From NCBI GenBank assembly GCA_947302355.1, contig CAMYUU010000002.1:1-64000 (forward strand): DNA of 64,000 bases, read 5' to 3'. This document shows, one piece after another, positions 1 to 64,000 of the stretch. Under the pieces are notes generated by a model, which did not search any database, had not been told where the DNA came from, and saw only the letters and a list, made by a program, of their open reading frames with translations. The translations under genes were made by a program, and so were the position numbers. This stretch comes from an uncultured Candidatus Saccharibacteria bacterium (lineage in GTDB: Bacteria; Patescibacteriota; Saccharimonadia; Saccharimonadales; Saccharimonadaceae). How positions within the stretch are numbered: position 1 is the first letter of the stretch; the number at the start of each line of letters is the position of its first letter.

Positions 1-744
1 TATGGTGGCACACCTGGAGAATATGGTAGTTTTGTGGGGCTTGCTAATTCTGAGATTTCTAATTTCAGGTACTCAAACGCTTCTAACAGTATCTATAAAT
101 CTTCCTCTGCTTCACCAACTGATACTTACGATCCAATAAATAATGTCAAAGAAGACATTGGTACTTACTATTCGAATTATCGTTTTCCACGTTATAATAA
201 CAATAATACGAATAGTTTAATAGACAGTTCTATTTATGTTCAAAGTTATATTAACGTTAGTAGCTCAAGTTATGTTGGCACCAACTATCGCACTAGCTCT
301 AATCTTTACTCTTATGGTAATTATTATACTTGGCCCGCAGCTATGGCTAGTACTAATCATTACACTGATTCCTCTACCTCTGAAGCTGCAGACACTTCTA
401 TTTGTCCGACTGGCTGGCATCTACCATCTAGTGGTGATGCTACTAAAGAATATGGTGCCCTTTCTCAAAGCTACGGTGGGAGCGGCAATGAGCAAAGTGG
501 CACTGGTGTAGGTGATGTTATAAGTAGCCGTTTTCGCAGTTTTCCGAATAATTATCTCTATTCTGGTGTCTTTAGCGATTCGTCTACAAGTGATCGCGGT
601 ACGGTTGGCTACTATTGGAGTAGGTCTGTGGCGGTATATAGCGATCATGTCCATTATCTGTATTCGAATGCTACGACGCTTAATCCGTTCGAAGAGGGTA
701 ATAAATACAGTGGTCTCAGCATTCGCTGCTTGATTGGCTCTTAG
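1..744 (+). CDS. Surface protein, C-terminal part (FISUMP / C-type-lectin-like domain), 5' truncated by window edge
   Basis: Frame open from base 1 (YGGTPGEYGSFVGLANSE...); CPTGWHLPSSGDATKEYGAL...GYYWSRS...GNKYSGLSIRCLIGS* matches the C-terminus of the next gene. Confidence 0.8.
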   Translation, partial: YGGTPGEYGSFVGLANSEISNFRYSNASNSIYKSSSASPTDTYDPINNVKEDIGTYYSNYRFPRYNNNNTNSLIDSSIYVQSYINVSSSSYVGTNYRTSSNLYSYGNYYTWPAAMASTNHYTDSSTSEAADTSICPTGWHLPSSGDATKEYGALSQSYGGSGNEQSGTGVGDVISSRFRSFPNNYLYSGVFSDSSTSDRGTVGYYWSRSVAVYSDHVHYLYSNATTLNPFEEGNKYSGLSIRCLIGS

Positions 745-918
745 GTTTTTGTGATGATTGTGAGATAAATATGGCGTGATAAATGTTTATGATAATTAAA
801 AGTCTTGTAATTTGAAATAGGATTCAGTATCCAGTTCTTGCTTTTTTACCATAAGTACTATATAATGTATGGTGACGCGAGGAGTATATAAACATAAAGG
901 TGTGATAATAAGGAAAGA

Positions 919-3900
919 ATGTTTTTTAGAAAAACAAATATTTTTGGGTTTACAATGATTGCAGCTGTCTTGCTGGTCTTTTTGTACTCTCTAAGTTTTA
1001 ACACTACCTCCGTCTTCGCCTATTCCATCACTATGACTACTAATAATTCTATAGAACTAGATGCAGTACCAGGTGATGATGGTGTAACTATTAAGGATGA
1101 ATCTATTAATGTAATATCAGATTGTCGTAGTGGATATAATCTGTCTATTGCTACACCTGAGGGCAGTGATTTATATAAATACGATAATAATACACCAGCA
1201 GCTAATGCATCCTTTACTGCAGTAGATGGTACATCGGCTCTAAGTAGTAGTAATAATACCAATAAATGGGGATATACATTAACAAGTAATCCTACTAGCT
1301 CCACCATCTTTTCTCCACTATCTACTACTACATCTACTTTAAAGACTTCATCTCAAACAGCTAGTCCTAGTAGTGATATTAATGATACCTTCCATATATA
1401 TTATGGTGTAAAGGTAGATACTTCCATTGTTCCAGGAACATACCAAATGGCTCAGGATGGCAATAATAATGCTGGTACTATTGTTTACTACCTTACTATG
1501 GATACTTCCTGTACACAATATACCGTAGCCTTTAACCCTAACGGTGGTACAGTAACCGGTGGTGGCAATAATCCTACTCAAGGTATTGAGATTGGTGTAG
1601 CTACTAGGCTCAGTTCAGCGGATAGTTTAACTGCTCCTACTGGAGCATCCTATACTGATGCAGGAAACAATACCATTACTGGACAAGCAGACAAACTCTG
1701 GACCTTCTGGGGTTGGAATACACAAATAGATGGTACCGGTGATTGGTATAAAGACCGTGAAGCAGTAGAAGACCTCGCCAATGCTGGCTCCACTATTACT
1801 CTCTATGCCCAATGGAAACAAGCAACACTAGCCGATATGACAACATCCACTCCGGTGGGTACTGAAAAAACTATAGACCATAACGAAATGCAGGATATGA
1901 GACCAGAAGTCTGCTACAATTCTCCTATTACTACTGCTGCTAATGCTCCAGCTGCCACCTTATTAGATTATCGTGGTAAAGTCACTACTGGAAGTAATCC
2001 AGAATCAGCCGAGCAATACACAGTCTCTAAGCTTGCCGATGGTAATTGTTGGATGACTACGAACTTAAATCTTGGACGCAGCGGTACTGATGGTCCTAAT
2101 GGCAATGGGACAGTCACACTCACTAGCGACGACACAGACCTTGCCACTAACACCACCTTCACTCTCCCAGCCGGTACTACAACTTCAAACACTACTGCTA
2201 CTGCCGCTACAATCCGTACTACCAATACTAGCGGTAATAACAATAATGGTACTTATTATTCTTGGGCTGCCGCTGTAGCCAATACTGCATCAATTAGTAC
2301 TAGTCCCACTACTTCTATCTGTCCACGAAGTTGGGACTTACCAACTGATGCTGCATATACTAATCTTAAGACTAAAGCCAACTATAGTTCCAGTAATCTT
2401 ACCACTTCTGCCCCTAGTAGTTTCCTAGTTGATGGTGGTTTTACTGATGGCGCTACTTTTTACCAGACTGCTTACAGTCATTTTTGGACTAATACTACTG
2501 GTAGTTCTAGTGTTGCTTATGGGGCTAGGGTTAATGCTACTACTATGACAGTATATAATTATTCTGGTACTACTTATGGTGGTAACAAATACTACAGGAA
2601 GAATATTCGTTGTGTTGCTAGTAATGGTACGGCTACTATTAATTATGATAGCAATGGTACTAGTGAATATCCGGCTACTGGGTCTATAGCGCCACAGGTA
2701 GATGTAGAAATTAATAGCACGCGGACTACAGGATATAGTTTTTCTAGAAATGGTTTTTCACCTAACGGTTGGAATACGGAGCCTGATGGTAGTGGTACTT
2801 CGGTTCCCGGAAATACTCTTATTGCTAACTTGGGTCTAAAACCTGGCGAAACCATCACTCTTTATGCCCAGTGGACCCCACAATACACAATTAATTATGT
2901 CCACAATTGTAAAACTTGGGCGCCAGATGATGCTAACTGTACCGACGCTAAATCTATAGCTACTTCTAATCAGAAAATCAATCTTGATGCTTCCGGTAAT
3001 GGTTCAGGTACACTTAAGAATTATAATGCTTGGACTAACTTATCTGGTTGGAAGATTAAAGAATGGACTACTAATGCTGATGGTACTGGCACGGCTTATC
3101 CGGTAAATAGCACTTATTCTGTAACTGGGGCTAATCCAGGTGATAGTATTACACTTTATGCTCACTGGGTGCCACTTTATTCTATTCAATACGATGGTAA
3201 TGGTGCAAGTAACTCTAATGGTATGGGTACTACCGACCAAAGTACTGGCATAAAGAGCGTTAAACAAACCAATGTAGGTGAAGGTGACCCGGTGGTACTC
3301 CTTGCATCTAACTTCAAACGTGCTGGTTATGGCTTCGCTGGCTGGTCCACCAATCCAAACGCTACGGTAACTAGCGGTGACAAGATTTACGGTCCTATGG
3401 AGACTATTTCGGCTCCAGCATATCCATCTAGCGGCAATATTATCACTATGTACGCCGTCTGGGTAGAAGCTGAGAAAGACGGTAGCAATAATCCAGTCTA
3501 TCTTCAAGATTTCACAGCGAGTGATTGTAACGCCCTGACTAAAGCAGACTTCAATACTTCTACGGGCGTAATTACTCCAGGTAGTGTCATCGCTTTAACT
3601 GATAAGCGTGATGATGAGGTCTACGCAATTGCGAAGCTTGCCGATAATAACTGCTGGATGATAGAAAACCTCAGACTAGAACATGAAGGTACAGTAGGTA
3701 ACAATAAAAACGACAGTAGCGTGACTAATCAATCCCTCTCCCAAGGCTATGGCGGCACCACTGGCACTTATGGTAACTTCGTGGGCCTAGCCGCTTCAGA
3801 ATCTGCTAATTTCAGCAATACTACTACCTCTCTAAGCTTTGCCGACGGCGGTATCTACAAGTCATCACTTGCTTCCCCGACAGACACCTATAACGCAGCC

Positions 3901-4515
3901 ACTAGTACTCTAGAAGACATCGGCACTTCTAACTATCCAGACTACCGTTTCCCGCGTTATAATAGCAACAACACCCAAAGCCTAGTAGATAGCACTACTT
4001 ATACCCAAAACTATTCTAATCCCTCTAGTCCAAGCGACAGTGGTACTAACTACCGCACATCATCAAATATTTATGGTTATGGCAACTACTACACCTGGGC
4101 AGCTGCTATGGCAAATACTAACTATTACACCCGCGGTTCTTCCACTTCTGAAGCTGCTGGTACCTCCATCTGCCCATCTAACTGGCACTTGCCGTCTAGT
4201 AACGGAACCGCCAAGGAGTTTGGTGCTCTTTCCGCTAGCTATGGTGGCACGGGTAATAACCAAAATGGTATTGCACAATCTGGTAACATTATGAGTGGCC
4301 GTTTTCGTACTTTCCCGAATAATTTCCTCTACTCCGGCTGCTTTAGCGGCTCGTCCGCGAACAATCGTGGTACGCACGGCTACTACTGGAGTCGGTCGAC
4401 GTACACCAACAACTTCTCTAACCGTCTGTTCCTGGATTCCTCGATCTTCTACCCGTCCGACGTCAACGGCAATAAGTACCTCGGCTTTAGCGTCCGTTGC
4501 CTTATTGGTTCTTAG
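919..4515 (+). CDS. Large secreted surface protein with InlB-type repeats and two FISUMP-like domains
   Basis: N-terminal hydrophobic signal; repeats of the form YTVAFNPNGGTVTGG...FWGWNTQIDGTG...ITLYAQW; SICPRSWDLPTDAAY and SICPSNWHLPSS motifs; SD-like aagga upstream. Confidence 0.85.
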   Translation: MFFRKTNIFGFTMIAAVLLVFLYSLSFNTTSVFAYSITMTTNNSIELDAVPGDDGVTIKDESINVISDCRSGYNLSIATPEGSDLYKYDNNTPAANASFTAVDGTSALSSSNNTNKWGYTLTSNPTSSTIFSPLSTTTSTLKTSSQTASPSSDINDTFHIYYGVKVDTSIVPGTYQMAQDGNNNAGTIVYYLTMDTSCTQYTVAFNPNGGTVTGGGNNPTQGIEIGVATRLSSADSLTAPTGASYTDAGNNTITGQADKLWTFWGWNTQIDGTGDWYKDREAVEDLANAGSTITLYAQWKQATLADMTTSTPVGTEKTIDHNEMQDMRPEVCYNSPITTAANAPAATLLDYRGKVTTGSNPESAEQYTVSKLADGNCWMTTNLNLGRSGTDGPNGNGTVTLTSDDTDLATNTTFTLPAGTTTSNTTATAATIRTTNTSGNNNNGTYYSWAAAVANTASISTSPTTSICPRSWDLPTDAAYTNLKTKANYSSSNLTTSAPSSFLVDGGFTDGATFYQTAYSHFWTNTTGSSSVAYGARVNATTMTVYNYSGTTYGGNKYYRKNIRCVASNGTATINYDSNGTSEYPATGSIAPQVDVEINSTRTTGYSFSRNGFSPNGWNTEPDGSGTSVPGNTLIANLGLKPGETITLYAQWTPQYTINYVHNCKTWAPDDANCTDAKSIATSNQKINLDASGNGSGTLKNYNAWTNLSGWKIKEWTTNADGTGTAYPVNSTYSVTGANPGDSITLYAHWVPLYSIQYDGNGASNSNGMGTTDQSTGIKSVKQTNVGEGDPVVLLASNFKRAGYGFAGWSTNPNATVTSGDKIYGPMETISAPAYPSSGNIITMYAVWVEAEKDGSNNPVYLQDFTASDCNALTKADFNTSTGVITPGSVIALTDKRDDEVYAIAKLADNNCWMIENLRLEHEGTVGNNKNDSSVTNQSLSQGYGGTTGTYGNFVGLAASESANFSNTTTSLSFADGGIYKSSLASPTDTYNAATSTLEDIGTSNYPDYRFPRYNSNNTQSLVDSTTYTQNYSNPSSPSDSGTNYRTSSNIYGYGNYYTWAAAMANTNYYTRGSSTSEAAGTSICPSNWHLPSSNGTAKEFGALSASYGGTGNNQNGIAQSGNIMSGRFRTFPNNFLYSGCFSGSSANNRGTHGYYWSRSTYTNNFSNRLFLDSSIFYPSDVNGNKYLGFSVRCLIGS

Positions 4516-4593
4516 GTTATTCTTGGTAAGATATTAGGAATATATATTTGTTCGAGATTAGTATTGTTGGATAATTAAGAAATAATTAAAGGA

Positions 4594-5034
4594 TTAGATG
4601 GATTTACGGAAGAAGTTGGTGTCGTAAATTTCGGCGCCGTGGTGTTTGTAGAATTCCTGGGCTGATTCGCGGCCTTCACCGCAGGTGAAGACTAGATTGC
4701 CACAGCTTTTTTCGGCGCACCATTTTAGCATTTCGTTCCAAAGCGCACTACCGACGCCTTGCCCACGGACAGTGGAATCGGTGACAAAATCTTCGAGATA
4801 GGCGTTTTTTCTAGTAATGGGGCCCATAGTGACAGAGAGAGTAGCGATGCCGATGATTTTGCCATCGTCATCTACGGCTAAGAGCATATCATGATATGGT
4901 GAGGCGATAAGGTCTTTGAACCACTGCTCAGGGATTTCGCCACGGTCTTTGCCACTACGGGATAATTGGATTAAGAGTTCACGAATACGATTGGCAGTAG
5001 CTAATGTGTATTCAGTTAGTCTAATAATTTTCAT
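4594..5034 (-). CDS. GNAT family N-acetyltransferase
   Basis: Acetyl-CoA binding-type motif DSTVRGQGVGSALWNEML; overlaps glmM by 4 nt. Confidence 0.85.
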   Translation of the reverse strand: MKIIRLTEYTLATANRIRELLIQLSRSGKDRGEIPEQWFKDLIASPYHDMLLAVDDDGKIIGIATLSVTMGPITRKNAYLEDFVTDSTVRGQGVGSALWNEMLKWCAEKSCGNLVFTCGEGRESAQEFYKHHGAEIYDTNFFRKSI

Positions 5035-6347
5035 AAGATTTCTCCTAATTTAGTTTTTAATTCTTCGGCTAAATCTGCGATAGTTTTCTCATCTTTGCCC
5101 CAGATGGTAATGCGAATTAATGGCTCGGTGCCAGAGGGGCGAACTAATAGGCGGCCGTTAACATTAGTGAGCTTCTGGCTGTATTCCAGAAGGAGATTTT
5201 TGGCTTCTTCTTTGGTCTTAAGAGATTCTTTTTGTTCGGGGGTGGCGGTCATATTGACGATTACTTGAGGAAATTTAGTCATGGAGGAGGCGAGGGAATG
5301 GAGGGATTTGCCAGATTCGGCCACGGCTTTGGCTACTGCGAGGGCGGTCAGGATACCGTCGCCGGTGGGCTGGCCTGGCAGGATGATGTGGCCAGATTGT
5401 TCACCGCCAATTTTAATATCCTTTTCGCGCATGGCGGCAGCGACGTTGGAATCGCCTACGGCTGTGATTTCGGTTTCGATGTTTTGTTTTTTAGCCCAAT
5501 TCAGGAGACCTTGATTAGCCATAACGGTAGTAGCGACAGCGTCAAGATGAAGGAATTCGGCTAGAATAACGATGATTTGGTCGCCATCTATGATTTCGCC
5601 CTTTTCGTCTATCATGAGACAGCGGTCACCATCGCCGTCAAAAGCAGCGCCGAAATCAAGATGATTTTTAACGACTAAATTTTGTAAGGATTCTAGATGT
5701 GTGCTGCCACAATTATGGTTGATAGAAGTGCCATACTTTGGATTGTCGTGAATGGTTTGAACTTTGGCGCCTAGCTCTTCGAAGACGGTTTTATTAATGA
5801 CGCTGGTAGCGCCATCTGCGCAGTCTAGGGCTATATTTAACTTATGAAAATCGGTTGGTTGGACGTAATTTAGGAGATGTTCGCGATATAATTGGAGGGC
5901 TTCATCGTGTAAATCTTCTCTGAGGGTGGGCGAGATAAGCTCGTAGGCTTGCTTGGTGGAGAGGGCTTGTTCGATAGCTTCGCAACCTGGCCTTGAAAGT
6001 TTAATCCCGCCGTCTGCGCCGCGTTCAAAAATCTTGATGCCATTATCCGTATATGGGTTATGAGAAGCAGTGACGTCAATGGCGAAATCGAAACCCATTT
6101 CGTAGAAACAATAACAAATAGCTGGAGTAGGTAGCACGCCAGCATTGGCATATTCGATGCCAAAAGTCTCGAGGGCGGATTCTAAGTCGGATAGAATCCA
6201 TTCGGTGGATTCGCGGGTATCGCCAGCGATCAGGACTTTAATTTCATTACCCGCATATTTTGCGAGGCCGTCTATGATGGCCGCGATAAAATCTGGCGTG
6301 AATTCCTCGCCTTTTTGACGGATGCCGTCGGTGCCAAAGTATTTCAT
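5031..6347 (-). CDS. glmM: Phosphoglucosamine mutase / phosphohexomutase
   Basis: MKYFGTDGIRQKG start, TASHNPYTDNGIK catalytic Ser loop, DGDGDRCL metal loop, RPSGTEPLIRI. Confidence 0.9.
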   Translation of the reverse strand: MKYFGTDGIRQKGEEFTPDFIAAIIDGLAKYAGNEIKVLIAGDTRESTEWILSDLESALETFGIEYANAGVLPTPAICYCFYEMGFDFAIDVTASHNPYTDNGIKIFERGADGGIKLSRPGCEAIEQALSTKQAYELISPTLREDLHDEALQLYREHLLNYVQPTDFHKLNIALDCADGATSVINKTVFEELGAKVQTIHDNPKYGTSINHNCGSTHLESLQNLVVKNHLDFGAAFDGDGDRCLMIDEKGEIIDGDQIIVILAEFLHLDAVATTVMANQGLLNWAKKQNIETEITAVGDSNVAAAMREKDIKIGGEQSGHIILPGQPTGDGILTALAVAKAVAESGKSLHSLASSMTKFPQVIVNMTATPEQKESLKTKEEAKNLLLEYSQKLTNVNGRLLVRPSGTEPLIRITIWGKDEKTIADLAEELKTKLGEIL

Positions 6348-6348
6348 T

Positions 6349-7101
6349 TTAACTCCTTTCTAATAATTTGGATAATACTTTTAACGTGAGAATTACGTCT
6401 TCTACGGTACTGCCGCGAGATAAATCGGCTAATGGCTTAGCGAAACCTTGGATGATTGGGCCGCCGCAGACCCAACTGCCGAAGCGTTCGAGAGATTTGT
6501 AGAGGATGTTGCCAGAATTAAGGTCTGGAGTGATTAGGGTGTTGGCGTCGCCCTGGACGGTGGAGTCTGGGAATTTCTTGTGGCATATAGTGGGGTTGAG
6601 GGCGCAGTCTAGCTGCATTTCGCCATCGATAAGCCAATCGGGGTGATTCTTTCTGGTTTTATCGATGCAAAAGTGGATTTTTGAAAGATCTGGATTTTTG
6701 CCGCCACTGCCGTTAGTGGAGTAGGAGAGCATGGCGATTCTAGGCTGAATGTCTGTAAATGCGGAAAAAGTATACGCGGTATCTTCGATGATTGTATAGA
6801 GTTGATCTTGGTTTGGGAGCTTATTAACTCCGCCATCGGCGAGGGCTAAAACTTGACCTGCTTTTTCGCAGATGAAGCAGCTGGAAAAGAACTCGGAGGC
6901 TAGTGGGATATAATTTTTATAAGCGAGCAAAACGTCGCGGGAAGGATAGTCTAGCCCAGCAATCATGGAATCGGCTTTGCCGGATTCTAACATTTTGGTG
7001 CTTGATATAAGGCCTGGCGCCGCGATGGGTTCTAAATCGGGGAGGGCCTGGAAAGCCGCCTTCATGATGGGGTTATCTAACTCTGGCGTTATGATTTTCA
7101 T
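6349..7101 (-). CDS. pta: Phosphate acetyltransferase (PTA/PTB domain only)
   Basis: SKMLESGKADSMIAGLDYPSRDVLLA, AMLSYSTNGSGG, DGEMQLDCAL, VQGDANTLITPDLNSGNI. Confidence 0.85.
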   Translation of the reverse strand: MKIITPELDNPIMKAAFQALPDLEPIAAPGLISSTKMLESGKADSMIAGLDYPSRDVLLAYKNYIPLASEFFSSCFICEKAGQVLALADGGVNKLPNQDQLYTIIEDTAYTFSAFTDIQPRIAMLSYSTNGSGGKNPDLSKIHFCIDKTRKNHPDWLIDGEMQLDCALNPTICHKKFPDSTVQGDANTLITPDLNSGNILYKSLERFGSWVCGGPIIQGFAKPLADLSRGSTVEDVILTLKVLSKLLERS

Positions 7102-7149
7102 AGGTAAATTATAGCATATAGATTTGGCAGGATATGGTACAATGATTTC

Positions 7150-7206
7150 ATGAAGCTAATGTTTAAATCGAAAGGAAAAAATGTATACTTTGATGAATTC
7201 AAGTAA
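7150..7206 (+). CDS. Putative 18-aa leader peptide (MKLMFKSKGKNVYFDEFK)
   Basis: tacaat-N6-ATG upstream; its 3' half contains the SD and start of the downstream membrane protein in another frame. Confidence 0.3.
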   Translation: MKLMFKSKGKNVYFDEFK

Positions 7207-7930
7207 AACGGAAAGGGTATATTCTGAATTGGAGGCCGAAGAAAGTGTTCATGGCTTAGACGATGTGAACAGTTCGGATGCCGAGGAAATCTATAGCTCG
7301 AGAGATGTAAATAGTACGAGTACTTTTGGTAGTACGCACGATTTTGATGTGTTTGATAATATCAACGGTGGCGTTATAGGGGTGGTGGCGATTGTATCGT
7401 TTATTATAGCGATTATTACATTCTTCTTTTTAGTACAGAAAAAGAAGGCGCCGAAGGGGAGGTTCATGAGATGGTTGAGGGAGTTTTTGAATTTTCGTTC
7501 GATTTTGATTGCGGGGATTATTAAGTTTTTATATATTTTCTTGGCGGTGCTACTTACGATTATGAGTATCGTGGTGATGTGTCAAGGACGTGATGATATG
7601 GTGTTAGCCATGATCTTGATTGGTCTTGCGATAATGATATTTGGTAATATTTTCCTCAGGATTATGCTGGAATTAACAATGGCTATTATTATGATGTGGG
7701 AGAATACATCGGACATGCGTGCGGCGTTAGTAAAGGAAGAAGAGCGGCCAGAGGAAGAAGAGCCAAAAGGGCCGGAATCAGAGCCTGAACCTGTGATGGA
7801 GGCGAATCCGGAGCCGGCGGCCGAAGTTGCACCTGAGCCGGTACCTACCCAAAATCAGGGCGAGGCTAACCCTAATCCAGTAGTAGAAGAAACAGTGATA
7901 GCTGAGCAGCAGACTGAAATACAGCAATAA
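7181..7930 (+). CDS. Membrane protein with acidic Pro/Glu-rich C-terminal tail, unknown function
   Basis: Several hydrophobic helices then EPEPVMEANPEPAAEVAPEP tail; SD aaagga upstream. Confidence 0.7.
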   Translation: MYTLMNSSKTERVYSELEAEESVHGLDDVNSSDAEEIYSSRDVNSTSTFGSTHDFDVFDNINGGVIGVVAIVSFIIAIITFFFLVQKKKAPKGRFMRWLREFLNFRSILIAGIIKFLYIFLAVLLTIMSIVVMCQGRDDMVLAMILIGLAIMIFGNIFLRIMLELTMAIIMMWENTSDMRAALVKEEERPEEEEPKGPESEPEPVMEANPEPAAEVAPEPVPTQNQGEANPNPVVEETVIAEQQTEIQQ

Positions 7931-7945
7931 CAAATAAAAGGACAT

Positions 7946-7973
7946 CAAAATAGCCTCCTTAGAGGCTATTTTG
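7946..7973. terminator. Bidirectional intrinsic terminator between convergent genes
   Basis: Perfect 12-bp hairpin CAAAATAGCCTC-ctta-GAGGCTATTTTG. Confidence 0.8.
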
Positions 7974-7985
7974 GTTTGGTGTAGA

Positions 7986-9878
7986 TTATTTATCTACGAT
8001 TTCGCCTTCGATGGGCTCTTCGTCTTTTTTGTCTTTCTTGTCATCCTTTTTGTCGTCGGATTTATCTTCGGCGGCAGCTTGGTAGAGTTTAGCGCCAATA
8101 GGCATGATTTTTTCGGAAAGTTCCTTTTCGGCGGATTCTAGTTGGTCCTTGTCGGACTTTTCGTCGTCTAAGACCTTTTTGGCTTCCTCGACGGCTTTTT
8201 TGATAGTGTCTTTATCTTCGTCGCTGATTTTATCCTTGTATTCGGTTGGCATTTTTTCAGCGTGATAGATGGTGTTTTCTAGGTGGTTCTTGGCGTCGAT
8301 TTTTTCGCGCTTTTTCTTGTCTTCTTCGGCGTGAAGTTCGGCTTCTTTTTGAGCTTTTTCAATTTCTTCTTTGCTCATGCTACCTGGTTTTTCGATAGTA
8401 ATGGATTGTTCTTTGCCGGTGCCTTTATCCTTGGCAGCGATGTGCATGATGCCGTTGGCGTCAATAGTGAAGGTGACTTCGATTTGAGGAATGCCGCGTG
8501 GAGCAGGGGCGATACCATCAAGGATAAAGCGGCCGAGCGACTTATTGTCGGCAGCGAATTCGCGTTCACCTTGAAGGACGTGGATTTCTACCTGAGGCTG
8601 GTTGTCAGCTGCGGTGGAGAAGACTTGGGATTTAGTAACAGGAATGGTAGTATTGCGGTCGATAAGGGGAGTGCGGACGCCACCTTCGGTCTCAATGCCT
8701 AGGGTAAGTGGAGTGACATCAAGTAGAACGATGTCTTTGAAATCGCCTTGCATGGAGCCGATTTGAACGGCGGCACCGAGGGCTACGACTTCGTCAGGAT
8801 TGACGCCTTGCATTGGCTCTTTGCCGAAGATTTCTTTGACTTTTTCGACAACGGCTGGCATACGAGTCATACCGCCAACCATGACGATTTCGTTAATATC
8901 TTTAGTAGTAAGCTTAGCATCTTTTAAGGCTTTTTCGACTGGCTTGGCTAGACGGTCGATGAGGCCGGCGACAAGCTCTTCGAGCTTAGCACGAGTTAAA
9001 GTATATTCGAAATGCTTTGGACCATCAGCATCGGCTGACAAGAATGGAAGATTGATGTCCGTAGAAGTGCTGGAGCTAAGTTCCTTCTTGGCTTTTTCGG
9101 CTTCATCTTTGACGCGTTGCATAGCGGCAGGATCATTCTTAATATCAATGCCAGATTCTTTTTTGAATTCATCAACTAGGAAGTTGACGATGATATTGTC
9201 AAAATCTTCACCACCGAGATGGGTATCACCATTAGTGGAGAGGACTTCAAATACCCCATCGCCGATATCGAGAATAGAGATATCGAATGTGCCACCACCA
9301 AGGTCGAAGACGGCGATTTTTTCGTCTTTATTAGAATCAATGCCATAAGCTAGCGCAGCAGCAGTAGGTTCGTTGATAATACGCTTAACTTCGAGGCCTG
9401 CGATTTTGCCGGCATCTTTGGTGGCTTGGCGCTGAGAGTCGTCGAAGTAGGCTGGCACCGTAATAATAGCTTCGGTGACTGGCTCGCCAAGGAAGGCTTC
9501 GGCGTCAGCTTTAATCTTAGAGAGAATCATTGCGGAGATTTCTTCGGCGGTGTATTCTTTGCCATCCATTTCTACGGCTACACTTTGGCCTTTTTTGACG
9601 ATTTTATATGGACTGATTTCTAGGTCATGCTGGACTTCTTTGTCTTCGAATTTGCGACCAATAAGGCGCTTGATACCATAGATAGTATTCTTTGGATTAG
9701 TGACACGTTGGCGTTGCGCAACTTTACCTACTAATCTTTCGCCTTTTTTGGTGACGGCTACTACAGATGGAGTAGTGCGATCGCCTTCGGAGTTAGTAAT
9801 AATTTCAGGTTTCCCGGCTACCATGTACGCGAATGCGCTGTTGGTGGTACCGAGATCAATTCCAATCATTTTTGACAT
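7986..9878 (-). CDS. dnaK: Molecular chaperone DnaK (Hsp70)
   Basis: [59 protein letters not shown]. Confidence 0.98.
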
Positions 9879-9903
9879 TTTTTCCTCACTTTCTTTAATT
9901 TGG

Positions 9904-9930
9904 CTAGCACTCGTGTATGTAGAGTGCTAA
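9904..9930. promoter_or_regulatory. CIRCE element (HrcA operator) upstream of dnaK
   Basis: CTAGCACTC-N9-GAGTGCTAA. Confidence 0.9.
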
Positions 9931-9950
9931 TATATCCCTATTGTAGCGCA

Positions 9951-9977
9951 TTGGCACTCGTATGTCAAGACCGCTAA
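9951..9977. promoter_or_regulatory. Second, degenerate CIRCE-like element
   Basis: TTGGCACTC-N9-GACCGCTAA, 3 mismatches to consensus with the same N9 spacing. Confidence 0.55.
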
Positions 9978-10056
9978 TACAAAAATATTTTCGATTTTGT
10001 TACAGAGTATTGATGTGATATAAATAGAGATAGAATGTTGAATGGGAGATTTAAAA

Positions 10057-10989
10057 ATGACGGAACTCGAAAAAATCGGGATAAAAATAGGACATTATAC
10101 GGATGCTATGGGGTTGACTGGTGCGACTATTTTTGTGCCAGATAATGGTGCGGATATAGGAATAGATGTTAGAGGGTCAGATACTGGCACTATCAATATT
10201 CCCGCTTACGATACGAAGGGGGCTGATAAAGTAGTGAAAGCAATTGTGCTGACGGGTGGAAGTACGGCTGGATTAGAATGCGCGATAGGGGCTATGGATT
10301 ATCTACAGTCGCCAAGTGTCGTTGGGGCGGTGATTTATGATAGAGAAATAGGGGAAGATGAGAGGCCGCATTTGAAGGACGGGTTTGAGATGGCCCGAAA
10401 TGCCAGTTATAATAACTTGAAACAAGGGAATATTGGTGTTGGTACTGGGGCTACGGTTGGAAAATGGATTTATAAAAACAAAATGAAGGGTGGCTTTGGG
10501 ATTTCCATAAAAGAGGTGGCTGACAATGCATATATTGGTGCATTTGTTGCGGCAAATGCTATGGGGGACGTTATTAATCCTGTAACTAAGGAGTTTTATG
10601 CGGATACAGGTAAATATGATTTTATTAATTATTACGATAAGAGTTTTGGTAATAGTAAGATGGGGAGGGGTGCTAACACTACGCTTGCGGTCGTTGCAAC
10701 AAATATTGAGATGCATAGGGAGGAATTAATGAAGGTTTCTGAATTGGCGCAGGATGGCATGGCTAGAGCAATATACCCGGTCCATACTAATTGGGACGGC
10801 GATATTGTTTTTTCGATATCTTCGCATTGTAAAAATCGAGTTAAATTAAATCTGAGTTCTTTTGACTTAGTGAATTATGTTGGAATTGTCGCTTCCGATT
10901 TACTGGTTGAGGCAATAAGGAATGGGATAGAAAGTGCAGAGAGTGTGGGTGGATTTAGGGCGTATAGTGATATCAAAAAAACAAGTTGA
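10057..10989 (+). CDS. P1/S58 family Ntn-type peptidase (DmpA/NylC-like)
   Basis: KAIVLTGGSTAGLECAIGAMDYL, NIGVGTGATVGKW, putative autocleavage motif GAN|TTLAVVATN; SD gggag before ATG at 10057. Confidence 0.75.
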   Translation: MTELEKIGIKIGHYTDAMGLTGATIFVPDNGADIGIDVRGSDTGTINIPAYDTKGADKVVKAIVLTGGSTAGLECAIGAMDYLQSPSVVGAVIYDREIGEDERPHLKDGFEMARNASYNNLKQGNIGVGTGATVGKWIYKNKMKGGFGISIKEVADNAYIGAFVAANAMGDVINPVTKEFYADTGKYDFINYYDKSFGNSKMGRGANTTLAVVATNIEMHREELMKVSELAQDGMARAIYPVHTNWDGDIVFSISSHCKNRVKLNLSSFDLVNYVGIVASDLLVEAIRNGIESAESVGGFRAYSDIKKTS

Positions 10990-11015
10990 TTGTGCGAGGT
11001 GTTATGTTGTAATTA

Positions 11016-11322
11016 GCTTATACTAAAGTCATACACTGGTGCCATACTACTAATAAGCTTAACTATTCTTTCTGGTGGAATTCTTTTATCTAATCATTCT
11101 TTTGCTGACTCTGGAGTAGTTGATGCTAGTGTCACTGTTTCCATTTCCTGCACCATGACTGACACTAGTATAGAAGCGTCGTCTCGTGGTTTCGGAGGCG
11201 AATATTGGTCTCGTTCTACGACATCATATAATGAAATATATAATATGGAAGTTACCAAGAGCGGTATTCATTTTGAACAATACGGGCTGTCTGGTTCAAC
11301 AGTTCGCTGCCTCGCTCAATAA
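11016..11322 (+). pseudogene. Internally deleted remnant of a FISUMP-type surface protein gene
   Basis: One frame reads ...GAILLISLTILSGGILLSNHSFADSGVVDASVTVSISCTMTDTSIEASSRGFGGEYWSRSTTSYNEI...SGSTVRCLAQ*: signal-peptide-like start joined to a FISUMP C-terminus; no ATG/GTG/TTG start found. Confidence 0.6.
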
Positions 11323-11366
11323 AAATATATTCGACTAGGACCCAATATATCTGATATAATATCATT

Positions 11367-12386
11367 ATGGCAATAGAGAGGTTAGTGGAGCCGACGGTGG
11401 CAGAGAATGATTCTGAGGAAGAGAAAATTGAAATTTCTCTTAGGCCGGTGACTTTTGGTGAGTATATTGGTCAGGAGCACCTGAAAAATAATATCAGGTT
11501 GGCGATTGATGCGGTAAAAAAGCGAAATGATGGCACCACTCTGGACCATGTATTATTGTATGGCCCGCCGGGACTTGGCAAGACGACGATGGCTGGTGTA
11601 ATTGCGCATGAGCTAGGCGCATCGCTTAGGGTAACTTCGGGGCCGGCAATTGAAAGGGCGGGAGACTTGGCGTCTATTTTGACTAATTTGAAAGATGGCG
11701 ACGTCTTATTTATTGATGAAATTCATCGCTTGCGTAGAACAGTAGAAGAAATACTATACTCTGCGATGGAAGATTATAAATTAGACATCGTAATAGGGAA
11801 GGGGCCGGCGGCGCGGAGTGTACGACTAGATTTGCCGAAGTTTACTGTAATTGGGGCAACTACTCGGACTGGATCACTGGCGGGGCCGCTCCGAGATAGG
11901 TTTGGTATTATTCATAGACTTGAATATTATAAAGAGCCTGAGATTGAGCAGATTATTAATCGCACGGCTGGGATTTTGAATACTAAGATTGTGCCAGAGG
12001 CGACGGGATTACTGGCGACGCGTTCAAGGCTTACGCCAAGGATTGCGAATCGTTTGTTTAAGAGGGTGAGGGATTTTGCGGATGTGAACGGTGACGGAAT
12101 AGTGGATCGGGAGATGGCCGTGCGCTCGCTTGAATTAATGGAGATTGACGAGCTAGGTCTAGATCCAGCAGATCGTAATATGCTCCAGCTGATGTATGAT
12201 AATTACGGAGATAGACCAGTAGGATTAACGACGATTGCTGCACTGACTGGCGATGAGGCGTCGACAATTGAAGATTATTATGAGCCATACCTATTGCAAA
12301 TGGGCTTAATTGCGCGTACGTCACGGGGGCGGGTGGTGACAGAAAAGGGAAAGTCGCACTTGAAAAATTACAAAAATAAGTTATAA
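11367..12386 (+). CDS. ruvB: Holliday junction branch migration ATPase RuvB
   Basis: [65 protein letters not shown]. Confidence 0.97.
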
Positions 12387-12403
12387 TTGCGTAAAGGAGC
12401 GAT

Positions 12404-12976
12404 ATGGATGAGAGTTTAGTAAGAATCCGTCACGAAAGGAGTAAAAAAGACTTTCCTGACGTAAGTTTTCGTGATGACGAATACGTTGAGTACGTATTCT
12501 CGAGGGCGAAGGTTTGTCTTTGGGGGATTTTGCTCGCCACGTTTTCCGTACTGGTAATTATTCTATTGGCATTTCTATTTGTGTTGCTTGGACAAGAAAA
12601 GTTGGACGAGATGGGTAAGCGATTTCTATTTATACTTCTGTTTGCTTTGCTCGCTGCAGCTATTTTAATCAGTCTGGTTGCCGTTAAAATTTATAGAGGC
12701 AACCGTCTTTTTGTCACGAATAAACGGGTGATTCAGTTGATTATGAATACCATCGTCTCTAGCTCGGTGAATGTAATTGATTTGTCTTCGATAGAAGATG
12801 CGAGTTTTAGGCAGGATACGATAATGCAGAGGTTGTTCCATTATGGGACACTGAGGCTCGCTACGGTAGGTGATGAAACTACTTATACCTTTAAGTATTC
12901 TGACATTACGCCAGAAGAATTGAAGGGTGTATCTAGGCTGATTTCAGTCGCGAAAAAGACCATGACTAAAGATTAG
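12404..12976 (+). CDS. Membrane protein with bacterial PH-like domain
   Basis: Two TM helices then NRLFVTNKRVIQLIMNTIVSSSVNVIDLSSIEDASFRQDTIMQRLFHYGTL. Confidence 0.65.
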   Translation: MDESLVRIRHERSKKDFPDVSFRDDEYVEYVFSRAKVCLWGILLATFSVLVIILLAFLFVLLGQEKLDEMGKRFLFILLFALLAAAILISLVAVKIYRGNRLFVTNKRVIQLIMNTIVSSSVNVIDLSSIEDASFRQDTIMQRLFHYGTLRLATVGDETTYTFKYSDITPEELKGVSRLISVAKKTMTKD

Positions 12977-13359
12977 TTACGGTTGTATTTAGTGTAGGTA
13001 TCTTCTTTTTCGAGGTCTGCTTTTAGAATGTACTCTTGACATTTGCCGTCGTTGCAGTTGGCGGCTTCGTAAGAGTAGGAGCTTTGAGGGTCACCAAGAT
13101 TAAAGCCGGATGGGTCGGTCCAGAGGGATGGGTCGATGACGGTGATATTCTTATCGGAAATTGATTCGGGGTAGTAGCCGTGTGCAGGATAGAAGCTTTC
13201 TTCCAGAGCGTAATACATAGCATTAATAGCAATTTTGCGATCTTCATCACGTTCCATAGCATCGATATTGGATTTTTGAACTAAGAAAAGAATAAGTAAA
13301 AGGCTAGCGAAAACTGCGACAATACTGATTTCTAAAATAGTAAAACCTTGTTTTTTCAT
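12973..13359 (-). CDS. Type IV prepilin-like protein
   Basis: Prepilin motif MKKQGFTILEISIVAVFASLLLILFLV. Confidence 0.8.
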   Translation of the reverse strand: MKKQGFTILEISIVAVFASLLLILFLVQKSNIDAMERDEDRKIAINAMYYALEESFYPAHGYYPESISDKNITVIDPSLWTDPSGFNLGDPQSSYSYEAANCNDGKCQEYILKADLEKEDTYTKYNRN

Positions 13360-13425
13360 AAGTAAATTATAGCATATATTGGAGGCGTGGTGGGATAAGA
13401 GTATGTAATTATTTGGACAAAAGAG

Positions 13426-13452
13426 TGCCCGGGCTTGCGCCCGAGCGGGGTG
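13426..13452 (-). terminator. Intrinsic terminator (copy 1 of repeated hairpin)
   Basis: gtgcccgggcttgcgcccgagcgggg; minus strand gives GC hairpin followed by CTCTTTT. Confidence 0.6.
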
Positions 13453-13453
13453 G

Positions 13454-13798
13454 TTAATATGGGATCAAGACCCAGATGTGGCCTTTGCGCTTCTTTTCAT
13501 CATAGCTAGCTTCAAACTTGAATGATGTTTCGAGCGCGTTGGGTTCGAAGCATTTGATTGATGGTATCTCGCAATAACCTTTGATGGAGAGCTTGTTGCC
13601 ATCGGAGTCATCCTCATACCCTAGTGTGGTGACCGTGATGATTCTAGCGTCTACGGTCGAGAGCATGTAGTCTTTCTCGAGAGTAAAACCTGTGATAGGG
13701 ATGACTGCGTCTGCGTTGAAAGCATACCTCCACTTGTCGATTAGCTCGTCCCTCGTCGGTCCTTTCAGAATGGAATAGCCTTTCCACTTGACAACCAC
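13454..13798 (-). CDS. Uncharacterised 114-aa protein, paralogue of 13949..14293
   Basis: Same length and alignable with its neighbour; minus-strand TTGACA-N17-TATTAT promoter upstream. Confidence 0.65.
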   Translation of the reverse strand: MVVKWKGYSILKGPTRDELIDKWRYAFNADAVIPITGFTLEKDYMLSTVDARIITVTTLGYEDDSDGNKLSIKGYCEIPSIKCFEPNALETSFKFEASYDEKKRKGHIWVLIPY

Positions 13799-13917
13799 AA
13801 GAATCTCCTTTCAAATGTGCTATCCGAAGGATACGTTAACCTCGTATAGGCTGGTTTGTATAATACTACGAATTGTGTTTATTGTCAAGAATCACGGACT
13901 AGTTTTCTGAAAAGAAG

Positions 13918-13945
13918 AGTGCCCGGGCTTGCGCCCGAGCGGGGG
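13918..13945 (-). terminator. Intrinsic terminator (copy 2 of repeated hairpin)
   Basis: agtgcccgggcttgcgcccgagcggggg, near identical to 13426..13452. Confidence 0.6.
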
Positions 13946-13948
13946 TGG

Positions 13949-14293
13949 TTAGGAAAGTTGGATGGTGAGTAGGATTTTGCCTTTGTGCGTCTCCGCGTTG
14001 TAGATGGCGACGAAGTGATAAATGCCATCGAGCGGAATTATGTCAAGGCATTCTATTTGAGCTTGGCAGCGGCCACAGATACGAAGGTTTTCACCAGAGT
14101 GGTTCATGTATTGAATAGAGGTGACTCTGACGATTTTGATATCTGTAAATGGGATCTTGTAGCCGTTTAACTCGATAGTGAAACTGCTGGAGATTTCGAC
14201 TTCATTGTCGAAAGTGTACTCAAAAGCGGTAAACAGCTTGTGCCGCTCTGGCCCTTCTATGATGTTGAATTGCCATGCCGTCTCCATGTCCAT
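13949..14293 (-). CDS. Uncharacterised 114-aa protein, paralogue of 13454..13798
   Basis: IKIVRVTSIQYMNHSGENLRICGRCQAQIECLDIIP... vs ARIITVTTLGYEDDSDGNKLSIKGYCEIPSIKCFEP...; minus-strand TTGACA-N17-TACTAT. Confidence 0.65.
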   Translation of the reverse strand: MDMETAWQFNIIEGPERHKLFTAFEYTFDNEVEISSSFTIELNGYKIPFTDIKIVRVTSIQYMNHSGENLRICGRCQAQIECLDIIPLDGIYHFVAIYNAETHKGKILLTIQLS

Positions 14294-14442
14294 ACAAATT
14301 TTCCTCTCTAAGGTACTACCAGGCAGAAAGCCTTTTGCTAACTGCTAGATGAGCTAGTTTTTATATAGTACTATATTTATTGATTTTTGTCAATTGTTAA
14401 GGCCTTGCTATTATTAAATATTTAAGATATAATTGGTCTGTT

Positions 14443-14519
14443 GGTACCGTAGCTCAGCTGGTTAGAGCGTGGGACTCATAAGCCCAAGGTCGGTGGTTCA
14501 AGACCACCCGGTACCACCA
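14443..14519 (+). tRNA. tRNA with CAT anticodon (elongator Met, or Ile2 if lysidine-modified)
   Basis: Cloverleaf ggtaccg...ctCATaa...cggtacc-acca, fully paired acceptor stem. Confidence 0.9.
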
Positions 14520-14532
14520 TTTTTTTGTTCAA

Positions 14533-14560
14533 AAAGTGCCGAGAATACTCTCGGCACTTT
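14533..14560. terminator. Bidirectional intrinsic terminator
   Basis: AAAGTGCCGAGA-atac-TCTCGGCACTTT. Confidence 0.8.
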
Positions 14561-14563
14561 GGG

Positions 14564-14845
14564 TTAGAGGGAATCGAGAACTAAGAGTTTTCGATTCCCC
14601 GTTTCATCGACAGCGAGGTATATTTTGCCATCAATGAACTTGAGTAGCTGCTTAATACAGAGACGACTCTTGTTGTCGATTTTGCGATAGAGGAATCCTC
14701 GCTTTTTGTCCCACGGCTCAACGATGATTTGGTGGGTTTCCGTATCGTAGGCTATGCCAACTTCTCTTAACGGTTTACCGTTAAAGTATTCCTTGAGAGC
14801 GATTCTCCCAGCACTGTCGACGACGATTTCATCAATAACGTGCAT
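14564..14845 (-). CDS. Uncharacterised 93-aa protein
   Basis: ORF MHVIDEIVVDSAGRIALKEYFNGK with SD-like ggaggta upstream on minus strand. Confidence 0.6.
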   Translation of the reverse strand: MHVIDEIVVDSAGRIALKEYFNGKPLREVGIAYDTETHQIIVEPWDKKRGFLYRKIDNKSRLCIKQLLKFIDGKIYLAVDETGNRKLLVLDSL

Positions 14846-15006
14846 GGCTACCTCCTTCGTTTATGATACAAATGAGCCACTTTATATTTATAACATAAAA
14901 AAATAAAAAGACAAGTATTAGGTTTATGGTACACCAGACACGAAATAATTATCTAGTCGGGCAGTATTCAAAACCATAGAATATAACAAGTTATATTTTC
15001 TGGTTT

Positions 15007-15083
<77 letters not shown>

Positions 15084-15211
15084 AAAAAATAGCGTTTTTT
15101 ATTATATCATATCTGTAGAGAAAAAACCACCGGGATTAATTGCATTTTTTGATAAAAATGTTATTATATAAATTGTAGTGGGGTGTACATTTAAGTCTCT
15201 AGAGGAAGAAG

Positions 15212-16573
15212 GTGAATATGTATACGCTGATTCATGATGTCAGGATTCAGCAGCCGAGACTGGCTGGTGTGCCTGACTATTCCCACTTTGGTTCTGTTGA
15301 TATCTTGATAAAAGGAGGTAGGATTGAAGAAATAAGCCAATCTCGGCCAGAGTCTATTCATGCTTCTCGGGCGAGCCTGGTGATTGATGGCAAAGGTTTG
15401 TGTATCGCGCCTGGTTTTGTCGATACGCATTCGCATTTCCGCGATCCGGGACAGACTGACAAGGAGGACATAATTAGCGGAGCCGAGGCAGCCAAACGTG
15501 GTGGCTACACCACAATCGTAACAATGGCAAACACGGTGCCGCCGATCGACGATGTAAAATCAGTGAAATATGTCCGCGACAAAGGAGCAACTACCGGCAT
15601 CAACATCATGCCATGTGCAACTGTGACGAAGGGTATGATGGGCGTGGAACTTACGGATATGAAAGCTCTGGTTGATGCTGGGGCGGTCGGTTTCACTGAT
15701 GATGGCAAGCCAATTACTGACGGGGAATTGGTGTACAAGGCCATGTTGATGGCGAAAAGCCTTGGTGTGCCGATTAGCTTTCACGAAGAAGATCCACGTT
15801 ACATAGCTACTCCTGGCTTCAATACTAGTCCTACTATTCGTGTGGGGCTTGGTATTACGGGGGCGGGCGAGAAGGCGGAGTATTCTATGGTAGCGCGTGA
15901 TTTGGGTCTGGCGGTCGAAACTGGCGCTCGTATCATTTTCCAGCATATTAGCTGTCAGATGAGTGTTGAGTTGATTCGTTGTTTCAAGGAGATGGGTTTC
16001 AACAATATCTTTGCCGAAGCTACTCCGCACCATCTACTTTTAGATGAGAGCGATGCTGTGCGGCTGGGGACTCTGGCCAAGATGAATCCTCCGCTTAGAA
16101 GCGAGGAAGACCGACTTGCGATTATTGAGGGCTTGTTTGATGGGACGCTTGATTTCATCGCGACCGATCATGCTCCGCACACAGTTGAGGAAAAGAATCG
16201 TGGCCTGATTAGGTCCCCAAGTGGAGTGATTGGGCTCGAGACGGCTTTCCCGATGGTGGCTACATATTTGCGCAAATCGCCTGAGTTCTCGGCTATGGGG
16301 GATGATTACTACCCTGAGATTATCAGACGGATAAGCACAAATCCTGCACAAGCGTACGGTTTTGATGCTGGCGTGATTCGTAAGTCAGCTCCGGCGGATT
16401 TCGTGATCTTTGATCCGAATGCGAAGTGGAAAGTGGACGCCGAAAACTTTGCTTCGAAGGCCAGGAATACACCTTTTGATGGGTGTGAGGTCGAGTGTAG
16501 GGTGGAAGCGACCATCTGCGGCGGTAAGATTGTCTACCAGAATCTGGATAGTTGTATCTCGATTATGCAGTAG
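15212..16573 (+). CDS. pyrC: Dihydroorotase
   Basis: APGFVDTHSHFRDPGQTDKEDIISGAEAAKRGGYTTIVTMANTVPP, ATDHAPHT. Confidence 0.92.
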   Translation: MNMYTLIHDVRIQQPRLAGVPDYSHFGSVDILIKGGRIEEISQSRPESIHASRASLVIDGKGLCIAPGFVDTHSHFRDPGQTDKEDIISGAEAAKRGGYTTIVTMANTVPPIDDVKSVKYVRDKGATTGINIMPCATVTKGMMGVELTDMKALVDAGAVGFTDDGKPITDGELVYKAMLMAKSLGVPISFHEEDPRYIATPGFNTSPTIRVGLGITGAGEKAEYSMVARDLGLAVETGARIIFQHISCQMSVELIRCFKEMGFNNIFAEATPHHLLLDESDAVRLGTLAKMNPPLRSEEDRLAIIEGLFDGTLDFIATDHAPHTVEEKNRGLIRSPSGVIGLETAFPMVATYLRKSPEFSAMGDDYYPEIIRRISTNPAQAYGFDAGVIRKSAPADFVIFDPNAKWKVDAENFASKARNTPFDGCEVECRVEATICGGKIVYQNLDSCISIMQ

Positions 16574-16614
16574 TACTTATCTTGATTGCCGAGTTTCGTT
16601 CTTCGTCTCTAGAG

Positions 16615-16640
16615 AAAAACCCAGCGAGAGCTGGGTTTTT
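16615..16640. terminator. Intrinsic terminator
   Basis: AAAAACCCAGC-gaga-GCTGGGTTTTT. Confidence 0.85.
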
Positions 16641-16659
16641 CTTGTGGTAAATTTCGCAA

Positions 16660-16736
16660 TGGTACACCGGGAGGGATTCGAACCCACGACCCCTTGTTCC
16701 GAAGACAAGTGCTCTAATCCACTGAGCTACCGGTGC
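16660..16736 (-). tRNA. tRNA-Arg (anticodon TCG)
   Basis: Minus strand GCACCGG...CTTGT-ctTCGga-ACAAG...CCGGTGT-ACCA; G1-U72 wobble. Confidence 0.92.
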
Positions 16737-16803
16737 ATCGGATATATTATATCACTTTTTTAGGGATTTTAAAGCGTATGCCTGGTGCTAAGGTTGAAGG
16801 CTT

Positions 16804-18276
16804 GTGATAGTTGTGCTACAAAAAGGCATGCTTAAAATACGAAAAAGATATGTCCATCAATCATGGGCTTTTGTGATGGGGTGCGTAGGGGTGGTTTCTG
16901 GAATGATACTAGTAATAGTCTTTCGAATTAATTTTTTTGCTTCGTGGTGGTGGATAGTTTTTGCGGTGATATTATTATTGATGGCATTTTGGAAACCAAG
17001 GATATCGTTTGCCGTGATGGCTTTGATTGCGGGAATGGTTTTGGCGTTTGCAAGAGCTTCGCGAAATTTAATTGATGAGGAATATGTGTATCAGCTCTAT
17101 GGTCAGACAATAATGGTTACTGGTACGGTTGAGGGCGATCCTGATATAGACGAGGGAAATGTTAATTTGAAGTTAAAGGAATTGCAGTTTGGCGAGGAGG
17201 AAAATAATACAAAAAGTGGAGTATTATTCGTTTCATTAAAATCTAATAATGAAATCGCGAGAGATGATAAAATAACGCTTGAGGGAAAGCTGTCGGAAGG
17301 TTTTGGAATATTTGTTGGATATATGTATCACCCCACCGTTACTAAGTGGGAGAGGCCGAGTCCGGGAAATTTGGCATTAGCTTTGCGTAATTGGTTTGCC
17401 GACAGAATTAAAAGTATAATCCCGGAGAAAAAAGCTGGTCTAGGTTTGTCATATTTATTAGGTATAAAGACGGGCATATCGGATGAATTAGATGAGGGTC
17501 TAAGAGTCGCGGGTTTGGCCCATATTGTAGTGACGAGTGGTGCACATCTTTCTATATTGGTCGGTTTGATGTGCAAGGTTTTCTCTAAAATATCTCGTTT
17601 TGTGGGGGTGTTGTTTTCTGGTGTTTTTATTATCTTTTTCATGTGTATGGTGGGTTTTACCCCTTCGATTACGCGGGCAGGAATTATGACTATTTTGACG
17701 CTTCTCGCCTGGTACGGTGGACGTAAGTTTAGCGCCTGGAGAATAATTGTAATTACGGTAGCTATTACGTTGATGATGGATCCGTCTTATCTACTTAATC
17801 TTGGATGGCTTTTGTCGTTTGCTAGTTATGGAGGAGTCATGATTTTGGGGCCGAGATTAAGTAAGTTTTTTTATGGAAAAAAGAGACCTGGTTTAATTGG
17901 ATCGATGGTCCTTACGACGGTTTCGGCTACTTTGATGACTTTGCCTTTAACCTTGTATTATTATAGTCAGATTTCTCTAATTTCTATAGTAGCGAATTTA
18001 CTAATTATGCCGAGTTTGCCTTATGTGATGGGGGCGGTATTTCTAAGTGGTGTTTTAGCGGGAGTGCCAATGTTGGGGACGGTGGTGGCATTTGCGACTA
18101 CTAAGATGCTAAGTTTTCATATGGCGATAGTGGAATGGTTTGGTGGAATGAGGCAATTTCTGATAGAAGTGCCGAAGAATCAATGGCAGGTGTTTTTAGC
18201 GTATGGTTTGATAGTATTATTAATGTGTATTATTTGGGCGAGAAAACTATGGCTTAATAATGAGCAATTTGATTGA
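16804..18276 (+). CDS. comEC: ComEC/Rec2 family competence membrane protein
   Basis: GLGLSYLLGIKTGISDELDEGLRVAGLAHIVVTSGAHLSILVGL core and multiple TM helices. Confidence 0.85.
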   Translation: MIVVLQKGMLKIRKRYVHQSWAFVMGCVGVVSGMILVIVFRINFFASWWWIVFAVILLLMAFWKPRISFAVMALIAGMVLAFARASRNLIDEEYVYQLYGQTIMVTGTVEGDPDIDEGNVNLKLKELQFGEEENNTKSGVLFVSLKSNNEIARDDKITLEGKLSEGFGIFVGYMYHPTVTKWERPSPGNLALALRNWFADRIKSIIPEKKAGLGLSYLLGIKTGISDELDEGLRVAGLAHIVVTSGAHLSILVGLMCKVFSKISRFVGVLFSGVFIIFFMCMVGFTPSITRAGIMTILTLLAWYGGRKFSAWRIIVITVAITLMMDPSYLLNLGWLLSFASYGGVMILGPRLSKFFYGKKRPGLIGSMVLTTVSATLMTLPLTLYYYSQISLISIVANLLIMPSLPYVMGAVFLSGVLAGVPMLGTVVAFATTKMLSFHMAIVEWFGGMRQFLIEVPKNQWQVFLAYGLIVLLMCIIWARKLWLNNEQFD

Positions 18277-18359
18277 AGTGTATCGTTATTCATTTTACTT
18301 TTAAGGTCTAAAGTGGTAAAATATAAAGAAATATTATTTAATTTTGATGGGAGAATGCG

Positions 18360-19061
18360 ATGTCGGGACACAGTAAATGGGCGACAACTAAAAGGCAAAA
18401 AGCGGTAGTTGATGCTAAGCGCGGTGCTCTTTTTACGAAGATCGGTAATCAGATTGCAATTGCGGCTAGAGGCGGTACTGACCCGGCGATGAATCCAAGT
18501 CTTGCAATGGTATTAGAAAAGGCTCGTCATGCGAACATGCCAAAAGCTAATATCGAACGAGCGATTGCACGTGCGGCCGATAAGTCGGCGGCAGCTCTGA
18601 TTGAGGAAGTCTATGAGGCTTATGGGCCGGGTGGCGTAGGAATTGTGATTGAAGTAGCTACTGATAATAAGAATCGTACAATGCCAGAGGTGAGGCACAC
18701 CTTAGATAAGTGCGGTGGCAGGATGGCGGATCCTGGAAGTGTGATGTTTCAATTCGCCAGAAAAGGTGTAATTGAAATTTCAGACAAGGGGGAAGAGGCT
18801 CTAATGGCAGCGCTTGAAGCTGGGGCGGAGGATGCTACCGAGGAAGATGAAAATATTGTGATTTATACGGATGCTGCTGATTTGATGAAGGTGCGAGGAG
18901 CTTTAGTGGATGGTGGCTTGACAGTAACTTCGGCGGAATTGCAATATGTGCCAACTTCTTACGTGCCGGTTGAAGGTGAAAATGCCGAAAAACTTGAAAA
19001 ACTTCTAGATGCGATTGATGATCTTGATGATGTCACTAATGTGTACACAAATGCAGAGTAA
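18360..19061 (+). CDS. yebC: YebC/PmpR family protein
   Basis: MSGHSKWATTKRQKAVVDAKRGALFTKIGNQI, EVATDNKNRTMPEVRHTLDKCGG. Confidence 0.96.
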   Translation: MSGHSKWATTKRQKAVVDAKRGALFTKIGNQIAIAARGGTDPAMNPSLAMVLEKARHANMPKANIERAIARAADKSAAALIEEVYEAYGPGGVGIVIEVATDNKNRTMPEVRHTLDKCGGRMADPGSVMFQFARKGVIEISDKGEEALMAALEAGAEDATEEDENIVIYTDAADLMKVRGALVDGGLTVTSAELQYVPTSYVPVEGENAEKLEKLLDAIDDLDDVTNVYTNAE

Positions 19062-19062
19062 A

Positions 19063-19086
19063 AAATAAGCCCGTAAGGGCTTATTT
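19063..19086. terminator. Intrinsic terminator
   Basis: AAATAAGCCC-gtaa-GGGCTTATTT. Confidence 0.8.
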
Positions 19087-19190
19087 TAGCGACCGTCTTT
19101 AAGGCGCGGATGTTTGCGCTTGTCGCTATGCTTGTGATTATTGTTGCGATTTTGTTTGGAAACAGGTCGCAGTTTGATTTTTCTTGCCAT
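19086..19190 (-). CDS. Very basic 34-aa mini-protein (MARKIKLRPVSKQNRNNNHKHSDKRKHPRLKDGR)
   Basis: Read directly on the minus strand; below the ORF-track length cutoff; stop abuts the terminator. Confidence 0.45.
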   Translation of the reverse strand: MARKIKLRPVSKQNRNNNHKHSDKRKHPRLKDGR

Positions 19191-19237
19191 AGGGATATTA
19201 TAACATATTTTTGGATTATATGATATAATTAGCGTAC

Positions 19238-19323
19238 GGAAGGGTGGCCGAGTGGTTGATGGCACTGGTCTTGAAAACCAGCATACGAAAGTATCGCAGG
19301 TTCGAATCCTGTCCCTTCCGCCA
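19238..19323 (+). tRNA. tRNA-Ser (anticodon TGA)
   Basis: ggaaggg...CTGGT-ctTGAaa-ACCAG, long variable arm, cccttcc-g-cca. Confidence 0.95.
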
Positions 19324-19422
19324 AAAAAATGGCAAATCCAAAGCTTGCTTTGGATTTTTCTTATGTTAAAATGGTATTAAAGAAGGTCAAATTAACTGGT
19401 GGGCAGAGGAGGTGCTCAAACT

Positions 19423-21147
19423 ATGAAAAATAAAAAGTGTAAATATATATTTGTAACTGGTGGCGTGCTGTCTGGGGTAGGTAAGGGAATCACGGCAGCT
19501 AGCATGGGAGCGATTCTGAAGGCAAAGGGTTATAAAGTAACCATGCAAAAATGCGACCCGTATCTAAATGTAGATGCGGGTCTTTTAAATCCGGTGGAGC
19601 ATGGTGAGTGCTATGTGACGCATGATGGGGTTGAAACGGATCTTGATCTTGGGCACTATGAAAGGTTTTTGGATTTTGAAACTAATAAATATTCAATCAC
19701 GTTGTCAGGTTCAATTTATAAGGAGTTGATTGAAAGAGAGCGCGCTGGAGGATTTCATGGCAAGACTGTGCAGCTAGTGCCGCATTTTACGAATTTGGTT
19801 TGCGAAAAAATTGAAAAAGCTTCGGCGGAGAGTGATATTCATATAGTAGAAATCGGTGGTACGGTGGGGGACTATGAGGGGTTACCGTTTATTGAGGCGA
19901 TTAGATTGTTTGCGAACAAAGTGGGTCGGCGAAATTGTCTGTATGTTTCGGTGGTATATGTACCATTCATTCATACGTCAAACGAATTGAAAACTAAGCC
20001 TGCGCAGAACGCGTTGAAGGATTTGCGTGGTTTTGGAATAATACCAGATATTGTATGCGTAAGGACAGAAGAGCCGTGTCCTAGGGCGATTTGCGAAAAA
20101 ATAGCAGCGTTTTCGGGGATTGAATCGGAAGCAGTGCTTAATTTGCCGGATATTAAATCGGTATATGATGTACCATTCAACGTGTTGAAGTCCGGAGTAC
20201 TAGAAATATTAAATGATTTTGTGGGTGATGAAGTGGAGCCGGACATGTCGCGCTGGAAAGAATTTTCTAGGAGGAGGGGACGTGAATACGCGAAAACTGT
20301 ACGAATCGGGTTGGTAGCGAAATATGTAGGAAATGACGATACGTATATGTGCGTGACAGAAGCATTAAAAGCTGCGGCAGCGTGGAATAATGTCAATCTC
20401 GACCTCAAATGGATCAATGCAGAAGAGCTAGGTCAGGCGTTAGCGAATGCCCCTTCGGGGCACGTTCCAGGCCACTCTGGCCAAGTCTTTATGTCCTCAC
20501 AGGAGTATTCGCCAACGCTTGACCTACTTCGGTCATGTGATGGCATTGTGGTGCCGGGAGGGTTTGGTAAGAGGGGGACGGAGGGGAAGATAATGGCGGC
20601 GGAGTATGCACTAGAAAACGATGTCCCGTACCTTGGTTTGTGTTTGGGGCTACAGGTGGCTTGTATTGCAGCGGCGCGCAAAGGCGGCGTAAAAGATGCC
20701 AATTCAGAAGAGTTTGGTGCTAGCGAAAAAAAGAAAAATAATGTTATTTATATTATGGAGGACCAAAAAGGTAAAGAATCTACTGGTGGCACAATGAGGT
20801 TGGGCAACTATACGGCGCGCTTAGTGCCAAAATCAAAAACCGAGAAGATTTATAAAAAATATAATTATGGGGAAGAAAAAGATGGTTATGAGGTAATAGA
20901 AAGACATCGTCATCGTTATGAAGTTAATCAGAAATTCTTGCCGGAAATAGAGAAGGCGGGAGTATTGGCTTCTGGCTTTTCGCCAGACGGCAAGTTGGTG
21001 GAATTTGTGGAAGCGCCGAAGTGTAAGTTCTTTGTAGCGACTCAGGCGCATCCGGAGTTTAAATCTCGCCCGCTTAACGTGCATCCGTTATTTATGGAAT
21101 TCATGAAGACTGCAAAACAATCTTTGCCGAAAGATGAATCGAGATAA
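19423..21147 (+). CDS. pyrG: CTP synthase with an in-frame insertion element
   Basis: KYIFVTGGVLSGVGKGITAASMGAILKAKGYKV; VPGGFGKRGTEGKI; GLCLGLQVACIA. ORF track extends to 19399; ATG at 19423 preferred. Confidence 0.95.
   Translation: MKNKKCKYIFVTGGVLSGVGKGITAASMGAILKAKGYKVTMQKCDPYLNVDAGLLNPVEHGECYVTHDGVETDLDLGHYERFLDFETNKYSITLSGSIYKELIERERAGGFHGKTVQLVPHFTNLVCEKIEKASAESDIHIVEIGGTVGDYEGLPFIEAIRLFANKVGRRNCLYVSVVYVPFIHTSNELKTKPAQNALKDLRGFGIIPDIVCVRTEEPCPRAICEKIAAFSGIESEAVLNLPDIKSVYDVPFNVLKSGVLEILNDFVGDEVEPDMSRWKEFSRRRGREYAKTVRIGLVAKYVGNDDTYMCVTEALKAAAAWNNVNLDLKWINAEELGQALANAPSGHVPGHSGQVFMSSQEYSPTLDLLRSCDGIVVPGGFGKRGTEGKIMAAEYALENDVPYLGLCLGLQVACIAAARKGGVKDANSEEFGASEKKKNNVIYIMEDQKGKESTGGTMRLGNYTARLVPKSKTEKIYKKYNYGEEKDGYEVIERHRHRYEVNQKFLPEIEKAGVLASGFSPDGKLVEFVEAPKCKFFVATQAHPEFKSRPLNVHPLFMEFMKTAKQSLPKDESR
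20429..20526 (+). repeat. Palindromic insertion element copy 1 (in-frame in pyrG)
   Basis: Arms TAGGTCAGGCGTTAGCGAAT / ATTCGCCAACGCTTGACCTA (inverted, 18/20) flanking core ...GGGGCACGTTCCAGGCCACTCTGGCCAAGTCTTTATGTCC... Confidence 0.75.
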
Positions 21148-21170
21148 AATGTTTATGCTATAATATAAAT

Positions 21171-22793
21171 ATGTACGAAAATGAAATTCAGATAAAGAGA
21201 CGCGATAATGAGGAGCGCGTAACTGCGGAGCGTGCGCGGGTTTTGCGATTACCATATCTGGATACGCGTAATTTTGAGAGTACTATCCCGTTAACCGAGG
21301 GAGTTATGAGCGTGCAAGAAATGCGCAAAGATCATATCATTCCATTACAGGAAGGTGGCGGCGAGGAGCATTATCAATTTATGGTTACCAGCAGGACCCC
21401 GAGATCGTTGATTGAAAATAAGCGTCGCGAATATACAGATGAAGGCGAGCGAGCCGATTTCTTCTTGATTTCTGAATCGGCATACAATGTGTTTATGTTG
21501 CGTTATGATCCGCCGCGTGAAGTGCATTATGACGATATTAAGATTGCGGGTGAAGGGGATTCTGAAACAATTTCGAGTGTATCGGAAACGTTGGCTACGG
21601 TTTCCACTGAAAAAGTTTTTGATTTCTTGCTCGATCAGGCCGACAAATTAGGTGCATCCGATATTCATATTGAGAACTTACGTGACACTATTAGGATTCG
21701 TATGCGTGTGGATGGGATTTTGCATCCAGTGGCAAATATTGATAGAGACAGATATAGGGTTTTTATGGGTGAGTTGAGTTCGCGAGCGAATGTATCTACT
21801 GCCTCGAATGAGCCTCAGTCTGGCCATATGCAAAAGGAAATCATAAACGGTGATTCTAGTCATATATTAAATATTCGCGTAGAAACGATTCCAACTATGT
21901 ATGGGCAAGACGCAGTATTAAGATTATTCAACTTCGACGAATCACTTTTAAATTTGGATCTTTTGGGTCTATCGAAGGAAGAATTTGAAACGTTGAATGA
22001 AGTTATTTCGCATCCAAGAGGATTAGTACTGATGGTGGGACCGACTGGTTCTGGTAAATCCACTACGCTTTATTCTATGCTTAATGCACTAAATTCTACA
22101 GATCGTAAAATTATTACTTTGGAAGATCCAATTGAATATGGAATAAGCGGGATTTCGCAGATACCAATTAACACTAATAATGGCGGATCTTTCGCTGAAG
22201 GACTAAGAAGTGTACTTAGGCTTGATCCGGATGTAGTAATGGTGGGTGAGATTCGCGATTCGGATACGGCTAAAACTGCTATTCAGGCTTCAATCACTGG
22301 CCATCTGGTGTTATCTACTTTTCATGCCAATAATACTGCGGCGGCTTTTTCGCGTATGATTGATTTGATTGGTGTGAATCCGATTTTTTCAAGTTCGATT
22401 CGATTGGTAATGGCTCAGCGTTTGGTGCGTAAGCTAGCCGATTCGAAAATGTCACGGCCCGCTACGGAGGCGGAGATTAGATATATCCATGGTGTATTGG
22501 CAGACGTTCCGCAGGATAAGCTGGCGGATATTAATTTGGATAACATTACGCTTTACGATCCTGTCCCGGTAGAAAATGCTCCATTTGGTTTTAGCGGGAG
22601 GACGGTAATCGTAGAGCAATTGATTATTTCTGACGACATACAGGCATATATTAGAGGCGATGTTACGGATATCAATACTAAGGCGATAGAGGAAACAGCC
22701 AAGAAGAACGGTATGTTGACGCTTGAACAAAAAGGCGTATTGGCGGCTTTACGTGGTGAAACAACGTTAGAAGAAATTTCACGCGTTATATAA
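21171..22793 (+). CDS. pilB: Type IV pilus assembly / type II secretion ATPase (PilB/GspE family)
   Basis: Walker A GPTGSGKSTTLYSML, ITLEDPIEYGISGISQIPIN, DPDVVMVGEIRDSDTAKTAIQAS, TFHANN. Confidence 0.93.
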   Translation: MYENEIQIKRRDNEERVTAERARVLRLPYLDTRNFESTIPLTEGVMSVQEMRKDHIIPLQEGGGEEHYQFMVTSRTPRSLIENKRREYTDEGERADFFLISESAYNVFMLRYDPPREVHYDDIKIAGEGDSETISSVSETLATVSTEKVFDFLLDQADKLGASDIHIENLRDTIRIRMRVDGILHPVANIDRDRYRVFMGELSSRANVSTASNEPQSGHMQKEIINGDSSHILNIRVETIPTMYGQDAVLRLFNFDESLLNLDLLGLSKEEFETLNEVISHPRGLVLMVGPTGSGKSTTLYSMLNALNSTDRKIITLEDPIEYGISGISQIPINTNNGGSFAEGLRSVLRLDPDVVMVGEIRDSDTAKTAIQASITGHLVLSTFHANNTAAAFSRMIDLIGVNPIFSSSIRLVMAQRLVRKLADSKMSRPATEAEIRYIHGVLADVPQDKLADINLDNITLYDPVPVENAPFGFSGRTVIVEQLIISDDIQAYIRGDVTDINTKAIEETAKKNGMLTLEQKGVLAALRGETTLEEISRVI

Positions 22794-22811
22794 TGTGATA
22801 TAATATTGGTT

Positions 22812-23558
22812 ATGAGTGAAAAAGTAGTTTCTGATTATAATGGTTATGATTATAAAAAAGAATTCTGGGAAAATGTAGATCGCGAATACGAAGACCAGGC
22901 TGATCGTATGGCAATTCGTAAGCTGCTACCTAAGAGAATGGATAAATTTGCTGATATTGGTGGGGGCTATGGGCGGCTAGCTAATGAATACTTGAAAAGG
23001 GCCCACAAAGTTTATTTGTTTGATTATTCAAAATCTGAGCTAGCTCAGGCTAAGGAGATTTATGGAGATAAAATTGAAACTAAGGCGGGCGATATTTATA
23101 AGCTTCCATTCAAAGACGGCGAACTTGACGGACTAATGATGATTCGTGTAACTCATCACTTGAGGTATATGAAAAAAGCTATGGCTGAATTATACAGAGT
23201 GCTTAAGCCTGGCGGTGTGGCGGTAATTGAAGTAGCGAATAAAAGAACTTTGCCAAAGATAGCTAGGTTTGTGACGGGGCGGAGTAAAGTAAATCCGTTT
23301 GATAAAAAGGTAGCTAATTATAAAGACATTAGTAAAGATGGATTTTACAATTACCATCCGAAGTATGTCGAAGAGATTTTTGACAAAACTGGATTTGATA
23401 TTGAAAAAGTGTTGTCGGTTTCGAATTTTAGAAGTAGGGCATTAAAAAAGTTTTTTGGTACTGAAAAATTAGTGAAGATGGAAAATGGGGCGCAGCAGGT
23501 GCTAGCGCCAATTAGATTTGCGCCGTCAATTTATTATAAATTGCGAAAACCAGAATAA
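22812..23558 (+). CDS. Class I SAM-dependent methyltransferase
   Basis: FADIGGGYGRLANEYLKRAHKVYLFDYS, MAELYRVLKPGGVAVIEVAN; tataat-N7-ATG at 22812. Confidence 0.88.
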   Translation: MSEKVVSDYNGYDYKKEFWENVDREYEDQADRMAIRKLLPKRMDKFADIGGGYGRLANEYLKRAHKVYLFDYSKSELAQAKEIYGDKIETKAGDIYKLPFKDGELDGLMMIRVTHHLRYMKKAMAELYRVLKPGGVAVIEVANKRTLPKIARFVTGRSKVNPFDKKVANYKDISKDGFYNYHPKYVEEIFDKTGFDIEKVLSVSNFRSRALKKFFGTEKLVKMENGAQQVLAPIRFAPSIYYKLRKPE

Positions 23559-23609
23559 TAGGTTATAATATAAGGTATGGGGTTGTCGGCCTGAGGTCGT
23601 CGCCTCTTT

Positions 23610-23684
23610 GGGGTCGTCGTTCAACGGATAGGACATATCCCCTCTAAGGATACAATGATGGTTCGATTCCATCCGGCCCTACCA
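23610..23684 (+). tRNA. tRNA-Arg (anticodon TCT)
   Basis: GGGGTCG-TC-GTTCAACGGATAGGAC-A-TATCC-ccTCTaa-GGATA...CGGCCCT-ACCA; G1-U72 and C33. Confidence 0.85.
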
Positions 23685-23774
23685 AATAAATAGAAGCCAT
23701 TTAGGGCTTATATTTATTTGGTAAAAACTTAAAAAAAGTTTTGTTATTCATCTAGCTTATGTTATAATGAAATC

Positions 23775-25073
23775 ATGAAGAGATACGCAGCGATTTTGGT
23801 TTTGTTATTGATTTTTTCTGTAGGTTGCATTGGCGACAAGGAGTCTGCCTCTGCTTTGACTTATCAGGATGAGCTGGATGTGTCTTTTGTGTTTAATTCT
23901 TCGATTTCCCTCTCGGTATCGTCTAATAATCTTGTGATTTCGGATTTGTCGCCAGGCACTTATGCTAACAGTAATATTATCACAGTTACGGCTTCATCCA
24001 ATAATGCCACTGGTTATAAATTGACCGCTACGGCTGGGGACGGCACTACTTATCAGAATACTGATTTAGTGGACGACGGTAATAGCTTCACGAGTCTAGC
24101 TACTAGTGGCGGCGTTAGTTCAATGTCTTTGGCTGATGCTAGCCAGAATGGTAGATGGGGATATAGCTTTTCTACTGACTCGGGGACCACTTGGAGAAAT
24201 GCTAATACTAGCACTGGTTATTCGGGCTTGCCGTACTATACTGCTGCAGGCAAGCAAATCCTTTCCGCTAATAGTAACGGCACTAGCAGTGTCCAATTCA
24301 AGATTGGTGCCAAGGCTAATACCGCTCAGTCAGCTGGCACTTATCGGAATGTAATTAATTTCGTAGCGGTGGTAAATCCTGGGGGCGGAGTGAGGAATTA
24401 TGCTGTAAACTATAATGATACTTCCGGTGATTCGAGCAATGTTCATAATATGCCTGCACGACAGACTGGGATAATGACAGATAATGGTTTTTATCTGTCA
24501 AGTGATGAGCCATATTATTTAGATGGATACGATATGCTGTTCCATGGTTGGTGTACGGAGCAAGTTTTGCCGGGTTATGAATGTTCTACTGCCGACGGCG
24601 ACGAATATTATCCTGGCGGTTTCTTCGATGACACTAATGATGGTGGAAATTCGGGTGAATGGGATTTTTATACGACCTGGATGTTTCCCCTTTCTATACA
24701 GAATAATAGCGAGTATTGGGTCGATGAATATACTATAGATGGTCCTGCTGTCGATATCTATAATACCTGGATAAGAGATTATGGGGGTGGTGATGGTAGT
24801 TGTGCTAACTTTTCTGGAGGTTTTAGTGCGGAGATTCCGTTTGGATGCGGTACTGGCGGTTTGTATTATCTTGGACCTTTAACTTTGACGATAGGTACTC
24901 CACCGTCAAGCTGTACTGACGATTGGCATTGGAGCGCGGATGTTTACAATTGGACTACCGATACGCTTTTAGAAACCTATACTGGAGTTTATTCCGAGGA
25001 AGGTGAGAATTCGTTCGAGTTGGATCCAGGCGTTTATTATGATATTTATATTACAGGCACATGTGGGCCATAG
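23775..25073 (+). CDS. Secreted surface protein
   Basis: Lipoprotein/signal-like MKRYAAILVLLLIFSVGCIG; Ser/Asn-rich beta-type region ISLSVSSNNLVISDLSPGTYANSNIITVTASSNNATGY. Confidence 0.75.
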   Translation: MKRYAAILVLLLIFSVGCIGDKESASALTYQDELDVSFVFNSSISLSVSSNNLVISDLSPGTYANSNIITVTASSNNATGYKLTATAGDGTTYQNTDLVDDGNSFTSLATSGGVSSMSLADASQNGRWGYSFSTDSGTTWRNANTSTGYSGLPYYTAAGKQILSANSNGTSSVQFKIGAKANTAQSAGTYRNVINFVAVVNPGGGVRNYAVNYNDTSGDSSNVHNMPARQTGIMTDNGFYLSSDEPYYLDGYDMLFHGWCTEQVLPGYECSTADGDEYYPGGFFDDTNDGGNSGEWDFYTTWMFPLSIQNNSEYWVDEYTIDGPAVDIYNTWIRDYGGGDGSCANFSGGFSAEIPFGCGTGGLYYLGPLTLTIGTPPSSCTDDWHWSADVYNWTTDTLLETYTGVYSEEGENSFELDPGVYYDIYITGTCGP

Positions 25074-25158
25074 CCTAGTTGGCTTGAGTCAATGGTTATT
25101 GACGAGTGCGCAGGATTGTTATATTTGAGACAGGGTTTGTGATTGTTATTGGACGTTA

Positions 25159-27051
25159 TTAGTCTTCTTCTGGGATGATGGCGAGTGAGAGCTCGTCTAG
25201 TTGGGATTCGTCTACCGTAGAAGGTGAATTCATCATGAGGTCTACGCCGGAACCGTTTTTCGGGAAAGCGACGATATCGCGAATATTGTCTACTGACTCT
25301 AGGACCATAAAGATACGATCTAGGCCTGGGGCACAGCCTGCGTGAGGAGGGGCGCCAAATTTAAAGGCGTTTAACATGCCACCGAAACGTGATTCAACGT
25401 ATTCGTTGTTGTAGCCCAAGATATTAAAGACCTTGTACATTATTTCAGGATTATAATTGCGGACGGCGCCAGAACAAACTTCATAACCATTCATTACCAT
25501 GTCGAATTGGTCGGCTTTAATCGCGAGGAGGCTTTGCAAGCGATTTTTCGAGCCCGTTCGCTCGCCCGTCTTTACGGGGAGCTCACTCTCGCTCAGGCAG
25601 CTGCCCTCGCGGGGCATGCTCGTTAAATCGCTTGCACAAGCCTCCTCAAGAGTATTGAGGCCGCCTTTCGGCATGGAGAATGGGTTATGACCGAAATCGA
25701 GTTTATTATTTTTTTCGTCCCATTCGTAAAATGGAAAATCAATTACCCAGGCATAAGAAACTTCTTTTGGATTTTTGAGATTAAAATGATCGGCAAACGC
25801 AATGCGGAGTTCGCCTAGGACTTTATTGACCTTGGTACGGGTATCGGCGCCAAAGAATACAGCGTCACCAGTACTAGCACCGGTAATCTTTTGAATGCTT
25901 TTGATTTCGTCTTCGGTCATGAATTTGAGGATTGGGGATTTGGCGCCTTCTTCCGTATATAGTATATATGCGAGACCGCCGGCGCCGAGTTTGCGAGCTT
26001 GCTCGGTAAAATCATCAATTTCACGGCGAGTGAGGGAAGCGGCGCCTTTAACTAAGAGGGCTTTTACGCATTCGGTCTTGAAAACTTTAAAGTCGGTATC
26101 TTTGAAAACATCGGTAAGATTAATTAATTCCATACCATAGCGTAAATCTGGTTTGTCGGTGCCATAGGTATCCATGGCAAAGTCATAAGGAAGGCATGGA
26201 ATCTTGCTGCCATTTTTAAGATATTCTTTAGCTGGCTCGGAGTTCATGACGAGTTTTTTGTCACTAAACTTAGTAGCAAGGTCGATAAAAAGAGGTTCAA
26301 TCTCGGCGCGTACTGTTTCGCCGTTATCGACGAAGGACATTTCCATATCTAGCTGATAGAAATCACCATATAATCTATCGGCGCGAGGATCTTCATCGCG
26401 GAAACAGGGGGCGATTTGGAAGTATTTGTCTACACCGCCCACCATCAAAAGTTGCTTGAATTGCTGAGGCGCTTGAGGTAAAGCGTAAAATTTTCCTGGA
26501 TGTAGGCGTGATGGGACGAGGAAGTCACGAGCACCTTCAGGGGAAGAGTTAGCGAGGATTGGGGTGGTAATTTCAGTAAAATCTCGATTGTACATGAAAT
26601 CGCGAATAAAGCGATAGTAATCGGAGCGACGCTTTAAGAGGTTTTGCATACTTGGGCGTCTTAAATCTAGATAGCGATATTTGAGACGCATTTCTTCGGA
26701 AGATTTTTCGCCATCATCATGTGTATTGACTGGGAGGGGCTCAGATTTATTGAGAAGCTCAAGAGTATCTACGACTAGTTCGATTTTACCGGTAGGAATG
26801 TGAGGGTTAATCAGGCCTGGTTCGCGTTCGCGCATCTTGCCGGTGGCTTTTAAGACGAATTCGTCGCGTACGGTTTCGGCGAGTTTGAAAGAAGATTCAT
26901 TTTCTGGTGTGACTACTAACTGAATAATGCCGGTATGATCACGAAGATCGATAAAAATCAAACCACCGTGGTCGCGTCGGGAATTAACCCAGCCTTCTAC
27001 GGTAACAGATTTTCCTAAAAACTTATCTAGTTGGTTTGCTAAAATTCTCAT
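25159..27051 (-). CDS. aspS: Aspartyl-tRNA synthetase with an in-frame insertion element
   Basis: VEGWVNSRRDHGGLIFIDLRDHTGIIQLV, FRDEDPRADRLYGDFYQLDMEM, GAPPHAGCAPGLDRIFMVL. Confidence 0.96.
   Translation of the reverse strand: MRILANQLDKFLGKSVTVEGWVNSRRDHGGLIFIDLRDHTGIIQLVVTPENESSFKLAETVRDEFVLKATGKMREREPGLINPHIPTGKIELVVDTLELLNKSEPLPVNTHDDGEKSSEEMRLKYRYLDLRRPSMQNLLKRRSDYYRFIRDFMYNRDFTEITTPILANSSPEGARDFLVPSRLHPGKFYALPQAPQQFKQLLMVGGVDKYFQIAPCFRDEDPRADRLYGDFYQLDMEMSFVDNGETVRAEIEPLFIDLATKFSDKKLVMNSEPAKEYLKNGSKIPCLPYDFAMDTYGTDKPDLRYGMELINLTDVFKDTDFKVFKTECVKALLVKGAASLTRREIDDFTEQARKLGAGGLAYILYTEEGAKSPILKFMTEDEIKSIQKITGASTGDAVFFGADTRTKVNKVLGELRIAFADHFNLKNPKEVSYAWVIDFPFYEWDEKNNKLDFGHNPFSMPKGGLNTLEEACASDLTSMPREGSCLSESELPVKTGERTGSKNRLQSLLAIKADQFDMVMNGYEVCSGAVRNYNPEIMYKVFNILGYNNEYVESRFGGMLNAFKFGAPPHAGCAPGLDRIFMVLESVDNIRDIVAFPKNGSGVDLMMNSPSTVDESQLDELSLAIIPEED
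25525..25647. repeat. Palindromic insertion element copy 4 (in-frame in aspS)
   Basis: Arms GAGGAGGCTTTGCAAGCGATTT / AAATCGCTTGCACAAGCCTCCTC are inverted; GC-rich core containing CTCGCCCGTCTTTACGGGG. Confidence 0.65.
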
Positions 27052-27207
27052 AGGGTATATTATACCATAAATATGTGGAAATCTTTGTGTGTGATTGGGA
27101 GTGCGGTATTGATTAAAGATTGATAAAAAATGAAAAAGGCAGGGGATTGGCTCTCCTGCCTTTTTCCGGGGGAAACATCGTTATTTCTCTTCATATTGTT
27201 TACCGCG

Positions 27208-27489
27208 TTACTCGTTGTTGTCCGTTGGTCTTTCGGAAACCCATTCTCCAAAGGAGATTGAAAGAAACGCTAGCGACAATGTGAAGATAAGCGACATGAC
27301 AGCGAAGCGTGTCGTATATCCTTCGTCGCGAGCCAGACAATGCACTGCGATGCCTAACCCTAAACACCAGGTGAGGCGCCCGAATATTTTTATCTCTGGG
27401 TCGTTCTTCTTGCAGTTGAGGATGAAAAGCATGAAGGCGATGAGCATGAAAATTGCCCCATCACCCATGCAAACAAGATAGCTATTCAT
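27208..27489 (-). CDS. Small membrane protein (93 aa)
   Basis: Hydrophobic segments; minus-strand TTGCAA-N17-TATAAT and SD upstream. Confidence 0.6.
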   Translation of the reverse strand: MNSYLVCMGDGAIFMLIAFMLFILNCKKNDPEIKIFGRLTWCLGLGIAVHCLARDEGYTTRFAVMSLIFTLSLAFLSISFGEWVSERPTDNNE

Positions 27490-27569
27490 TTTTTCCTCCG
27501 GTTCTTAAGGTGCAAGTAATTCTTTCTAATTATAACATATAGTTATAATAATTGCAAGAATTCTTATAC

Positions 27570-28142
27570 TTATCCGAGTAGATAATCCAGAAGCATCTGG
27601 ATGGTGAAAAAGCCTGCGAGAGTATTTTTTTTATCTAGGACGAGAAAATAGTAGCTATTAGTGCGTTCAATTTCTTCGACAGCAAATTTGAGAGAATCAG
27701 TATCATGGAGATAATAAACGTCTTTAGACATGTATTTTTCGGCGCGGTCAGTTTTTTTGATTTCTAAGGCGTTTAGAGCTTCGGTATGAATGATGCCTTT
27801 GACCTTTTCCTTATTGTCTACGACTGGGAAATTAGTGAAGCCAGATTTATATAGTTTGTCTAGCGTGAGGGGGCCAAGGATGTCTTTAGAATTGACGAAA
27901 ACCATTTCTTCCTTACTGACCATGAGCTGTCCGACTTGGCGCTCGTCGAAACACATGATGGCGGCAATGCGGTTGCGATCTTTGGTGCTTAAAATATTTT
28001 TAGGGGTGCGCTGTAAGACACCGATGAATTCCTCGAGAGTTTTGGGGGTATATTTTGGCTCGATTTTAGGGGGGTGCTCGCGATATTTTTCGAGCTTCGG
28101 ATCAAGAAATTTGACAAACTTTTGCAAAAACCTAAACCACAT
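27570..28142 (-). CDS. CBS-domain protein
   Basis: Two CBS-like segments (DKLYKSGFTNFPVVDNKEKVKGIIHTEALNAL; DSLKFAVEEIERTNSYYFLVLDKKNTLAGFFTIQMLLDYLL). Confidence 0.75.
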   Translation of the reverse strand: MWFRFLQKFVKFLDPKLEKYREHPPKIEPKYTPKTLEEFIGVLQRTPKNILSTKDRNRIAAIMCFDERQVGQLMVSKEEMVFVNSKDILGPLTLDKLYKSGFTNFPVVDNKEKVKGIIHTEALNALEIKKTDRAEKYMSKDVYYLHDTDSLKFAVEEIERTNSYYFLVLDKKNTLAGFFTIQMLLDYLLG

Positions 28143-28174
28143 GATATTATGTATTATAGCATAAAGGAGTTATT

Positions 28175-28930
28175 ATGAAAAAATACAAGGGTTTTTCGGT
28201 GTTAGGTGTTTTGATTGGTGTTGTCGTGGTAGCTTTGCTTGGGTTAGCTACTTATGTCGTAATAGACGGTAATAATAAAGCGGTTGATTACAGTAAATAT
28301 GATTTTAATACGATTATTGAAGCAAATGATGATAACGGAAATATTGGTGACCACGTGAAAGGTTCGCCAGATGCTCCAGTCATAATATTCGAATATGCAG
28401 ATTATCAATGTCCTGGATGCGCTTCGATTAATCCACGCGTTAATAAGGTAGTTGAACAGTTGGATGGCAAGTTAGCGGTGGTTTATAGAAGCTTCTTACT
28501 TTCTTATCATCAAAACGGCACTGCTGCGGCGTCGGCAGTAGAGGCGGCTGGATTACAAGGTTATTGGAAAGAATATGCGAATAAAGTGTTTGAGTCGCAA
28601 GATGAATGGGAGTATGCCGATGCCTCCAAGAGGACGGAACTCTTTAATGGCTATTTTGTAGAAGTAACTGGTGGTAAGGGTGATGTAGATAAATTTAATG
28701 AGGATATTAAATCTGAGTCGGTTTCCAAGAAAATTAGTTTTGATATGGGTATTGGTAAGAGAGTGAATGTAGAGGGAACACCGGCTTTTTATATTGATGG
28801 CCAGTTGATTCCATGGGGAAGTGAAGGCAGTGTAGAAATCAATGGTGAGGTTATTTCGTGGGAATCGGCAAGAACTGGTGATGAATTTGTAAAGTTAATA
28901 AAAGACATAGTAGCGGCTAAATTAAAATAA
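28175..28930 (+). CDS. DsbA-family thiol-disulfide oxidoreductase, membrane anchored
   Basis: N-terminal TM; FEYADYQCPGCASINPRVNKVVEQL (CPGC), GTPAFYIDGQLIPWG. Confidence 0.88.
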   Translation: MKKYKGFSVLGVLIGVVVVALLGLATYVVIDGNNKAVDYSKYDFNTIIEANDDNGNIGDHVKGSPDAPVIIFEYADYQCPGCASINPRVNKVVEQLDGKLAVVYRSFLLSYHQNGTAAASAVEAAGLQGYWKEYANKVFESQDEWEYADASKRTELFNGYFVEVTGGKGDVDKFNEDIKSESVSKKISFDMGIGKRVNVEGTPAFYIDGQLIPWGSEGSVEINGEVISWESARTGDEFVKLIKDIVAAKLK

Positions 28931-29008
28931 CCGAGGGATGCTTATTGTCTGTGCTTGGCTATCCTGGGTTGGGTAGCTAAGCATACAAGCTTGCCTCGGT
29001 TATTTTAG
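28921..29008 (+). terminator. Large two-tier hairpin downstream of the dsbA-like gene
   Basis: TTAAAATAACCGAGG ... CCTCGGTTATTTTAGA enclosing TGTGCTTGGCTATCC/GGGTAGCTAAGCATACA. Confidence 0.6.
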
Positions 29009-29013
29009 ATTGT

Positions 29014-29100
29014 TTAAATTTCGATAAACTCTTGCCAGGCGGCAGGAGGTATCTTTGACTCTTGACGACCGTGAGATCGTTTCAGTCGTTTGATACGCAT
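29014..29100 (-). CDS. Candidate 28-aa basic mini-protein (MRIKRLKRSHGRQESKIPPAAWQEFIEI)
   Basis: SD aaggag before ATG; frame extends upstream without stop (...NLCEVGAVVRAKNIKEKIRY), so the start may be further 5'. Confidence 0.35.
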   Translation of the reverse strand: MRIKRLKRSHGRQESKIPPAAWQEFIEI

Positions 29101-29246
29101 GTATCTAATTTTCTCCTTAATGTTTTTCGCTCTAACGACCGCACCCACCTCGCAAAGGTTGAAACCTTGGGAATTTACGAGCGATAGTGATTATTCTAGC
29201 AAAGGTTTTTAAAACGTGCAAGCATAAAAATGATATAATAGATGAC

Positions 29247-29921
29247 ATGAGGAAGCGTGGGCGACTTAAATTTCGCAAGATTAAGACTTGGCAATTATTA
29301 TTGATTTTGATTCCATTATTGTTTGTTGATGCTACGTTACTTAGGGTAGATCATGTTAGAATGACGGAATTAAGAGATGCGGTGCTGGCGGCGGATGAAA
29401 ACGAAAATGATGAGGCTATTAATAGAGCATTACAGGAATTGAAAGGTTTTGTTTTTTCGCATATTGTAGTGAATGCGGTGGACGATAACGGGGTACAGAA
29501 GATTACTTTTGGCACAGGGCCGTTTTATTTGGAGCATCAGTATATTAGAGCAGCAAATGTCGCTCTTGCTGAGGCGGAGGCGAATTTATCGGATGATAGT
29601 AATCCGAATGGTAATGTGTATGCTATGGCTTCGGCGGTTTGTCAACCCCAAGCAATTGCGAATGGTTGGGCTTGGGATGATGCGAATTATATTAATTGTA
29701 TGATGTCCGAAATAAACAAATATCCAGCAGCTGATGAGTTGCAGGATAAAATTATCGCTAGCCTTCCTTCTACAGAACTATATCGTAGAGAATATAATTC
29801 TCCTGTCTGGGCTCCAACTTTGGCTGGCTTCATGTTGCTAGTTACTTTAGTAGTGATTGTTGTAATTTTATATAGAATAATAGTGTGGACTGTTTTAAGG
29901 TTATCCCTGTTGTTTGTATAA
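29247..29921 (+). CDS. Membrane protein with N- and C-terminal TM helices, unknown function
   Basis: tataat-N7-ATG at 29247 (ORF track starts further upstream at 29187); hydrophobic ends. Confidence 0.65.
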   Translation: MRKRGRLKFRKIKTWQLLLILIPLLFVDATLLRVDHVRMTELRDAVLAADENENDEAINRALQELKGFVFSHIVVNAVDDNGVQKITFGTGPFYLEHQYIRAANVALAEAEANLSDDSNPNGNVYAMASAVCQPQAIANGWAWDDANYINCMMSEINKYPAADELQDKIIASLPSTELYRREYNSPVWAPTLAGFMLLVTLVVIVVILYRIIVWTVLRLSLLFV

Positions 29922-29948
29922 AGTTTATCTTTTTTTCGAAAAAAGCTC

Positions 29949-29977
29949 TTGACAATTGAGCTTAGGGGTCATAAGAT
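29949..29977 (+). promoter_or_regulatory. Sigma70-type promoter
   Basis: TTGACA-N17-TAAGAT upstream of the 30009 gene. Confidence 0.75.
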
Positions 29978-30008
29978 AGGAATATATTAACTTAAGGAGG
30001 AAAGCTAA

Positions 30009-30212
30009 ATGGCTTACGAACATACTAACGGTAAAGGTGTTAAATACTACTTGCACAAGTCTGAAGTTACTCTACGTGGTGGCAAACCTCAGACAATTTA
30101 TTTTTTCACTAAGGATGAGAATGGTGGTAAAGGTACCCCTTGTGATTTGCCAGATGATCGTGTTGTATGTGAGAACCCACGCAATGGCTTCTTGACCCTT
30201 AAGAAAAAATAA
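30009..30212 (+). CDS. Small conserved-looking 67-aa protein
   Basis: Strong promoter, SD aaggagg and intrinsic terminator bracket the ORF MAYEHTNGKGVKYYLHKSEVTLRGGKPQTIYFFTKDENGG. Confidence 0.8.
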   Translation: MAYEHTNGKGVKYYLHKSEVTLRGGKPQTIYFFTKDENGGKGTPCDLPDDRVVCENPRNGFLTLKKK

Positions 30213-30236
30213 TCATTCAATATAAAACACCATAAA

Positions 30237-30263
30237 AAATACCAGATTAATCTGGTATTTTTT
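30237..30263. terminator. Intrinsic terminator
   Basis: AAAATACCAGATTAATCTGGTATTTTTT. Confidence 0.8.
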
Positions 30264-30276
30264 GTTGCGATAATAA

Positions 30277-30353
30277 TGGTAGGGGTGCCTGGACTCGAAC
30301 CAGGGACACTGCGTGTATAAGACGCATGCTCTAACCAACTGAGCTACATCCCA
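30277..30353 (-). tRNA. tRNA-Ile-like (anticodon TAT), acceptor stem with two mismatches
   Basis: Minus strand TGGGATG...TGCGT-ctTATac-ACGCA...CCTGG-TTCGAGT-CCAGG-CACCCCT-ACCA; positions 1:72 and 5:68 do not pair. Confidence 0.7.
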
Positions 30354-30393
30354 TTGCTTATATATTTTATCACAAAATGCTATAATGGTAAGC

Positions 30394-30822
30394 ATGAACG
30401 CGATTAAGATGAAGCTTCGTCGTTTAAGTTATAAAATGAAGCATGATTTTTTGACGGTAGAGAATATCGTGCTGCTACTTGCGATTATTCTTTGTCTAGT
30501 GTGTACTTACCAATCAATCGTATCTATGTCGCGTAACTGGGAGTTATCTGAAAGATTGACTGCGGAAAAGAGAGAACTGGAGCTTCTGAATGTAGAGGTG
30601 GAGGCCGCAGAGCTAGAAAACCAGTATTATGCCTCAGATGAATATCAGGAATTGATAGCTCGTAAAAGTTTGGACAAACAAATGGAAGGTGAAAATATGG
30701 TAGTTTTGCCCGAGAACACTGAGGCTGCTAAGAATAAACACCAGCAGAAAAAGACAATGGCACAGGAAAAAACTTATTCTAATTTTGAAAAGTGGATGCT
30801 ATATTTATTTCCTAGTTTTTAG
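30394..30822 (+). CDS. FtsL/FtsB(DivIC)-like bitopic coiled-coil protein
   Basis: Single TM then coiled coil SERLTAEKRELELLNVEVEAAELENQYYASDEYQELIARKSL; tataat-N7-ATG. Confidence 0.6.
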   Translation: MNAIKMKLRRLSYKMKHDFLTVENIVLLLAIILCLVCTYQSIVSMSRNWELSERLTAEKRELELLNVEVEAAELENQYYASDEYQELIARKSLDKQMEGENMVVLPENTEAAKNKHQQKKTMAQEKTYSNFEKWMLYLFPSF

Positions 30823-30871
30823 GGTTATGCTTATTTTGAAACAATCAAAAAACTTATGGTATAATATTGTT

Positions 30872-31663
30872 ATGCAGTGTAAGAAAAGGGGTTTCACTTT
30901 GATTGAAGTCGCGTTGTTTTTGGCGATTACCGGTGCACTGTTTGCAGGAATTATGGTTGGCGTACAAAATTCTATTTTTCAACAACGATTTAATGATTCG
31001 GTGCAAAATTTTATGGAGTTTTTGCGAACAGCATATTCTGAAACTATGAATGTACAGAGTCTTGGAAGTGGAAGATCTGAGAAGGCGATTTATGGTAAGT
31101 TGATTACCTTTAATGAATCACTGGATTTTGAGAGGCGAACTAACGTTTCGAATGAAAACCATATTTATATGTATGACGTGATTGGAAATATTACTGATAG
31201 CGAGCATGGTGTCAGTGCGACTGGCTCTACGCTTGATGTCTTAGATGCTTTAGACGCTCATGTAATTATGGAAAACGATGATGGTAGCGAATTGCGGCTA
31301 AATGGTATTGTAGAAAGTTATGTACCAAAATGGGGGGCGGCAATTCAGGATTCGGATGGTAATATTTTTAGTGGTTCGTTGTTAATAGTTAGGCATCCAA
31401 ATTCGGGCGTTGTGTACACATTCTTTAATGACAATACCATAGAAGTTAATACTATTCTAGGAAACAGTAATCCTGGGAATATTGAAGGTATTAATTGGAA
31501 GTCAGGTTTTGCGCTTAGACAGATAGATTTCTGCGTTAATCCTATGGGAATGCAAGATTATTCAAACCGTCAGGATGTAAGAATTGTTGCTAATGCGAGA
31601 AGTGGCTCTGGGATTGAATTGGTTCCAGAAAGTGACGAAAATAATGTTTGCGTAGGAGGGTAG
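30872..31663 (+). CDS. Type IV prepilin / minor pseudopilin
   Basis: MQCKKRGFTLIEVALFLAITGALFAGIMVG; tataat-N6-ATG. Confidence 0.85.
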   Translation: MQCKKRGFTLIEVALFLAITGALFAGIMVGVQNSIFQQRFNDSVQNFMEFLRTAYSETMNVQSLGSGRSEKAIYGKLITFNESLDFERRTNVSNENHIYMYDVIGNITDSEHGVSATGSTLDVLDALDAHVIMENDDGSELRLNGIVESYVPKWGAAIQDSDGNIFSGSLLIVRHPNSGVVYTFFNDNTIEVNTILGNSNPGNIEGINWKSGFALRQIDFCVNPMGMQDYSNRQDVRIVANARSGSGIELVPESDENNVCVGG

Positions 31664-31665
31664 TG

Positions 31666-32562
31666 ATGGGTGATTTGAGGCGAAATGTGAAAAATGATTG
31701 TGGCGATACGAGATATGGTTTTACTATGGTTGAATTATCTTTATCTATTGCCTTTATATCAATTCTGTCTATTACCATTGTATTAATTATTACGAATGCT
31801 GTTTCGGCCTATCATCGAGGACTAACTCTAAACGCAATAAACTCTACTGGCATGGATTTGATAGACGATTTTAGGGCGACGATTCAGAATTCTTTGTATA
31901 CTCCAGTAGCTGATTTATGCGCGCGCGCATATAGTGGGGGTGGAGTCAACGACAAAACAAAGAAAGAAGAATGTTTGGCGAACAATGCGGAGGGACTGAT
32001 ATCGAGAGTCCAATTTGGTGATGTTCAGCTAAATGAAGATTCCCTTTCTGGTGCGCCTCTTTATGGGGCCTTTTGTACCGGTAGATATTCTTATATCTGG
32101 AATTCTGGATATTTCTTCTCTTCTGATGCTAGTGTAGCTCTTCCTAGCGTTTCGCTTGTATTGATTGGCAATAACTCTAGTGATGTTTTGGAATTTGAGA
32201 ACTTTAAGTTATTGAAAGTAAGGGATGAAGGTAGAGCCGTTTGCACTAATTGGGAGAACAATAATGCAGAATTAACGATGAATAATGGATCAAGTTTTGA
32301 AAGCGATCCTCCAGTTGATTTATTGGAGGCTGGTGCTAATTTAGCGATTTATGACCTTACGGCGCCTATACCAGCCGATAATGGCAATAATGGTCTATTC
32401 TATTCTATGTCGTTCATTCTAGGGACGGTACAGGGTGGTATAAATGTTATGGCGAGTGGCGACTATTGTTCTACTCCTGGCGGCTATAACGCAGCAGTTG
32501 AAAACATTGATTATTGTGCTATAAATAAATTTAATTTCGCAATTCAGGCGACGGGAGGATAA
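31666..32562 (+). CDS. Type IV prepilin / minor pseudopilin
   Basis: RYGFTMVELSLSIAFISILSITIVLIITNAV. Confidence 0.8.
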   Translation: MGDLRRNVKNDCGDTRYGFTMVELSLSIAFISILSITIVLIITNAVSAYHRGLTLNAINSTGMDLIDDFRATIQNSLYTPVADLCARAYSGGGVNDKTKKEECLANNAEGLISRVQFGDVQLNEDSLSGAPLYGAFCTGRYSYIWNSGYFFSSDASVALPSVSLVLIGNNSSDVLEFENFKLLKVRDEGRAVCTNWENNNAELTMNNGSSFESDPPVDLLEAGANLAIYDLTAPIPADNGNNGLFYSMSFILGTVQGGINVMASGDYCSTPGGYNAAVENIDYCAINKFNFAIQATGG

Positions 32563-33852
32563 ATGAAAAAGTCATTAATGAATAAAACAAAAAAAGGAGC
32601 AGCGTCATTCTACATGGTGGCATTTTCGACGTTGATTTTGATTATAATTGTAACAAGTTTTGCCGCTGTAATTATTTCTGAGGTGACACGTACTGCTAAT
32701 GATGATTTATCACAATCGGCATATGATTCAGCTTTGGCGGGGGTAGAAGATGCTAAATTGGTAGCTTACAATTATCAAAAGTGCGTTAGCGAAGAAAGTG
32801 CTGAATCTAATGCGTGGTGTGAACAAATCGTGAGTTCTGTGAAGGCGGATAATGCAGAATGTGATATGGTAGGTAGTATTTTGGGAAGACAAGTCGAGGC
32901 CGACGGTGGAGTGTTGATACAGGAATCGTCAACGTCAGCTAATAATATGGCTCAGGCATACACTTGCGTAAAGGTTAGTTTGGCTTCGGATATTGTTTCG
33001 AGTTTAAATTCTTCCAATCCGATGAGGGTAATTAAAACAAAATTTGAAGACGGAGTAGCAGAAAAAGTCAGAAGGGTTAATATTCATTGGTTCTCGGATT
33101 CTAATGCTAATAATGATCAGCAAAATTATGGGGATTTTAATGGTAACAATGTGGCGTTTACTGATAATAGCAAGACCGCCATACCTCCAACAATTTCTAT
33201 TTCGATGCTGCAAACCGCAGTAGAATTTGAGTTGAATGATTTTACAGAAGTAGGGGATAACGAAACTGATCGAGGCACATTATATTTGGTACCAACAGAT
33301 AAAGAGGAAATTGCTAGTGGCGGTAATGAAACTTACGTGGCTAGTTATAGTTATGGCGTCAACCACATAGGTGCGTCCGGGTTTGTAGAGTCTAATAATG
33401 AAAAGGCTAAGAATCTGCCGTATGCTGTGTATTGCCAGAGTGATGGCGATTACGTTTGTTCGGCGGCGATTGATATTCCTGACCCGATAGGCGGAACAAG
33501 AAATCCAGATACTTTCATTTTCGTGGTATCGTTACCGAATGGTGCTCCAGCTACTGATTTTTCGTTAGATTTTGAGTGTGCTACTGGTGATGTGTGCTAT
33601 AGGTATACGGTCGTGAATGAAGATGGTACGGAAGAAGAAGTTGAGTCAAATATGGCGAAATTGGATGGCGTTCAGATTAAGATTGATTCGACTGGTCGGG
33701 CTAATGATATGTATCGTAGGGTGGAAGTACGTTTAGAGGGTGAGTCGGAATATCCTTTGTCTCTGATGGGGCCACTGGAGCTGTTGGGTGAAAATCAGAA
33801 TGAAATGCTTTTTGAAAAAAATTACGCAGTGATTAGTGAATATGATTTTTAA
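32563..33852 (+). CDS. PilX-like minor pilus component
   Basis: KKGAASFYMVAFSTLILIIIVTSFAAVIISEVTRTANDDLSQSAYDSALAGVEDAKL, in the pilin gene run. Confidence 0.7.
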   Translation: MKKSLMNKTKKGAASFYMVAFSTLILIIIVTSFAAVIISEVTRTANDDLSQSAYDSALAGVEDAKLVAYNYQKCVSEESAESNAWCEQIVSSVKADNAECDMVGSILGRQVEADGGVLIQESSTSANNMAQAYTCVKVSLASDIVSSLNSSNPMRVIKTKFEDGVAEKVRRVNIHWFSDSNANNDQQNYGDFNGNNVAFTDNSKTAIPPTISISMLQTAVEFELNDFTEVGDNETDRGTLYLVPTDKEEIASGGNETYVASYSYGVNHIGASGFVESNNEKAKNLPYAVYCQSDGDYVCSAAIDIPDPIGGTRNPDTFIFVVSLPNGAPATDFSLDFECATGDVCYRYTVVNEDGTEEEVESNMAKLDGVQIKIDSTGRANDMYRRVEVRLEGESEYPLSLMGPLELLGENQNEMLFEKNYAVISEYDF

Positions 33853-33879
33853 AAGTTTTATTAAGCGATTCTGGTGTTA

Positions 33880-33908
33880 TTGACAAGAGATTGAACATGC
33901 TATATAAT
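33880..33908 (+). promoter_or_regulatory. Consensus promoter of tRNA-fMet
   Basis: TTGACA-N17-TATAAT. Confidence 0.85.
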
Positions 33909-33919
33909 ATATAGCATAT

Positions 33920-33996
33920 CGTGGGGTAGAGCAGCCTGGTAGCTCGTTTGGCTCATAACCAAAAGGTCGCTGGTTCAAATCCAGCCCCCACAACCA
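33920..33996 (+). tRNA. Initiator tRNA-fMet (CAT)
   Basis: CGTGGGG-TAGAGCAGCCTGGTAGCTCG-TTTGG-ctCATaa-CCAAA...CCCCACA-ACCA with C1xA72 mismatch. Confidence 0.93.
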
Positions 33997-34015
33997 ATTT
34001 ACAATCAGTCTTTGA

Positions 34016-34054
34016 TTCAACCTGAGTTACCCCCCTAACTCGGGTTGAATTGAG
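34016..34054. terminator. Intrinsic terminator
   Basis: TTCAACCTGAGTTA-cccccc-TAACTCGGGTTGAA. Confidence 0.65.
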
Positions 34055-34060
34055 GGCTGA

Positions 34061-35437
34061 TTATTTTTGTTTTTTATTAATAACTAAGCCTTTAGCTGCA
34101 ATTTTAATTGCGTAGTCGTAACCATTAATGGAATGTGGTGTACTGGCTATCTCAAGAGCGGTTAAACCATGTCTAACTGCTAAGGACAATTCAGTGGCCA
34201 TAAGACTGGCTTTAGGGGCGACGATAGTAGCGCCAATTATGTGATTGCTTTTATCAGTAATAAGCTTAACAAATCCATGGTGGAAGTTCTCGATATGACT
34301 GATGGCTAAGCTGTCAAAATCTACGACACACTTTTTGTATTTGCGATCACGTTTGGCGAGATCGTATTCGTTTAGGCCGACTATGGCTACTTCGGGGAAA
34401 GTATTGACGCAGCGCACAAAACCTTGATAATTGAGAGTATTTTTAGATTTGGTAAGTAAAATATTAGCGAGAGCTAAGCCTTCTTGACGGGCCCTTTCGG
34501 TAGATGAATCTTGGCCTAAACAATCGCCAATGGCGTAGATGTTTTTGGTAGAAGTTTGAAAACATTTGTCTACCGTAATGCCAGTAGCCTGGTATTTAAT
34601 ATTGGCATTTTCGAGGCCACATTCTAGGTTAGGCTGGCTGCCGGTAGCGAGCACAATCGTGTCTACCCGTACGGCTTTTTCGGAATTCTCGTTGCGAAAG
34701 ATAATGCGTTTACTGATTGCGTCTTCTTCTAATGCAACTACGCGACAGCTTGGTAAAACAGTCATGCCGAGCTTCTGAGTGAAATAGCTAGATAAAGTAT
34801 TGCCCGCCTCAATGTCTTCGTGGGGTAGTATGTGGTCTGCCATTTCGAAAAGAAGAGTTTTAACTCCTAGTTCGGCAAAGTACTCGGCAATTTCGCATCC
34901 AGAAGCGCCTCCACCCACTACGGCTACGACTTTCGGTAGACGACGTACCTTGATGGCAGTTTCTGGCGTAAGGTAATCAATGCTATCGGTGCTGGCAATT
35001 TCGAGAACTTTGAGTTTGGAGCCAGTAGCAATAATGAAGTATTCTGCAGTATATTTTTGCTCGTTGACGGCAATAGTGTGCTTGTCTAAGAAGTTAGCAA
35101 AACCTTTGATGCAAGTGACACCTTCCTGCTCGTAGACTTGCTTATTATTGCCGCCAGCTTCTACTACGACTTTTAATTGTCGAGCTGAAACCGTGGGGAA
35201 ATTAAAATGCAATTCTTGATTACTAAGTTCAGGATATGAAAGCATTTTGCGATATGCGTGTGAAAAATCGAGGGCTACGGCGTAAGGCAAATCGCGAGTG
35301 TTTAAATTGGCTCCACCAAAGAAACGCCCTTCTACAATAGCTACACGTTTTTTGCGTTTAGCTAATTCTATTGCAGCAGCTGATCCGGCTGGTCCACTGC
35401 CAATGACTATATATTGAAAATCGTATTTTTTTCCCAT
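34061..35437 (-). CDS. FAD-dependent pyridine nucleotide-disulfide oxidoreductase homologue lacking the redox CxxxxC
   Basis: YIVIGSGPAGSAAAIELAKRKKRVAIVEGRFFGGANLNTRDLPYA; VVAVVGGGASGCEIAEYFAELGVKTLLFE; IYAIGDCLGQ. Confidence 0.85.
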   Translation of the reverse strand: MGKKYDFQYIVIGSGPAGSAAAIELAKRKKRVAIVEGRFFGGANLNTRDLPYAVALDFSHAYRKMLSYPELSNQELHFNFPTVSARQLKVVVEAGGNNKQVYEQEGVTCIKGFANFLDKHTIAVNEQKYTAEYFIIATGSKLKVLEIASTDSIDYLTPETAIKVRRLPKVVAVVGGGASGCEIAEYFAELGVKTLLFEMADHILPHEDIEAGNTLSSYFTQKLGMTVLPSCRVVALEEDAISKRIIFRNENSEKAVRVDTIVLATGSQPNLECGLENANIKYQATGITVDKCFQTSTKNIYAIGDCLGQDSSTERARQEGLALANILLTKSKNTLNYQGFVRCVNTFPEVAIVGLNEYDLAKRDRKYKKCVVDFDSLAISHIENFHHGFVKLITDKSNHIIGATIVAPKASLMATELSLAVRHGLTALEIASTPHSINGYDYAIKIAAKGLVINKKQK

Positions 35438-35439
35438 CT

Positions 35440-35679
35440 TTATAATATTGTATCACGATTTTTGTAAACATAAGCTAAATCAGCATTGTATTTTTTTAAT
35501 TCTTTAGAAATAGCCCTAGTTAAATCTTTATTAGTGATAAGTTTTTTGGTTGATAAAGTCTTGGCGGCGTCATTTACAGATTTCTCGATGAAGATTTTAG
35601 CAGCTCCTGCTGGGATACCGATGGCCTTAGCATCGATTTTCAGTTCTCTAATTATAGTTTTGGTATCTAGTGTGCTCAT
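35440..35679 (-). CDS. 79-aa protein, possibly ATP-cone-like
   Basis: IPAGAAKIFIEKSVNDAAKTLSTKKLITNKDLTRAISKELKKYNADLAYVYKNRDTIL; overlaps the gene upstream. Confidence 0.5.
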   Translation of the reverse strand: MSTLDTKTIIRELKIDAKAIGIPAGAAKIFIEKSVNDAAKTLSTKKLITNKDLTRAISKELKKYNADLAYVYKNRDTIL

Positions 35680-36383
35680 AGTGAAAAGAATCCAAATATT
35701 ATGATTAATATACCGATTATGATATAGGTTAGGCTGGTAAAGAAGCGGATAAATTGTTTATTACTAACTCTAGCTTTTTGGATGTTTACAAGATTGTATC
35801 CGTGATTCATGGCTATATGTAGTACGATGAGTGGAATTATTTTAATGAGAACAAAACAGAGGCTTAGGATTGCTCTAACGAATGCAGAATCGCCTATTTT
35901 CATGATTTCGGCGACAGCGACTATGTAAATCGGTAAGGAAAATACTAATTCGGGTAGGCTTGAGACGAATCCAAGGACGAATGCGTCCGAGCGAGTTTTA
36001 ATCATTCTGGATTTATAATCGAACTCTTTGGCTAGTCGTCGCGAAATGAAAAGCTTAGTGCCTTGGCCTTTGCGGTAATAACAAAAAGGAAAGATAACTC
36101 CTAATGCAATCATGACGCCAGCAACAATCCACCCTAGCAGGTTATCGGTAAAAGCGGGTGCAATATAAAGAGAGGATATTGCTAGATAAAGTAGGATGAA
36201 AATAAGTGCGGTGGAAGTTTCGGCGCCTAGAATGAAGAATAGACTGGCGTTTGAAGTGTTTTTGCGGGAGTACTTACCATAAGAATAATGAGAGAACAAC
36301 AAAAAAACACTAGGCGTTAGTTGTAGAAGAGCCATGATGAGCATAGACAGTATTAAAATTCCCGCAGAGGTGAAAACGCTCAT
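35676..36383 (-). CDS. Polytopic membrane protein (about 6 TM)
   Basis: Hydrophobicity of the ORF; TAAAAT-N6-ATG upstream; 4-nt overlap with 35440..35679. Confidence 0.65.
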   Translation of the reverse strand: MSVFTSAGILILSMLIMALLQLTPSVFLLFSHYSYGKYSRKNTSNASLFFILGAETSTALIFILLYLAISSLYIAPAFTDNLLGWIVAGVMIALGVIFPFCYYRKGQGTKLFISRRLAKEFDYKSRMIKTRSDAFVLGFVSSLPELVFSLPIYIVAVAEIMKIGDSAFVRAILSLCFVLIKIIPLIVLHIAMNHGYNLVNIQKARVSNKQFIRFFTSLTYIIIGILIIIFGFFSL

Positions 36384-36443
36384 GTTTCAATTTTAACATA
36401 AAAGGGGTTGTAATTCTAGGATGATTGTGATAGTTTTTGCGAC

Positions 36444-37820
36444 ATGAAAAGTTTTATACTCATTTGCGGAATAATACTAGGCGCCACTTTGGGTTTAGGT
36501 GGTCAAGCCTTGGCGGATGACTCGGTCTATTTGGGAGATGATGGACTTCCCGACTTGTACATTAAGGCCGTAAATCCGGGGTATACTGTGGATGGGGTGG
36601 GAAATGTCGGAGAGTTTATTGAGATTGCCAGAAAAGATTCCGACGCTTCGCTTTCGCTCGCTGGAACCGCTGTCAGCTATACTAATACAAGCGGGAATAG
36701 TTCGATAATATTTGAGTTTCCCGAGAACAGCTGGATGACTGGCGAGACCCTCCTCCTTCGTTTGGCTAGCTCTCCAGGTGCGGAGCTAGCCGCCGTGAAT
36801 TATACCAAAACTCTGGCTTTAAAAGCGGGTATAAGGCTTGAACGTAGTGGGAAGGTAGTGGATCAAGTTTGTTGGACCGGGAAGGATGGTTGCGAGACGG
36901 AGTTTAAATCTAGTAATCCTACTACTTTAGTGAGGGATAAGCTGACTAATACGTTTGAGCACATGAGTGAATATGAGCCGGTATACGATAGGGAGAGTTA
37001 CCGGGTGGATGAAGATACTGATAAGGGTATGGCGGTAGTGAGCCAATGTAAGGGGTTAGAGTTTTCGGAGATTTTAAGCTATTACGAAACGTCACAAACG
37101 GAGCAATTTATCGAATTTCACAATAGTGCTGCGGAGCAAATCTTGTTGGATGGTTGTAAAATCCGTTATAAGAATAAAACGTATGATTTAGCGGGGATAG
37201 TGCGGGCTGATGAATACAAAGTGTATAATCCGGAGTCTTTTAGTTTAACAAAGAACCCCACGAATAGCAACTTGTTAGAAATAATCGACGTGAATGGTGT
37301 CGTGGTGGACGCTTTGGAATATCCGAATGGACAAAGAAAAGGTACATCATATGCATTGATTGGATACAATGATGATGGAGAGGAGCTGTGGCATATTACT
37401 TATGCGCCAACACCGGGTCTGCCAAATAATTATCAGGAGTTTAAGACTTGTGAGGCTGGAAAAGTATTAAATCAAGAAACTGGAAACTGCGTAAAAGCGA
37501 CAGCGGTCACCGAGAAAGTGTGTAAGGAGGGATACTATCTGAATATTTTAACTGGACGATGTAAGAAGCAAGAGGAAAAAACTGAAAAAGTTTGCAAAGA
37601 AGGATATTATCTTAATCCAGAAACGAATAGGTGCCGTAAAATTGTTGAAAATAACGGGGCAGATTATAGTCTTACCCCAGAAAACCACGAAGAAAAATCC
37701 TCGTTTGTGGCTTTGTATGCGGTATTGGGCGTGTTGGGGCTTGGGCTTGTGTATTTGGTGTACGAGTTTAGGAAAGAGATTCTGAAGCTTTTTCGTAAAG
37801 TCTTTCTAAAATCTCATTAA
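36444..37820 (+). CDS. Secreted lamin-tail-domain surface protein with Cys-rich repeats and C-terminal TM anchor
   Basis: NVGEFIEIARKDSDASLSLAGTAVSY..., three repeats of the form (K)VCKEGYYLNPETNRC(R)K, C-terminal VVLGLGLVYLVYEF-like helix plus basic tail. Confidence 0.75.
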   Translation: MKSFILICGIILGATLGLGGQALADDSVYLGDDGLPDLYIKAVNPGYTVDGVGNVGEFIEIARKDSDASLSLAGTAVSYTNTSGNSSIIFEFPENSWMTGETLLLRLASSPGAELAAVNYTKTLALKAGIRLERSGKVVDQVCWTGKDGCETEFKSSNPTTLVRDKLTNTFEHMSEYEPVYDRESYRVDEDTDKGMAVVSQCKGLEFSEILSYYETSQTEQFIEFHNSAAEQILLDGCKIRYKNKTYDLAGIVRADEYKVYNPESFSLTKNPTNSNLLEIIDVNGVVVDALEYPNGQRKGTSYALIGYNDDGEELWHITYAPTPGLPNNYQEFKTCEAGKVLNQETGNCVKATAVTEKVCKEGYYLNILTGRCKKQEEKTEKVCKEGYYLNPETNRCRKIVENNGADYSLTPENHEEKSSFVALYAVLGVLGLGLVYLVYEFRKEILKLFRKVFLKSH

Positions 37821-38391
37821 AGACAGCTTCGCGTGACTGACTGCCGTCGATTCTGATTAACAAATCTAGAGCCTCATAATGTCGTAAAACTGGGACAGTC
37901 TTTTCGCGAAATTCTTGTAGGCGAGTTTCTAAGATACCTAAGTCTTTGTCGTCGGCGCGATCTCCGCGATCGCCGATTGTTTTAGATGCATTGAAGCGTT
38001 CTTTGGCGTCGGATTCTGAGATTACTAGCACGATGGCGGCTTTAATTTCGTGGTCGGCACCTTTAGCTACGGACATAACTTGATCTTCTTCTCCAGACCA
38101 GCGACCGATGGAGGATAATACTAGTGGTTTGCCAAATAAGTCTCGTCGTTCGAAATAGGGAAGGACCCAATCGTAAAATATGTTGGTAGGAATTAGGCTG
38201 CCGTTGCCTGAAAGGTCTTGGTTGGTTTCTTTTTCCATAGCTCGGATAATCATGCCGGATGAGAGAAATTCGGCACCTAGAGCTTCGGCTAGTTTGATTC
38301 CTTGTGTATCTTTACCGGACATGGGCAGGCCAAAGATATTAATAGAGCCAGAACCAAGCCATTTTTTGATTAATTCAATCTTATCTTCCAT
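37768..38391 (-). CDS. Adenylate kinase-like nucleoside monophosphate kinase
   Basis: NIFGLPMSGKDTQGIKLAEALGAEFLSSGMIIRA; NMP-kinase-type architecture; tacaat-N6-ATG. Confidence 0.75.
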   Translation of the reverse strand: MEDKIELIKKWLGSGSINIFGLPMSGKDTQGIKLAEALGAEFLSSGMIIRAMEKETNQDLSGNGSLIPTNIFYDWVLPYFERRDLFGKPLVLSSIGRWSGEEDQVMSVAKGADHEIKAAIVLVISESDAKERFNASKTIGDRGDRADDKDLGILETRLQEFREKTVPVLRHYEALDLLIRIDGSQSREAVFNEILERLYEKASESLS

Positions 38392-38440
38392 GTGTATATT
38401 GTAACATATTGATGGAGGTAGAAGTCGTTGGAAATATGAA

Positions 38441-38467
38441 TTAGCACTCTTTACATTTTAGTGCTAA
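38441..38467. promoter_or_regulatory. CIRCE element upstream of hrcA-grpE
   Basis: TTAGCACTC-N9-TAGTGCTAA. Confidence 0.9.
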
Positions 38468-38484
38468 TTTTGTATAATACAGTT

Positions 38485-39192
38485 ATGGAAATAACAGAGA
38501 GACAGAAAGCGATTCTGTGTCAAATAATTGAAGAATATGCAGAGACGGCTTCACCCGTAGGGAGCGTAACGTTGGCGAAGCTTTTTGGTGTTTCTCCGGC
38601 GACTATTCGTGCCGAAATGGCCAGACTTGAGGCTTTCGGGCTAATTGCTCAGCCGCATACTTCGGCCGGACGGGTGCCTACGGATGCTGGCTATCGTTTT
38701 TACGTGAATAATCTTGAAGATCAAGATGAACAACTGCCGGCTTTGCAAAAAGGTACTCATGTACTTGAAGTGAGGGTAGGTGCACAGTCGCGAGCGGATG
38801 CCGCTATTAGGGGTGCCGTGGATGCTCTTGTGGAGCTAACTGGTAATTTAGGTTTAGCTACTATTGATGGCCAGTTGTATCTGGCTGGAATGTCGAGACT
38901 TTTTAATCAACCGGAGTTTATGGATAATAGGAGAGTGCAAGCAGTAGCTAAGCTGTTAGATAATCTTGAGCCATGGCTTAGGGAAGCTGCTCCTGGGGAG
39001 CCCCTAAATATCTTTATTGGCCATGAGAATCCGATTGGTAGAAATTCGGAAGTATCATTAGTGGTTTCTAAATTTCGTTCGCCTTATTCTGATCGTAGCT
39101 ATATTGGGGTGCTTGGGCCGACAAGACAAAATTATTCAAAGGTGATGGCGCTAGTGCGTCACGCTGGCAATATGTTGGAGGATATATTATGA
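38485..39192 (+). CDS. hrcA: Heat-inducible transcription repressor HrcA (short form, 235 aa)
   Basis: ITERQKAILCQIIEEYAETASPVGSVTLAKLFGVSPATIRAEMARLEAFGLI...HTSAGRVPTDAGYRFYV; ATG at 38485, not the GTG inside CIRCE. Confidence 0.92.
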   Translation: MEITERQKAILCQIIEEYAETASPVGSVTLAKLFGVSPATIRAEMARLEAFGLIAQPHTSAGRVPTDAGYRFYVNNLEDQDEQLPALQKGTHVLEVRVGAQSRADAAIRGAVDALVELTGNLGLATIDGQLYLAGMSRLFNQPEFMDNRRVQAVAKLLDNLEPWLREAAPGEPLNIFIGHENPIGRNSEVSLVVSKFRSPYSDRSYIGVLGPTRQNYSKVMALVRHAGNMLEDIL

Positions 39193-39611
39193 AAAAGAAG
39201 ACAGAAGATACAAAACTAATCGATGAGCTGACTGCGGATTTACAGAGGACGCGGGCGGATTTTGAGAACTATCGCAAACAAATTGAAGCACAAAAAGAAA
39301 ATGAGAGGAAAGCTACGCGCTTGGCTACTGTTTATAAGGTTTTGCCGTTATTGGACGATTTAGATCGAGCGATTGCTAATTATCCAGAATTAAAAGCACT
39401 GGAGAAATCTTTACAAAAAACATTTGATGAGTTGGGATTAGTAAAAATTGATTCGTCGGCGGGGACAGAATTTAATCCAGATTTATGTGAGGCTGTAATG
39501 GTGGAAGGCGAAGGTGAAAAGGAAGTGGTTTCTGAGACTTTGAGGTCTGGGTATTATTACGAAGATGAAGTTTTGAGGCCGGCGATGGTGAAAGTGCGTC
39601 GGGAGTCTTGA
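39189..39611 (+). CDS. grpE: Nucleotide exchange factor GrpE
   Basis: DFENYRKQIEAQKENERKATRLATVYKVLPLLDDLDRAI. Confidence 0.93.
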   Translation: MKKKTEDTKLIDELTADLQRTRADFENYRKQIEAQKENERKATRLATVYKVLPLLDDLDRAIANYPELKALEKSLQKTFDELGLVKIDSSAGTEFNPDLCEAVMVEGEGEKEVVSETLRSGYYYEDEVLRPAMVKVRRES

Positions 39612-39663
39612 ACTTTTAAGGGAAAAATGATAAAATAATAACAAATTTAAAGGGAAATGTAAT

Positions 39664-40338
39664 ATGTCTGAACATAAATTAGCGCTTGAAAAGCGTGAAC
39701 TAATTGGGAAAAAGGTTAAAGCATTAAGAGCGAAGGGGATGATTCCTTCGGTGGTTTATGGTGGTAAAAAGCCATTAATGATGGCTTCTGATTATGTGGC
39801 TACAGAGAAAGTTTTAGAGGTTGTAGGTTATCATTCGCCTCTTGATCTTGATATGGACGGCAAAAAGCAGATGGCTATTGTGAAGAATGTGGCAATTGAC
39901 CCAGTTTCTCGTAAGATTGTTAATGTGGAATTCCAGGCTATTTCTGCTAAGGAAGCCGTGGAAGCGACTACTCCGGTTGAGATTGTGAATTTTGAAGCTT
40001 CTGAGGCATCAAAAGTTTATCATTTTGCATTGACTCAATCGATTGAAGAGCTTGAAATCAAGGCAAAGCCAGCCGATTTGCCTGAAAGATTAACGATAGA
40101 TGCGTCTGGCTTGAAAGATGTGGAAGATAAATTGACAGTTTCTGATATTGAGTTGTCGAGTGGTGTAGAATTTGCAGATAAGGAGCTGGATAAGGAGCAG
40201 GTAGTGGCTTCGCTTTATGATCCAGCTGTAGAAGCGGAAAAGCGTGAAGTGGAATCCGTCACGGAGCCTATTGAAGAACCTGAATCCGAAGGTGAAGCGG
40301 AAGCAGAGTCCGAAGCAAAGCCAGAAGCGGAAAGCTAA
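39664..40338 (+). CDS. rplY: 50S ribosomal protein L25/general stress protein Ctc
   Basis: LALEKRELIGKKVKALRAKGMIPSVVYGGKK; acidic tail. Confidence 0.9.
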   Translation: MSEHKLALEKRELIGKKVKALRAKGMIPSVVYGGKKPLMMASDYVATEKVLEVVGYHSPLDLDMDGKKQMAIVKNVAIDPVSRKIVNVEFQAISAKEAVEATTPVEIVNFEASEASKVYHFALTQSIEELEIKAKPADLPERLTIDASGLKDVEDKLTVSDIELSSGVEFADKELDKEQVVASLYDPAVEAEKREVESVTEPIEEPESEGEAEAESEAKPEAES

Positions 40339-40339
40339 G

Positions 40340-42184
40340 TTATTTCAAAGCGTTGGCGTTCGCGATAAGCCTGTCAAGAAAAGCTTGGCGGGCTTTTTCG
40401 GTGTTGCGATTATCGCCTGCCCAGGCAAATAAAGCTGGATCTTGCAAGGCGCGCGCAAAAGAAAAGGTGACTGGCCATGGGAAGGCCCCATTGGCTATAA
40501 TTGCGGCGAGGTTAGAAGTAGCTTGGTCGGTGGTCTGGCCGCCAGAGAGAAAGACGACGCCGGCGAGTGATTCTGGCACATGGCTTTTTAATACTTTAGC
40601 AGTAGCTAGCCCCACTTCCTCTGGAGTGGATTGAGTAGGGTATTGTTTACCTGCTAGAACCATATTGACTTTTAATATACATGCGCGCAGATTAACGCTT
40701 GATTCTTCGAGTTTGGTAAATAAACAGTCTAGAATTTTACTAGTGATAAAGGATGATTGATCTAAATTGTAGTTGCCATCATAAACGACTTCTGGTTCTA
40801 CAATAGGTACAAGGCCTGCAGATTGGCATTTTTTGGCATATTCGGCTAAAATGCGGCAGTTTTCCTGGATTGCCATGTCTGTAGGAGTAATGATATCTCC
40901 TTTCTCGTCAAGACGAATTTCGAAGGCTGCTCTCCATTTTGCAAAGCGGAGTCCGGCATCGTAGTACGATTTTAATCTTTGGTCGAGCTCTTCGAGGCCT
41001 TTGGTATAGGTTTCTTCGGAATTGTCAAATTGGGTGAGGCCTTGATCTACTTTAATGCCTGGTATGATGTGGCGGGAAATTAGGAAGTCGACAAAGTTTC
41101 TACCATCGTCGGCGAGTTGATGTGTGGTTTCATCGAAGAGGATTACGCCGTTGACGTATTTTTCGAGATCTGGCGTGGTGAAGAAAATGTTTCGATAATC
41201 ACGCCTATTATCGTAGGTATCATCGATGTTTAGCTGTTCGAATTTTTTGTGGATACTGCCACCAGATTCATCTGCGGCTAGGATACCTTTGCCGGTTAGC
41301 ACGAGGCTAGCGGCATTTAATTCGATGTCATTATCGGAGTTTGATTTAGTTGAGAGTTCTTTTAGCTCATTTATGGATAAGACGGAGTCGAGTCTGGAGT
41401 TTTCGACATTCGCACGGGCCATTTTCAGGCTTTTTTCTACTGATTCTCCAAGCACGAAGCTTCCTACAACGGTGGCGGCGGCAATAGAATATAGGGAAAG
41501 ATGAGTCATTCTATCTATACGATCTACTGAGAGGTGCTCGGTGATTTTGAGGTAAGAAATGTTTTTTTCGGTTAGATAGATGGTCTTTTCGGGCGGAATC
41601 TCGGGTAATTGAATCGCGTGGGTTTGTTCCGAAACTGGGGTGGTGGTTTGCTCCATGAAGATTAAATTGGCTCGTTCGATTAGGCTGTTTGAGTATTGAT
41701 TTTCTAGGTTTCTAAGATAAAGAATTAATTTGGTTTGTCTGGATTGATTTAGGTAAGTATTGATTTTGCCCGTGGTCTCTGAATTAAGCTCGGCTGAACG
41801 ATCGATAAAAAGATAGTCGTAAGATGTGGTGGGTGGGTTAAATGTGGTGGGCTTGAAATCGGTGGGAGTGAGATAGCATACGCCATTATCTGATACTAAG
41901 ATGTAACGGTGAATTTCGGTGGGATTTTGGGTTTCGAGTTCATTGTCAGTAAAAGCGATGGACTGATCAGCGACGGAAGCGTCTAGCCCCATTTTTTTGA
42001 AAACTTCTAACGAGATTGCGGCGCCACCGAGGCTACTGCCGCGATTAAAAAAGTGGTGCTCGCTTGCATTGAAACTGAGGTCAAGCCAGGCTGTGCCGGA
42101 TTTGTCGGTTTCGAACTTCTCCGTTCTACTGTCCAGATTAAGGTAAACGTCTTTTAAGACGTTGCCCACTACCAAAATATTCAT
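40340..42184 (-). CDS. PfkB-like (ribokinase-fold) domain fused to class I fructose-bisphosphate aldolase
   Basis: N-terminus MNILVVGNVLKDVYLNLD...GGAAISLEVFKKMG; C-terminus LVLTGKGILAADESGGSIHKKFEQL...VPIVEPEVVYDGNY...LSGGQTTDQATSNL. Confidence 0.88.
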   Translation of the reverse strand: MNILVVGNVLKDVYLNLDSRTEKFETDKSGTAWLDLSFNASEHHFFNRGSSLGGAAISLEVFKKMGLDASVADQSIAFTDNELETQNPTEIHRYILVSDNGVCYLTPTDFKPTTFNPPTTSYDYLFIDRSAELNSETTGKINTYLNQSRQTKLILYLRNLENQYSNSLIERANLIFMEQTTTPVSEQTHAIQLPEIPPEKTIYLTEKNISYLKITEHLSVDRIDRMTHLSLYSIAAATVVGSFVLGESVEKSLKMARANVENSRLDSVLSINELKELSTKSNSDNDIELNAASLVLTGKGILAADESGGSIHKKFEQLNIDDTYDNRRDYRNIFFTTPDLEKYVNGVILFDETTHQLADDGRNFVDFLISRHIIPGIKVDQGLTQFDNSEETYTKGLEELDQRLKSYYDAGLRFAKWRAAFEIRLDEKGDIITPTDMAIQENCRILAEYAKKCQSAGLVPIVEPEVVYDGNYNLDQSSFITSKILDCLFTKLEESSVNLRACILKVNMVLAGKQYPTQSTPEEVGLATAKVLKSHVPESLAGVVFLSGGQTTDQATSNLAAIIANGAFPWPVTFSFARALQDPALFAWAGDNRNTEKARQAFLDRLIANANALK

Positions 42185-42329
42185 GGTTTAATTATACATC
42201 AATAAGCATAAAAAAATAAGAGCAAGCTCTCATTTTTTACTTTTTTTGTGCGGGCATGGAGGGGAGGGCCCTCAGGCATCCACCCCCATAAAAACTAAAA
42301 ACAACCATAAACGGTTGTTTTTACTTTTT

Positions 42330-42404
42330 TGGTGCGGGTATGGAGGGTCGAACTCCAATCCTCAGTTTGGAAAACTGATATACTAACCGCTGTACTATAC
42401 CCGC
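42330..42404 (-). tRNA. tRNA-Gly (anticodon TCC)
   Basis: Minus strand GCGGGTA...TCAGT-ttTCCaa-ACTGA...TACCCGC-ACCA. Confidence 0.93.
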
Positions 42405-42405
42405 A

Positions 42406-42483
42406 TGGGGTGGGATATGGGAATCGAACCCACGACCTTCTGGACCACAATCAGACGCTCTAACCATCTGAGCTAATCCCACC
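42406..42483 (-). tRNA. tRNA-His (anticodon GTG)
   Basis: Minus strand GGTGGGAT...ttGTGgt...ATCCCACC-C-CCA with encoded G-1. Confidence 0.92.
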
Positions 42484-42507
42484 GAGAAACATTATATCAA
42501 TATTGTC

Positions 42508-43113
42508 TTATTTTGGCAAGAGAAGGAAAGCGACTGTGCCAGCGGCGGCGCCTAAAATAATTGTTAGAATGATAGTGATAATTAAGCCGATATGAGAATC
42601 TTTTTCGGGTTTGTTGATAATCGTGACTGGACCCTTGGGCTCTTCTTTGGGGGTGTCGACCTTTTTCTGATAGACATTTTTAGAAAGGGGACGCTTAGTA
42701 ACTTTGTCTAGATTGATGAATGGAGATTTAGGCGTCTTGTATTTGGATTTTGTAGATGTCGATTTGGTCTTTTGGACGGTAGGTGCAGTTTGTTTTTTGG
42801 CTTTATTGCCGACTTTTTGGGCTTTTGCTTTTGCGGGTGATTTTTCCGGTGTGGCGATTTTGCTGTTATCATTTAATGGGCGTTTTGGGGTGTCGGTATT
42901 AATAAATTTAGGGGAAAGATCTTCGATTACGCCAAGCTCAACTTTAGAAGGAGTGTGTGCATTAAAATTAACACTATTAATGGGCTGCTTTTCGGCGCGG
43001 ACAACACGGTGCGTGGTGTTTACCTTTTTGGTAGTTTTTACGACCTGTTGGCGGCTAGGGGTAGCCTTCATGGTTTGTTTTGGTGGCACAAAATCTATGT
43101 AACGTCTATTCAT
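42508..43113 (-). CDS. Basic Lys/Thr-rich protein with C-terminal TM helix
   Basis: Low-complexity basic region then SHIGLIITIILTIILGAAAGTVAFLLLPK. Confidence 0.6.
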   Translation of the reverse strand: MNRRYIDFVPPKQTMKATPSRQQVVKTTKKVNTTHRVVRAEKQPINSVNFNAHTPSKVELGVIEDLSPKFINTDTPKRPLNDNSKIATPEKSPAKAKAQKVGNKAKKQTAPTVQKTKSTSTKSKYKTPKSPFINLDKVTKRPLSKNVYQKKVDTPKEEPKGPVTIINKPEKDSHIGLIITIILTIILGAAAGTVAFLLLPK

Positions 43114-43880
43114 GCTTGCACTTTCTTAGCTATTTCTATTATATCAATAAATTCATGCAAAATCAAACTAGCTCCACCCACTAGTAGGCCATTTACGCCG
43201 GGAATCGTAAGATATGCGCCGGCATTAGACGGGGAAACGCTTCCGCCAAACAGGACGCTGACTTTCTCGGCTGATTCTGGACCGTAGGTATCACTTAAAG
43301 TTTGGCGAATTATATTAATGACTTCTGAAATTTCGTCTGGGGAGGCAAGTTTGGCACCTTTGACACTAGAGATGGCCCAAACTGGTTCGTAGGCGATGAT
43401 TACTTTGGATAAATTGTCATCTGCGACTTCGGCGAGCCCGCCTAGCAGTTGATCTTTAATGACGTCGGCGGTTTCCCCAAAAGCTCTCTCTGATTCGATT
43501 TCGCCGATGCAGAGAATTGGCTTGATTTTGTTTCTTAAGGCGGCGGCTACTTTTTTCTGGATAGTTTTGTCGTCTTCTTTGAAAACGTAGCGACGTTCGG
43601 AGTGGCCAATGATGGCGTAATCTGCTAAACCCCTGAGTTGAGAGAATGAAACTTCTCCGGTGTAGGCTCCATAATCGCGATAAAAGCCGTCTTGTGCGGC
43701 GAGTTTGATTCTGCGACGGTCTACTTGTAAGGATAGTGGTTGTAATGCGAGCATAGAAGGCGCTACTACCACTTCTAGATTGCGGTAGTTTGGTAACGAT
43801 TTGGATAATTTATGGAGATAAATAGAAGCTTCACCAACTGTAAAATTTAACTTCCAGTTGCCCACGACGTATGTTTTCAT
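43110..43880 (-). CDS. tpiA: Triosephosphate isomerase
   Basis: YVVGNWKLNFTVGEA, YAIIGHSERRY, VIIAYEPVWAI, FGGSVSPSNAGAYL. Confidence 0.96.
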   Translation of the reverse strand: MKTYVVGNWKLNFTVGEASIYLHKLSKSLPNYRNLEVVVAPSMLALQPLSLQVDRRRIKLAAQDGFYRDYGAYTGEVSFSQLRGLADYAIIGHSERRYVFKEDDKTIQKKVAAALRNKIKPILCIGEIESERAFGETADVIKDQLLGGLAEVADDNLSKVIIAYEPVWAISSVKGAKLASPDEISEVINIIRQTLSDTYGPESAEKVSVLFGGSVSPSNAGAYLTIPGVNGLLVGGASLILHEFIDIIEIAKKVQA

Positions 43881-43919
43881 AAGCTTATTATACCTTAGTT
43901 ATGATAAGTCAACAAGTGC

Positions 43920-44687
43920 TTAGTTGATGATGCCTAATATGCCTTTTAAGGCGAAAGCAGTATCTTCGTGATTTCTTACGGTGATGGTGTCAATACCCAT
44001 TTCGACAACTGGATAATCGTTGCCGCCGGGTTGGGTCATGTCGCCGAAATAGAGTATATCTGATTTGTCTACGTTTAATTGTTCGAGTAAGTGTGTCATA
44101 CCGAATGTCTTGTTCATGCCGGGAATAACGGCATTTATAGAGGTAGTGCCGGCGACTTCATACTCAAATTCTGGAGCTAATTCCTTGCATTTTGCGGCGA
44201 TTTGGTCGCGTTTTTTATGGTCTGGATCCCAGGCGTATTTGGCCTTAGTACTAGCTTTTTGGCCGAGAGCCGAGAATGTGACTTGCGACAAGCGGTTTTC
44301 GATTATTTCATCTCCTGGAGTTAGCTTATCTTCTTCCCAGAGACCAAGTTCTCGTGCGGCTTGCTCGATTGTGGTGGTTATTTTGGCTATTTGTTCATCG
44401 GTCAATGGATAATTGTAAATTTCTGTCCATTCCTTCTTGATGGGGTCGTAACGGTAATATTGGGTGCCTTGAGCTACAAATAAGTGCAAGTGTGAGAGTT
44501 GTTCTGGGGTGGGGTTCGGTAAGCGATCCACGATTTGAATCATGAATTGGTCGAATTTCTGGCCGGAGATAGGGCAGATTTCGAAATGGTCGAGACATTT
44601 TAGCAAAAGCTCTGCGATTTCGTCAGTGATGGGTGTTTTGGCTACGTTGATTGTTTGATCAACGTCAAATGATAGTACTTTTTTCAT
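43920..44687 (-). CDS. HAD-superfamily phosphatase, phosphomannomutase-like
   Basis: LSFDVDQTINVAKTPITDEIAELL, DILYFGDMTQPGGNDYPVVE. Confidence 0.8.
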   Translation of the reverse strand: MKKVLSFDVDQTINVAKTPITDEIAELLLKCLDHFEICPISGQKFDQFMIQIVDRLPNPTPEQLSHLHLFVAQGTQYYRYDPIKKEWTEIYNYPLTDEQIAKITTTIEQAARELGLWEEDKLTPGDEIIENRLSQVTFSALGQKASTKAKYAWDPDHKKRDQIAAKCKELAPEFEYEVAGTTSINAVIPGMNKTFGMTHLLEQLNVDKSDILYFGDMTQPGGNDYPVVEMGIDTITVRNHEDTAFALKGILGIIN

Positions 44688-44794
44688 AGTTTAATTGTAG
44701 CATGGATCAGCGGTGGTGTTGGTAATGATTTAGTTCCTGTGGGGAATTTAGTTTTGTTCGGATGGGGACGGATTCTGATCTTTGAGGAGGCAAG

Positions 44795-44822
44795 TTGACA
44801 AAAATAAGATAAGTGGTATAAT
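44795..44822 (+). promoter_or_regulatory. Sigma70-type promoter
   Basis: TTGACA-N16-TATAAT. Confidence 0.7.
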
Positions 44823-44861
44823 TTATGAAAATTGGCCTCCAAAGATAGGAAGGGGAAAACT

Positions 44862-45116
44862 ATGGAGGAGAACCTTACGAATTGGGAACGGCTTCAGAAG
44901 CTATTCCCTGGGATTGTTCTTCGTCAAGCGGTTTCGTTGCCTAGCGACGAGGAACCCATCGTGACTCAGGATCCCATTGCGGATTCTGAGCTACGTGAAT
45001 GGGCAGCAGGCGTAGTCCTTCAGGACTTCGAGTTTTGCGGTGAGCTACAGCCGGTGTCAACTGGCGCCTATAAGGAGAGAGGGGTGTATAAGGTGGTGTA
45101 CATCGTCACCGATTAG
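44862..45116 (+). CDS. Uncharacterised 84-aa protein
   Basis: ATG at 44862 after SD aaggggaaa; promoter and terminator (45133..45160) bracket it. Confidence 0.6.
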   Translation: MEENLTNWERLQKLFPGIVLRQAVSLPSDEEPIVTQDPIADSELREWAAGVVLQDFEFCGELQPVSTGAYKERGVYKVVYIVTD

Positions 45117-45132
45117 CTCCTTCTCCCTTCCC

Positions 45133-45160
45133 AAGAGCTCGGCTTCGGCCGGGCTCTTTT
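45133..45160 (+). terminator. Intrinsic terminator
   Basis: AAGAGCtCGGCttcgGCCGgGCTCTTTT. Confidence 0.75.
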
Positions 45161-45224
45161 CGTGGGTATCAGTGTTTTGTGAATGATATAAATTAGCGTA
45201 AGCGTCAAAGAAGTGTTTCTCATA

Positions 45225-45253
45225 TTGACAAAAAAGCTAAAGTGTGATAGAAT
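45225..45253 (+). promoter_or_regulatory. Sigma70-type promoter
   Basis: TTGACA-N17-TAGAAT. Confidence 0.8.
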
Positions 45254-45393
45254 GTAATCAGTCTAGGTTTTGGTGTGTTATCAAATAACAAGAAGACCAT
45301 TAACAACCAAATCATCTCAGATTTCAAATGAAATCTGAAGCTATCCATTCTAACCTCCCTCCCAAAAAATATTGAAGAAAGGAGGTGCTTTCG

Positions 45394-46989
45394 ATGAGGA
45401 AGCGCCGTGAAGAATTAGATTGGCTGTACTGCGATGATCCAGAGCAGGATGACGATGGAGTGTACACCAAGAGGGGCGAAGACCCTGAAGAAGATCACCT
45501 TGCTTTTGATGGCAAGGTGGAGGCCAAAGAGGTGTCTGATTCCTCTGGTGGCTATCTGCCCATCAATGGCGGCTACAAGCGTGTCGCTAAGCGGCGTGGT
45601 AGGGGATGCGTTCCCTACGTGCTTGCGGCCATCGTCGCAATTGCGACGCTTGGCGTCCTGGCGTGGGGGCTTAAGTCTTGTAGTGGTCTCGATAGCTCCT
45701 CGTTGCTTCGTGGCAGCATTGTCGCGAAGGCGGACGAGCTCGAGGACGCTATTAATGACCTTACTGTCGCGAAGGTCACGGAGGAGGAGCTTGAGGCTTT
45801 GACTACGGGTAAGTACAAGGACGTGTCTTGGGTTTTCCTGGATTCGTCCCTGTCGCCACAGGATAAGGCTCGTACCAGTAGGACTGGCTTTTCCGATGCG
45901 CTGACCTTCGGGTTTACTGCTTCGGATGAGTCAGGGCGATTCGCCGAGCTTGAGGAGGAAATCCTCCGTAACCCAGTATTTGGGGTTACCGTCGCGAACG
46001 CCATCAAGGATAAGAAGATTGGCAATAGGGCCATAGGTTCTTTTAATCCTTGGATGGCTGAGATGGTCAAGCTAAACAGCCAGCACGGAGTTGCCTATTG
46101 GCTGGAGAAGGACAGCCAGGATACGTTCTATGTCACGGACGAGTATCGTTGCTATGCGGCGACGCTCTGCACGTGGCTTGAACTCCTGATTTATCAGGGT
46201 CAGTATTCGTGGCAAACGGTCGAAAATTGGTGCCTCAATGGGGCGGCTAAGAATAATGACCGTGCCGGTGTGCCGGCTTCCTACCAGTATGCAAAAGACG
46301 CTATAGTCTATGCATACGTAGGTAAGGACGCTGCCAATACTGGCTCCGATTCCGGCTCTGGTTCTGGCAACAAGGCCATCAGTGACAAGGGACTTTTTGT
46401 TATTGGATTCAACATCCATGATAAGCGTCCCGAGTTCTATGGTGGAACGCCGGAGAATCCGACGCCTAGTGGGCCGACGACTCCGGTAACGCCGGACAAT
46501 CCGAAGCCGAAGCCAGATCCTGACCCGAAGCCCGATCCTGACCCGAAGCCGAAGCCAGATCCTGATCCGAAGCCTGATCCCGATCCGGATCCTCCTTACA
46601 ATAAGGACCCGAATGACGCTCCGACGACGTATACGGAGCCGAACGACGACCCTGGTCCTGGCCCTAGCACCAATAACGGGGTTGGGGCTACCGAGTCGCC
46701 TGCAGACCAGCCGACCAATTCCAATCACGAGAGTTATCCTGATTATCAGGACGACGTCAAGGAATTGGAAGAGATTAATCAATCTCAGTCGACAGGTTCT
46801 GAGCCGAGTACGCCATCCACGCCGGCGCCATCTCCAAGTACCAACGTGGACAACAACGGCGATTCGGGAACCGAGACATCGGCTCCCATCAATGAAGCCA
46901 CACCCGTGGCACCTCCTGCAACGGAGGCTGGTTCGGGTGAGCCAATAAACTCTAGTCCAGGTGAGGCTTGGGAGGGCCCTACGGACTAG
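45394..46989 (+). CDS. Bitopic membrane/surface protein with Pro-Asp-Lys repeat stalk
   Basis: TM helix VPYVLAAIVAIATLGVLAWGL; PKPKPDPDPKPDPDPKPKPDPDPKPDPDPDP; SD ggaggtg before ATG. Confidence 0.75.
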   Translation: MRKRREELDWLYCDDPEQDDDGVYTKRGEDPEEDHLAFDGKVEAKEVSDSSGGYLPINGGYKRVAKRRGRGCVPYVLAAIVAIATLGVLAWGLKSCSGLDSSSLLRGSIVAKADELEDAINDLTVAKVTEEELEALTTGKYKDVSWVFLDSSLSPQDKARTSRTGFSDALTFGFTASDESGRFAELEEEILRNPVFGVTVANAIKDKKIGNRAIGSFNPWMAEMVKLNSQHGVAYWLEKDSQDTFYVTDEYRCYAATLCTWLELLIYQGQYSWQTVENWCLNGAAKNNDRAGVPASYQYAKDAIVYAYVGKDAANTGSDSGSGSGNKAISDKGLFVIGFNIHDKRPEFYGGTPENPTPSGPTTPVTPDNPKPKPDPDPKPDPDPKPKPDPDPKPDPDPDPPYNKDPNDAPTTYTEPNDDPGPGPSTNNGVGATESPADQPTNSNHESYPDYQDDVKELEEINQSQSTGSEPSTPSTPAPSPSTNVDNNGDSGTETSAPINEATPVAPPATEAGSGEPINSSPGEAWEGPTD

Positions 46990-47225
46990 TGGATAGCTTA
47001 GCCCCATGCGTGGGGCTGCTCCTTTAGGGGGCTTTGAGCTGAAAGGCTCAAGGGTGGAGCCCATGGGTGGGACGCCCACGTACCTTAAAAAAGTCCGGCG
47101 GTGCAATCAATGCGCTGCCGGGCTTCACCCCATGATTTGAGACTGAGATGATTTGGCTGTTTAGACGAAAGTTAACAATTCGACTAGCAAGAATGAACTT
47201 AATCAATTATTAAGAAAGGATTATT

Positions 47226-48563
47226 ATGAAAAAAGTTTATAAATCGGTGCTTAGCGTGTCTGCCGCAGCAGTTGTGCTTGCAGCTACGCTTACGCCTGTG
47301 CTGGTGAATGCTTGGGGCGATTCTAGCAATGGCCGCAAGAGCTACACTTTAGCGCAAATTAACAATGGTGATCTTGGTGACACCATTACGTTTAACTCGA
47401 TTTCTAACGGTAAAATCGGGGATGAAAAGAATTTCGTGGGTGCCAAGGTAGCTGGTGCTTCTGTAGACACCTGGAATGCTAATACTATTGACGTAAAAGA
47501 CGGTGAAACTTATACGATTCGTCTTTTCGTTCATAACAACAGCCCAAAGGGCATGGAAGCGATTGCAAAGGGTGTAAAAGCCACTTTCTCGATTCCTACT
47601 ACAGTTGCTAAATCTCAAACGATTATTGGCTATATCGATTCTTCGAACGCTACCCCTAATCGTTATTGGGATGAAGTAACTTTGAATGCTAGTGAAAACA
47701 TTTACCTCGAATACGTTAGCGGTTCTGCTAAATTTACTAATAACAAGGGCACTTTTTCACTTCCTAACGAAGTAATTACTTCTGGTGCAACCTTAGGTTA
47801 TACTTCAATGAATGGTGAAATCCCTGGTTGTTATGAATATTCTGGTACTGTAACCATCGACGTGAAGGTGCATAGTTCGGTAGCCGCTAAGGTTTCGAAG
47901 CAAGTTCGCATTAAGGGTACTAAAACTTGGGGCGAATCTGTAGAAGCTAAGGTTGGTGATGAAGTAGAATATCAAATTGAATATGTTAACTTGCTATCTG
48001 AACAGGTCAAAGATGTAATGATTAGGGACGTGCTTCCTACTAACGTTGAGTATGTAAATGATTCTACGTATCTTTACAACTCAAATTATCAGAGTGGCGT
48101 ACTACTAAAGGATAATACTCTTACTACGACTGGTATCAATATCGGTTCTTACAATGCTAAGGGTAATGCTTACGTGCGCTTTACTGGTAAAGTAGTAGAT
48201 AAGTCTATGGCTTGTGGCAATAACCAGTTAGTTAACTGGGCAAGTGCTACTGTGTCTGGTTCTACTATTAAGAATGCAGTCTATAAAGACGATGCATCTG
48301 TAATGGTAAACAAGGATGATGAGATTTGTAAAAAGACTCCTGATCCAGATCCAACTCCGGATCCAGACCCAACGCCTGATCCAGATCCAACTCCGGATCC
48401 AGACCCAACGCCTGATCCAGATCCAACTCCGGACAATCCAGGCGAAACTCCTACGGTTATCGTGAGCACTGGTCCTGAAACTATTGTATCTGGTGCAGTT
48501 GGTGCCGGTTCTGTGGTGACCACTCTTGGTTACTACATTGCTAGTCGTAAAAAATTAATGTAA
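47226..48563 (+). CDS. Secreted surface protein with DUF11-like domain, PDPT repeat stalk and C-terminal membrane anchor
   Basis: Signal peptide, KGTKTWGESVEAKVGDEVEYQIEYVNLLSEQVKDVMIRDVLPTNVEYV, PDPDPTPDPDPT repeats, STGPET...TM...SRKKLM tail. Confidence 0.8.
   Translation: MKKVYKSVLSVSAAAVVLAATLTPVLVNAWGDSSNGRKSYTLAQINNGDLGDTITFNSISNGKIGDEKNFVGAKVAGASVDTWNANTIDVKDGETYTIRLFVHNNSPKGMEAIAKGVKATFSIPTTVAKSQTIIGYIDSSNATPNRYWDEVTLNASENIYLEYVSGSAKFTNNKGTFSLPNEVITSGATLGYTSMNGEIPGCYEYSGTVTIDVKVHSSVAAKVSKQVRIKGTKTWGESVEAKVGDEVEYQIEYVNLLSEQVKDVMIRDVLPTNVEYVNDSTYLYNSNYQSGVLLKDNTLTTTGINIGSYNAKGNAYVRFTGKVVDKSMACGNNQLVNWASATVSGSTIKNAVYKDDASVMVNKDDEICKKTPDPDPTPDPDPTPDPDPTPDPDPTPDPDPTPDNPGETPTVIVSTGPETIVSGAVGAGSVVTTLGYYIASRKKLM
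48344..48431 (+). repeat. In-gene tandem repeat encoding PDPTPDPDPT
   Basis: GATCCAGATCCAACTCCGGATCCAGACCCAACGCCT repeated. Confidence 0.85.
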
Positions 48564-48594
48564 AAGTGACCGCTTTCGTTAGAGTGGGAACTTA

Positions 48595-48632
48595 AAAAAG
48601 TGAGCCGGGCTTTAAGCCTTGGCTCACTTTTT
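48595..48632. terminator. Intrinsic terminator
   Basis: AAAAAGTGAGCC ... GGCTCACTTTTT. Confidence 0.8.
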
Positions 48633-48718
48633 GTCTTATTGATTCGGGAAGATTTTCGGACCAGTAGATTGGTTTTTTTTAGTTTTTAAAAAATGTTTAT
48701 GTTATAATGGTGATATAT

Positions 48719-51046
48719 ATGAATTCATCACGTGATAATTGTTTTGGTTTGATGAAAAAACTCATTCATAGAGGTGCAGCTGTTTTTACGGCTGTGGTGG
48801 TTTTTGGTGGATTAATATCGGTAATAGGAAATGTATTGGTACCGAGTGGTGAAGCTTGGGCAGAGTATGGTGGTACCTGGAAAGGTTTACCGGATTGCAA
48901 GGATGGTTGGGAAATATTAGAGAAGGTTGAAAAACGTACAGGCCAGAGAGCGGATAAACCAGAGGGTGATGTTGCTGGTTATTATGTTGATGTAAAGTGC
49001 GCAGCGACAAACAAGACGGTGAAAAATGTTTTTGCTGCACCAGAAGATATGCCAAATAACCATGACGACAATGGAGTAAAGTGTATTATTATTTCTTTAG
49101 CCCAAGGCAAGGCCGTGTCGTGTGATGGCACCGTTGGTCAGCTTTATACGGGAGAAGTGCCTGAGGATGCAATTGAGGAGGCGAGAAAAAAGGCTGAAGA
49201 GAATAAGCGATATTGTTGGGATAATTCGGGTAGCTTGGGTTGGCTAATATGTCCAATTATAGAAGGTGCGAGTTCAGCCCTTAGTACTATTTATGAAAAT
49301 ATTATAGAGCCATTCCTCGTTATTGATCCCGCCCTGATTGATGATTCGGATTCGAGTGGGGTATATATAGCTTGGAGTATTTTTAGGAATATAGCAAACT
49401 GGATATTTGTAATATTGCTACTTGCTGTAATCTTTTCACAAATTACTGGCTGGGGAATTGATAATTATGGAATAAAGAAGATATTGCCGAAGTTGATTGT
49501 GGCTGCTATTCTTATTAATCTTTCTTTTGTAATTTGCCAGTTGGCAGTTGATTTATCTAATATATTTGGGAATGGCTTGAATTCAATGCTTACCGGAATA
49601 GCTGCTCAGGTAAACGCGCAGGCTTCTTCTGCGTCTGCCTATTTTAGCTCTTTGGTTTATGTTGTGGCTGCGGCTCTTGGAATTGTGGTTGCTGCTGGAG
49701 CGGCAGGTGCAGCGTTTTTGACCGTTACGACGTTGATAGGTAGTGGCTGGGCGATAATTGTGCCAGTTCTAATGAGCCTTGTGTCTGCCTTATTGTCTGT
49801 ATTATTTATGTTTGCAGTTTTAATCGTGAGAAAGGCTTTGGCTGTATTATTGGTCGCGGTCGCGCCACTGGCTTTTGCTTCTTATATCTTTCCCAATACA
49901 AAGAAAATCCTTTTTGATAGGTGGTTGAGTATATTTAAGGGGGTATTGCTGCTGTATCCATTGGCTGGCCTTTTGATTGGTGGCGGACTATTGGCGTCGG
50001 TGATTATTGTGACTACGGCGCAGGAGGGGAGTGTAGATGCATCTAGTGATGTGCAGCTATTCTTTACATACCTAGGTGGAGTATTGTTGCAAGTAGTTCC
50101 TTTCTTCTTCTTGCCTTCTCTGTTTAGGAAATCTCTTAGTGCTGTTGGTGATATCGGTAATAAGATTACTGGATTTGGAAGGGGTGTCAATGCTGGACTT
50201 TCTAAGCGAGTCAATGAAAGTGAAGGCATAAGGGCTTGGCAAGCTGAGCAGGCGGCTGGAACGCCTAATGGATTACGCGAAAGAGTAGCGTCGGCGATGG
50301 CTGGAAACAAAAGATTGCCAGGTGGTCAAATAGCAAGAAATGCTCTTGCACGCAGTAGGATGAAGCACGAGAGAATGACGTCAATGCTGGGCGCTTATGA
50401 TGCGATGTTTGGTAAGGATTATTTATTGCAAGCTGAGACAGCTAACGAGATGAAGCGCATAACGTCTTCTGGTGAAATTAATAATTTGGGATTCAATCCC
50501 AAGACTGAAGAAATTACTGACGAAAAAGGCCTTGCGGCTGGATTTCGGAAGGCTTTGCGGAAAAATGACGCAGCTGGGATACGAGCTTACACGGACGCAT
50601 TGGCGACAAAGGGAAGTGCTGGAAGGCAGGCGATTCAAGATATTTGGGATAAGGAAGTGGAGACTGGGACCGTAACAGGGTCTGCAGCGAAAACTTTTGC
50701 TGATAATGTTTTGTCGAATCATGCAGACTTTAAAGTGACTAATGATAGTATGTACGAGTTAGCAAAAGGTGTTAATAGTAAGCCTGAGGAGAGTCTTAAG
50801 ACGACTGAACAATGGCTTCAAGATAATGGAACAGCATTAGTTGATAACGTTACGGCGGCGTCTTTGGGTAGTATGGATGATAAGGAATATAAGAGAATAA
50901 TTAGATTGGCTCAATCGCATCCTATAATCCGAGAATTGGCAAATGAGGCATTGACGGGTCCAAACATTGCAAGTATAAATGCTCAAAGAGTGAAAGAGCT
51001 GAAAGATCTTGCTAATGGGTCTACTCCTCCTACTTCGACTACTTAA
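48719..51046 (+). CDS. Large polytopic membrane protein, VirB6/TrbL-like (type IV secretion related)
   Basis: Signal plus 6-7 TM core (IANWIFVILLLAVIFSQITGW..KLIVAAILINLSFVICQLAVDLSNIFG), long soluble C-terminus; the ATG at 48707 overlaps TATAAT. Confidence 0.65.
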   Translation: MNSSRDNCFGLMKKLIHRGAAVFTAVVVFGGLISVIGNVLVPSGEAWAEYGGTWKGLPDCKDGWEILEKVEKRTGQRADKPEGDVAGYYVDVKCAATNKTVKNVFAAPEDMPNNHDDNGVKCIIISLAQGKAVSCDGTVGQLYTGEVPEDAIEEARKKAEENKRYCWDNSGSLGWLICPIIEGASSALSTIYENIIEPFLVIDPALIDDSDSSGVYIAWSIFRNIANWIFVILLLAVIFSQITGWGIDNYGIKKILPKLIVAAILINLSFVICQLAVDLSNIFGNGLNSMLTGIAAQVNAQASSASAYFSSLVYVVAAALGIVVAAGAAGAAFLTVTTLIGSGWAIIVPVLMSLVSALLSVLFMFAVLIVRKALAVLLVAVAPLAFASYIFPNTKKILFDRWLSIFKGVLLLYPLAGLLIGGGLLASVIIVTTAQEGSVDASSDVQLFFTYLGGVLLQVVPFFFLPSLFRKSLSAVGDIGNKITGFGRGVNAGLSKRVNESEGIRAWQAEQAAGTPNGLRERVASAMAGNKRLPGGQIARNALARSRMKHERMTSMLGAYDAMFGKDYLLQAETANEMKRITSSGEINNLGFNPKTEEITDEKGLAAGFRKALRKNDAAGIRAYTDALATKGSAGRQAIQDIWDKEVETGTVTGSAAKTFADNVLSNHADFKVTNDSMYELAKGVNSKPEESLKTTEQWLQDNGTALVDNVTAASLGSMDDKEYKRIIRLAQSHPIIRELANEALTGPNIASINAQRVKELKDLANGSTPPTSTT

Positions 51047-51116
51047 TATATAAAAGACGGAGATTAATTTTTGTCGTTCATATCGAATTGGTTGGCACCA
51101 TTTGAGATTAGCTGGT

Positions 51117-51887
51117 TTAGATTACATGGTCGAATAAACAAGCAATGGTTAGCGGGCCGACGCCGCCGGTGGGGGGCGTGATGGCGGCGAGGTCGGTGCG
51201 GGCGCGGACGTCGCTGGAAAGGTCGCCTTTTAGGACGCCGTTTTCGCTGGCTGTGCCGGCATCTACAACTACGGCACCAGGCTTAATCATTGAGCTATTG
51301 ATTAAGCCTGCTACGCCGGTAGCCGTAATAATAATATCGTATTGGTTGAGCATTGTAAGGTTGGAACCACGGTGGAATAAATTTACATTAAGCCCAGAAT
51401 CACTAAACATTTTAAATAATGGAGCGCCTACGAGTTTTCCGCGACCAACGATGGCGATTTTCTGATTTTTTAATTCGATATTATAGCCGGTGAGAAGCCA
51501 GTTAATAGCAGTGGCGGTGGCTGAATCGTAATTGGCGTGTTCGCCTAGGCCATCTACGTCTTTTTCAGGTGCGATTAGATTACAAAGTTCATCGGTGCGT
51601 TCTTTTTCCTGAATTGGAAGCTGAATGATAATACCAGAAACTGATGGATCGCTACTAGCACGAATGATTTCTTCTTGGAGGGCGTCAGAATTTTGTGCAC
51701 GATAGTCAATCACTTCTACGCCGATATCTTCGCCGTATTTAATTTTAAGATTGACATATTTAAGAATGACAGGGTTATCACTATCGCGAAGAATGAGAAG
51801 TTTAGGTTTTTTAGCCATTTTGCGGATTTGCTGGGCTTGACGTTCTTTGATGAAGCCGGCCAGTTCGCGACCATCTAAGATCTTCAT
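51117..51887 (-). CDS. folD: Bifunctional methylene-THF dehydrogenase/cyclohydrolase
   Basis: SGIIIQLPIQEKERTDELCNLIAPEKDVDGLGEHA, IVGRGKLVGAPLFKMF, ITPPTGGVGPLTIACL. Confidence 0.93.
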   Translation of the reverse strand: MKILDGRELAGFIKERQAQQIRKMAKKPKLLILRDSDNPVILKYVNLKIKYGEDIGVEVIDYRAQNSDALQEEIIRASSDPSVSGIIIQLPIQEKERTDELCNLIAPEKDVDGLGEHANYDSATATAINWLLTGYNIELKNQKIAIVGRGKLVGAPLFKMFSDSGLNVNLFHRGSNLTMLNQYDIIITATGVAGLINSSMIKPGAVVVDAGTASENGVLKGDLSSDVRARTDLAAITPPTGGVGPLTIACLFDHVI

Positions 51888-53008
51888 TGGATCTCCATAG
51901 GTTCTTGTTCGAGCCAATAACCAAATTTGTCGTAGACTTTGCCAACTATTTCACTACGAGCGGCTTTTAGATCATTATAACCTTTGGCGGATTCATTGAT
52001 GAGAACTAGTGGGGCTTTGTCGCTAACGCGCATCCCATGTAAGAGCGCGCCTTTAAGACCAGCTTGTTCGATTAGCCAACCGGAATTGATTTTGTTGCCA
52101 TCTTTGCCGTGATAAACTGGGTAACCTTTGGATTCGGCTAGCTTGGCATCGGCATCGTTTAGGTAGATATTTTTAAAGAATGATCCGGAACTAGCTTGGC
52201 TTAAAGGGTCTGGCAATTTGCTGTCACGGATATCGCTTACGATTTGACGGATGCTCTGAGGACTGTAATCGGTAATATTGTTGGCTGATATGTATTGCTC
52301 GATAGAATTATAAAATGGGCGAGACATTTCGCCAGATCTAAGATGGAGGGTGAGAGAGATAACGAAATAGCGATTTTTGTCGGTAGTATTTAGAATGCTT
52401 TTGCGATAGGAAAAATGAAGATCGGATTTTGAGAGGGTTTTATAAGTATGGTCAGTGGTGTCGTAAACTTCGATTTCGACTAATGTATCTGCGATTTCTT
52501 GGCCGTAGGCTCCGATGTTTTGGACTGGAGCTGCGCCAGCTAGGCCAGGTATTTTGCTCAAAGCTTCAATCCCAGTGAGGTTTCTTTTGCAGGCGTAGTC
52601 GACGACATCGTCCCAGTATTCGCCACCCATCACTTTAATATAAATCGTGGAACGACTAGGCACCTCTTTTTCGGACACACTTGAGGCCGTTCGGCCAAGC
52701 TTATGGTCCTCAAAAGAGGTACCTGAGTCGCTCTGTGACTCATATTTAGATTTAAGGATGTCTGTCGGTGTCTGGGTAATCTCGATGCCTTTCATGCGGT
52801 TAATGATGATGACGCCGTTAAATCCTTCATCGTGACCGATGGTGTTGGCGCCGTAGCCAAGTACGAAAGTAGGCAAATGGGCTTGTTCGGCAAAGCTATA
52901 AGCATCAGCAACTTCGTCGTGGTTTTCAACTTCAATTACGTAGCGTGCTGGACCGCCAAGTCGCATGGTGGTGAGACTGGAAATTAAGATATTTTCATTA
53001 ATCCTCAT
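51884..53008 (-). CDS. murB: UDP-N-acetylmuramate dehydrogenase with an in-frame insertion element
   Basis: NILISSLTTMRLGGPARYVIEV, LGYGANTIGHDEGFNGVIIINRMKG, GIEALSKIPGLAGAAPVQNIGAYGQEI. Confidence 0.95.
   Translation of the reverse strand: MRINENILISSLTTMRLGGPARYVIEVENHDEVADAYSFAEQAHLPTFVLGYGANTIGHDEGFNGVIIINRMKGIEITQTPTDILKSKYESQSDSGTSFEDHKLGRTASSVSEKEVPSRSTIYIKVMGGEYWDDVVDYACKRNLTGIEALSKIPGLAGAAPVQNIGAYGQEIADTLVEIEVYDTTDHTYKTLSKSDLHFSYRKSILNTTDKNRYFVISLTLHLRSGEMSRPFYNSIEQYISANNITDYSPQSIRQIVSDIRDSKLPDPLSQASSGSFFKNIYLNDADAKLAESKGYPVYHGKDGNKINSGWLIEQAGLKGALLHGMRVSDKAPLVLINESAKGYNDLKAARSEIVGKVYDKFGYWLEQEPMEIQ
52650..52733. repeat. Palindromic insertion element copy 3 (in-frame in murB)
   Basis: Arms GAACGACTAGGCACCTCTTTT / AAAAGAGGTACCTGAGTCGCTC inverted; core TCGGACACACTTGAGGCCGTTCGGCCAAGCTTATGGTCC. 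Confidence 0.75.
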
Positions 53009-53089
53009 GAGTTGATTATAGCATGAGAAAAGAGTTTTTAAAATGAAAGGAGAGGGGGTTGAAAGTGGTTTCTATGCTATAATTATATT

Positions 53090-53593
53090 ATGAAGAAAAA
53101 GTGTAGAATTCTGTGTTGTGCGATGACCGCGTTTTTTTGTCAGCCAATTCTAAATGTGGTTGCAATTTCTGAAGATCAGGAAGCTATGATTGTGAAGCGT
53201 TGTGATGCTATTAAGGAGGATCTTAGAACGGTGCAACGCGATGACGCTAAATCTAGAGTGCATTTAGGTACTTATTATGATGATATTTTGTCGAATTATA
53301 TAACACCACTAAATGTAAGGTTAGTTGAAAAAAATCTTTCTAATGCTGGTTTTATTGATAATCAGAATGAATTTGTAAAAACGAAGACTACATTTGTAAA
53401 TGATTTTACTAAGTATCAACAAATGCTTGAAGAGCTAGTAGCGATGGATTGTAAAAATGAACCGGAAAAGTTTTATGATGAATTGGTGAACGTTCGGCAG
53501 CGACGCAAGACTATGGAACAGGATGTATTAAAAATGAGGCGTTTAATATCTGAGCACATTAGCTTAGTGGAGAGCATGAGGAATAAACTATGA
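53090..53593 (+). CDS. Secreted coiled-coil protein, unknown function
   Basis: Signal-like N-terminus; tataat-N6-ATG; 4-nt overlap with next gene. Confidence 0.6.
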   Translation: MKKKCRILCCAMTAFFCQPILNVVAISEDQEAMIVKRCDAIKEDLRTVQRDDAKSRVHLGTYYDDILSNYITPLNVRLVEKNLSNAGFIDNQNEFVKTKTTFVNDFTKYQQMLEELVAMDCKNEPEKFYDELVNVRQRRKTMEQDVLKMRRLISEHISLVESMRNKL

Positions 53594-53958
53594 CAGAAGA
53601 GAGAAAGCGTAGCAGAAGTAGGAAACTAACAAATGGGGGTAGGAATCTCGTTCTATTGGGTGTATTTTCTACGATTGTAGCGCTGACGACGACGGGTATT
53701 TCTTTAGCGGTCTATCATAATTCTGGCGATATATATCTCGACCGCTCGCGCCCGGGTTATTTGCCTGATGAAGAAGAAATTGAAAGTGAGGACGTAGAAG
53801 AGGAAGAATATGATTTTGGTAAGATTGAGACTTTGGATGCTGAAACGGTTGAGGTGTATCTAGAGAATCTGAATGCGGAGGCGAGGTCGCTTGATGAGTA
53901 TAGTGATTCATTTGACGCAAGTGCGTTGTCGGATGAGAAGCTAGGTATTTCTGAGTAG
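53590..53958 (+). CDS. Bitopic membrane protein, unknown function
   Basis: NLVLLGVFSTIVALTTTGISLAVYH helix and acidic extracellular part. Confidence 0.6.
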   Translation: MTEERKRSRSRKLTNGGRNLVLLGVFSTIVALTTTGISLAVYHNSGDIYLDRSRPGYLPDEEEIESEDVEEEEYDFGKIETLDAETVEVYLENLNAEARSLDEYSDSFDASALSDEKLGISE

Positions 53959-54004
53959 GTTAGCTATTGATTTTTTTAGGAAAAGCATTATACTTGAAAT
54001 TAGC

Positions 54005-55129
54005 ATGGATAAAAAGCGCAAGCAACATGGACAAAAACTGAAGGTTTTTGGAGTAGTTTCGCTAATAGCGTTAGCTGTTGGGGGCACGTTGGCGACCGTG
54101 GGGATGTCGCGGGCGGTGAAAGAAATTCATGGAATTGAAATGTCTAGGACGCCCGATGCGATTCTAGCGAGCGCGGGCGTGGATGATGGCAGTGAGGTAA
54201 CACTTAATGTCATTTTTTTTGACCAGCTGGCTGATGAATGTGTAAATATTTATGATTTAGATCAAAACCAGGCTTTGAAAGTTCGTCAGTTTGAGTGGTC
54301 TGAATGTGATTATTATAATAGTAAGCTAGAACAAGGCTTGGTGGATTATTATCTAAATGACGAATTTATGCCAGTAGGACTGGGTGGCTCGTATATAACG
54401 AATCGTGGTATGGCGGATCTTTCAAGATGGTATTCAAATGTGGATGGTAAGAGTCAAAGCTATATGGGTCAGTTGAAATTGGAATATAGTAGAAGTAATG
54501 CACTTTTTTCTTATAGGAATGATGAGTTTTATCCATTGGATGAAGTTAAGTTTAGTGCTGATGACTTTACGAATCAGGACGGACACAACCATCTTTTTAC
54601 GATGAGTTTCGCAGTGCCGTTTAGTCCAAGGGTTAATGGTGAAGAACATTTTATTATTGATGCCGATGATGATACGTTTGTATTTATAGGTGATAGGTTA
54701 GCCTTGGATTTAGGGGGAATTCATGAAGCGATGCGTGGTCAGTTCATAATAAATAAAAAAGGTGAAGTTATGACTGCTGTGGGTGACGAGGACTATGCTT
54801 ATTCGGGCATAAATGTGAAATCTGATGAGAGTTCCATCGTGAGGATTTTTCACGCCGATCGTGATTCCAAGGATTCAGTTTTTGGGGTGGCATTTAGTAA
54901 TATGAATTTGGAAGTAGCAAATTCGCAGTTAGCCGATGCTAGCGATATACAGATTGCTTATGATCCAACTGATCCGACTTTTGTTAAGCCACTAGGGAAA
55001 AGCATGACTGTTCGTCCGGACAATACTAAAGGATATATGATTATGGCCACCATTGAGGGTATTGCGCTGGCTGTAGTGGCTATACTTGTAGCAATGGTTG
55101 CGCATGCCTTAATAAGGGGCAATTCTTAA
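54005..55129 (+). CDS. Fibro-slime/PA14-like domain surface protein
   Basis: NHLFTMSFAVPFSPRVNGEEHFIIDADDDTFVFIGDRLALDLGGIHEA; N- and C-terminal TM helices. Confidence 0.75.
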   Translation: MDKKRKQHGQKLKVFGVVSLIALAVGGTLATVGMSRAVKEIHGIEMSRTPDAILASAGVDDGSEVTLNVIFFDQLADECVNIYDLDQNQALKVRQFEWSECDYYNSKLEQGLVDYYLNDEFMPVGLGGSYITNRGMADLSRWYSNVDGKSQSYMGQLKLEYSRSNALFSYRNDEFYPLDEVKFSADDFTNQDGHNHLFTMSFAVPFSPRVNGEEHFIIDADDDTFVFIGDRLALDLGGIHEAMRGQFIINKKGEVMTAVGDEDYAYSGINVKSDESSIVRIFHADRDSKDSVFGVAFSNMNLEVANSQLADASDIQIAYDPTDPTFVKPLGKSMTVRPDNTKGYMIMATIEGIALAVVAILVAMVAHALIRGNS

Positions 55130-55462
55130 TTATTTGACTGGTTTAGAGATATTGGCGCCATGTCCATATTCGGGAATAATGATGGGGTGTTTTTTACCAT
55201 GATGATCGTAGAGCGGAATGCTTAGCTCGGAGGCTAGAGTATTAACTATGGCTGCGCCAATACGAAGGCCAGTGAATGATCCAGGGCCAGACATGAAGGT
55301 GATTTCGGTGATATCTTTAAAATCTTTGTTGTTTTCTTGTAATTTATCGTGAATGAATTTAAGTAATTTTTCGGCTAAATCGCGATCAAAATTATAACGA
55401 TATTCGTGATCGTCGAGTTTTAGAATAGTTTCGGGGGAACTGGTATCTAGATATAATTTCAC
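55130..55462 (-). CDS. tsaB: Minimal TsaB-like protein (110 aa)
   Basis: LYLDTSSPETILKL, ITFMSGPGSFTGLRIGAAIVNTLASEL. Confidence 0.8.
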   Translation of the reverse strand: MKLYLDTSSPETILKLDDHEYRYNFDRDLAEKLLKFIHDKLQENNKDFKDITEITFMSGPGSFTGLRIGAAIVNTLASELSIPLYDHHGKKHPIIIPEYGHGANISKPVK

Positions 55463-55484
55463 GTAGACAATTATACTCTAAAAT

Positions 55485-55589
55485 ATGTAATAAGAAAATA
55501 TTTTAAACGTGCCCTTCGGACACGCTCCAAGGCCGCTCTGGCCAGTCTTTATGTCCCGCAGAGCAGATTAAAATATATTCTTATTACAT
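55485..55589. repeat. Palindromic insertion element copy 2 (intergenic, overlapping tsaE stop)
   Basis: Arms ATGTAATAAGAAAATATTTTAA / TTAAAATATATTCTTATTACAT inverted (1 mismatch); core CGGACACGCTCCAAGGCCGCTCTGGCCAGTCTTTATGTCC. Confidence 0.8.
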
Positions 55590-56012
55590 AGATAGATTTG
55601 TTTCTATCTCGCGGGTGCCATCGTCATTATAAGAAATTGATATCTTGAAGTGATTTTCAGGAAGAAGATTAGCGACGGATTCGCCCCACTCGATTACGAT
55701 GATATTTTTTGGGTTTTTAAGATTTTCTTCTAAATCTTCGATCATGAGACCTGGTTCAGGGAGTCGGTAAAAGTCGTAGTGTGTGAAAGTTCCGCCATTT
55801 GGTAAAGCATATGATTTAGCAATGGTGAAACTGGGGCTAGTGATGGGTTTTTCAATTTGCAAGCCGTTCGCTAAACCACGCGTGAAAGTGGTTTTGCCGA
55901 CGCCGACATCACCAATCAATTCGATTACCGTAGCGGAATCTTTGGATAATTGGCATTTTTTTGCAAATTCTTTGCCGAAGTCTAGCATTTCTTGTTCGGA
56001 ATTTATTTTCAT
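55584..56012 (-). CDS. tsaE: tRNA threonylcarbamoyladenosine biosynthesis ATPase TsaE
   Basis: ELIGDVGVGKTTFTRGLANGLQIEKPITSPSFTIAKSY, HYDFYRL. Confidence 0.93.
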   Translation of the reverse strand: MKINSEQEMLDFGKEFAKKCQLSKDSATVIELIGDVGVGKTTFTRGLANGLQIEKPITSPSFTIAKSYALPNGGTFTHYDFYRLPEPGLMIEDLEENLKNPKNIIVIEWGESVANLLPENHFKISISYNDDGTREIETNLSM

Positions 56013-56030
56013 TGTATAATAAATTATATC

Positions 56031-57248
56031 ATGAAAGTATATATATCAGGTATATCTGGGACTGGCATGGGGCCGCTAGCGCTTATGGCGAAGCAAGCCG
56101 GCTACGATGTGTGTGGCTCAGATCTTAGTAAGGGTGCAATTTATGATGAGCTTATCAAGGCTGGAATAGAAGTTAAAATAGGTAAGCAAGATGGAGAATT
56201 CTTAAAACAAAAATTAGAAAAGGGACTAGATTGGTTTGTATATACGTCGGCTTTGCCACTAGATCATGCGGAATTGGTTTTGGCGAGTGAGTCTGGAATT
56301 AAATGCACTAAGCGTGATGATTTTACTGCGCATTTAGTAGAACAGTTGGGCTTAAAAATGGTGGCGGTAGCTGGTACGCATGGTAAGACAACGACTACAT
56401 CCATGATTATTTACGTGGCGCGAGAGGCTAAGTTGCCAGCATCTTATATCGTGGGGACTACTTTAGGCTTTGCGCCGAGCGGTGCTTACCACAAAGATGA
56501 TGTCTATTTTATATATGAAGCCGATGAATATGACCGTAATTTTCTAAAGTATCATCCATGGTTGTCTGTGATTCCGGCGGTCTCATATGATCATCCTGAT
56601 ATTTATCCTACGAGACAAGAATACTTGGAGGCATTTGAACAATTTAAATTGCAAAGCCAAAAAGTTATAGAAGAGGGGGTTTATGAAAAAGACATAAAGT
56701 TGGCAGGCGAGAAGCGACGCAAAGATGCGAGTTTAGCGGCGGCGGCGATTATAGAGATGGCACCGAGGATTTCGCGTGATGAGGTTATAGGGTTGCTAAA
56801 TAAGTTTCCGGGTGTGGGTAGAAGGTTTGAGAAGATAGCTGATGGTGTATACACCGATTACGCACACCATCCAGAAGAAATTGTGGCTACAATTGATGTG
56901 GCTAAAGATGAAGCTAGGATTAATCATAAGAAAGGCATAGTGGTGGTTTATCAACCGCATCAGAATACTCGTCAACATAAAGTATTTGATGGATATAAGA
57001 ATGCTTTTGTTGGTGTAGATAAGGTTTTTTGGCTGCCGACTTATTTGACGAGGGAAGACCCGAACCTGGACATCTTGGGACCAAGTGATTTTATTGCAAC
57101 TTTATCCAATTCGGAAGTGGCCGAAGTAGCGGAAGCTAACGATGATTTGTCTGAAAAATTGCATAAGTATCTAGAAGATGGTTATTTGGTATTGTTGATG
57201 TCGGCTGGGCCGGCTGATTTGTGGATTCGGGAAAATTTTGCGGATTAG
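56031..57248 (+). CDS. murC: UDP-N-acetylmuramate--L-alanine ligase
   Basis: ISGISGTGMGPLALMAKQAGYDVCGSD, VAVAGTHGKTTTTSMI, EADEYDRNFL, DYAHHPEEI. Confidence 0.92.
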   Translation: MKVYISGISGTGMGPLALMAKQAGYDVCGSDLSKGAIYDELIKAGIEVKIGKQDGEFLKQKLEKGLDWFVYTSALPLDHAELVLASESGIKCTKRDDFTAHLVEQLGLKMVAVAGTHGKTTTTSMIIYVAREAKLPASYIVGTTLGFAPSGAYHKDDVYFIYEADEYDRNFLKYHPWLSVIPAVSYDHPDIYPTRQEYLEAFEQFKLQSQKVIEEGVYEKDIKLAGEKRRKDASLAAAAIIEMAPRISRDEVIGLLNKFPGVGRRFEKIADGVYTDYAHHPEEIVATIDVAKDEARINHKKGIVVVYQPHQNTRQHKVFDGYKNAFVGVDKVFWLPTYLTREDPNLDILGPSDFIATLSNSEVAEVAEANDDLSEKLHKYLEDGYLVLLMSAGPADLWIRENFAD

Positions 57249-57277
57249 AAAAAAGACTTAAACATAGTGATAATGTG

Positions 57278-57306
57278 TTGACAATGAAAATGCCTTTGTT
57301 TATAAT
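57278..57306 (+). promoter_or_regulatory. Consensus promoter with an 8-bp inverted repeat around -10
   Basis: TTGACA-N17-TATAAT; ATGCCTTT-N10-AAAGGCAT at 57290..57315. Confidence 0.8.
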
Positions 57307-57326
57307 AAAAGGCATAAGGATTTTGG

Positions 57327-60300
57327 ATGGTGAATTTAAAAGTATTTAGATTATTGCGCAAAAAAACTTTGTTACGATTATCTGTCTTTAGTTTGGCGAT
57401 TGTGATGTTTTGTTGCTTGATTGGGAATATGTTTTTACAGCAAGGGCAAAATGTTTTTGCTGATGATGTTCCTAAATGGGCTAGAATTTGGTATAGCGAA
57501 GACTCTGATGACAAGGCATGGTTTTATAATAGCTATGGGAACTGGGACTACACCCATCTTTATTATGTTTGCTTTAGCCAAAATAGAAACGATACGAGCT
57601 GTACTTCTAATTATACGCTAGCTTTTTGTTCTCAGCCAAATTCATTAATTCCGGCCAATATCGAGTATAGTCCTGATACTTGGTACAGCACAGAGACATA
57701 TAGTCATAATAAGGTGAAATTGTTGTTGTATATCTATTACTATCGTGGTAGTGTAACTGCGGCGGGCCAGGCAAAGAAGGAGATATTTGATGATGGGGGT
57801 TGGGATGTCAGCAACTGGAAGAAGTTGTATGGCTATGTACATGCGGCGCTCGGATATCTATACGATGGTGGGGCAGGTGGCTTAGAGGACGGATATATGG
57901 ATAATGCGTCTTGGCTTGACGATTTTAGGAGAATTTCTAATATGCTCGGAAATTATATTAATAACAATGCTACGGTTTGGCAGCAAGCGAAAACTTTTAC
58001 TTTGTATAGGACGAAAGGAGGGGATGATTATCAGGATATTATGTGGATTGAGCCGGGGGATGTGACTTTGACTGGCGTAGCAGTGGATACTGATGGAAAT
58101 AGGATTTCTGGGCTTAGTAATGTTACTTCTACTGTAGAGTTTAATAGCTCAGCGTCGATTACTGCGGGCTCCAAGGCTGGTTGGACATTTAAGGGATGGC
58201 GGACGAGTGCTGAGAGTGGTACACCTTCTGGTAGTTCGAGTTATACCGTGAGTCATTTAACTGCCAATACTACTGTTTATGCGGTGTATGAATATAAGGC
58301 TTTTCAAGCAAAGGCTGAAGTTTCTGATGCTTCGACCGGATATGTAGTTGAAAATAGTACATCTAAAACTATGACTTGCACTGATACTGGAGATGGTTGT
58401 TCGGTCAGTTTTTCCTTTTATCTAAAAAGGGTAGCTGGTTCGGATGGCGATGGTACTAAATATAGTACGGATAGAGTAGGTACATCTGGTTCTTGGGCTG
58501 ATAAAGATACTGATAAGTCAGTGACCCCATCTAGTAGTGGTGATAAAGTAGTGACATATAATGAAAAGATAAAAGCCGGTCAGAGGATATGCTATAGAAT
58601 GGTTTATTATCCACACGGAAGTTACGGTGCAGATACGACGAAGACGGTTTCGGCTTGTGCTTATGCGGTAGGGACTTTTGAGTCGAGCATAAAGATTGAG
58701 GCGAAAAAGAATAATGATCCATATCGGATAACTGACATTTATGCAAAACCTACTGATAAGATTTATTTGAAAGGAACGTATACACCGACGGCACAATATG
58801 GATCCGATTTAAAGCCGGCTATTGTGAGTGTGGGGAATAGTAGTAACAAGGAAAGCTCGAAGGTGGTTAAAGCTAGGTTTAATACATTGATGGGCACTAA
58901 TCCGGGGTGGAAAAATGCTTTTTCCGTAACTTTCAATAGGAGTGGATTTAGTACGCGTAATATTACTGGAACTGATGGCAGTGTAGCTGCGTATGCATCT
59001 GGTGATGATGTTTATTCTACAATAGGATATAGTGATCCGGGTAGCACTTTTACGGCCAAGGCAAAAACCAATGTTAATAATAACACAAAAACCACTCCTA
59101 AAAAAACTGAAATTACTTACAATAGTACAAATGGATTTGTCGTGACAATTAATAATGGATCGATTGAAGCTGCGCTTCAGGTGATGGTGCCATATAACTT
59201 TACGAATTCTACGGAAGTGACGTTTGATCAAGATTTGCCTTTGTATGCTGGGGAGGATATGTCTATTTCTTATGATATTACGACAGGGGTAAGAGACAAT
59301 CCGACGGTCGGTGGTAGTTACGCTACGATTGCGAAAGACGCAAAATGGAAAATACAGATGAGTGTGAATAATGGTCCTTGGCAAGATTTTGGATTGGTAG
59401 AAAATCAAATACTGAATGAAAATGATGCCGAGCTAGACGGTTCTACTAGACATGCTAGTTCTACGGTTGAGATACCCGATGTCAAGGCTGGTACTATGGT
59501 ATGTTTCCGTTCGGCTGTATACCCAGCTTCAAGTGGTGGAGATACTAATATTGACAAAGGTGGCGATAAGGAATGGGCTTACTCTGATTCGAAGTGTTAC
59601 ACCGTAGCCAAAAGACCATCTCTTCAGGTCTGGGGTGGTAACATTTACTCCAATGGCGCAATCACAACTAGCGTAGCAGTAAAGAAAAGGTTGGCTGGCG
59701 AAAGTGACGGTACACATGTCTTTGGCTCATGGGGTGAGTTAGGTATCATTGCGAACGGACAAGTAAAGGGCCTAGCTAGCGGAGCTGGCTATGCTTATAA
59801 TACTGGGGCCAATAATACTGGATTTTGCTTCGTGAGTACATTGTCATTTGCTAACGATAAATGTAATAGTGAAACAACTGGCTCACTAGGAGTTTCATTT
59901 GGAGTACTAGATGATGAAAAGAAATTGATAATAGAAAAGCTAACTAACGCTGAAGACGTTACAAAATATAGTAGCACTGACGAACTTGAAGAAAGAATAG
60001 GTGGAGATTCCGGAATAATACTGGTTGAAAATGATGAAACAGTTAACATAACGAAGCCTATAATATACGACGATACTTATACTAGTTTTGAGTCAATGCC
60101 TAAAGTTGTAATATACGCTAAGAACGTTAATATTAATTGCAATGTAACCCAGATAGATGCCTTAATAATCGCAGAAGATGCAGTAAACACTTGTAGCAAT
60201 ATTTCGGATGTAAATGATCAAGGAAGATCTGTGCAATTGAAAGTTAATGGTGCCATTGTAGCTGATAAACTAATCGCTGGACGTACTTATGGTGCGGGTA

Positions 60301-60440
60301 CTGGCACAAATTCTGGTATCCCAGCTGAGATTATTAACTTTGATCCTTCACTTTATTTGTGGGGCGGAAGTTCGGCGGATGCCAATACTAGTTCTTCTTA
60401 TGAGAATGTATATTCTCGTGAGCTATCGCCTAGATATTGA
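57327..60440 (+). CDS. Large surface protein (InlB-type repeat plus conserved C-terminal domain)
   Basis: Signal peptide; FKGWRTSAESGTPSGSSSYTVSHLTANTTVYAVYE; C-terminal VWGGNIYSNGAITTS... domain. Confidence 0.8.
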   Translation: MVNLKVFRLLRKKTLLRLSVFSLAIVMFCCLIGNMFLQQGQNVFADDVPKWARIWYSEDSDDKAWFYNSYGNWDYTHLYYVCFSQNRNDTSCTSNYTLAFCSQPNSLIPANIEYSPDTWYSTETYSHNKVKLLLYIYYYRGSVTAAGQAKKEIFDDGGWDVSNWKKLYGYVHAALGYLYDGGAGGLEDGYMDNASWLDDFRRISNMLGNYINNNATVWQQAKTFTLYRTKGGDDYQDIMWIEPGDVTLTGVAVDTDGNRISGLSNVTSTVEFNSSASITAGSKAGWTFKGWRTSAESGTPSGSSSYTVSHLTANTTVYAVYEYKAFQAKAEVSDASTGYVVENSTSKTMTCTDTGDGCSVSFSFYLKRVAGSDGDGTKYSTDRVGTSGSWADKDTDKSVTPSSSGDKVVTYNEKIKAGQRICYRMVYYPHGSYGADTTKTVSACAYAVGTFESSIKIEAKKNNDPYRITDIYAKPTDKIYLKGTYTPTAQYGSDLKPAIVSVGNSSNKESSKVVKARFNTLMGTNPGWKNAFSVTFNRSGFSTRNITGTDGSVAAYASGDDVYSTIGYSDPGSTFTAKAKTNVNNNTKTTPKKTEITYNSTNGFVVTINNGSIEAALQVMVPYNFTNSTEVTFDQDLPLYAGEDMSISYDITTGVRDNPTVGGSYATIAKDAKWKIQMSVNNGPWQDFGLVENQILNENDAELDGSTRHASSTVEIPDVKAGTMVCFRSAVYPASSGGDTNIDKGGDKEWAYSDSKCYTVAKRPSLQVWGGNIYSNGAITTSVAVKKRLAGESDGTHVFGSWGELGIIANGQVKGLASGAGYAYNTGANNTGFCFVSTLSFANDKCNSETTGSLGVSFGVLDDEKKLIIEKLTNAEDVTKYSSTDELEERIGGDSGIILVENDETVNITKPIIYDDTYTSFESMPKVVIYAKNVNINCNVTQIDALIIAEDAVNTCSNISDVNDQGRSVQLKVNGAIVADKLIAGRTYGAGTGTNSGIPAEIINFDPSLYLWGGSSADANTSSSYENVYSRELSPRY
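59475..60365 (+). repeat. 891-bp block duplicated at 62777..63667 (copy A)
   Basis: Visually identical apart from one base near the 5' edge; constant 3302-bp offset. Confidence 0.95.
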
Positions 60441-60503
60441 TTTATCCAATTTAATTCTGAGAAAAAGTTGGAAAAATGATGTTGGTTATGCTAATATAGA
60501 AGC

Positions 60504-61016
60504 ATGAGCAAAGGTAAGGTTATATTGGGCAACAGATGGCTGGTTGTTTGTTTTTGCGTTCTTGGTGGTTTGGCTATATTTTTAGCAGTAATAAACATTA
60601 CGATTTGGGTTACAAATTCAAATTATGACGATGGCGGTGAGTTGTCAGAAGAAGAGACTGTGGTAATTGATGATTCGTTTGATGATGGTGTTATTACTGA
60701 TGAAGATTTGCAAGCGTATATCGAAGAAACAAGTCGTAAAATATCGGAAGTTGTAATAGATGATGAAAAGGTAAATATATATAAGGAGAGAGTTGATTAT
60801 CTTGCTAGTAATAGTGAGTTTGGGGTGTTCGCTGACCAGATGATTGCGGATTGCATTGCAATAGACGATATTGAGCAAAGTGTGGATTCTGCAGCTCAGG
60901 TAGCTAATACGGCAAGTGTTTATGGAAAAGATGAAATTGCTGAAAAATATCTGCATATTATGAAACAGAGGATGAAAGATCAGGGTATAAACGAGGAGGT
61001 ACAAGGAATAGGATGA
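60504..61016 (+). CDS. Bitopic membrane protein between the two surface paralogues
   Basis: VVCFCVLGGLAIFLAVINITIWV helix; overlaps next start by 4 nt. Confidence 0.6.
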   Translation: MSKGKVILGNRWLVVCFCVLGGLAIFLAVINITIWVTNSNYDDGGELSEEETVVIDDSFDDGVITDEDLQAYIEETSRKISEVVIDDEKVNIYKERVDYLASNSEFGVFADQMIADCIAIDDIEQSVDSAAQVANTASVYGKDEIAEKYLHIMKQRMKDQGINEEVQGIG

Positions 61017-63742
61017 AAAAGTGGTGTTTGCTAGTTATATTAATAGTAGGATTCTTAGGGGTCTGCATGTCAGCTCCGAGAGTATCAGCAAGTCAATTTA
61101 ATAGTAAGGAGGAGTGTTTAAACGCTAGTGGTGGCAGGCGTGATATCAGTTCGGTAGATTGGGCTTGCGACTGGGTTGGTACTGCTACGGAAACAGTGTG
61201 TGCCTTATGGATTGGCTCCGCTACGAATACTGTTGATCCTATTATTTATACTGATAAAACTTCTGGTAAGGTGACAATAAGATATTATAGAATGTGTTAT
61301 GATGGGACGCTTGGTACGGCGCATATATGGGTAGAAAATGATAATGGCGCGATAGATGATAGCATGAATATGAATGGAGGGACTTGGAATAATCCTAAAC
61401 ATATTGATACCCAGCTTGATGTAGGTAAGTTTATTAGTGGTATTAGTAGTACCGAAGTGACACACGACGGCAAAGTGTATAATGAATATTCCCGCTGGGT
61501 AAAGGTGGGAAGGCAGAGTGAGACTGCATCTAGCTGTGACGCTTACTCGGGGGCTTGTTCAGAGATGAATGAGCTAGTGCGAGTGCGGATATTAAAAAAA
61601 TCATTTCAGGCGAAAGCGGATGTATCTGATTCTTCAACTGGATACGTAGTTAATGGAAGTACATCTAAAACCGTGACTTGCAATAATGCGATGGACGGTT
61701 GCTCGGTTGGTTTTTCTTTTTATATAAAAAAGATTTCTGGGTCGAGCAGCGATGATACTACTTATGGTACGGAAAAAATAGGTCCGTCTGGTTCTTGGAC
61801 TGGTGTTGAATCGAATAAATCATCTACCGCTTCTAGTGGTGGTACGGAAGTGGCGACGTACAGTGCGACAATAAAGGCTGGTCAGAGGATATGCTATAGA
61901 ATGAACTATCATCCGCACGGAAGTTACGGTGAAAATACGACGAAGACAGTTACGGCTTGCGCCTATGCGGTGGGGGAGTTTAGCTCGAGTATAGATATAA
62001 AAGCAAAAAAACAAAGTAGCAGAAATTATTCTGATAATATGATATATGCAAGGCCTGACGATAAAATTGATTTGCAGGGAACGTATGCGCCGAGGGCTCA
62101 ATATGCAGCTAGTTTGCGCCCGAAAATTGTTGAAGTAAATGGGACTACGAATAGTAGCTCTGGTACTGTGCAATCTAGGTTCAACAGCATAGTGGGTTCA
62201 AATGGATGGAAAAATACTTTTTCGATTAGATTGGACAGGGGCTCTACTGGGTTACTTGTTCAACATAAAGGTGGCACTATTGGCGCTATTGATACCTATA
62301 AATTCATAGCAGGTTATAGCATTAACGCTAAACAGGATCCTGGAAATGCATTAAAGGCTAAAGCGCTTACAAACAATGATGATAGCCATAAGACTGCTCC
62401 TAAAAAATCTACTATTTCTTATGATAAAACGACTGGATTTAAGGTGACGGTTGACCCGAATAGAATTAGTGATGAACTACAAATAGTGGTACCTTATAAT
62501 TTTATTAATTCTACGAAGGTGACTCTTGATGATAATGTGTCTTTATATGCTGGAGAGGCTATGTCCATTTCTTATGATATTGAGACGAGGACGAGGAAGA
62601 ACAATAAGATTGGAAGTACTTACGCTACGATTGTGAGGGGGGCGCAGTGGGAATTACAGATGAGCGCAGATGGTGGTAAGACATGGGAGAAATACGGAAA
62701 GAAGACTAATCAGGTTTTGAATAAAAATGGGAAAATTGATGGTGATTCTATTTCGCTTAAGTCTACTGCTATAGTTCCCGATGTCAAGGCTGGTACTATG
62801 GTATGTTTCCGTTCGGCTGTATATCCAGCTTCAAGTGGTGGAGATACTAATATTGACAAAGGTGGCGATAAGGAATGGGCTTACTCTGATTCGAAGTGTT
62901 ACACCGTAGCCAAAAGACCATCTCTTCAGGTCTGGGGTGGTAACATTTACTCCAATGGCGCAATCACAACTAGCGTAGCAGTAAAGAAAAGGTTGGCTGG
63001 CGAAAGTGACGGTACACATGTCTTTGGCTCATGGGGTGAGTTAGGTATCATTGCGAACGGACAAGTAAAGGGCCTAGCTAGCGGAGCTGGCTATGCTTAT
63101 AATACTGGGGCCAATAATACTGGATTTTGCTTCGTGAGTACATTGTCATTTGCTAACGATAAATGTAATAGTGAAACAACTGGCTCACTAGGAGTTTCAT
63201 TTGGAGTACTAGATGATGAAAAGAAATTGATAATAGAAAAGCTAACTAACGCTGAAGACGTTACAAAATATAGTAGCACTGACGAACTTGAAGAAAGAAT
63301 AGGTGGAGATTCCGGAATAATACTGGTTGAAAATGATGAAACAGTTAACATAACGAAGCCTATAATATACGACGATACTTATACTAGTTTTGAGTCAATG
63401 CCTAAAGTTGTAATATACGCTAAGAACGTTAATATTAATTGCAATGTAACCCAGATAGATGCCTTAATAATCGCAGAAGATGCAGTAAACACTTGTAGCA
63501 ATATTTCGGATGTAAATGATCAAGGAAGATCTGTGCAATTGAAAGTTAATGGTGCCATTGTAGCTGATAAACTAATCGCTGGACGTACTTATGGTGCGGG
63601 TACTGGCACAAATTCTGGTATCCCAGCTGAGATTATTAACTTTGATCCTTCACTTTATTTGTGGGGCAATGATGCAATAAAAACTGATCCTAATTCATCT
63701 TTGGTAAATGTATACCTACGTGAGCTATCGCCTAGATATTAG
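61013..63742 (+). CDS. Large surface protein, paralogue of 57327..60440
   Basis: Shared FQAKADVSDSSTGYVV... segment and identical about 300-aa C-terminal domain. Confidence 0.8.
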   Translation: MKKWCLLVILIVGFLGVCMSAPRVSASQFNSKEECLNASGGRRDISSVDWACDWVGTATETVCALWIGSATNTVDPIIYTDKTSGKVTIRYYRMCYDGTLGTAHIWVENDNGAIDDSMNMNGGTWNNPKHIDTQLDVGKFISGISSTEVTHDGKVYNEYSRWVKVGRQSETASSCDAYSGACSEMNELVRVRILKKSFQAKADVSDSSTGYVVNGSTSKTVTCNNAMDGCSVGFSFYIKKISGSSSDDTTYGTEKIGPSGSWTGVESNKSSTASSGGTEVATYSATIKAGQRICYRMNYHPHGSYGENTTKTVTACAYAVGEFSSSIDIKAKKQSSRNYSDNMIYARPDDKIDLQGTYAPRAQYAASLRPKIVEVNGTTNSSSGTVQSRFNSIVGSNGWKNTFSIRLDRGSTGLLVQHKGGTIGAIDTYKFIAGYSINAKQDPGNALKAKALTNNDDSHKTAPKKSTISYDKTTGFKVTVDPNRISDELQIVVPYNFINSTKVTLDDNVSLYAGEAMSISYDIETRTRKNNKIGSTYATIVRGAQWELQMSADGGKTWEKYGKKTNQVLNKNGKIDGDSISLKSTAIVPDVKAGTMVCFRSAVYPASSGGDTNIDKGGDKEWAYSDSKCYTVAKRPSLQVWGGNIYSNGAITTSVAVKKRLAGESDGTHVFGSWGELGIIANGQVKGLASGAGYAYNTGANNTGFCFVSTLSFANDKCNSETTGSLGVSFGVLDDEKKLIIEKLTNAEDVTKYSSTDELEERIGGDSGIILVENDETVNITKPIIYDDTYTSFESMPKVVIYAKNVNINCNVTQIDALIIAEDAVNTCSNISDVNDQGRSVQLKVNGAIVADKLIAGRTYGAGTGTNSGIPAEIINFDPSLYLWGNDAIKTDPNSSLVNVYLRELSPRY
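62777..63667 (+). repeat. 891-bp block duplicated from/with 59475..60365 (copy B)
   Basis: See copy A. Confidence 0.95.
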
Positions 63743-63759
63743 TGTGTTATAATTAACGG

Positions 63760-64000
63760 ATGAAGGCAAAAACACAATTCGTCTGTCAGCAGTGTGGTGC
63801 CACCTATGCGAAATGGGTAGGGCAGTGTACGAATTGTCAGGCTTGGAATTCTTTGGTTGAGCAGGTATTGGAATCCGAAAGTGCGAAAAAGACGGCTCTA
63901 GCTAAGGGACAGGTTTCTGGGAAGAAATTAGATTTTGTAAAAATATCTACGGTAGTACCTTCTGATGCCAAGGCTAGACTATTGACAGAGTTTCCGGATT
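63760..64000 (+). CDS. radA: DNA repair protein RadA (partial, runs off window)
   Basis: MKAKTQFVCQQCGATYAKWVGQCTNCQAWNSLVEQV zinc-finger start; tataat-N6-ATG. Confidence 0.9.
   Translation, partial: MKAKTQFVCQQCGATYAKWVGQCTNCQAWNSLVEQVLESESAKKTALAKGQVSGKKLDFVKISTVVPSDAKARLLTEFPD

Follow-up and report, generated by a model that had tools for sequence, protein, structure and literature searches.

The insert in the CTP synthase gene pyrG is a member of an undescribed family of mobile hairpins of ~100 bases, which is confined to Nanosyncoccus, a genus of very small, parasitic bacteria. Copies of the element share a conserved centre, while the paired arms enclosing it have a fixed length and a sequence specific to each locus. 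The elements are mobile and are tolerated in frame within protein genes, and in a few cases one arm is native to the host gene. We consider it probable that they are non-autonomous selfish DNA elements, specific to Nanosyncoccus, and that ~19 nt of the target are copied by fold-back synthesis as they insert.

In the window analyzed here, a stretch of 64,000 nucleotides, pyrG occupies positions 19423-21147 of the forward strand, with an ATG at 19423, and the insert spans 20429-20526. A sequence check reproduced the sequence and coordinates given in a preliminary description, together with the open pyrG frame. The left arm (20429-20448, TAGGTCAGGCGTTAGCGAAT) and right arm (20507-20526, ATTCGCCAACGCTTGACCTA), both on the forward strand, are 20 bp each and pair at 18 of 20 positions. 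They enclose a GC-rich core of ~58-60 nt (20449-20506, forward strand), assigned to the c1 family by its recurrence in the genome and by the family HMM. The frame remains open across the insert (ORF 19399-21147, peptide ...WINAEELGQALANAPSGHVPGHSGQVFMSSQEYSPTLDLLRSCDGIVVPGGFG). Comparison with congener PyrG proteins showed a short linker at this position in most of them. The SPTLDL peptide encoded by the right arm resembles the native xLxLLxxxDG segment of these relatives. A separate sister-type insert, in reverse orientation, is present at the same PyrG linker in genome G013 (L097), and the PyrG linkers of two further congeners contain other extra sequence.

The core recurs elsewhere in the window. 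A local BLAST search matched the pyrG core to positions 55507-55566 (E 5e-7), the core of a non-coding c1 copy on the forward strand (55485-55590) with AT-rich arms (TGTAATAAGAAAATATTTTAA / TTAAAATATATTCTTATTACA). A further recurrence that had been reported near 52.7 kb proved to be more diverged, belonging to a sister subfamily, c2 (52658-52724, forward strand; core ~52662-52718; arms AGGCACCTCTTTT / AAAAGAGGTACCT; E 5.5e-4 with the family HMM). This copy is also in frame, within a minus-strand gene resembling murB (open frame 52001-53071). Across the genome as a whole, BLAST gave 11 matches to the core, and the HMM found ~19 copies, ~12 close and ~7 sister-type. Chance is excluded, since 0 matches are expected in shuffles for a 34-base segment of the core (20463-20496), and the genome contains 26 long inverted repeats versus 1 in shuffled sequence. 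Five inverted repeats lie in long ORFs, and all carry cores (four of the c1 family, one of another family), so palindrome formation in genes appears to be tied to the elements. No core-free palindromes were found in the long ORFs of this genome.

To place the family, 396 genomes from 153 genera of the class were searched, the sample consisting of species representatives, mostly MAG-based. The searchable relatives are one genus, Nanosyncoccus, represented by 176 species genomes, 52 of which gave strong core matches; the core was found in none of the 152 other genera. Exact core matches in named genomes all belong to Ca. Saccharibacteria, including Ca. Nanosyncoccus alces, and the window is accordingly assigned to a Nanosyncoccus genome. 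From dozens of Nanosyncoccus species, 105 full-length close copies were collected; for genomes other than the own one the copy numbers are minimum values, as the best few matches were scored per genome. The copies occupy unrelated sites in dozens of congeners, and core identity reaches 100% between species whose genes are 20-30% different. The element was not found in the viral contigs searched, at E ≤ 1 no Rfam model matched any part of the element in the 7 loci searched, and our literature search found nothing on such elements in Saccharibacteria or Nanosyncoccus. Neither of the two outcomes that would have refuted the preliminary description was observed: most congeners lack the pyrG insert, and its core has other genomic copies.

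ORFs were defined by open frames rather than annotation, and the genes were named from reading of the sequences. The majority of the copies (62 of 105) are located in open frames of ≥150 aa, including TsaD, GatA, LepA, IleRS, LeuRS, UvrA, PriA, Der, KsgA, MnmA, TopA and PyrG. Both orientations are common, and 58 of the 62 coding copies use one frame per orientation, either +0, giving a ACPSDTLRAALAKSSCSAEH-like peptide, or one minus frame, giving a CSAEHKDLARAARSVSEGH-like peptide. A self-splicing intron is disfavored by this open and strongly preferred frame. Presence of the insert at a given gene site differs between species. A -10-like hexamer was found within ~45 nt outside an arm in 22 of the 43 non-coding copies versus 7 of the 62 coding copies. 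With a looser TATAAT definition the counts were 27/43 and 19/62, and the distances peaked at 23-25 nt from the arm start. The non-coding copies with a -10-like box apparently occupy the -35 position or lie above it. In several non-coding copies (L004, L042, L051, L075, L082, L210, L254), only a few bases separate the end of the element from an extended -10 box (TGnTATAAT), and the inner arm end is TT-rich, as if the element had been inserted at -35.

The core consensus of the 105 close copies (GCGTGYCCTTCGGRCACGCTCCRGGCCGCTCTGGCCAAGTCTTTATGTYCCGCAGRACAC) folds into a long hairpin, in which an asymmetric internal loop is conserved and a GGCC/GGCC stem forms the apex. Core position 14 covaries with position 6, in a local 5' hairpin, and also with position 49, in the long hairpin, indicating that two mutually exclusive foldings are both conserved. 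Such three-way covariation, together with the strong pairing and the conserved internal loop, would be expected of a functional RNA or DNA structure in host genes, with arm pairing kept by selection. We consider this very unlikely, given that presence at gene sites varies between species and that orientation is free. In about half of the non-coding copies, a -10-like box follows directly downstream, which places the copy outside that promoter's transcript, and the coding copies are translated through, so an RNA function is not favored. The preliminary description had suggested a new mobile or RNA-structured family, and it is the new palindromic mobile family that our results support.

Arm pairing was quantified across the 105 copies. 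On average 16.6 of 18 positions paired, compared with a null of 7.9 when arms were swapped between copies, and at least 14 of 18 positions paired in 100 copies. In a gapless profile, the paired fraction was >0.88 at positions 2-18 from the core and 0.77 at position 19, and fell to background by position 22, showing that the arms are sharply 18-20 bp. The arm sequences, on the other hand, are independent of the core. For 80 copy pairs with core identity ≥0.98, from which copies with similar outer flanks were left out, arm identity was 0.43 versus a null of 0.34. Near-identical cores thus have essentially unrelated arms, which were not copied along with the core, as the earlier claim of a conserved core with locus-specific arms had anticipated. 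Capture of the arms from elsewhere in the genome was rejected, as no further arm copy exists in 720 kb of the own genome, and so was copying from a nearby third copy, as none occurs within 1.4 kb.

These data bear on whether the element is an ordinary MITE or Rickettsia-type palindromic element, in which the whole ~100-nt hairpin is copied and arm differences reflect decay and compensatory change. The size, hairpin form, in-frame insertions and sharp outer boundary fit this explanation, and paired arm substitutions do occur in orthologous copies; in L070/L009, 6 of 18 pairs are changed on both sides around a 60-nt core that is 93% identical. Arms in common at different sites (L014/L031; a few copies only) and a TsaD site with two additional arms, described below, are also as this explanation predicts. 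It is nevertheless unlikely, because unrelated arms surround cores that are 98-100% identical. Between orthologues the arms change only a few times faster than the cores, far too slowly to randomize the arms with the core unchanged. The lack of conserved terminal repeats among the copies likewise upholds the earlier distinction from MITEs and Rickettsia elements.

Characterization of the sister subfamily and of the other palindromic families was partial. A subfamily with longer arms of 35-57 bp (L003, match 1501-1543; L023, L035, L066, L067, L079) differs from the main family, with its locus-specific arms, in that the arms of its copies have in common a motif, CTTAAGCATGCCTAGCA, and a one-sided bulge of 7 nt. 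The leuS copies L039/L045 (genomes G000 and G011) have a sister-type LeuRS insert in common with near-identical arms and flanks, despite ~74% identity between the two genomes at the one other locus compared. Several other families of longer palindromic inserts occur in the same protein loops, the TsaD and GatA linkers (L152-L161, L275-L288, L296, L300). They encode peptides like SRPSSRGSGAHSAPVVADGLES, and their arms likewise look locus-specific. In GatA L276, the stem of such a longer insert reaches into the conserved RVG codons.

We then asked which arm is native. No close pairs with and without the insert were found among the species representatives, the nearest congener being ~74% identical at the one 2.3-kb locus tested, and assignment relied on recognizable native protein sequence. 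At TsaD site 1, just before the conserved FPLLAL, FPLLA is encoded in L008, L156 and L166 by the downstream arm, of which the upstream arm is an inverted copy. These upstream arms match the species' own synonymous bases exactly over 13, 11 and 11 nt, respectively, compared with ~5 nt on average for the FPLLA motifs of other species. In LepA L217, it is the upstream arm that encodes the native-like E-GPA. In GatA, where the native linker is tightly confined to 20-24 residues, the inserts lengthen it by 78-102 nt; L034 and L192 gained 78-81 nt, about the core plus one arm, and L224 and L245 are compatible with two new arms. At TsaD site 2, each of the two arms seems to be extra sequence, and the only sign of a target-site duplication consisted of GG...GG-like borders. 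The native linkers differ in length, and the net gain is anywhere from ~60 to ~105 nt. By these sequence comparisons, one native arm with an inverted copy is demonstrated at some sites, short of a general proof for all. The idea that the arms always mirror flanking host sequence fits TsaD site 1 and LepA L217, but both arms look new at TsaD site 2. Its wording is too simple, since arm length is fixed at 18-20 bp and nativeness can be demonstrated only where native sequence is recognizable.

In the close-family LepA inserts (L217, L055), the net gain of ~60 nt equals the length of the core alone. The core might accordingly insert by itself, one flank later being overwritten with the inverted other flank by ordinary template switching (quasipalindrome correction). 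Template switching can both generate and correct hairpin arms (PMC8794818, PMC8604942), and its fold-back geometry spares the loop, here the conserved core. We regard this sequence of events as rather unlikely. Arms of 18-20 bp are too uniform for a stochastic tract, nearly all full-length copies collected have them, and in the long ORFs of the own genome no core-free palindromes were found.

The LepA linker also offers the one observation in favor of insertion into pre-existing host palindromes: in genome G029 (L364), the insertion linker contains a coreless palindrome of 19 bp with a loop of 9 nt. This palindrome is possibly a remnant after core loss, a reading that fits it equally well. Native congener linkers in PyrG, GatA and LepA are generally without palindromes, as are the long ORFs of the own genome outside the elements, and we consider prior palindromes an extremely improbable origin.

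The conserved core, the locus-specific arms of fixed length and the native arm in the diagnosable cases are best accounted for if a core hairpin inserts and fold-back synthesis is coupled to its insertion. We propose that the propagated part is the 60-nt core only, an internal-loop hairpin, and that the perfect 18-20 bp stem would be made at each new site as an inverted copy of ~19 nt of adjacent target. The likely route would be fold-back (snap-back) DNA synthesis, in which the 3' end bearing the core would fold back at the core hairpin, be extended on its own strand over about two helical turns, and then be rejoined. The core would be preserved as the loop, and the stem would be built from the target. 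The sequence added per event could range from the core alone up to the core plus both arms. Insertions would survive in permissive places only, namely immediately upstream of promoter -10 boxes or, if frame and codons permit, in surface loops of proteins. The arms would later stay paired, probably via template-switch correction, while their sequence drifts.

Template switching of fold-back geometry is established in bacteria and eukaryotes (PMC8794818, PMC7202029). Ordinary template switching would not obviously yield arms cut so sharply at 19 nt, and this constancy of length suggests the participation of an enzyme. A RAYT transposase was rejected as a candidate because Y1_Tnp gave 0 matches in the own genome and in 35 of the 36 congeners scanned. 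Reverse transcriptases are nearly genus-specific, being common in Nanosyncoccus and nearly absent from 24 other genera scanned, and RVT_1 is present in about two thirds of the 36 congeners. A link to reverse transcription of the retron, DGR or group II type was also rejected, since those inspected look like DGRs and no RVT_1 was found in the own genome, which has ~19 copies. The reverse transcriptase genes at L058, L381 and L383 resemble those of diversity-generating retroelements and lie near Asn-rich variable ORFs; at L058 a core copy is directly downstream of the gene. We tentatively entertain a stronger version of the proposal, one that may well prove wrong, in which the element represents a new mode of transposition. 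Only the core hairpin would be transmitted, and ~19-bp terminal inverted repeats would be rebuilt from the target flank with an enzymatic ruler, by an enzyme new to all element families.

The family provides a second independent lineage, a reduced, epibiotic candidate phylum, with palindromic selfish DNA in frame in essential genes, and it inverts the usual anatomy, the center being conserved and the ends made to measure. If flanks are indeed copied at insertion, the element would join the literature on hairpin birth by template switching with that on the mobility of small elements, and would supply a defined core sequence for testing this coupling. For annotation, many Nanosyncoccus proteins contain 20-36 extra residues of selfish origin in surface loops.

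Several known systems resemble the Nanosyncoccus element in part. Bacterial MITEs (ERIC, Correia/NEMIS, RUP; PMC2229807) share its size, hairpin form and non-autonomous nature, but have conserved terminal repeats and target-site duplications, neither of which is seen here as a family feature. REP/REPIN sequences mobilized by RAYT (Y1) transposases (PMC3733652) are also small imperfect palindromes in many copies; GTAG-tagged conserved hairpin ends and a RAYT are expected there, whereas Y1_Tnp is absent here and from nearly all congeners. The closest likeness in genomic habit is to the Rickettsia palindromic elements (PMC2229807, PMC10969869), with similar elements in Wolbachia. These are multi-copy selfish hairpins of ~100-150 bp, often in frame in conserved protein genes, without a known transposase. 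The Nanosyncoccus element corresponds to their small in-frame palindromes (105-150 bp), being ~100 nt long with 62/105 copies in ORFs, 58 of them in one frame per orientation. The terminal inverted repeats of the Rickettsia elements, however, belong to the family consensus, whereas here only the center is conserved; the host is of another phylum, and a sequence relation is not established. Because conserved terminal repeats are absent, we do not file the Nanosyncoccus element as a member of that group. The coding palindromes of Nematomorpha mitochondria (PMC6649704) are perfect inverted repeats in protein genes with both arms translated, apparently maintained by conversion, but they are mitochondrial, have far longer arms and contain no conserved mobile core. 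Template-switch hairpins and quasipalindrome correction (PMC8794818, PMC7202029, PMC8604942) share the fold-back inverted copy of a flank and the correction of arms. Their hallmark of a native arm with an inverted copy is seen at TsaD L008/L156/L166 and LepA L217; TsaD site 2 and some GatA sites give no clear assignment or point the other way. What sets the Nanosyncoccus element apart from them is its mobile conserved core and its fixed arm length of ~19 bp.

Follow-up and report, generated by a model that had tools for sequence, protein, structure and literature searches.

Background

Rickettsia palindromic elements (RPE) and their Wolbachia counterparts are repeats that lie in frame in conserved protein genes, where they are read as peptide, and that also occur in intergenic positions (PMC2229807). 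Inverted repeats retained inside translated protein genes are described for Nematomorpha mitochondria as well (PMC6649704). Template switching generates and repairs hairpins (PMC8794818). In coding DNA, it is reported to homogenise arms and invert spacers (PMC8604942), and in E. coli it is strand-biased (PMC7202029).

The element examined in this study occurs in murB of an uncultured Candidatus Saccharibacteria bacterium. It was found in a stretch of 64,000 nucleotides, referred to below as the window, with which contig 2 of a 727 kb genome begins. The Saccharibacteria group in question consists of tiny gut bacteria, and the genus of the source genome also contains Candidatus Nanosyncoccus alces. 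Our results make it fairly probable that this is a protein-coding palindromic element, a small selfish or mobile hairpin of DNA whose arms were produced by fold-back template switching in replication. Searches of an open-access library returned no description of such elements.

The insert in murB

The insert-bearing ORF was assigned to murB through Pfam matches of its product (MurB_C, 3e-18; FAD_binding_4, 1.4e-16), a PDB match (MurB 1mbb, 2e-42) and a predicted structure that matched MurB 4jay. A preliminary description of this DNA had reported a palindromic repeated element in frame in the gene, and this was confirmed: the ORF is open throughout, the added peptide (residues 84-121) reads as quoted with no stop, and the two arms are separated, as claimed, by two substitutions and one indel. 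The element is organised as left arm, TC, 37-nt core, TC and right arm (Table 1). It forms a single long hairpin both as single-stranded DNA (-19.3 kcal/mol, z = -4.3, 0/200 shuffles) and as coding-strand RNA (-48.8 kcal/mol, z = -9.4, 0/200 shuffles).

Table 1. Features of the murB insert and core relatives in the window
Feature	Position	Strand	Basis or remark
murB (UDP-N-acetylenolpyruvoylglucosamine reductase)	51884..53008	-	374-codon ORF, insert-bearing
Extra 38 codons (residues 84-121)	52646..52759	-	missing in L217 and L224, relatives whose murB site is empty
Palindromic element, core with near-perfect arms	52650..52733	+	sequence, DNA and RNA folding
Family A core, 37 nt, sole portion common to copies	52673..52709	+	profile score, alignment, covariation
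Left arm, locus-specific	52650..52670	+	sequence, arm-pairing comparison
Right arm, locus-specific inverted partner of left arm	52712..52733	+	sequence, arm-pairing comparison
Weak outward continuation of left arm	52634..52645	+	within murB codons IYIK; sequence and inference
Weak outward continuation of right arm	52744..52755	+	sequence and inference
Diverged core relative in pyrG, in frame, long arms of its own	20446..20520 (about)	+	profile score
Diverged core relative, intergenic	55505..55560 (about)	+	profile score

E. coli MurB displays a two-residue turn between strands at the place where the 38 additional residues sit here. Structural modelling had been suggested in order to see whether the insert is a surface loop. 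An AlphaFold model gave pLDDT values below 50 for residues 84-118, with flanks of high confidence, and predicts a loop that is disordered. At 114 nt, the murB insert is longer than a core plus one arm, so layered events are possible at this site.

The murB core had also been said to match two other copies, but the window contains just one good copy of it. The supposed copies are probably the diverged relatives in pyrG and in an intergenic position, whose profile scores are far under those of real copies. A family A insert was observed in pyrG of another species (L134), at roughly the same place as the pyrG relative of the window. As for the weak similarity extending outwards from the arms, it is real; its interpretation as a remnant of longer original arms is no better than a longer fold-back copy, which fits equally well since the similarity runs into murB codons (IYIKV).

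Other repeats were recorded elsewhere in the window. Positions 58302-63740 contain a long direct duplication (3302-base offset, 72-97% identity in matched stretches), and positions 46483-46602 and 48327-48434 carry tandem tracts of 6-base units (CCGAAG, CCTGAT, CCAGAT), the predicted product of which is a series of Pro-Lys/Asp repeats. Positions 13406-13944 include two copies of GTGCCCGGGCTTGCGCCCGAGCGGGG, a G+C-rich repeat resembling a hairpin.

A conserved core of 37 nucleotides

The repeated unit had been taken to comprise the core and its arms. This was not the case: the 37-nt core alone is repeated and the arms are unique to each locus. The murB core reads GGACACRCTCRAGGSCGYTCGSCCRAGCTTAYGGTCC and reached a profile score of 59.6, the best shuffled match scoring -32. 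A degenerate pattern recorded 16 copies in the source genome and 0 for the mirrored control; further analysis of the genome covered the stretches around matches.

In an alignment of 130 copies, variation was nearly absent at most of the 37 positions. The inner-stem pair is C-G in 68 copies, G-C in 59 and different in 3, and positions 7 and 18 covary (A-T 59, G-C 62), a relationship that holds within each stem class. This suggests an extra, pseudoknot-like contact of the 5' strand with the loop of the hairpin; the common ancestry of subfamilies may account for part of the covariation. At L007, L008, L011, L022, L023, L101 and L183, the core was longer, its 5' half containing about 30 additional bases. 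Rfam searches at gathering and permissive thresholds returned no credible match for the element.

At the murB and ligA sites, other species carry unrelated hairpin cores, designated families B, C, D and E. Alignment of murB across relatives, as the preliminary description had proposed, revealed orthologues with inserts of unrelated DNA, a finding that had been set out as a refutation of the element. At least three unrelated hairpin cores occupy the same murB site in different species; this indicates a permissive hot spot and does not make the element unreal. Cores A, D and E were found at one and the same place in ligA, with matching arms, and may represent independent insertion or core replacement. 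The further core families (at least four, B-E) were noted at L200-L223 for murB and at L271-L293, L311 and L312 for ligA, some of them being apparently nested.

Arms are specific to each locus

Over about 130 copies, arms paired with their own partner at a median score of 19 and with mismatched partners at 4; similarity among the right arms of separate copies was at chance level (median 4). Arm covariation could come partly from selection for the hairpin. The median insert length was 75 nt, measured with arm ends that are not reliably placeable. Two tandem elements at L004:1500-1640 displayed an identical right arm, CGAATAGTATTATTTG, as if core and arm had been copied twice.

A native arm was established for ligA alone. 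Relatives with an empty site mostly display PLxI, a few residues and then (S)EVEVRGE, as in L295 (PLKIHLED-GVPSEIEVRGE). In genes with family A inserts, residues like GVPSE(I/V)EVRGE are retained on the right side of the core, and the left arm is the inverted copy of this part. Since empty sites already read PLKI-HLED-GVPSEIEVRGE and similar, the right arm is the native one. Own-species arm pairing totalled 592 (permuted maximum 371), and arm scores of the 18 empty sites were 3-7. The difference persisted over 15 nt of conserved host codons (own 204 vs maximum 174, 0/20,000 permutations; empty sites 4). The copied arm mirrors species-specific synonymous bases of the native one, including an unusual Ala codon of the host arm in L282. 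In tsaD of L087, the opposite arm seems native by eye; polarity is thus not fixed.

These features weigh against a miniature transposable element of the classical type (RPE-, MITE- or REP-like), which would carry its own arms, diverging with compensating changes, and be moved by a transposase acting in trans. Arms of different copies would then hardly be alike at chance level around a highly conserved core, nor would one ligA arm consist of native host codons and the other of their inverted copy. Moreover, Y1 transposases (PF01797) were absent from the source genome and recorded in 8 of 175 genomes of the genus, in a search with a positive control. Such an origin does account for a short palindromic repeat inserted in frame, for a core covariation that suggests a recognised structure and for Bifidobacterium outer ends that look conserved by eye; an insert of about 75 nt would also suit a core plus two 19-nt arms. 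All in all, we regard it as unlikely.

Reading frames, orientation and empty sites

In-frame coding insertions amounted to 66, although the effective number is smaller since some are orthologues derived from one event. All 28 antisense insertions used the core's one stop-free antisense frame, which makes it almost certain that inserts are translated; among sense insertions, three open frames were used 22, 15 and 1 times. On the basis of these frames, translation would add 15-40 residues, with predicted peptides in LigA, ValS or MurB such as SSSDTLKAVRPSLWSS and EDHKLGRTALSVSE. Genes carrying inserts include murB, ligA, leuS, tsaD, pyrG and a valS-type synthetase, all names but murB having been assigned from sequence motifs.

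The core was located on the G-rich strand (positive GC skew) at 118 of 132 loci (p = 6e-22), and the coding direction on the core strand was divided (74 vs 59). Core orientation therefore follows replication and not transcription. Two gene pairs, valS and one other, consist of orthologues with opposite directions relative to the skew; the core has opposite orientations relative to these genes and so stays on the G-rich strand. The pair L105 and L186 is an exception to this rule. This points to a replication-linked DNA process.

Orientation also bears on the possibility of a functional RNA element, namely a regulatory hairpin or a segment that ribosomes bypass or that is removed from the mRNA, with selection for RNA pairing as the maintaining force. 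The RNA fold is very stable and arms do display compensating changes. A link with replication rather than with coding direction is nevertheless hard to reconcile with such a role, as are a frame that is always open and devoid of stops, which removal would not need, the lack of an Rfam match and a presence in essential genes that differs among species. This makes a functional RNA highly improbable.

The 43 coding insertions with an uninterrupted homologue displayed an arm score of 18, as opposed to 6 at the empty site and 7 at control positions. Since empty sites are without palindrome, the latter appears together with the insertion. Insertion of the core into the loop of pre-existing host hairpins is contradicted at these coding sites, as well as by the low scores of the ligA empty sites; it could apply to some intergenic copies, several of which occur within terminator-like stems. 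As an overall explanation, its probability is very slight.

Distribution

The core was present in 67 of the 175 genomes of the genus (mirrored control: 0). A class-wide sample revealed it in 1 of 153 genera, with none in the 152 others. In a scan of GTDB species, the matches listed came almost exclusively from Saccharibacteria, plus several Bifidobacterium species. Genomes of the latter contained 12-18 loose core matches each, apparently intergenic, and those inspected were apparently true copies with their own arms. Outer ends of Bifidobacterium elements looked partly conserved by eye, beside variable arms (L089, L142, L153, L162, L192, L193 and L226-L255). One coding match among those listed, apparently unrelated, occurred in a proteobacterial MAG. 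An assembly artefact was ruled out, as many separate MAG projects, strain genomes of Bifidobacterium and Candidatus Nanosyncoccus alces all yielded the same core.

The least probable explanation of all, an oriented chromosomal signal (DNA-uptake or segregation motif) incidentally located within hairpins, would suit the strong orientation bias relative to replication and the fixed core sequence, but about 1-16 copies per listed genome, with 108 of 175 genomes lacking any by pattern, are too few and too patchy, and nearly every copy has matching arms.

Searches of phage and plasmid records for the core were negative (0 in viral_contigs, 0 in plasmids). The single match in a record labelled as phage, "Bacteriophage sp." MT837054.1 (L314), was rejected as a phage carrier because its ORFs are MurJ- and TrxB-like by eye, i.e. 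chromosomal; it is probably a mislabelled chromosomal fragment, likely from Bifidobacterium. Reverse transcriptases (RVT_1, PF00078) were recorded in 98 of 175 genomes of the genus and in none of the source genome's sequences, despite its 16 core copies.

A possible mechanism

In the preferred reading, fold-back template switching, the heritable repeat would be the self-folding 37-nt core, which would enter a new site while DNA is being replicated. With the core on it, the growing strand would fold back on the core's own hairpin, copy 20-35 nt of adjacent host strand and then resume its normal template. A host arm, the core and an inverted copy of the host arm would result, that is, a palindrome built on the spot. 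Subsequent template switches would re-copy one arm from the other, keeping both matched, and could invert the core. Insertions would survive wherever core and arm leave the frame open and the surface loop that receives them is tolerant.

Both the fold-back copying and the upkeep of arms by template switching are deduced from the comparisons above. Together, they would account for local arms, their absence from empty sites, inverted native codons, kept pairing and core inversion. The model covers the origin of the arms and does not explain the arrival of the core at a new locus. Nor does it predict conserved outer ends, so the partial conservation seen by eye in Bifidobacterium counts against it.

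A broader proposal can be put forward tentatively, although we find it rather doubtful as a whole: a mobile element free of transposase, with a self-priming hairpin core spread by replication template switching and arms built from landing-site DNA, would have crossed between Saccharibacteria and Bifidobacterium, and the unrelated cores A-E would use the same strategy and sites. Under the preferred fold-back reading, the part of palindromic repeats that spreads would be separated from the part made locally, the old question of how protein-coding palindromes are inserted would receive a testable mechanism, and template-switch mutation would be tied to mobile DNA. Unrelated hairpins have repeatedly lengthened essential proteins in identical loops, and the distribution possibly records a transfer of DNA between actinobacteria and the episymbiotic Saccharibacteria.

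Comparison with known systems

Like REP/BIME sequences, associated with RAYT/Y1 transposases, the present elements are short hairpins with several copies per genome. REPs, however, carry the whole palindrome and are chiefly extragenic, and the source genome is without Y1 transposase. Nematomorpha palindromes have both arms encoding conserved protein, and the abstract of their description mentions no common core, whereas here only one arm is native.

Hairpins generated by template switching (quasipalindromes) share with our elements the inverted copy of adjacent DNA, arm homogenisation, spacer inversion and strand bias. Their typical feature, an arm that is the reverse complement of adjacent native DNA, was found in ligA. 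They involve local sequence only, in contrast to the elements described here, where unrelated loci from two phyla have one and the same 37-nt core at their apex.

The likeness to RPE lies in palindromic repeats that small-genome bacteria carry within protein genes, in frame, and that are absent at the sites of relatives. RPE occur in a different phylum from Saccharibacteria and measure 105-146 bp with their own terminal inverted repeats, whereas the elements described here have a common 37-nt centre and local arms. Set against the descriptions of RPE, the element is best read as analogous in its effect on genes and different in the origin of its palindrome, and not as a member of the RPE.

Follow-up and report, generated by a model that had tools for sequence, protein, structure and literature searches.

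The inverted repeats of a mobile element are normally the element's own and are recognised by its transposase, and we know of no described mobile element with inverted repeats that are copied from the target. Among described systems, the Rickettsia palindromic elements (RPE) are about 100-150 bp long, lie in frame in conserved protein genes of reduced, host-dependent genomes, and are mobilised by no enzyme known to date (PMC2229807, PMC10969869). When replication switches template between inverted repeats, it is reported to homogenise the arms and to invert the spacer between them (PMC8604942), and one template-switch event can produce perfect stems (PMC8794818).

We examined a hairpin at the 3' end of tsaE, at 55485-55589 of the window (the whole stretch of 64,000 nucleotides that was analysed), in a 727-kb genome, denoted G000, of Candidatus Saccharibacteria, which are minute parasitic bacteria; other G-numbers are likewise genomes and L-numbers are individual loci. 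We consider it probable that this hairpin is one of a family of palindromic elements, short, mobile and restricted to the genus, the arms of which are not the element's own and are copied from the host by template switching.

The hairpin between tsaE and tsaB and its family

The hairpin consists of a core of ~60 nt (55507-55567, plus strand, ACGTGCCCTTCGGACACGCTCCAAGGCCGCTCTGGCCAGTCTTTATGTCCCGCAGAGCAGA), assigned by alignment and covariation to a repeat family of the genome and to core class A, which is flanked by arms of 22 nt. The left arm (55485-55506, ATGTAATAAGAAAATATTTTAA) pairs at 21 of 22 positions with the right arm (55568-55589, TTAAAATATATTCTTATTACAT), and an outer T-A pair extends the arms to 23. 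On the minus strand, which codes for tsaE and tsaB, the hairpin is predicted to fold at -46.2 kcal/mol (z = -8.0), and 0 of 200 shuffles folded equally well. The hairpin is real, its arms being inverted copies with 1 mismatch in 22 as the earlier note had claimed. An Rfam scan of the window returned tRNAs only, with no family scoring above its gathering threshold for this hairpin.

The right arm carries the terminal codon and stop of tsaE (55584-55589), also as described previously. The tsaE ORF (55584-56012, minus strand; the name is that of the earlier note and is consistent with the sequence) ends with an altered C-terminal tail, REIETNLSM*, and the tsaB-like ORF (55130-55462, minus strand) has a GTG start. 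In the nearest relatives, G039 (82%), G010 (78%), G009, G067, G106 and G124, tsaE and tsaB abut or overlap without spacer or arms, and TsaE, as read from the junction sequences, terminates ...REI-x-T*. Comparison with these junctions defines a segment gained in G000 relative to its sister species (55463-55598), which comprises both arms, the core, the last tsaE codons and, upstream of tsaB, a stretch with a TATAAT box on the minus strand; a short inverted copy, AGATAGA...TCTATCT, likewise lies within this segment. The earlier claim that tsaE supplied one of the arms at this locus finds no support in the junctions of the relatives, from which both arms are missing. Since both arms and the last tsaE codons are gained compared with the relatives, the tsaE tail within the right arm was probably acquired with the gain and is not ancestral host sequence; an earlier spacer at this junction in the G000 lineage may still be conceivable. 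A blastn search found no second place of useful length for these arms in this genome. The tsaB-tsaE junction of G056, G152, G157, G076 and G077 holds other, larger fold-back insertions (L085, L086, L092, L093, L107), which reach ~250 nt, have nested hairpins and in some cases contain GCTCCTCGTTAGTCGCG.

The core matches 15 distinct places in the 727-kb genome by blastn, and a covariance model built from 16 copies detects about 25 copies (E ≤ 7e-4). Three of the copies are in the window, at tsaE-tsaB, in pyrG and in murB. The pyrG copy (20439-20518, plus strand) is in frame within the gene, with a left arm made of host codons (ELGQALAN) and a right arm that is the inverted copy; the tsaE-tsaB core had been described as matching this copy almost base for base, which overstates the 87% identity over about 45 nt found by blastn. 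The murB copy (52654-52730, plus strand), a variant class with a class B core and an addition to the earlier note, is in frame within murB (51884-53008, minus strand), which reads it antisense to the core. The copies cluster weakly in space, with 6 neighbouring pairs within 3 kb compared to 2.3 expected (P = 0.016) and no significant clustering at 1 kb, and we dropped the reading of local spread on account of this weak signal.

Two other repeats in the window were noted. Two large paralogous genes in tandem (58302-63740) are separated by 3302 nt and share a 300-nt block that is 97% identical amid 72-74% identity, which suggests local gene conversion. A 45-nt repeat with a GCCCGGGCTTGCGCCCGAGC hairpin (13406-13450 and 13900-13944; 87% identical, 494 nt apart) sits near the ends of two small genes.

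By alignment, the cores fall into two main classes, class A with CCAGGCCGCTCTGGCCAAGTCTTTATG and class B with AAGGGCGCTCGCCCAAGCTTAYGGTCC, which share a GGAC/GTCC stem, an inner hairpin with GGCC or GGGC, and conserved letters in the internal loop; at the ends of class B cores, a TC/TC mismatch lies beside the GGAC/GTCC stem. Cores are 40-60 nt long and are closed by arms of 15-25 bp, with nested or larger cores in some copies (L043, L047, L085, L107). In a set of 107 copies drawn from 28 genomes, the mean identity between copies is 0.74 for the core, but 0.31, nearly chance level, for the distal arms. Each arm nevertheless matches its own partner: the arm score is 17.0 ± 2.9 with the true partner and 5.2 ± 1.9 with swapped partners, and the former exceeds the 99th percentile of swaps in 89% of the 107 copies. 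Similarly, an alignment of 16 copies has changes on both sides in 15 of the 16 arm pairs, and 76.6% of arm cells are paired, compared to 57.6% in shuffled and at most 46.6% in slid arms. In one intergenic subfamily, the loci share their long arms (AATGTCATTAACTTAAGCAT...GCCCAACAACAAAGTACTT), and a bulge is present on one side only; it is represented in G044 (L183, L185, L189, L194, L206, L213-L215, L219, L223), G000 (L026), G048, G023 and G054.

Empty and filled sites

Filled and empty sites were compared between species, mostly about 75-85% identical, and only one of the sites is base-precise. This site is the 3' end of a gene that we call rarA-like from a reading of its C-terminal sequence, with G004 (L203) as the filled and G087 (L240) as the empty genome. 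In G087, ...ATTATATC is joined directly to ACTGTTTGAATATTTTTGTTCCCTTG...; in G004, a stretch of 77 nt, made up of ATAGGGAACAAAAATATTTAAGC and the core, has entered at this junction. The right arm in G004, AATATTTTTGT(T/C)CCC, is already present in G087, and the left arm, GGGAACAAAAATATT, is new. What G004 has gained is therefore exactly the core and a single arm, which copies, in inverted form, host DNA that was already there. At this single site, no target duplication was seen.

In tsaD of G000, G046 and G051, the right arm includes the conserved FPLLA codons, which empty relatives also have; in each of the three genomes, the left arm is the mirror image of the synonymous codons used by that species. 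The pyrG copy has as its left arm the loop that aligns with the ortholog (ELGQALAN versus DVGKPATN in G010), and its right arm repeats 20 nt of this loop in inverted form (18/20). leuS and a second tsaD site read alike, with one host arm and one inverted copy, although less surely. The inverted copy is placed to either side of the core, with both directions seen. The idea in the earlier note that insertion generates an inverted copy of the target is thus borne out at the rarA-like 3' end, tsaD and pyrG, but not at the tsaE-tsaB junction, and the finding that was to count against it, namely that both arms are older than the core, is excluded at the same three sites.

A core that simply entered the loop of a pre-existing host hairpin would also be flanked by matching arms, both of them older than the core, and two loci point in this direction. 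Upstream of a pnp-like gene, elements of differing class and orientation (L020 in G000, L187 in G020, L195 in G039) occupy the apical loop of a conserved host hairpin, which empty G051 (L238) has as well; at leuS, the flank codons GACTTT/AAAGTC are already inverted in empty G009. However, the inner arms of the pnp elements are missing from the empty relative, and the empty orthologs at the rarA-like 3' end, tsaD and pyrG show one arm and have no room for two. The G004/G087 site refutes a pre-existing hairpin as a general rule, and we consider this explanation very unlikely, although it may apply to a minority of sites. The G020 copy in the pnp leader has no arm with a match in the empty relative. 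Since the arms here and at the tsaE-tsaB junction are unmatched in empty relatives, some arms derive from elsewhere or from an unseen ancestor.

Copies within genes and changes after insertion

Among the 107 copies, 47 are within ORFs, in frame and without a stop, 56 are intergenic, and 4 are doubtful genic copies that may be gene junctions. The host genes include ileS, leuS, lysS, tsaD, pyrG, murB, gatA, tgt, ychF, ligA, topA, uvrB, priA, exonuclease I and tlyA, with tsaD of this genome hit twice (gene names in G000 are based on sequence and orthologs). On inspection, five of the six frames of the class A core are stop-free, but two of six frames account for 40 of the 47 genic copies, some of which are mutually orthologous and so not all independent. 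These two favoured frames encode hydrophilic Ala/Ser/Arg-rich peptides, such as CPSDTLRAALAKS. The bias toward two frames and the stop-free reading argue that the insert in genes is translated and filtered at the level of protein. An intron, an intervening sequence, splicing or translational bypass was rejected on the frame and stop constraint and the frame bias, because neither splicing nor bypass would need a frame bias.

The translated inserts fall in particular protein loops. Residues 338-366 of PyrG are a gap in the alignment to the solved CTP synthase 1vcm and have no counterpart in solved CTP synthases. The same loops have been struck repeatedly across species by insertions with differing arms and cores, as in leuS, tgt and ileS, and at one tsaD site at least ten different insertions are found, which provide a natural series for the tolerance of a protein to insertions of 20-35 residues at one loop. 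The same tsaD site in G067 has a coreless palindrome (L111), GGATAATCAAAATGGAG-AATC-CTCCATTTCTGATTATCC, which may be a relic or simply an inverted duplication. Most likely, the element is selfish in function, and copies in genes persist only where the protein loop is permissive and the reading frame benign.

The arms also change together after insertion. The orthologous copies L200 and L211 (G039 and G048) have the same core, and their arms differ by paired substitutions and by an indel on both sides. Upstream of a def-like gene, the core is reverse-complemented in G047 compared to G149 (L207, L244) between identical inner arms, AAGTACTTTTGGGA/TCCCAAAAGTACTT, and G147 (L245) has different arms at this place; the flip falls in ~200 nt of local divergence, the surrounding DNA being 95-100% identical. 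The matched arms across species and the flipped core, although few cases, fit the prediction from template switching. The close pair L171/L243 shows arm differences that are unpaired and uncorrected, so the arm-matching process is not constant. Copies also pass between species by recombination, since a tract of ~250 nt around the leuS copy is ~99% identical between G000 (L027) and G010 (L138), compared to ~83-88% in the remainder of the stretch that was compared.

Compensatory changes in orthologous copies, like the strong predicted fold (z = -8), are equally what one would look for if selection on RNA structure, for instance for RNase III processing or mRNA protection, paired the arms by compensatory substitution after insertion. 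Four observations make such selection quite improbable as the source of the pairing: copies inside many unrelated genes, whichever way they are oriented, pair as well as intergenic ones; the new arm is an exact mirror image of codons of the host; the symmetric multi-base indel of L200/L211 is hard to reach stepwise; and the arms of one close pair, L171/L243, have drifted without pairing. If the arms are instead matched by template switching, they carry a warning, as covariation, which is usually taken as a sign of selection on RNA structure, can arise from mutation alone.

Distribution, spread and comparison with described elements

The element is present in 41 of the 60 sampled genomes of the genus, with 0 to 26 copies in each. 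At the level of the class, 2 of the 129 genera sampled are positive, the second through a single genome within the same family. When 85,462 species representatives, from which records very close to this genome may be omitted, were searched for the exact class B core pattern, 77 stretches were obtained, all from Candidatus Saccharibacteria and mainly from ruminant gut assemblies and Ca. Nanosyncoccus alces. Viral carriage was rejected, as two core patterns had zero matches in viral contigs.

The Y1 transposase (PF01797) is found in 8 of 174 genomes of the genus and not in G000, while reverse transcriptase families are found in 10 of 15 tested genomes, but not in G000 or in several copy-rich genomes. 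We rejected both enzymes as movers because they are missing from G000 and from several copy-rich genomes; a reverse transcriptase may act in trans. RNA-templated insertion, which the earlier note had entertained, finds no positive support, G000 having no match to a reverse transcriptase family.

A transposase could in principle move a conventional MITE or REP-like unit in trans, in which case the arms would be degenerate terminal repeats. MITE/RPE-type insertion into ORFs is known (PMC10969869), and the shared long arms of the intergenic subfamily in G044, G048, G023, G054 and G000 fit ordinary hairpin transposition. Across the family, however, the arms are not conserved between copies, target duplication is lacking at the base-precise empty site, and the transposase family searched, Y1, is as rare in the genus as described above; we find a conventional unit distinctly unlikely.

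In the view that we favour, the inverted host copy would arise while DNA is replicated or repaired. At the target, the end of a strand would acquire the core from another copy, fold back on the core hairpin, copy about 20 nt of the neighbouring host strand and then rejoin its template; subsequent template switches from one arm to the other would keep them matched and invert the core. The same product, host-core-inverted host, would be obtained if a hairpin adaptor capped both strands of a broken end and a nick about 20 nt inward were followed by fill-in, and the TC/TC mismatch next to the GGAC/GTCC stem of class B is awkward for priming from a 3' end. No known bacterial enzyme with such a capping activity was found, though, and we regard capping as unlikely. 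The shared-arm subfamily (G044 and others) and the pnp-leader copies misfit the simple form of the fold-back model, and here hairpins may have moved whole or been put into existing hairpins.

Target-borrowed inverted repeats point, in a testable way, to movement by replication template switching, and each copy would record which strand was copied and how far. It seems to us an evenly balanced question whether the family amounts to a new class of mobile element, one that carries only a core, builds its terminal inverted repeats by copying host DNA backward, and spreads by means of the replication machinery of its host, without having its own transposase.

Our search of the literature, largely confined to open-access journal papers, found no description of palindromic elements in Saccharibacteria. 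The mitochondrial coding palindromes of Nematomorpha are likewise long inverted repeats inside protein genes, but both of their arms code for conserved protein, and the abstract describes no recurring core (PMC6649704). Like MITEs and REP/REPIN sequences, the elements are short, hairpin-forming, dispersed and multi-copy, without an enzyme of their own. They differ from MITEs in having no conserved terminal inverted repeats, with the shared-arm subfamily as the exception, and no target site duplication at G004/G087, a single site; they differ from REP sequences and IS200-IS605 derivatives in that G000 has no Y1 (RAYT-type) transposase.

Closest, together with RPE, are template-switch, or quasipalindrome, mutations, in which, as in the elements, adjacent DNA is copied in inverted form, arms are homogenised and the spacer is inverted (PMC8604942, PMC8794818). 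The defining feature of such mutations, one arm that is an inverted copy of older adjacent DNA, is found at the rarA-like 3' end, tsaD and pyrG, but not at the tsaE-tsaB junction. Template switching is, however, a general mutation process, whereas here one specific mobile spacer recurs.

In working, the elements resemble RPE. Both are stop-free palindromes in frame in protein genes (47 of 107 copies here), both yield a conserved translated peptide (here from two frames in 40 of the 47 genic copies), and both occur in reduced, host-dependent genomes, RPE having also been reported in Wolbachia. The 12 bp terminal inverted repeat of RPE is described as belonging to the element, whereas the arms in Saccharibacteria vary from copy to copy and copy host DNA, and the class B core is found only in Saccharibacteria (by the exact-pattern scan, RPE sequences themselves not being compared). 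With arms that do not belong to the element and a core that is limited to Saccharibacteria, the elements work like RPE without being members of that family, and represent a second, unrelated case of selfish palindromes translated in essential genes of a reduced, host-dependent genome.
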